Below are positions 1-14,433 of a stretch of DNA of 14,433 bases, in pieces. The notes beneath the pieces were generated by a model. It saw only the letters and a list, made by a program, of their open reading frames with translations. It did not search any database and was not told where the DNA came from. A program made the translations under genes and the position numbers. Source of the DNA: Chloroflexota bacterium (GTDB taxonomy: Bacteria; Chloroflexota; UBA6077; CF-72); the NCBI GenBank assembly GCA_019247135.1, contig JAFAPL010000403.1, positions 1-14,433 of the forward strand. The letters are read 5' to 3'. The first letter of the stretch is position 1. Every line of letters begins with the position of its first letter.

Positions 1-336
1 CTCCTGTGGCTGCTGACGGATCGTGTCCAGCTGTACTACCTGGTCTCGAGCGTACTGGCCACCGAAGCAGCAATTCTGTGCAACTTCGCGCTCAACCATA
101 CCTGGACGTTCCGCGTTAGCCGCAACGGTCAATCAGTCGTGGCTCGCCTGCTCAGATTCAACATCGTGTCTGTTGGAGGCCTCGCGCTCACTGTCCTGAC
201 GCTGTTCCTGCTGAAACAGTTCGCAGGACTCAATCTCCTGTTCGCAAACGTGCTGGCGGTCGGCTTCGCATCGGTCTGGAACTACCTCGCCAACCGACGC
301 TGGACGTGGCCGGTGTCTCCGGCCGCAGGAAGTTGA
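1..336 (+). CDS. GtrA-like membrane protein, C-terminal part (5' end outside window)
   Basis: The frame is open from base 1 to a TGA at 334-336, giving 111 visible residues, so the start lies upstream. The GtrA family is a small four-helix membrane family thought to help move polyprenyl-phosphate-linked sugars across the membrane. Both hallmark helix-end signatures are visible: NFALNHTWTF near residues 28-37 and NYLANRRWTW near residues 94-103, each an Asn-rich turn followed by a basic/aromatic W-T-F/W. Three hydrophobic segments can be seen; the first helix is missing. Such domains often form the C-terminus of a dolichol-phosphate-mannose-synthase-like GT2, so this may be the tail of a longer enzyme; the window cannot decide. 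The next gene begins 11 bases later, so it is probably the same transcript. Its neighbours, several GT2 and GT39 proteins, fit a lipid-sugar flipping role. Confidence 0.85.
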   Translation, partial: LLWLLTDRVQLYYLVSSVLATEAAILCNFALNHTWTFRVSRNGQSVVARLLRFNIVSVGGLALTVLTLFLLKQFAGLNLLFANVLAVGFASVWNYLANRRWTWPVSPAAGS

Positions 337-347
337 GCGCCTCCCTT

Positions 348-1676
348 ATGTCCGAACTCCTGACGTCCTACATCCTCCTGGCGATCTCCGTCCTCCTGAC
401 GGCGCACGCCGGATTCACGCTGTACCTGATGCTGTACACCTGGTGGCGCCCCGAGCGCCTGAGCGCCACACGCAGTCCCTCGACCTACGAGGTTCCACGC
501 CTGCGCTTCACGGCATTACTGCCCGCTCGACATGAGGAAGCGGTGATCGCCGAAACCATCGCGCGCGTCTGGGATGCCAACTATCCACGCGCGTTGCTGG
601 AGGTGGTGGTCATTTGCGAGGCGGGCGACGTCGCCACCATCGCGGAGGCACAACGTGCGATCGATGCGATCAATCATCCGAATGTTCGCCTCGCGACGTT
701 CAGCGATGGCCCTGTCAACAAGCCGCACGGACTGAACGTCGGCCTACGACTCAGTCAGCACGAGATCGTGACCGTGTTCGATGCCGAAGATGATGTCCAC
801 CCGGACATCTTTCAGATCGTCAACACCATCATGCTGCGCGAGAAAGCGTCGATCGTGCAGGCCGGCGTTCAGTTGATGGACTTCAACTCGCACTGGTATG
901 CGCCGCACAACGTTCTCGAATACTTCTTCTGGTTCAGGTCGCGGCTGCACTATCACGCCAGCGTCGGCATGGTGCCGCTCGGCGGCAACACCGTCTTCAT
1001 GGCGCGCCGGCTGATCCAGAAAGTCGGTGGTTGGGACGAGTATTGCCTGACCGAAGACGCCGACATCGGACTTCGCTTGAGTGCGATGGGTGAGCGCATC
1101 GCCATCACGTACGACGCGGAGCACGCAACCCGCGAGGAGACACCACCAACGCTCAAGAGCTTCGTCAAGCAGCGCACGCGGTGGAACCAGGGTTTTCTGC
1201 AGGTACTTGGAAAGCAGTCCTGGTTGGACCTGCCGACCTGGGGCCAACGAGCGTTGGCCGCCTATACGCTCGCGCATCCATTCTTCCAGGCGGCGATCAC
1301 GCTCTTGTGGCCTGCGTCGCTGGTCATGATGGTCGCGGGCAAGGCGCCTGTGCCGCTGGCGATGGTGTCTTTTTTGCCACTGTACGCACTCGCGTTTCAG
1401 TTTCTTCTCAACCTGGTCGGACTCGCGGAGTTCGGGCGTGCGTATGACATTCGCATCGGCCTGATCGACGTGATCTGGTTCACGGTTGGTTTCTTGCCCT
1501 ACCAGGCTTTGCTCGGGTTGGGTGCCGTACGTGCGGTGTTTCGCACCGTCACAGGCGCCAGCAACTGGGAAAAGACCGAACACACTGGCGCCCATCGCAG
1601 TCCAGCCGCACCTCAGGGTGCTGTTGTTGCCGTGCATCTGAAGGGCGCACCGGAGCGGATGGTTGATGCAGCTTAG
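348..1676 (+). CDS. Membrane glycosyltransferase family 2, cellulose-synthase-like
   Basis: A 442-residue processive-type GT2. The N-terminal helix (about residues 5-32) is followed by a cytoplasmic GT-A domain. Visible motifs are DAED at 145-148 (nucleotide-sugar/metal binding), GGNTVFMAR (acceptor side), TEDAD with the catalytic Asp region at 235-239, and QRTRW at 275-279, the Q-x-x-R-W motif of cellulose, hyaluronan and NfrB-type synthases. Two or three C-terminal helices follow, then a NWEKTEH tail typical of this subfamily. It probably uses a UDP- or GDP-sugar to build or extend a beta-linked polymer at the inner membrane; the sugar cannot be read from sequence. The start is the ATG at 348, 11 bases after the GtrA stop. 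In-frame TTG (333) and GTG (306) codons are possible, but GTG would overlap the upstream gene by 31 bases. It shares its motifs and tail with the GT2 at 5255-7141, so the two are distant paralogues. Confidence 0.88.
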   Translation: MSELLTSYILLAISVLLTAHAGFTLYLMLYTWWRPERLSATRSPSTYEVPRLRFTALLPARHEEAVIAETIARVWDANYPRALLEVVVICEAGDVATIAEAQRAIDAINHPNVRLATFSDGPVNKPHGLNVGLRLSQHEIVTVFDAEDDVHPDIFQIVNTIMLREKASIVQAGVQLMDFNSHWYAPHNVLEYFFWFRSRLHYHASVGMVPLGGNTVFMARRLIQKVGGWDEYCLTEDADIGLRLSAMGERIAITYDAEHATREETPPTLKSFVKQRTRWNQGFLQVLGKQSWLDLPTWGQRALAAYTLAHPFFQAAITLLWPASLVMMVAGKAPVPLAMVSFLPLYALAFQFLLNLVGLAEFGRAYDIRIGLIDVIWFTVGFLPYQALLGLGAVRAVFRTVTGASNWEKTEHTGAHRSPAAPQGAVVAVHLKGAPERMVDAA

Positions 1677-4443
1677 TGTTCTTGCGCCTCCGACTCCGAG
1701 GCAGGATTTTCGGACGCTGCCCAGCGTGGCAGAACAGACAACGGCTCCGCGTGAGCAGCCGCGCAGGCGCTTGAGACCACCCGCGGTGGCCACCATTGTT
1801 TCCATTCTCGCGCTTTTGTTGGTGATTGGAGTCACCGGAGCTGTTACGGGTCTCAACGTCGCGGGCTCTCCGCACTACGAATCCGACGAAGGCACATACG
1901 TCGCATCAGCGTGGTCGATGTTCAACTACGGTGAGCTGTCGTACTACACCTACAACTACGACCACCCTCCGCTCGGCTGGTTCGTGATCGGCGCGTGGTC
2001 CACGCTCGTCGGCGGCTTCACCGCCCTCGGCAGCAGCATCACCACCGCACGCGTGCTGATGGTGCTCGTATCCGTTGGGTCCGCGGTCCTGATCATGGCC
2101 ACCGTACGTCGGGTAACTGGAAGTCTCGCGGCGGGAGTGTGCGCAGCCCTGTTGTTCGCGGTCTCACCACTTGGTACCGCGCTCCACCGCCAGGTCTGGC
2201 TCGACAACCTCGCGACATTCTGGCTGCTCTTGTCTGTCTATCTACTGCTGGGCGCTCGTCGCAGCCTGGGCGCAACGTGTCTGAGCGCCCTGGTGTTTGG
2301 CCTGAGCTTCTGGACCAAGGAAGTGATGGCCGTGTTCGTCCCGGCGATGCTGGTGCTGGTCGCCGTCTCAGCCCATTCCCTTCATCGACGTTTCTCGATT
2401 GTGCTTTGGGCAGCGACGGCGCTCGGCATGATTTCTCTCTTCGTGCTGCTCGCCTTGCTGAAGGATGAGTTCCTGCCATCTGGCGTGTTGTGGAGCTCGC
2501 CCGACGCGCACGTGAGTCTGATCGAGACATATCTCTGGCAGATGTCGCGCGGCGGTGCCGGATCCATCCTTTCGTCGAGCTCAGAGTTTCGCCAGTTCTT
2601 CGACCAGTGGTGGCAAACCGACCCCACGCTGGTGGTTGGCGGGATAGCAGCCGCCGTTCTAGCGCTGGTTCTCATTCGCATGGCTCCGGTTGCAGGCGCA
2701 ATCGCGCTGCTGGCGCTGACCTATCTTGCGTTCCTGGCTCGCGGAGGCGTGGTTCTCTACTACTACATCATTCCGGTGCTGGCCCTGCTGGCGCTTGTCG
2801 CTGGACTGCTGCAGGGGTATGTGGCTCGACTGCTCGGCAAGCTCTGGGCACCGCTCGGTCGGCTTGCTGCCGTCCTGATCCTTGTCCTGGCTGGAGTGCG
2901 AACCGATGCCGCCGCGCAGGCAAGCTCGGTGGACTTTACCGAGCGGCCAACCGAAGCGCAGGACGCGGCCGCGCAGTGGATGATCCACAACCTGCCGCAC
3001 GACAGCATCATCTTGATGGACTCTTACGCCTGGGTCGAACTGCGCGACCCGGCGACAACCGGAGGACAGCCATTCAGCGCGGCGCACTACTACTGGCCGG
3101 GTGTATCCGACCCGTCCCTTAGCGAGGGCGTGCTGCACAACGATTGGCGCACGATCGATTACCTGGCCATGAGCCCCAGCGTCGAGGCGGACATCGCCAA
3201 TCGACAGTTACCGATCTTGCCCGACGCTCTCGACAATTCCGACGAAATCCAGACGTTCTATTCGGACAACTGGTCAGTGCGCATCTTGCGCGTCCGCAAA
3301 CTGCACGAACAGGTGGCGAGCACAGATCCCTTTCTCATGAACACATGGACAACATTCAAGACTCAGTATGTGCACGATGGTGAAGTCGTGAGTCCAGGTG
3401 GACGCACCGCGACTTCCGAATCCCAGGCGAACAGTTTGCTTCGCGCCGTGTATGCAGATGATCGGCCAGCCTTCGACCAGATATGGAGCTGGACGCAGAC
3501 AAACCTTCAGGTACGTCAATCGGACAGCCTCCTGGCACACCAGTGGGGACCTCAACCTGACGGCAGCCTTGGCGTGATGGATGCTCAGTCAGCGGCTGGC
3601 GCCGACGAGGACACCGCCCTGGCACTGCTGTTCGCCGCGCGGCGTTGGAACGACTCCACGTACCAGGCGAATGCACTCGCGATCATCAACGACCTCTGGA
3701 CCAGCGAAACTGCCGTGGTGGGTGGACAGCGCGTGCTTCTTGGCGCGCCGTGGAGCCCTGGCTCCGACTCATCGGAGCAGTCGAACCCAGTCGTCAATAC
3801 CTCCTACTTGGCCCCGTACGCGTACCGCATCTTCCAACAGGTCGACCCGGACCATTCGTGGCTCGATCTGGTGGACTCGAGCTACGACATTCTGGGCCGC
3901 ATTCGGGCCAGCTCTCAATTCGGTGGCTCGGCCGGTGTCGTTCCCAACTGGATTGCCCTGGATCCGAACACCGGTGAGCTGAAGCCCGCGGATGCGCTGG
4001 GCCCAGGCTGGTCGCTGTTCGACTACGAGTCCAGCCAGGTGCCGTGGCGTCTAGGGCTGGATTGGCTGTGGTTCAAGGACAATCGCGCGACCGATGCGCT
4101 CGCGGGCATCACTCTTCCGTACCGGCAGCTGAGCAGCGATAACTTCCTGCTGGCGGCGTACATGGCCGACGGTCAACCCGCGGCGGATTACGAGGCGACA
4201 TCCATGTACGCGGCGACGTTGCCGGGCGTCCTGATCTCGCAAGACCGCAATCTGGCCGAAACCGTCTTCGCGGACAAGGTCCTGCGTGACTACCACGTTG
4301 ACGGCGGCACAGCCTACTTTGGCAATCCCGACGATCTGAACGACCAGACCTGGAGCTGGTTCGCAACCGCATTGATGGATGGAGGCATGGCAAATCTATG
4401 GAGTGGTGACAGCGCGCTGCAGTGGGACGAGGTGCTGCCTTGA
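1666..4443 (+). CDS. GT39 (ArnT/PMT-like) glycosyltransferase fused to a GH8-like domain
   Basis: A 925-residue protein in three parts. Residues about 35-420 form a multi-spanning GT-C domain. It carries the Asp-Glu pair D74-E75 in ESDEGTY on the first outer loop and a YDHPPLGW loop, both typical of GT39 enzymes that transfer sugar from a polyprenyl-phosphate donor outside the membrane. Residues about 425-555 are a soluble linker domain. Residues about 556-925 resemble glycoside hydrolase family 8: W561-x-x-F-K, TSESQ with E585 at the general-acid position, an ADEDTALALL helix (646-655) and VPWRLGLDW (792-800). The residues expected as D-x-x-R just before PWR are E788 and Q791, so the hydrolase may be altered or inactive. 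Typical GT39 proteins are about 500-600 residues; the extra 370 are the GH8-like part. The ATG at 1666 has GGAG at 1652-1655; the gene overlaps the previous one by 11 bases. The GT39 call is solid and the GH8 call is good. Confidence 0.85.
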   Translation: MQLSVLAPPTPRQDFRTLPSVAEQTTAPREQPRRRLRPPAVATIVSILALLLVIGVTGAVTGLNVAGSPHYESDEGTYVASAWSMFNYGELSYYTYNYDHPPLGWFVIGAWSTLVGGFTALGSSITTARVLMVLVSVGSAVLIMATVRRVTGSLAAGVCAALLFAVSPLGTALHRQVWLDNLATFWLLLSVYLLLGARRSLGATCLSALVFGLSFWTKEVMAVFVPAMLVLVAVSAHSLHRRFSIVLWAATALGMISLFVLLALLKDEFLPSGVLWSSPDAHVSLIETYLWQMSRGGAGSILSSSSEFRQFFDQWWQTDPTLVVGGIAAAVLALVLIRMAPVAGAIALLALTYLAFLARGGVVLYYYIIPVLALLALVAGLLQGYVARLLGKLWAPLGRLAAVLILVLAGVRTDAAAQASSVDFTERPTEAQDAAAQWMIHNLPHDSIILMDSYAWVELRDPATTGGQPFSAAHYYWPGVSDPSLSEGVLHNDWRTIDYLAMSPSVEADIANRQLPILPDALDNSDEIQTFYSDNWSVRILRVRKLHEQVASTDPFLMNTWTTFKTQYVHDGEVVSPGGRTATSESQANSLLRAVYADDRPAFDQIWSWTQTNLQVRQSDSLLAHQWGPQPDGSLGVMDAQSAAGADEDTALALLFAARRWNDSTYQANALAIINDLWTSETAVVGGQRVLLGAPWSPGSDSSEQSNPVVNTSYLAPYAYRIFQQVDPDHSWLDLVDSSYDILGRIRASSQFGGSAGVVPNWIALDPNTGELKPADALGPGWSLFDYESSQVPWRLGLDWLWFKDNRATDALAGITLPYRQLSSDNFLLAAYMADGQPAADYEATSMYAATLPGVLISQDRNLAETVFADKVLRDYHVDGGTAYFGNPDDLNDQTWSWFATALMDGGMANLWSGDSALQWDEVLP

Positions 4444-5258
4444 GCTCGCCTGGACAGACGGTGCACACCACGCTGATCATTCCCGCGCACAACGAGGAGG
4501 CGCGGCTCGCCACAACCCTCCACCGGTATAGCGTCGCTCTGCGCGAGCGTTGCGGTCCGGCATTCGAGATCGTCGTTGTCGCGAATGGCTGTGAGGACGC
4601 CACCGCGGACGTGGCGCGTCGGATGGCACTCAAGTTTCCGCAGATTCGTGTGCTCGAGATCGACGCTCGAATTGGGAAAGGCGGAGCCATCCTGGCCGGA
4701 TTCGACGCCGCCGAAGCACCGGACATCGCCTTCGTCGATGCCGATGCGGCCACTGAACCGGAGTCGCTGCTCGACCTGCTCGATCACTTGAAAACGCACG
4801 ACGTGGTCATCGGCTCGCGGCGGCTCCCCGGCAGCCTGATCACGCACAAGCAGCCGCTCAAACGACAGCTGTTTGGCTCGGTATTCGCTGTGACTGCTCG
4901 ATTGCTGTTCGGGTTGCCGTTCCGCGATACACAGTGTGGCGCCAAAGCATTCCGCGCGGAGTCCGCAAGGTTGCTCGCGCCCATGGTCCGTGAGCGCTCA
5001 TGGATGTTCGATCTGGACCTGCTTCTGTCCGCGGATGCGGCAGGGCTCTCGATCCTGGAGTACCCGGTCACCTGGGCCGACCAGCCTGGCTCACAATTGC
5101 GCCTGCTTCCGACGGCTCGCGAGGTGATTGGCGCGCTGTGGCGTCTCAAGCGGCGGGCGGCGCCGATTGCCGAGGTCGAGCCTGACCTGGTGCCCGGCTA
5201 CATATCAGCCGTTCCCGGAGCTGACCGGGATCCGGCAATCGTGGCGAGCGTCCAATGA
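4440..5258 (+). CDS. Glycosyltransferase family 2, polyprenyl-phosphate sugar synthase-like (ALG5/DPM1 type)
   Basis: About 272 residues and no obvious transmembrane helix, so probably a peripheral cytoplasmic enzyme. It starts with LIIPAHNEE, carries DADAA at residues 100-104 (metal and sugar-nucleotide site), FRDTQCGAK around 161-169 and WMFDLDLLL in the C-terminal third. This combination marks the dolichyl-phosphate glucosyl/mannosyltransferase branch of GT2. The inferred reaction is transfer of glucose or mannose from a nucleotide sugar to polyprenyl phosphate, which supplies the donor used by the two GT-C proteins in this cluster. The start chosen is TTG at 4440, giving a TTGA overlap with the preceding stop and a GAGG ribosome site at 4429-4432, 7 bases upstream. 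GTG at 4422 is an alternative adding six residues. The stop overlaps the next gene's ATG (ATGA). The exact sugar is unknown. Confidence 0.85.
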   Translation: MSSPGQTVHTTLIIPAHNEEARLATTLHRYSVALRERCGPAFEIVVVANGCEDATADVARRMALKFPQIRVLEIDARIGKGGAILAGFDAAEAPDIAFVDADAATEPESLLDLLDHLKTHDVVIGSRRLPGSLITHKQPLKRQLFGSVFAVTARLLFGLPFRDTQCGAKAFRAESARLLAPMVRERSWMFDLDLLLSADAAGLSILEYPVTWADQPGSQLRLLPTAREVIGALWRLKRRAAPIAEVEPDLVPGYISAVPGADRDPAIVASVQ

Positions 5259-7141
5259 CATCTGGAGTCATGTCGATGCTGCGGCAACTAGCAGCTCCAC
5301 CCGCGCTGTTGGGCGAGCGATTGCTGGATTCCGGCACGATCACGTCGCGACAACTGGCGGAGGCGCTCCAGATGCATCGCGCGACAGGCGTGCCTGTCGG
5401 GCAGGCACTGGTCAATCTCGGCTTCACCTCAGACGTTGAGGTCATGCAGACCGTCGCCTCGCAACGCGGAGTCCCGTTCCTGGACCTCCGCTCCGAACCA
5501 CCTGATCCGCGCGTCGCGCACCTGTTGCCGCGCGATGTCGTTGCCCGTCTGCGTGTGCTGCCGGTGCGAGAAGATGTGCGCGACGGGACTGTCCTGCTCG
5601 CGTGCACCGAGATTCCATCCGCAGCTCAGCTTGCCGAGTTGGAGCGCAGCATGGGGCGCACCCCCGAACCCGTCATCGTCGCTCCGTCCGCGCTCGATCA
5701 AACGCTGCACGAGGTGTATCGGGACCACGACCTCGACTATTCGGGAAATGACCTGGCCAGTCGGCAACCCGAGAACTCGGCCAAACGAGTGTTGAGCCGC
5801 GCTCAACAGGCATTCTTCGCCATCCTGGTGGTGAGCATCGGCGCGGGTCTGCTGCTGCAACCGGTGTATACGGGAACGCTGCTGGCGGTCGGGGTCACGT
5901 TGTTTTACGTGTTCTGCTCGGCCTACAAGCTGTATCTGACGTCGCTGGCATTCGCCCGTAAGCGCGAGGTGCAGGTGCCTCACGAGGAAATCGCAGCGCT
6001 GGACGATCGTGAATTGCCGGTCTATACCGTCCTGGTACCGCTGTATCGGGAGACGGAAGTCCTGCCGGTCCTTGTGGACGCCATCACTCGACTGGATTAC
6101 CCGAAGCCAAAGCTCGACGTGCGCATCCTGCTGGAAGAGGACGACGTGGAAACCCGCGCCGCCGTGCTGGCTAGCGACTTACCTGGCTATTTCACTCCTG
6201 TGGTGGTGCCCAAAGGCACGCCAAAAGGCAAGCCGAGGGCGTGCAATTACGGACTCATCCATGCGCGCGGCGAATACGTCGTCATCTATGACGCCGAGGA
6301 CCTGCCTGATCGTGACCAGCTCAAGAAGGCGCTGCTTGCATTCAAGAAGGGTGACGATCGGCTCGCGTGTGTCCAGGCCAAGCTCAACTACTTCAATCGC
6401 GACCAGAACATTCTGACGCGGTGGTTCACGTCCGAGTACAGCATGTGGTTCGACCTGCTGCTGCCCGGGCTTGGAGCGAGTGGCGCGCCCATTCCGCTGG
6501 GCGGCACCAGCAATCACTTCCGTATCGACCAGCTTCGCAAGCTGGGAGCATGGGACCCGTACAACGTCACCGAAGACGCGGACCTCGGCATCCGGTTGCA
6601 CAAAGCAGGCTCGAAGACGGTCGTCGTGGATTCGACGACGTATGAGGAAGCAAACTCCGAAACCTTCAACTGGATCCTGCAGCGGTCGCGCTGGATCAAA
6701 GGCTACATTCAGACGTACCTGGTGCATATGCGCAACCCGGTGCAGCTGTGGCGGTCCATTGGTCCTCGCGCATTCATCAGCTTTCAATTCATGGTTGGCG
6801 GCACGGTTGCGTCGCTCCTCCTGAACCCGATTTTCTGGGGCCTCACAGCACTATGGTTTGCTACACGCGCACACTACATTCAGGAAATCTTCCCCACACC
6901 GATTCTGTATCTGGGCACGCTGGCGCTGTTCTTCGGCAATTTCGCGTTCGTGTACCTGACTGTTGCCGGCTGCCTGCAGCGACGCCATTACCACCTGGTC
7001 TTCTTCGCCCTGCTCACACCCATTTACTGGGCGCTGATGTCGATCGCCGCGTGGAAGGGATTTGTTCAGCTCTTCTATGCCCCCAGCTACTGGGAAAAAA
7101 CCAGGCACGGTCTCTACCGCGGAAAGGTCTCGGTTGAATAG
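5255..7141 (+). CDS. GT2 cellulose-synthase/NfrB-like glycosyltransferase with N-terminal MshEN (c-di-GMP receptor-type) domain
   Basis: A 628-residue protein. Residues about 15-160 form an MshEN domain, as found at the N-terminus of GspE/PilB/MshE ATPases. It has the family's two 24-residue motifs (18-41 and 47-70) separated by 5 residues, then GVPFLDL and a domain ending in LHEVY. Two helices follow (about 185-225), then a GT-A domain with DAED (346-349), GGTSNHF, TEDAD (439-443) and QRSRW (476-480), then three or four helices and a YWEKTRHG tail. In NfrB of E. coli an MshEN domain at the other end makes a GT2 respond to cyclic-di-GMP; by analogy this enzyme may be controlled the same way. 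However, the leading Arg of motif I is Leu18 here, its closing Gln is His41, and motif II begins with Pro47. ATG at 5255 overlaps the previous stop; ATG at 5276 has a better ribosome site (GGAG, 5264-5267, 8-base spacing) and would remove seven residues. Confidence 0.87.
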   Translation: MTSGVMSMLRQLAAPPALLGERLLDSGTITSRQLAEALQMHRATGVPVGQALVNLGFTSDVEVMQTVASQRGVPFLDLRSEPPDPRVAHLLPRDVVARLRVLPVREDVRDGTVLLACTEIPSAAQLAELERSMGRTPEPVIVAPSALDQTLHEVYRDHDLDYSGNDLASRQPENSAKRVLSRAQQAFFAILVVSIGAGLLLQPVYTGTLLAVGVTLFYVFCSAYKLYLTSLAFARKREVQVPHEEIAALDDRELPVYTVLVPLYRETEVLPVLVDAITRLDYPKPKLDVRILLEEDDVETRAAVLASDLPGYFTPVVVPKGTPKGKPRACNYGLIHARGEYVVIYDAEDLPDRDQLKKALLAFKKGDDRLACVQAKLNYFNRDQNILTRWFTSEYSMWFDLLLPGLGASGAPIPLGGTSNHFRIDQLRKLGAWDPYNVTEDADLGIRLHKAGSKTVVVDSTTYEEANSETFNWILQRSRWIKGYIQTYLVHMRNPVQLWRSIGPRAFISFQFMVGGTVASLLLNPIFWGLTALWFATRAHYIQEIFPTPILYLGTLALFFGNFAFVYLTVAGCLQRRHYHLVFFALLTPIYWALMSIAAWKGFVQLFYAPSYWEKTRHGLYRGKVSVE

Positions 7142-8794
7142 ATGAGTCAGACGTACACCACGACACTCGCCGCACCGGTCGCCTTTCCCAGCGAGAGCCG
7201 CGCGGTGTCCAGACTCTCGAGCCTGGACTGGCAGCCGCTGCTCGTCGCGACCCTGGCGCTCCTGTTCGGCGCGGTCTCAACCTACCTGGCAGCACGCGGT
7301 GACCTGATCCTTCTCTACAACGACAGCATGTCGCACCTCGACGTGGCGCGTCGTGTCGTCGATTCGCGTACACCGGGTCTGGTGCAGCTGGGCACCGTCT
7401 GGTTACCCGTGCCGCACATGCTCCTGTTGCCGCTGGTCTGGGATCACTTCCTGTGGCGCAGCGGGCTGGCCGGAAGCATCGTCGGCGTGGTCTGTTTGAT
7501 GATCACGGCGGTGACCCTGTTTCAGTCCATCCGCATGATCACCAGTCACCAGTCGGTCGCGTGGCTGGGGGTGGCGGTGCTGCTGACCAACCCGAATGTC
7601 CTGTACCTGCAAAGCACTGCCCTTACCGAACCGGTTCTGCTGGCGACGATGACCGCCTCCGCGTATTTCCTCCTGAGGTGGAACCGCACGGGGTCACACA
7701 TCTCGCTGACGCTTGCCGGTTGCACCGCGATGCTGGCCGTTGGTAGTCGGTACGACGGCTGGTTCTTCGCAGTCGTCTGCGCCGCACTCGTCTTCATCGT
7801 CACGTGGCTGGGTACTCGAAAGCTCGCAGACGCGCAAGGTGTCAGCCTCGCGTACGCCGTGTTGCCGGTTTACGCGATGGTGCTGTGGGTCGTCTACAAC
7901 TGGGTGATCTTTGGCGATCCGCTGTATTTCCAGCGCAGCGAGTTCTCCGCCGCATTTCAGCAGCAACGCTTCTTTCTGGAAGGCAAGCTCCCCACACGTG
8001 GCAGCTTGAGTATTTCCACTCTCACCTATGCGTGGGCAGTCCTGGAAAATGTTGGTGTGCTCGTGGTGGCGCTGGGCGCACTCGGGCTGCTGGTCTTCAC
8101 CCTGAGGACGCGATTCAATCGCGACTCGCTGACAAGCTATGCATTCTTGTCGGGGTTGCCCTTCAACATCATTGCGCTGTATCTCGGGCAATCCATCATC
8201 ATGGTCCCGACGATGGATCCGCCCGGATACTTCAACATCCGGTACGGCATCGTGCTCTTGCCGGGCATCGCGCTGTTCGTGGCATATCTCGCGAATGAGC
8301 TGGCACGCTGGGTTCGCCCCTTTGCGGCCGGAGTGATGGTGGTGCTCGTACTCGCGGTCCAGGTGTCGCTCTGGCTACCGGGCTGGCCGCGATCAGTCAT
8401 TACCATCGCCGACGGCCTTGGCGGCATGAGCACCAAGACGAACCCGGTCCAGACGGCTCACTACCTGCGCGATAATTATCAGGGCGGTGGTGTGCTGGTC
8501 GACGACACGCTCGTGGGCCTCATCTTCGAAAGTGGTCTGGACCTGAAAGAATTCGTCGGCACCGGCAATGGTGACTTGTGGCGGAGCGCACTCAAGGACC
8601 CGGCCAACAATGTCGAGTGGGTGGCTTTCCGTCCGAACGAGATGGGAGATCGTGTAACGGCTGCTCTCGAAGGCGAGCCGGCACTTACCGAGAACTTCAC
8701 ACAGGTCTACGCTGCCGAGGATTACGTGGTGTATGAGCGAAACTCCGACATCGCGGCTAATGCAAACGGAAGCGGCGACTCGGAGGTAGACTAG
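7142..8794 (+). CDS. Multi-spanning GT-C (GT39-like) glycosyltransferase
   Basis: 550 residues with about 10-12 predicted membrane helices over residues 30-420 and a soluble C-terminal tail of about 130 residues. The first outer loop holds YNDSMSHLDVARRV with D61, followed by GTVWLPVPH. This layout matches GT39/ArnT-like enzymes of Chloroflexota and Actinomycetota, but the second acidic residue of the usual Asp-Glu pair is Ser here. It probably transfers a sugar from a polyprenyl-phosphate carrier to an extracellular acceptor; donor and acceptor are unknown. The ATG directly follows the TAG of the previous gene with no intervening base, so co-translation is expected; an AAGG at 7124-7127 is rather distant. 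The next gene starts 3 bases after its stop. A polymerase or ligase of O-antigen type is a less likely alternative because the D-x-x-x-H loop and PVPH motif favour GT39. Confidence 0.78.
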   Translation: MSQTYTTTLAAPVAFPSESRAVSRLSSLDWQPLLVATLALLFGAVSTYLAARGDLILLYNDSMSHLDVARRVVDSRTPGLVQLGTVWLPVPHMLLLPLVWDHFLWRSGLAGSIVGVVCLMITAVTLFQSIRMITSHQSVAWLGVAVLLTNPNVLYLQSTALTEPVLLATMTASAYFLLRWNRTGSHISLTLAGCTAMLAVGSRYDGWFFAVVCAALVFIVTWLGTRKLADAQGVSLAYAVLPVYAMVLWVVYNWVIFGDPLYFQRSEFSAAFQQQRFFLEGKLPTRGSLSISTLTYAWAVLENVGVLVVALGALGLLVFTLRTRFNRDSLTSYAFLSGLPFNIIALYLGQSIIMVPTMDPPGYFNIRYGIVLLPGIALFVAYLANELARWVRPFAAGVMVVLVLAVQVSLWLPGWPRSVITIADGLGGMSTKTNPVQTAHYLRDNYQGGGVLVDDTLVGLIFESGLDLKEFVGTGNGDLWRSALKDPANNVEWVAFRPNEMGDRVTAALEGEPALTENFTQVYAAEDYVVYERNSDIAANANGSGDSEVD

Positions 8795-8797
8795 CCT

Positions 8798-10342
8798 ATG
8801 TCCACCGCACAGGCCTGGCTGCGCCTTGGGACCGCGGTTCTGGCAACAGCGCTTGTCGCCGGACTCGCCTTCTGGTGGGCCAATCTGGACCGCTCGGCAG
8901 CGGCGTTCGTCGGCAAATCCGACACACATTTCACGCTCGGCGGAACGCCTTTCCATTTCGTCGGCGTGAACATGTACAACGCCGCGGGTGATCCCGCGAT
9001 CTACTCGTGTGGGCCCTGGATGGCCAATCCGGATGAAGAGTTGCAGCAGTGGTTCCATCGTGCAAAAGTCGAGTCGGGAGCCACCGTGGTCCGGTTCTGG
9101 GCGTTTCAATCCTATACCGCTGGTGGCACCGACTGGAGCGCGCTCGACCGCGTTATGCGGGTGGCCAGCAAAGAGGACATGAAAGTCATCCCGGTCCTGG
9201 AGAATCAATGGGACTCCTGCACCGAAGGCGGGATCAAGGATGCTACCTGGTACGCCGGCGCGTACCAGCGTCCCTACGGATACCCTCTCTCGTATCGTGA
9301 CTACGTCCGCAAGGTCGTCGAGCGTTACCGTGACAATCCCGCGGTCTTCGGCTGGATGCTGATCAACGAGGCGGAGAGCGCGAGCGCGGGCGGCCAGGAA
9401 GACCCGGACGCGTTGTACGGATTCGCTCGCGACATGAGTGCTTTCGTGCACGCACTGGACACCAACCACCTCGTGACTCTGGGCGTTCCTGGTGGGGCGG
9501 GTAAGCCCGGCGCGAGTGGGGGTCATTACGGGGCGCTGCACGCGCTCCCAACCATCGACTTCCTCACGTATCACGACTACGGTTTCGACGACGCGGCGAT
9601 GCCTGGCCTTCCAGTAGACCTGGCCAGCCCGCTGATCGTCAGCGTATTCACCCAGGACAACAGCTGGAAATGGGCCGACGGCGGCTATACGCAGTTGAAA
9701 TCTCGCGCCTGGCAAACGCTGTCCACGAATGTCCCCGCCGGCGCTCAGCCATATCAGCGCATGGGACTGAACTTCGTCGGCCAATTCACCGGCGACGTTT
9801 ACATCGGCCGGGTCCAGGTGGGCACGCACGACTACACCTTCAATGACGGAACGACTGGTGGATGGCAAGCAAACTCACCATTCGTGCTCGACAACGTGCC
9901 CGGCGTGGGTATCAACGGGGGTGATGCGCTCCACCTCAGCGTCTCTCCGACAGAAGGCAGTCAAATCTCGCTGCCACTACCTGACGATGTCCAGGCCGGC
10001 ACTCCCATTTCGGTCGAGGTGTACGCCGACGGGCCCGGCCAGACGAACCTCTCCGATTCTCTGGCGGCGGCTCTGCACGACGGTGCGAACCTGGATAAGC
10101 CACTGGTGGTGGACGAATCGGGCATGGTGACGTGCCAACCCGACGGTGGTCGGCCGCTCGAAACCCCGGCGTCGCGCGCGGCCAAGTTCGACGCGAAGCT
10201 GGGTGCCTTCTTCGATCAGGGCGGCGCGGGTTACCTCGTCTGGACATGGAATCCGGAGTCGGACTGCTCGTATGACTTCACCACTGGCGATCCCCTCAAT
10301 GGAGTGCTTGCGCGATATGCGGCAAACCTCCGGGGTGCATAG
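8798..10342 (+). CDS. GH5 (mannanase/cellulase-type) glycoside hydrolase with CBM-like domain inserted in the barrel
   Basis: 514 residues with an N-terminal hydrophobic segment (about 7-28) and no clear cleavage site, so a signal anchor or export signal. The barrel can be followed strand by strand: FVGVNMYN (strand 1), VVRFWAF (2), VIPVLENQW (3), GWMLINEAE with N190 and acid/base E191 (4), YHDYG 258-262 (6), VVDESG with nucleophile E440 (7) and YLVWTWNP from 479 (8). E191 and E440 are 249 residues apart; GH5 enzymes usually have roughly 110-150. About 150 residues (272-425) between strands 6 and 7 look like a jelly-roll carbohydrate-binding module whose two halves run in reverse order (see findings). 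The likely substrate is a beta-mannan or beta-glucan. The start ATG has GGAGG at 8782-8786, 11 bases upstream. It follows the GT genes by 3 bases and overlaps the next hydrolase. Confidence 0.85.
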   Translation: MSTAQAWLRLGTAVLATALVAGLAFWWANLDRSAAAFVGKSDTHFTLGGTPFHFVGVNMYNAAGDPAIYSCGPWMANPDEELQQWFHRAKVESGATVVRFWAFQSYTAGGTDWSALDRVMRVASKEDMKVIPVLENQWDSCTEGGIKDATWYAGAYQRPYGYPLSYRDYVRKVVERYRDNPAVFGWMLINEAESASAGGQEDPDALYGFARDMSAFVHALDTNHLVTLGVPGGAGKPGASGGHYGALHALPTIDFLTYHDYGFDDAAMPGLPVDLASPLIVSVFTQDNSWKWADGGYTQLKSRAWQTLSTNVPAGAQPYQRMGLNFVGQFTGDVYIGRVQVGTHDYTFNDGTTGGWQANSPFVLDNVPGVGINGGDALHLSVSPTEGSQISLPLPDDVQAGTPISVEVYADGPGQTNLSDSLAAALHDGANLDKPLVVDESGMVTCQPDGGRPLETPASRAAKFDAKLGAFFDQGGAGYLVWTWNPESDCSYDFTTGDPLNGVLARYAANLRGA

Positions 10343-11975
10343 GCGGACGTTTCTGAAGCTCCTGGCGGTCGGCGTGCCTGGGGCTGCCGCCGCCATTACG
10401 GTGGCACGGAACGCGGGCCACTGGTTGCCGCCGCGCGACGCGCTCCACCAGGTAGTGCTCCAGGAGCTCGCCGGATTTACGACATGGCTGGAGCAAAATC
10501 ACGTCAAGGGCTTCATCGGTGAGGTCGGTTGGCCCGACAACACCGACGGGGACGCGTCGGACTGGAACCAGCTTGCCCAGGCCTGGTTCGAGGCCGCGGA
10601 TCGATCGCAACTCTGGGTGGCTGGATGGGCCACGGGCGCATGGTGGGAAGCGACGTACAGCCTCGCGATGTACCGTCGGGAGAACTCGGAGGCTGGTGTC
10701 GATACACCGAATACGCAAGCGAGCGTCCTCGAGGCGCATCCCAGCACAAACACGTACCTCCGGGGAATTGCTGTCGCGGGCGGCTCCTTCTCCGCGGCGA
10801 CGGATGAGCCCACAAGCGATTTCTCGAACGTGCAACGTGGGACGTACGACGTCGACTATCACTACGACGGAGCCGAGACCTATCAGTACCTGGCTCAACG
10901 CGGCCTGCGTCTGGCGCGGATTGACTTCCGTTGGGAGCGAATCCAACCAACACCAGGCGGACCGCTGGACGAGGCCGAGCTGGCGCATCTGGATGACGCC
11001 GTTGCAAGCGCCGGCGCGGCCGGCCTGCAGGTAGTGCTCGATCTCCACAACTACGGCGCGTATTACCTGTCCGACGGTAGGCAGGGCGTACGCCAGGCGA
11101 TCGGCTCGCCGACAATAAGCGAGTCACACTTTGCCGACGTGTGGCAGCGACTCAGCGCTCACTACCAGGACAATCCGAACGTCGTCGCGTACGGACTGAT
11201 GAACGAACCGACGGACTTGCCAACGCTCTTCGACGCGCAGACCAGATTTGCCGACCTGGACTCATCCGCTAACGGATGGCAGGCGGACAACGGTGGGCCC
11301 GAAGTATTGAGCCGAATTAGCTCACCGAGCCACGGCGGTCAGTTCGCGCTGAAGATTGCTCGCGAATTTCCCAGCGCGCCAGGCTACGGGCACATGCGCG
11401 TCCACGACAACGGCAGCACGATTCATGCTCCACGGGACCTGTCCGGCGCGGGCGACACGCTCGCGCTCTGGGTGTACCTGCCCGCGGACACGGGCGGAAG
11501 CACCTGGCAAGCGCGACTGTTCGTGTATGGCGACCGCCGATCCTTCGACGCGGCGAGCGTCCCATTACAGCGCGGCAACTGGACGCAGGTGACCGGACAG
11601 TTCACTGCTGAGGCCTTGAAGAACGTGCTCGCCGCGGGTATTCAGGTCTACTGCAATGACGTTGCTGGACCGGCCTGGATAGCACTCGACGGTCTGGCCC
11701 AGGGAGCGCAGCGTACCCCTGCTCAGGTGTGGGAGGCTGCGTCCCAGTCCGCGGTGGACTCGATTCGGGCTAACGGCGATGGAAAACTGATCGCGGTCGG
11801 CGGCTATGGATGGTCGCGCGTCCCGTCATGGGCAGAGCAGCACTCCAGGGCGTGGATTCAGGATCCGTTCGATCGGATTCGCTATGAGGGCCACCATTAC
11901 TGGGATCGCGGCCGGTCGAGCTTCTATGCTCGACCCTACGCCGACGAACTTTCATCGGCGCGCAGCTCGGCCTGA
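10317..11975 (+). CDS. Tat-exported GH5-type glycoside hydrolase, apparently circularly permuted, with internal CBM-like domain
   Basis: 552 residues from ATG 10317. A twin-arginine signal (HRRTFLK, R9-R10, then a hydrophobic stretch to about 30) marks export. Directly after it, residues 43-125 look like the last part of a GH5 barrel: GFIGEVGWP with a nucleophile-like E69, then WVAGWATGAWW (100-110). Only then do the first barrel strands appear: RGIAVAGG (149-156), RIDFRW (201-206), VVLDLHNYG (239-247) and GLMNEP with acid/base E297. A jelly-roll CBM-like insert occupies about 311-461. The barrel resumes with LIAVGGYGWS and EGHHYW (H526), and the protein ends 24 residues later, where a normal GH5 would continue to its nucleophile. 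The start overlaps the previous gene by 26 bases, with GGAG at 10301-10304. GTG 10335 is an alternative start without a ribosome site. Family call good; permutation is inference. Confidence 0.8.
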   Translation: MRQTSGVHRRTFLKLLAVGVPGAAAAITVARNAGHWLPPRDALHQVVLQELAGFTTWLEQNHVKGFIGEVGWPDNTDGDASDWNQLAQAWFEAADRSQLWVAGWATGAWWEATYSLAMYRRENSEAGVDTPNTQASVLEAHPSTNTYLRGIAVAGGSFSAATDEPTSDFSNVQRGTYDVDYHYDGAETYQYLAQRGLRLARIDFRWERIQPTPGGPLDEAELAHLDDAVASAGAAGLQVVLDLHNYGAYYLSDGRQGVRQAIGSPTISESHFADVWQRLSAHYQDNPNVVAYGLMNEPTDLPTLFDAQTRFADLDSSANGWQADNGGPEVLSRISSPSHGGQFALKIAREFPSAPGYGHMRVHDNGSTIHAPRDLSGAGDTLALWVYLPADTGGSTWQARLFVYGDRRSFDAASVPLQRGNWTQVTGQFTAEALKNVLAAGIQVYCNDVAGPAWIALDGLAQGAQRTPAQVWEAASQSAVDSIRANGDGKLIAVGGYGWSRVPSWAEQHSRAWIQDPFDRIRYEGHHYWDRGRSSFYARPYADELSSARSSA

Positions 11976-12058
11976 GCAACCGTCATTTGACGGCCCCGCG
12001 GACCAGGCATACGATACGCCGGCGCCCACATCGGCTCGCCACGAAAGGGGATACAGCA
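11976..12058 (+). promoter_or_regulatory. Intergenic region with sigma70-type promoter for the sugar importer
   Basis: The 83 bases between the second hydrolase and the importer hold TTGACG (11987-11992) and TACGAT (12010-12015) separated by exactly 17 bases. This is a good match to a housekeeping promoter: 5 of 6 and 4 of 6 consensus positions. Initiation would fall near 12022, leaving a short leader before the ribosome site at 12045-12050. A perfect 6-base inverted repeat with a 2-base centre (CCGTCA-TT-TGACGG, 11980-11993) overlaps the -35 element and could be a repressor operator. No terminator with a T-run is seen for the upstream operon, so read-through is possible. The promoter call is by eye only. 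Confidence 0.5.
12045..12050 (+). promoter_or_regulatory. Ribosome binding site deciding a TTG start
   Basis: AAGGGG lies 8 bases upstream of TTG 12059, ideal spacing. It is 20 bases upstream of the in-frame ATG at 12071, too far. This favours TTG as the start of the binding-protein gene. Confidence 0.6.
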
Positions 12059-13351
12059 TTGATCAATACCATGCGCCTCTCCCGGCGCGGATTTCTGCGC
12101 ACTTCTGTCGGCACGGCGGGCCTGCTCGCCGTCGGAGCGAACCTGACCTTGCCGCCGTTGCTGGCGGCAGCCGCTGGAAAGCTCGAGATTTTCTCATGGT
12201 GGACCAGCCCAGGCGAAGTCGAGGCGCTCCAGGCGCTGTACGACGTGTTCAAGCCACAGAACCCGGGCGTCGACGTCGTCAACGCCGCACTCGCGGGCGG
12301 CACTGGCGCTGGCGGCAACATGAAGGCGGTGCTCCAGACCCGCATGCTGGCCGGCCAGCCTCCCGATTCCTTCCAGGTCCACCTCGGACACGAACTGATC
12401 GACAGCCACGTCAAAGCTGGACGCATGGAGCCGATCGACTTCCTGTACGAGAGTGAAGGCTGGGCGAACGTCTTCAATCAGCAGGTCCAGCAAATTGCTG
12501 CCTCCGATGGCCACCAGTGGTCCGTCCCGGTCAACATCCACCGCTCCAACATCATCTGGTTCAACAACGACCTCGTGGCCAAGAGCGGCATGGCGAATCC
12601 GGCCAGCTTTGACGACTGGTTCGCGATGGCCGATGCACTGAAGGCGCAAGGTATTCCGGCACTGGCGATTGGCGAGTCCAACCCGGGCCACGCCGCGCAT
12701 ACCTTGGAGACCATCCTCCAGGCCGTCTTCGGTCCCAACGATTACAAAGGCCTGTGGACCGGCGCGACATCCTGGACCGACCCCCGCCTCAAGGATGCCC
12801 TCAGCACCTTCAACCGCATGCTGGACTATGTCAACCCGGACTACCTCTCAGTCGCCGGCGCTGACATCACCGACTACATCATCGCCGGTAAAGCCGCCAG
12901 CATGATCAATGGCGATTGGACCAACGGCTACTTCAAGAGCAAGAAATTCACCAGCTTCAGCTATTTGCCCACCCCAAGTGGAGCCGGTGTCTACAGCGCC
13001 CTCGCCGACTCTTTCGGACTGCCCGTCAACGCTCCCGACCGCGACAACGCCGTCGCATGGTTGAAGGTCTGCGGCTCACTCGCGGGTCAGGACGGCTTCA
13101 ACCCGTTGAAGGGCTCCATCCCGATCCGCAGCGACGCCGGCAAGACCGCCGCGTATGACGATTATCAGCGTTGGGCCATGAACGAGTTCGCCAACGACAC
13201 GATCGTCCCGAGCGTCGTCCACGGCTTCGCGGCCAAAGAAAGTTGGGTCACCGACTACGTCAACTACGTGAACGTGTTCGCGACCAACCGTGATGTCGAC
13301 GCCGCGGCCAACGCTCTCCTGCAGGCCGCGCAGGACGCTGGTGTCGCCTGA
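12059..13351 (+). CDS. Sugar ABC transporter substrate-binding protein (glucose/mannose type), Tat signal
   Basis: 430 residues from TTG 12059 (426 from ATG 12071). The signal SRRGFLR followed by a hydrophobic stretch and PPLLAAAAG is a twin-arginine export signal. The mature protein starts with KLEIFSWWTSPGE, then GGTGAGGNMKAVLQTRML, PPDSFQVH, WSVPVNIHRSN, SMINGDWTNGY, SDSFGLP and GFNPLKGSIP. From memory these follow the Thermus thermophilus glucose/galactose-binding protein along nearly its whole length, and the size fits that family (about 400-430 residues). It should deliver a mono- or short oligosaccharide, most likely glucose or mannose, to the permeases encoded next. It has its own promoter candidate, so it may be expressed separately from the upstream glycan block. 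A strong hairpin lies just after its stop codon, as often seen after binding-protein genes that need higher expression than the permeases. Confidence 0.92.
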   Translation: MINTMRLSRRGFLRTSVGTAGLLAVGANLTLPPLLAAAAGKLEIFSWWTSPGEVEALQALYDVFKPQNPGVDVVNAALAGGTGAGGNMKAVLQTRMLAGQPPDSFQVHLGHELIDSHVKAGRMEPIDFLYESEGWANVFNQQVQQIAASDGHQWSVPVNIHRSNIIWFNNDLVAKSGMANPASFDDWFAMADALKAQGIPALAIGESNPGHAAHTLETILQAVFGPNDYKGLWTGATSWTDPRLKDALSTFNRMLDYVNPDYLSVAGADITDYIIAGKAASMINGDWTNGYFKSKKFTSFSYLPTPSGAGVYSALADSFGLPVNAPDRDNAVAWLKVCGSLAGQDGFNPLKGSIPIRSDAGKTAAYDDYQRWAMNEFANDTIVPSVVHGFAAKESWVTDYVNYVNVFATNRDVDAAANALLQAAQDAGVA

Positions 13352-14312
13352 GCCTGGATTGCGACCCAGCACGGGGGGCGAACTGGTCGCCCCCCGTTTC
13401 GTTTCCGCGCCAGCCAAACAGCAGCCTCGCCGACGGTCGCTACTCAACAGCGACATGTTCTGGGCCGTGGTCGTTCTGAGCCCATCTATCGTTGCCGTCC
13501 TCATCTTCATCTACGCCTTTATCCTGTGGACCGGCTTCATCTCGCTCGTCAACTGGAACGACGTAACCCCCACCTATGGTTGGGTCGGACTCCAGAACTT
13601 CGTCAGGCTTTTTCAGACGCCGCGCTTCATCACCGATCTGCGGAACACGGTCGTGTTCAGCGTCGTCTTCATGGGCCAATGTCTGATAGTCGGCCTCATG
13701 CTGGCGATATTGCTCGACCAGAAAGTCCGCGGTGAGGCGTTCTTCAGGACCGTCTACGTTCTGCCGTTTGCGATCTCCGCGATCGTGACCGGTATTTCGT
13801 GGAAATGGCTGATGAATCCGGGTAGCGGCATCGACGCAATCTTCGATGTACTCGGCCTCAAGTTCCTGGAAAACAAGTGGTTTGCCGATCCCAATATCGG
13901 CATCGCCGCCACCGCGATCGCCGCCGCGTGGCAGATGTCCGGCTACACCATGGCACTCTATCTTGCAGGCTTACGCGGTATCTCGGGTGAATTGCGAGAT
14001 GCCGCCAAGATCGACGGCGCCAGCGGAGTCCAGTACTACCGCCACGTCGCAATTCCGCTGGTGATGCCAGTCACGCTGACCGCCGTCATCATTCTGGGCA
14101 CCATTTCACTCCGGCTCTTCGATCTGCCCGCGTCCATGACTTCCAGTGGACCTGGTTTCGCGACCGACTCGCCCGCATTTTTCATGTTCCAGACCACGTT
14201 CCAGCAGTACAAGTATTCCCAGGGCGCGGCAATCGGCGTGGTGATGCTGCTCATCGCGCTCCTGGTCATCGTGCCGTATTTCTTCACCATCCGCGACGAG
14301 GTAGAGGCGTGA
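13341..14312 (+). CDS. Sugar ABC transporter permease (MalF/UgpA-like)
   Basis: 323 residues from GTG 13341. About six membrane helices are visible, beginning with FWAVVVLSPSIVAVLIF and preceded by a basic stretch (QQPRRRS). The EAA coupling loop that docks onto the ATPase is present as ELRDAAKIDGAS followed by IPLVMP. TVYVLPFAIS and WKWLMNPGSG are typical of the MalF/UgpA family of carbohydrate permeases. The start is uncertain. GTG 13341 overlaps the binding-protein stop by 11 bases and has AGGA at 13332-13335 (5-base spacing), but it puts the 13371-13397 hairpin inside the gene. The first ATG after the hairpin is at 13455 and would remove the basic N-terminus that such permeases normally keep; it has no ribosome site. 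No ATPase gene is seen; these importers often share a MsmX/UgpC-type ATPase encoded elsewhere. Confidence 0.87.
   Translation: MSPEPGLRPSTGGELVAPRFVSAPAKQQPRRRSLLNSDMFWAVVVLSPSIVAVLIFIYAFILWTGFISLVNWNDVTPTYGWVGLQNFVRLFQTPRFITDLRNTVVFSVVFMGQCLIVGLMLAILLDQKVRGEAFFRTVYVLPFAISAIVTGISWKWLMNPGSGIDAIFDVLGLKFLENKWFADPNIGIAATAIAAAWQMSGYTMALYLAGLRGISGELRDAAKIDGASGVQYYRHVAIPLVMPVTLTAVIILGTISLRLFDLPASMTSSGPGFATDSPAFFMFQTTFQQYKYSQGAAIGVVMLLIALLVIVPYFFTIRDEVEA
13371..13397 (+). terminator. Strong hairpin between binding-protein and permease genes (attenuator or mRNA-stabilising element)
   Basis: A perfect 11-base inverted repeat: ACGGGGGGCGA at 13371-13381 pairs with TCGCCCCCCGT at 13387-13397 across a 5-base loop (ACTGG). 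It begins 20 bases after the binding-protein stop. It is followed by TTTCGTTTCC, a weak interrupted T-run, so partial termination or 3'-end protection is more likely than full termination. The same arrangement is known between malE and malF and in many binding-protein/permease pairs. Confidence 0.65.
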
Positions 14313-14433
14313 CGCTGACATGGCGTCCCTTCGGGCGGATTCTGCTCTACGCAGTGCTGATCTTCTTCGCCGCCTACTACCTGTTGCCGATCTACATGCT
14401 CGTGCTGACGGCGATGAAGCCGTACGACCAGGT
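14309..14433 (+). CDS. Sugar ABC transporter permease (MalG/UgpE-like), N-terminal part (runs off window)
   Basis: Starts at GTG 14309, whose GTGA overlaps the stop of the preceding permease; GAGG at 14298-14301 sits 7 bases upstream. The 41 visible residues contain a basic start, then a first membrane helix (ILLYAVLIFFAAYYLLPIY) and the LTAMKPYDQ turn (usually S-x-K/T-x) typical of MalG-type permeases. Position directly after a MalF-type permease supports the call. The 3' end, including the EAA loop, is outside the window. Confidence 0.85.
   Translation, partial: MTLTWRPFGRILLYAVLIFFAAYYLLPIYMLVLTAMKPYDQ

Follow-up and report, generated by a model that had tools for sequence, protein, structure and literature searches.

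Results

Genes and features at the locus

The window, that is, the whole stretch of DNA analysed, comprises positions 1–14,433 (14,433 nucleotides) of the forward strand of contig JAFAPL010000403.1, from the assembly GCA_019247135.1 of a Chloroflexota bacterium (UBA6077; CF-72). All genes described here lie on its forward strand. Positions 1663–4443 encode a PMT-like membrane glycosyltransferase that carries a BcsZ-like GH8 domain at its C-terminus (PF01270, 117.1 bits; the BcsZ model scores 116.9 bits, below its cut-off of 299). At 5255–7141 follows a family 2 glycosyltransferase with an N-terminal MshEN c-di-GMP-binding domain (NF053729, 46.9 bits against a cut-off of 38). A GH5-like, mannanase-like gene at 8798–10342 (25.7 bits against a cut-off of 23.5) then overlaps by 26 bases the gene of interest, P0001 (10317–11975, 552 aa), a circularly permuted GH5 gene recognized by its ORF, phmmer, AlphaFold2 and a rotation test.

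P0001 has two candidate start codons, ATG 10317 and GTG 10335, the latter directly 5′ of the motif HRRTFLK. By this motif only, matched to the twin-arginine consensus, an N-terminal export signal of twin-arginine type is assigned to 10317–10436. The β7–β8 segment (residues 41–141; 10437–10739), which is located by profile match, phmmer and predicted strands at 64–71 and 100–106, has moved to the N-terminus with the nucleophile E69 (10521–10523) and W104. A short linker (residues 142–146; 10740–10754), delimited from the spacing in the permuted proteins described below, connects what was once the C-terminal segment (..TQASVLEAH) with what was once the N-terminal one (YLRGIAVAGG..). The β1–β4 segment (residues 147–302; 10755–11222) carries R201, H244, N296 and the acid/base E297 (11205–11207), as placed by profile, AlphaFold2 and active-site residues. 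Strands predicted by AlphaFold2 over residues 304–466 form a β-sandwich insert between β4 and α4 (residues ~304–466; 11226–11714). Finally, the β5–β6 segment (residues 466–545; 11712–11951; profile and AlphaFold2) carries H526 and Y528 and is next to the new C-terminus.

When the ORF and coordinates were re-read, the motifs of the original prediction (GFIGEVGWP with E69, WVAGWATGAWW, RGIAVAGG, RIDFRW, DLHNYG, NEP with E297, and HHYW with H526) and the stop after residue 552 were all as it had given them.

Strand order of P0001

By sequence homology P0001 belongs to GH5 (PF00150, 99.0 bits against a cut-off of 23.5). The canonical GH5 active-site set is R, H, N, E, H, Y, E and W, and all eight are retained as R201, H244, N296, E297, H526, Y528, E69 and W104. 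The usual GH5 order, with the acid/base ahead of the nucleophile, is not the one found, so P0001 is a permuted variant of the family rather than an ordinary member.

When phmmer was run against PDB sequences, residues 170–301, 469–534 and 47–117 of P0001 aligned with residues 41–163, 165–237 and 249–317 of 5hos_A, respectively. The N-terminal piece of P0001 thus aligns with the C-terminal piece of the chain, and 5hpc_A and 4w7u_A gave the same three-stretch permuted pattern. Taken alone, the β7–β8 stretch is a modest match (i-Evalue 0.0053 for 5hos, 3e-5 and 3.8e-5 for 5hpc_A/4w7u_A). With phmmer and segment profiles, the parts of P0001 are each homologous to one and the same reference, once each, in exchanged order, bearing out the predicted order 7-8-1-2-3-4-(insert)-5-6.

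The rotation test that had been proposed with the prediction was also run. In native order, the best PF00150 stretch spans profile positions 22–132. The rotated sequence covers the GH5 profile nearly end to end, in a single piece only if the insert is also removed, and the score then rises from 99.0 to 122.2 bits. A β7–β8 profile built from nine relatives matched the six frames of the window once, at 10437–10739 (E 6e-48), with no other match above chance, indicating that no second copy is concealed downstream.

Predicted structure and insert

AlphaFold2 modelled P0001 in its native order with all eight barrel strands (pLDDT 92.6, pTM 0.89). The predicted model of a compact Demequina relative likewise has all eight. 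The alignments used for prediction consisted of permuted proteins, one of them (A2) also containing two fragments without β7–8. On these predicted models, compared with PDB entries, the fold would be the (β/α)8 barrel of GH5. The cut that opened the new ends lies between β6 and the helix before β7, i.e., between secondary-structure elements. Among the 55 PDB sequences listed there was no solved structure of a permuted member, the best stretches all falling within residues 147–304 of P0001, and no assayed permuted member turned up.

The insert is probably CBM-like. It had no sequence match in Pfam or PDB; 2c26 matched P0001 over 173 columns (E 1.4e-8), a match that would cover the insert. On the 80-row tree, the insert state requires at least eight changes.

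Conservation among relatives

We collected 209 proteins, namely 143 permuted, 46 of normal order and 20 incomplete or other, by word-based searches limited to ~8000 candidates each, from one permuted and one normal-order seed, so that 143:46 does not represent a natural frequency. In genome searches, which for most genomes scored only 3–4 candidates, all 12 complete strong copies were permuted. Across the 143 permuted proteins, the gap between profile matches where the former ends join has its median and both quartiles at 4 residues (range −3 to 24). The permuted order has been passed down to many bacterial relatives, and the event is not local to the P0001 locus.

No A-B-C-A duplication intermediate was present among the 209 proteins. 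Two phage and eight plasmid records contained partial matches only, covering at most 35% of P0001. Two GH5 copies, both of normal order, are present in one viral ORF (L018), which scores low against the profiles used here. When 396 genomes were searched for normal-order genes of the P0100 type, the 13 places reported were permuted genes or G001, with ~3 candidates scored per genome, at which depth some may be missed. Two permuted/normal-order pairs, P0050/P0100 (longest contig 27710 for both) and P0047/P0125 (9065 for both), are candidates for sharing a contig.

Genomic context

The original prediction had pointed to a second GH5 gene directly upstream as the possible tandem partner. A GH5-like gene does lie there, but its best local match with P0001 extends over 26 residues (E 0.015), and of its 18 PDB matches the best 8 bear mannanase names, so it was rejected as a parent or copy.

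P0001 is encoded together with a polysaccharide synthase in the window, and a similar pairing occurs at one other locus (L081). When the synthase proteins of the window were compared with neighbouring ORFs in 19 stretches, L081 was the one match. The gene calls for this comparison were crude, taking the longest ORFs; they performed badly where GC content is high and overlooked the permuted gene itself in L073, L075, L077, L078 and L080. The closer look at neighbours covered seven ORFs from four loci. The synthase-operon context of P0001 is not general among its relatives.

Discussion

P0001 is very probably a permuted, single-barrel GH5 enzyme, and it is best read as an exported one with putative endo-β-glucanase activity. 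The ancestral ends (after α8 and before β1) would have fused directly, while new ends opened between β6 and the helix leading into β7, perhaps by tandem duplication followed by loss of both outer ends. The chain is predicted to close one barrel still, where E69 (β7, now N-terminal) and E297 (β4) would meet in the usual retaining GH5 site. In the window, the most likely task of P0001 would be to trim or release a β-glucan-type exopolysaccharide that the c-di-GMP-linked glycosyltransferase operon produces, as BcsZ does in cellulose synthesis; we put the chance of such an exopolysaccharide role at about even. P0001 may act in the way of BcsZ without being a BcsZ, since its fold is GH5 and the GH8 domain resides in the separate gene.

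We considered whether an assembly error or frameshift conceals the true C-terminal strands downstream. Signs of it were sought and not found: the β7–β8 signal occurs nowhere else in six frames, and only ~90 bases separate the stop at 11975 from the ATG at 12071 (this next gene then has an LSRRGFLR motif), too little room for the missing strands. Third-position GC is 0.63–0.83 in all 12 blocks of the ORF, and the same order recurs on other contigs and genomes, making such an error hardly conceivable. Piecewise order alone would also fit a fusion of an N-terminal GH5 remnant with a second, C-terminally truncated GH5 that do not form one barrel, the alternative already named in the original prediction. 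However, the pieces jointly supply the eight strands without repeating any, catalytic residues are retained on both, the rotated sequence fits the family profile nearly end to end, and the order recurs in 143 of the 209 proteins with a linker of 4 residues at both quartiles, so that we regard a fusion as very unlikely. For a permuted enzyme, it is a lesser possibility that catalysis has been lost or that, instead of a cellulose-like exopolysaccharide, the main substrate is another glycan such as mannan, xyloglucan or a mixed-linkage glucan. GH5 is a polyspecific family, the insert beside the acid/base could change the cleft and the neighbouring GH5 is mannanase-like, whereas all eight canonical residues are kept and the solved proteins closest to P0001 in sequence and fold carry the names of cellulases or endo-1,4-glucanases.

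Taking P0001 as a permuted single-barrel enzyme, the number of topological events bears on its history. More than one would be needed if the normal-order P0100 group and L008/P0176 came from permuted ancestors, or if permutation was repeated. Three changes are required on both the 102-row and 80-row trees, starred branches force all three in the 80-row tree, and an AU test of a single permuted clade gives p 0.027 for the 80-row set. A tree of inserts only groups P0100-type inserts with those of permuted P0046–P0050 (89/86, not starred). On the other hand, the AU test gives p 0.349 for the 102-row set, where starred branches force only one change and the bootstrap is not settled, and p 0.15 when L008/P0176 are left free; the P0100 group is also attached by a long stem, and much of the branching is unsettled. 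We consider multiple events the less likely reading, the AU tests being divided. It is our tentative and rather doubtful suggestion that barrel topology is labile in this part of GH5: the permuted order may have reverted in one lineage or more, the P0100 group among them, or may have arisen several times, and some contigs could still carry permuted and normal paralogues next to each other.

Few glycosidase families have been studied as much as GH5. Sequential profile searches detect permuted GH5 proteins only in parts, and annotations may therefore list them as truncated or hypothetical. Normal and permuted barrels coexist in this one family and can still be aligned, allowing a direct test of the way in which a natural permutation comes about, of a possible tandem-duplicate stage, and of the effects on folding, stability and activity. 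The ends of a classic enzyme fold appear to have been relocated in nature, and the new arrangement retained.

Comparison with known systems

P0001 resembles XacCel5A (4w7u, 5hpc), Xac0029 (5hos), Pseudomonas stutzeri Cel5A (4lx4) and RBcel1 (4ee9), members of subfamily GH5_5, in barrel-segment sequence, fold and catalytic residues. These solved endoglucanases run from strand 1 to 8, whereas P0001 runs 7-8-1-2-3-4-5-6 with a β-sandwich insert after β4. The normal-order group P0100/P0118–P0130 aligns with P0001 at 34% identity across 452 columns and at 49% across 103. Its α8 end (NTQAAVLEAH) is like that of P0001, and P0100, P0118 and P0127 have a related insert at the same site, but the strand order is normal and the chain stops where permuted proteins have the linker.

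A natural GH5 permutation was not found among the matches listed in searches of the open-licence PMC literature, and may be described elsewhere. MalS (GH13 subfamily 19; PMC10223318) is a permuted glycoside hydrolase with domain order C-A-B-A-C, a domain-order permutation involving the C domain, unlike the barrel permutation of P0001. A laboratory-made permuted barrel tolerates moved ends as P0001 does, differing in having been made in the laboratory. Among natural permutations of glycosidase barrels, that of GH70 versus GH13, which belong to another clan than GH5, is the best known. GH70 glucansucrases are related to GH13 by natural circular permutation of the (β/α)8 barrel (PMC11046441); there the permutation marks a separate family, whereas in the case of P0001 both orders occur within one family.

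Segment order of the permuted GH5 protein

The 552-residue protein P0001 (10317-11975, + strand) is assigned to GH5 by homology and by its residues. Its sole Pfam match at E up to 1 is PF00150 (GH5, 99.0 bits), and the best single stretch in the native order covers profile positions 22-132 only. The coverage is partial because PDB sequence matches fall in three stretches, as residues 170-301, 469-534, and 47-117 align with 41-163, 165-237, and 249-317 of 5hos_A, respectively, the N-terminal query piece matching the C-terminal GH5 piece. The remaining two alignments shown, with 5hpc_A and 4w7u_A, have the same three-stretch pattern. On these sequence alignments, the N-terminal piece is β7-β8, the C-terminal piece of an ordinary GH5, and the order of the matches bears out the segment order of the original prediction.

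When residues 126-552 are followed by 43-125, the PF00150 score rises from 99.0 to 107.9 bits, in line with the predicted permutation. With the insert also removed, it reaches 122.2 bits as one continuous match to profile positions 22-269 of 272, compared with 123.2 bits for the normal-order relative P0103, so the rotated insert-free protein looks like an ordinary GH5.

The cut lies between β6 and the helix preceding β7. In the normal-order relative P0100, the barrel starts with YLRGVAVAGGSF and the chain ends with ..NTQAAVLEAHRSAR, and the matching pieces are joined in P0001 as ..NTQASVLEAHPSTNTYLRGIAVAGGSF. Across 143 permuted proteins, the linker joining the former C-terminal segment to the former N-terminal one measures 4 residues at the median and at each quartile (range −3 to 24); for the new C-terminal tail the median is 7.

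An insert after β4 occurs in both orders, in normal-order P0100, P0118, P0127, P0097, and L003, and in the permuted groups of P0001, P0046, P0145, and P0173. The inserts are mostly sequence-related across the two orders (P0097 and L003 not clearly), and their presence requires at least 8 changes on the tree. No sequence match to the P0001 insert was found in Pfam or PDB. By modeled fold it is probably a β-sandwich of carbohydrate-binding type, as Foldseek matches 2c26 (E 1.4e-8) over 173 columns that we infer to cover the insert.

In a 76-row alignment of permuted proteins that also contains two fragments lacking β7-8, R201, H244, and H526 are present in 76/76 rows, E297 in 75, N296 in 74, and Y528 in 73. 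E69 and W104 occur in every one of the 74 rows with a letter at those positions. Because these eight residues are conserved, an ordinary retaining GH5 site is predicted in most members; a few are altered at N296, E297, or Y528.

Permuted order among relatives

A search with P0001 yielded 116 proteins. Segment profiles (β7-8, β1-4, insert, and β5-6), derived from 9 permuted proteins, were applied to these together with the query, 117 sequences altogether. Permuted order was assigned to 90, and to 10 more with an insert (among them P0001 and the identical P0002); normal order was assigned to 10, and to 1 more with an insert; the other 6 were incomplete. When normal-order P0100 served as the seed, a second search gave 113 proteins, some found before. 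The 209 proteins sorted in total comprise 130 permuted, 13 permuted with insert, 43 normal, 3 normal with insert, and 20 incomplete or other, in a permuted-to-normal ratio that depends on the two seeds and on the limit of ~8000 candidates per search. Because the profiles recover the normal order in normal proteins, the sorting is not bound to one order. Named sources of permuted members include Geodermatophilus sp. SYSU D00965 (P0069), Demequina sp. NBRC 110056 (P0160), and Demequina pelophila (P0162), as well as MAGs labeled Actinomycetota (P0014), Rubrobacter (P0150), Chloroflexota (P0138), and Candidatus Dormibacteria (P0077). The longest contig is 27710 for both permuted P0050 and normal P0100, and likewise 9065 for P0047 and P0125, which hints that each pair shares one contig.

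Among 396 genomes from the phylum of the Actinomycetota MAG G001, 82 show some similarity with E ≤ 0.001, mainly weak and partial. Strong places (E below 1e-80) number 13 in 10 genomes; all 12 complete ones are permuted, and the 13th (in G001) lacks β7-8. In the class of genome G207, only 6/39 genomes reach E ≤ 1e-20, and thus the gene is patchy. An apparent broken permuted copy (G281:C70:17335-17920) has one stop of each kind inside the stretch, with a complete copy on C67. A relative in an Actinomycetota MAG (L001 2409-3191) lacks β7-β8, has AEP replacing NEP, and is probably a decayed gene.

Permuted genes are also found on IMG/VR viral contigs (L002, L005, L006, L007, and L025), that of L007 within a 1759-aa open frame. 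On viral contig L004, an in-frame TAG (8199-8201) within the β8 segment of a permuted GH5 reflects either recoding or a nonsense mutation.

Origin of the permutation

In a 102-row tree of rotated rows, whose bootstrap had not yet settled, all 61 permuted rows fall in one 69-row set (100/84) that also takes in 8 normal-order rows in three groups; 3 changes are needed, of which the starred branches force 1. Enforcing one permuted group was not rejected (AU p 0.349), and a single origin is possible. When long rows and some outgroups were taken out (80 rows), starred branches forced 3 changes, and a single permuted clade was weakly rejected (AU p 0.027; 0.15 with L008/P0176 left free). In an insert-only tree, P0100-type inserts group with those of permuted P0046-P0050 (89/86). 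Reversal or repeated permutation is conceivable alongside a single origin.

Textbook routes to permutation, as outlined in a passage of PMC3320104, are duplication, or fission and fusion. No duplication intermediate of this subfamily was present among the 209 proteins sorted. The adjacent upstream GH5 (8798-10342), originally mentioned alongside the duplication route, was rejected as a tandem partner, being mannanase-like with minimal match to P0001. A viral ORF of 1296 aa (L018 7299-11186) carries a tandem pair of normal-order GH5 copies, as permutation by duplication would require, but scores low against the permuted-group profiles.

Genomic context

P0001 ends a run of overlapping or adjoining + strand genes. 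The run starts with a GT2 (306-1676), followed by a 926-aa ORF combining a PMT-like membrane glycosyltransferase with a C-terminal BcsZ-like GH8 domain (1663-4443), another GT2 (4422-5258), a GT2 synthase (5255-7141) that bears an MshEN c-di-GMP-binding domain at its N-terminus (NF053729, 46.9 bits, cut-off 38) and also matches NfrB in its N-terminal part, a PMT-like gene (7142-8794), and the mannanase-like GH5. Mannanase PDB matches of the latter stop near residue 261, and a weak xylanase-module match (4xup, E 0.0089) at 347-434 suggests that this barrel, too, may be interrupted by an insert. A sugar ABC transporter comes after P0001.

Elsewhere, the permuted gene adjoins a GT2-PilZ cellulose-synthase-like gene and GH26 (L081), or lies not far from a Wzy-type ligase (L084); at L082 and L083, the neighbors inspected have metabolic or transport functions. 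Synthase proteins of the window match neighboring ORFs at 1 of 19 stretches, with crude gene calls. For P0001 in particular, our best guess is that it acts like BcsZ while an exopolysaccharide is made or trimmed.

Comparison with known systems

Full-text searches of open-licence papers, most judged from search results alone, found no natural GH5 permutation; where PMC7410926 and PMC6719137 use the term, they refer to CBMs in a cited reference and to methods of the laboratory. Among glycosidase barrels, a natural permutation is documented for GH70 relative to GH13 (PMC11046441), and MalS has permuted domains (PMC10223318). P0001 is a new topological variant of GH5.
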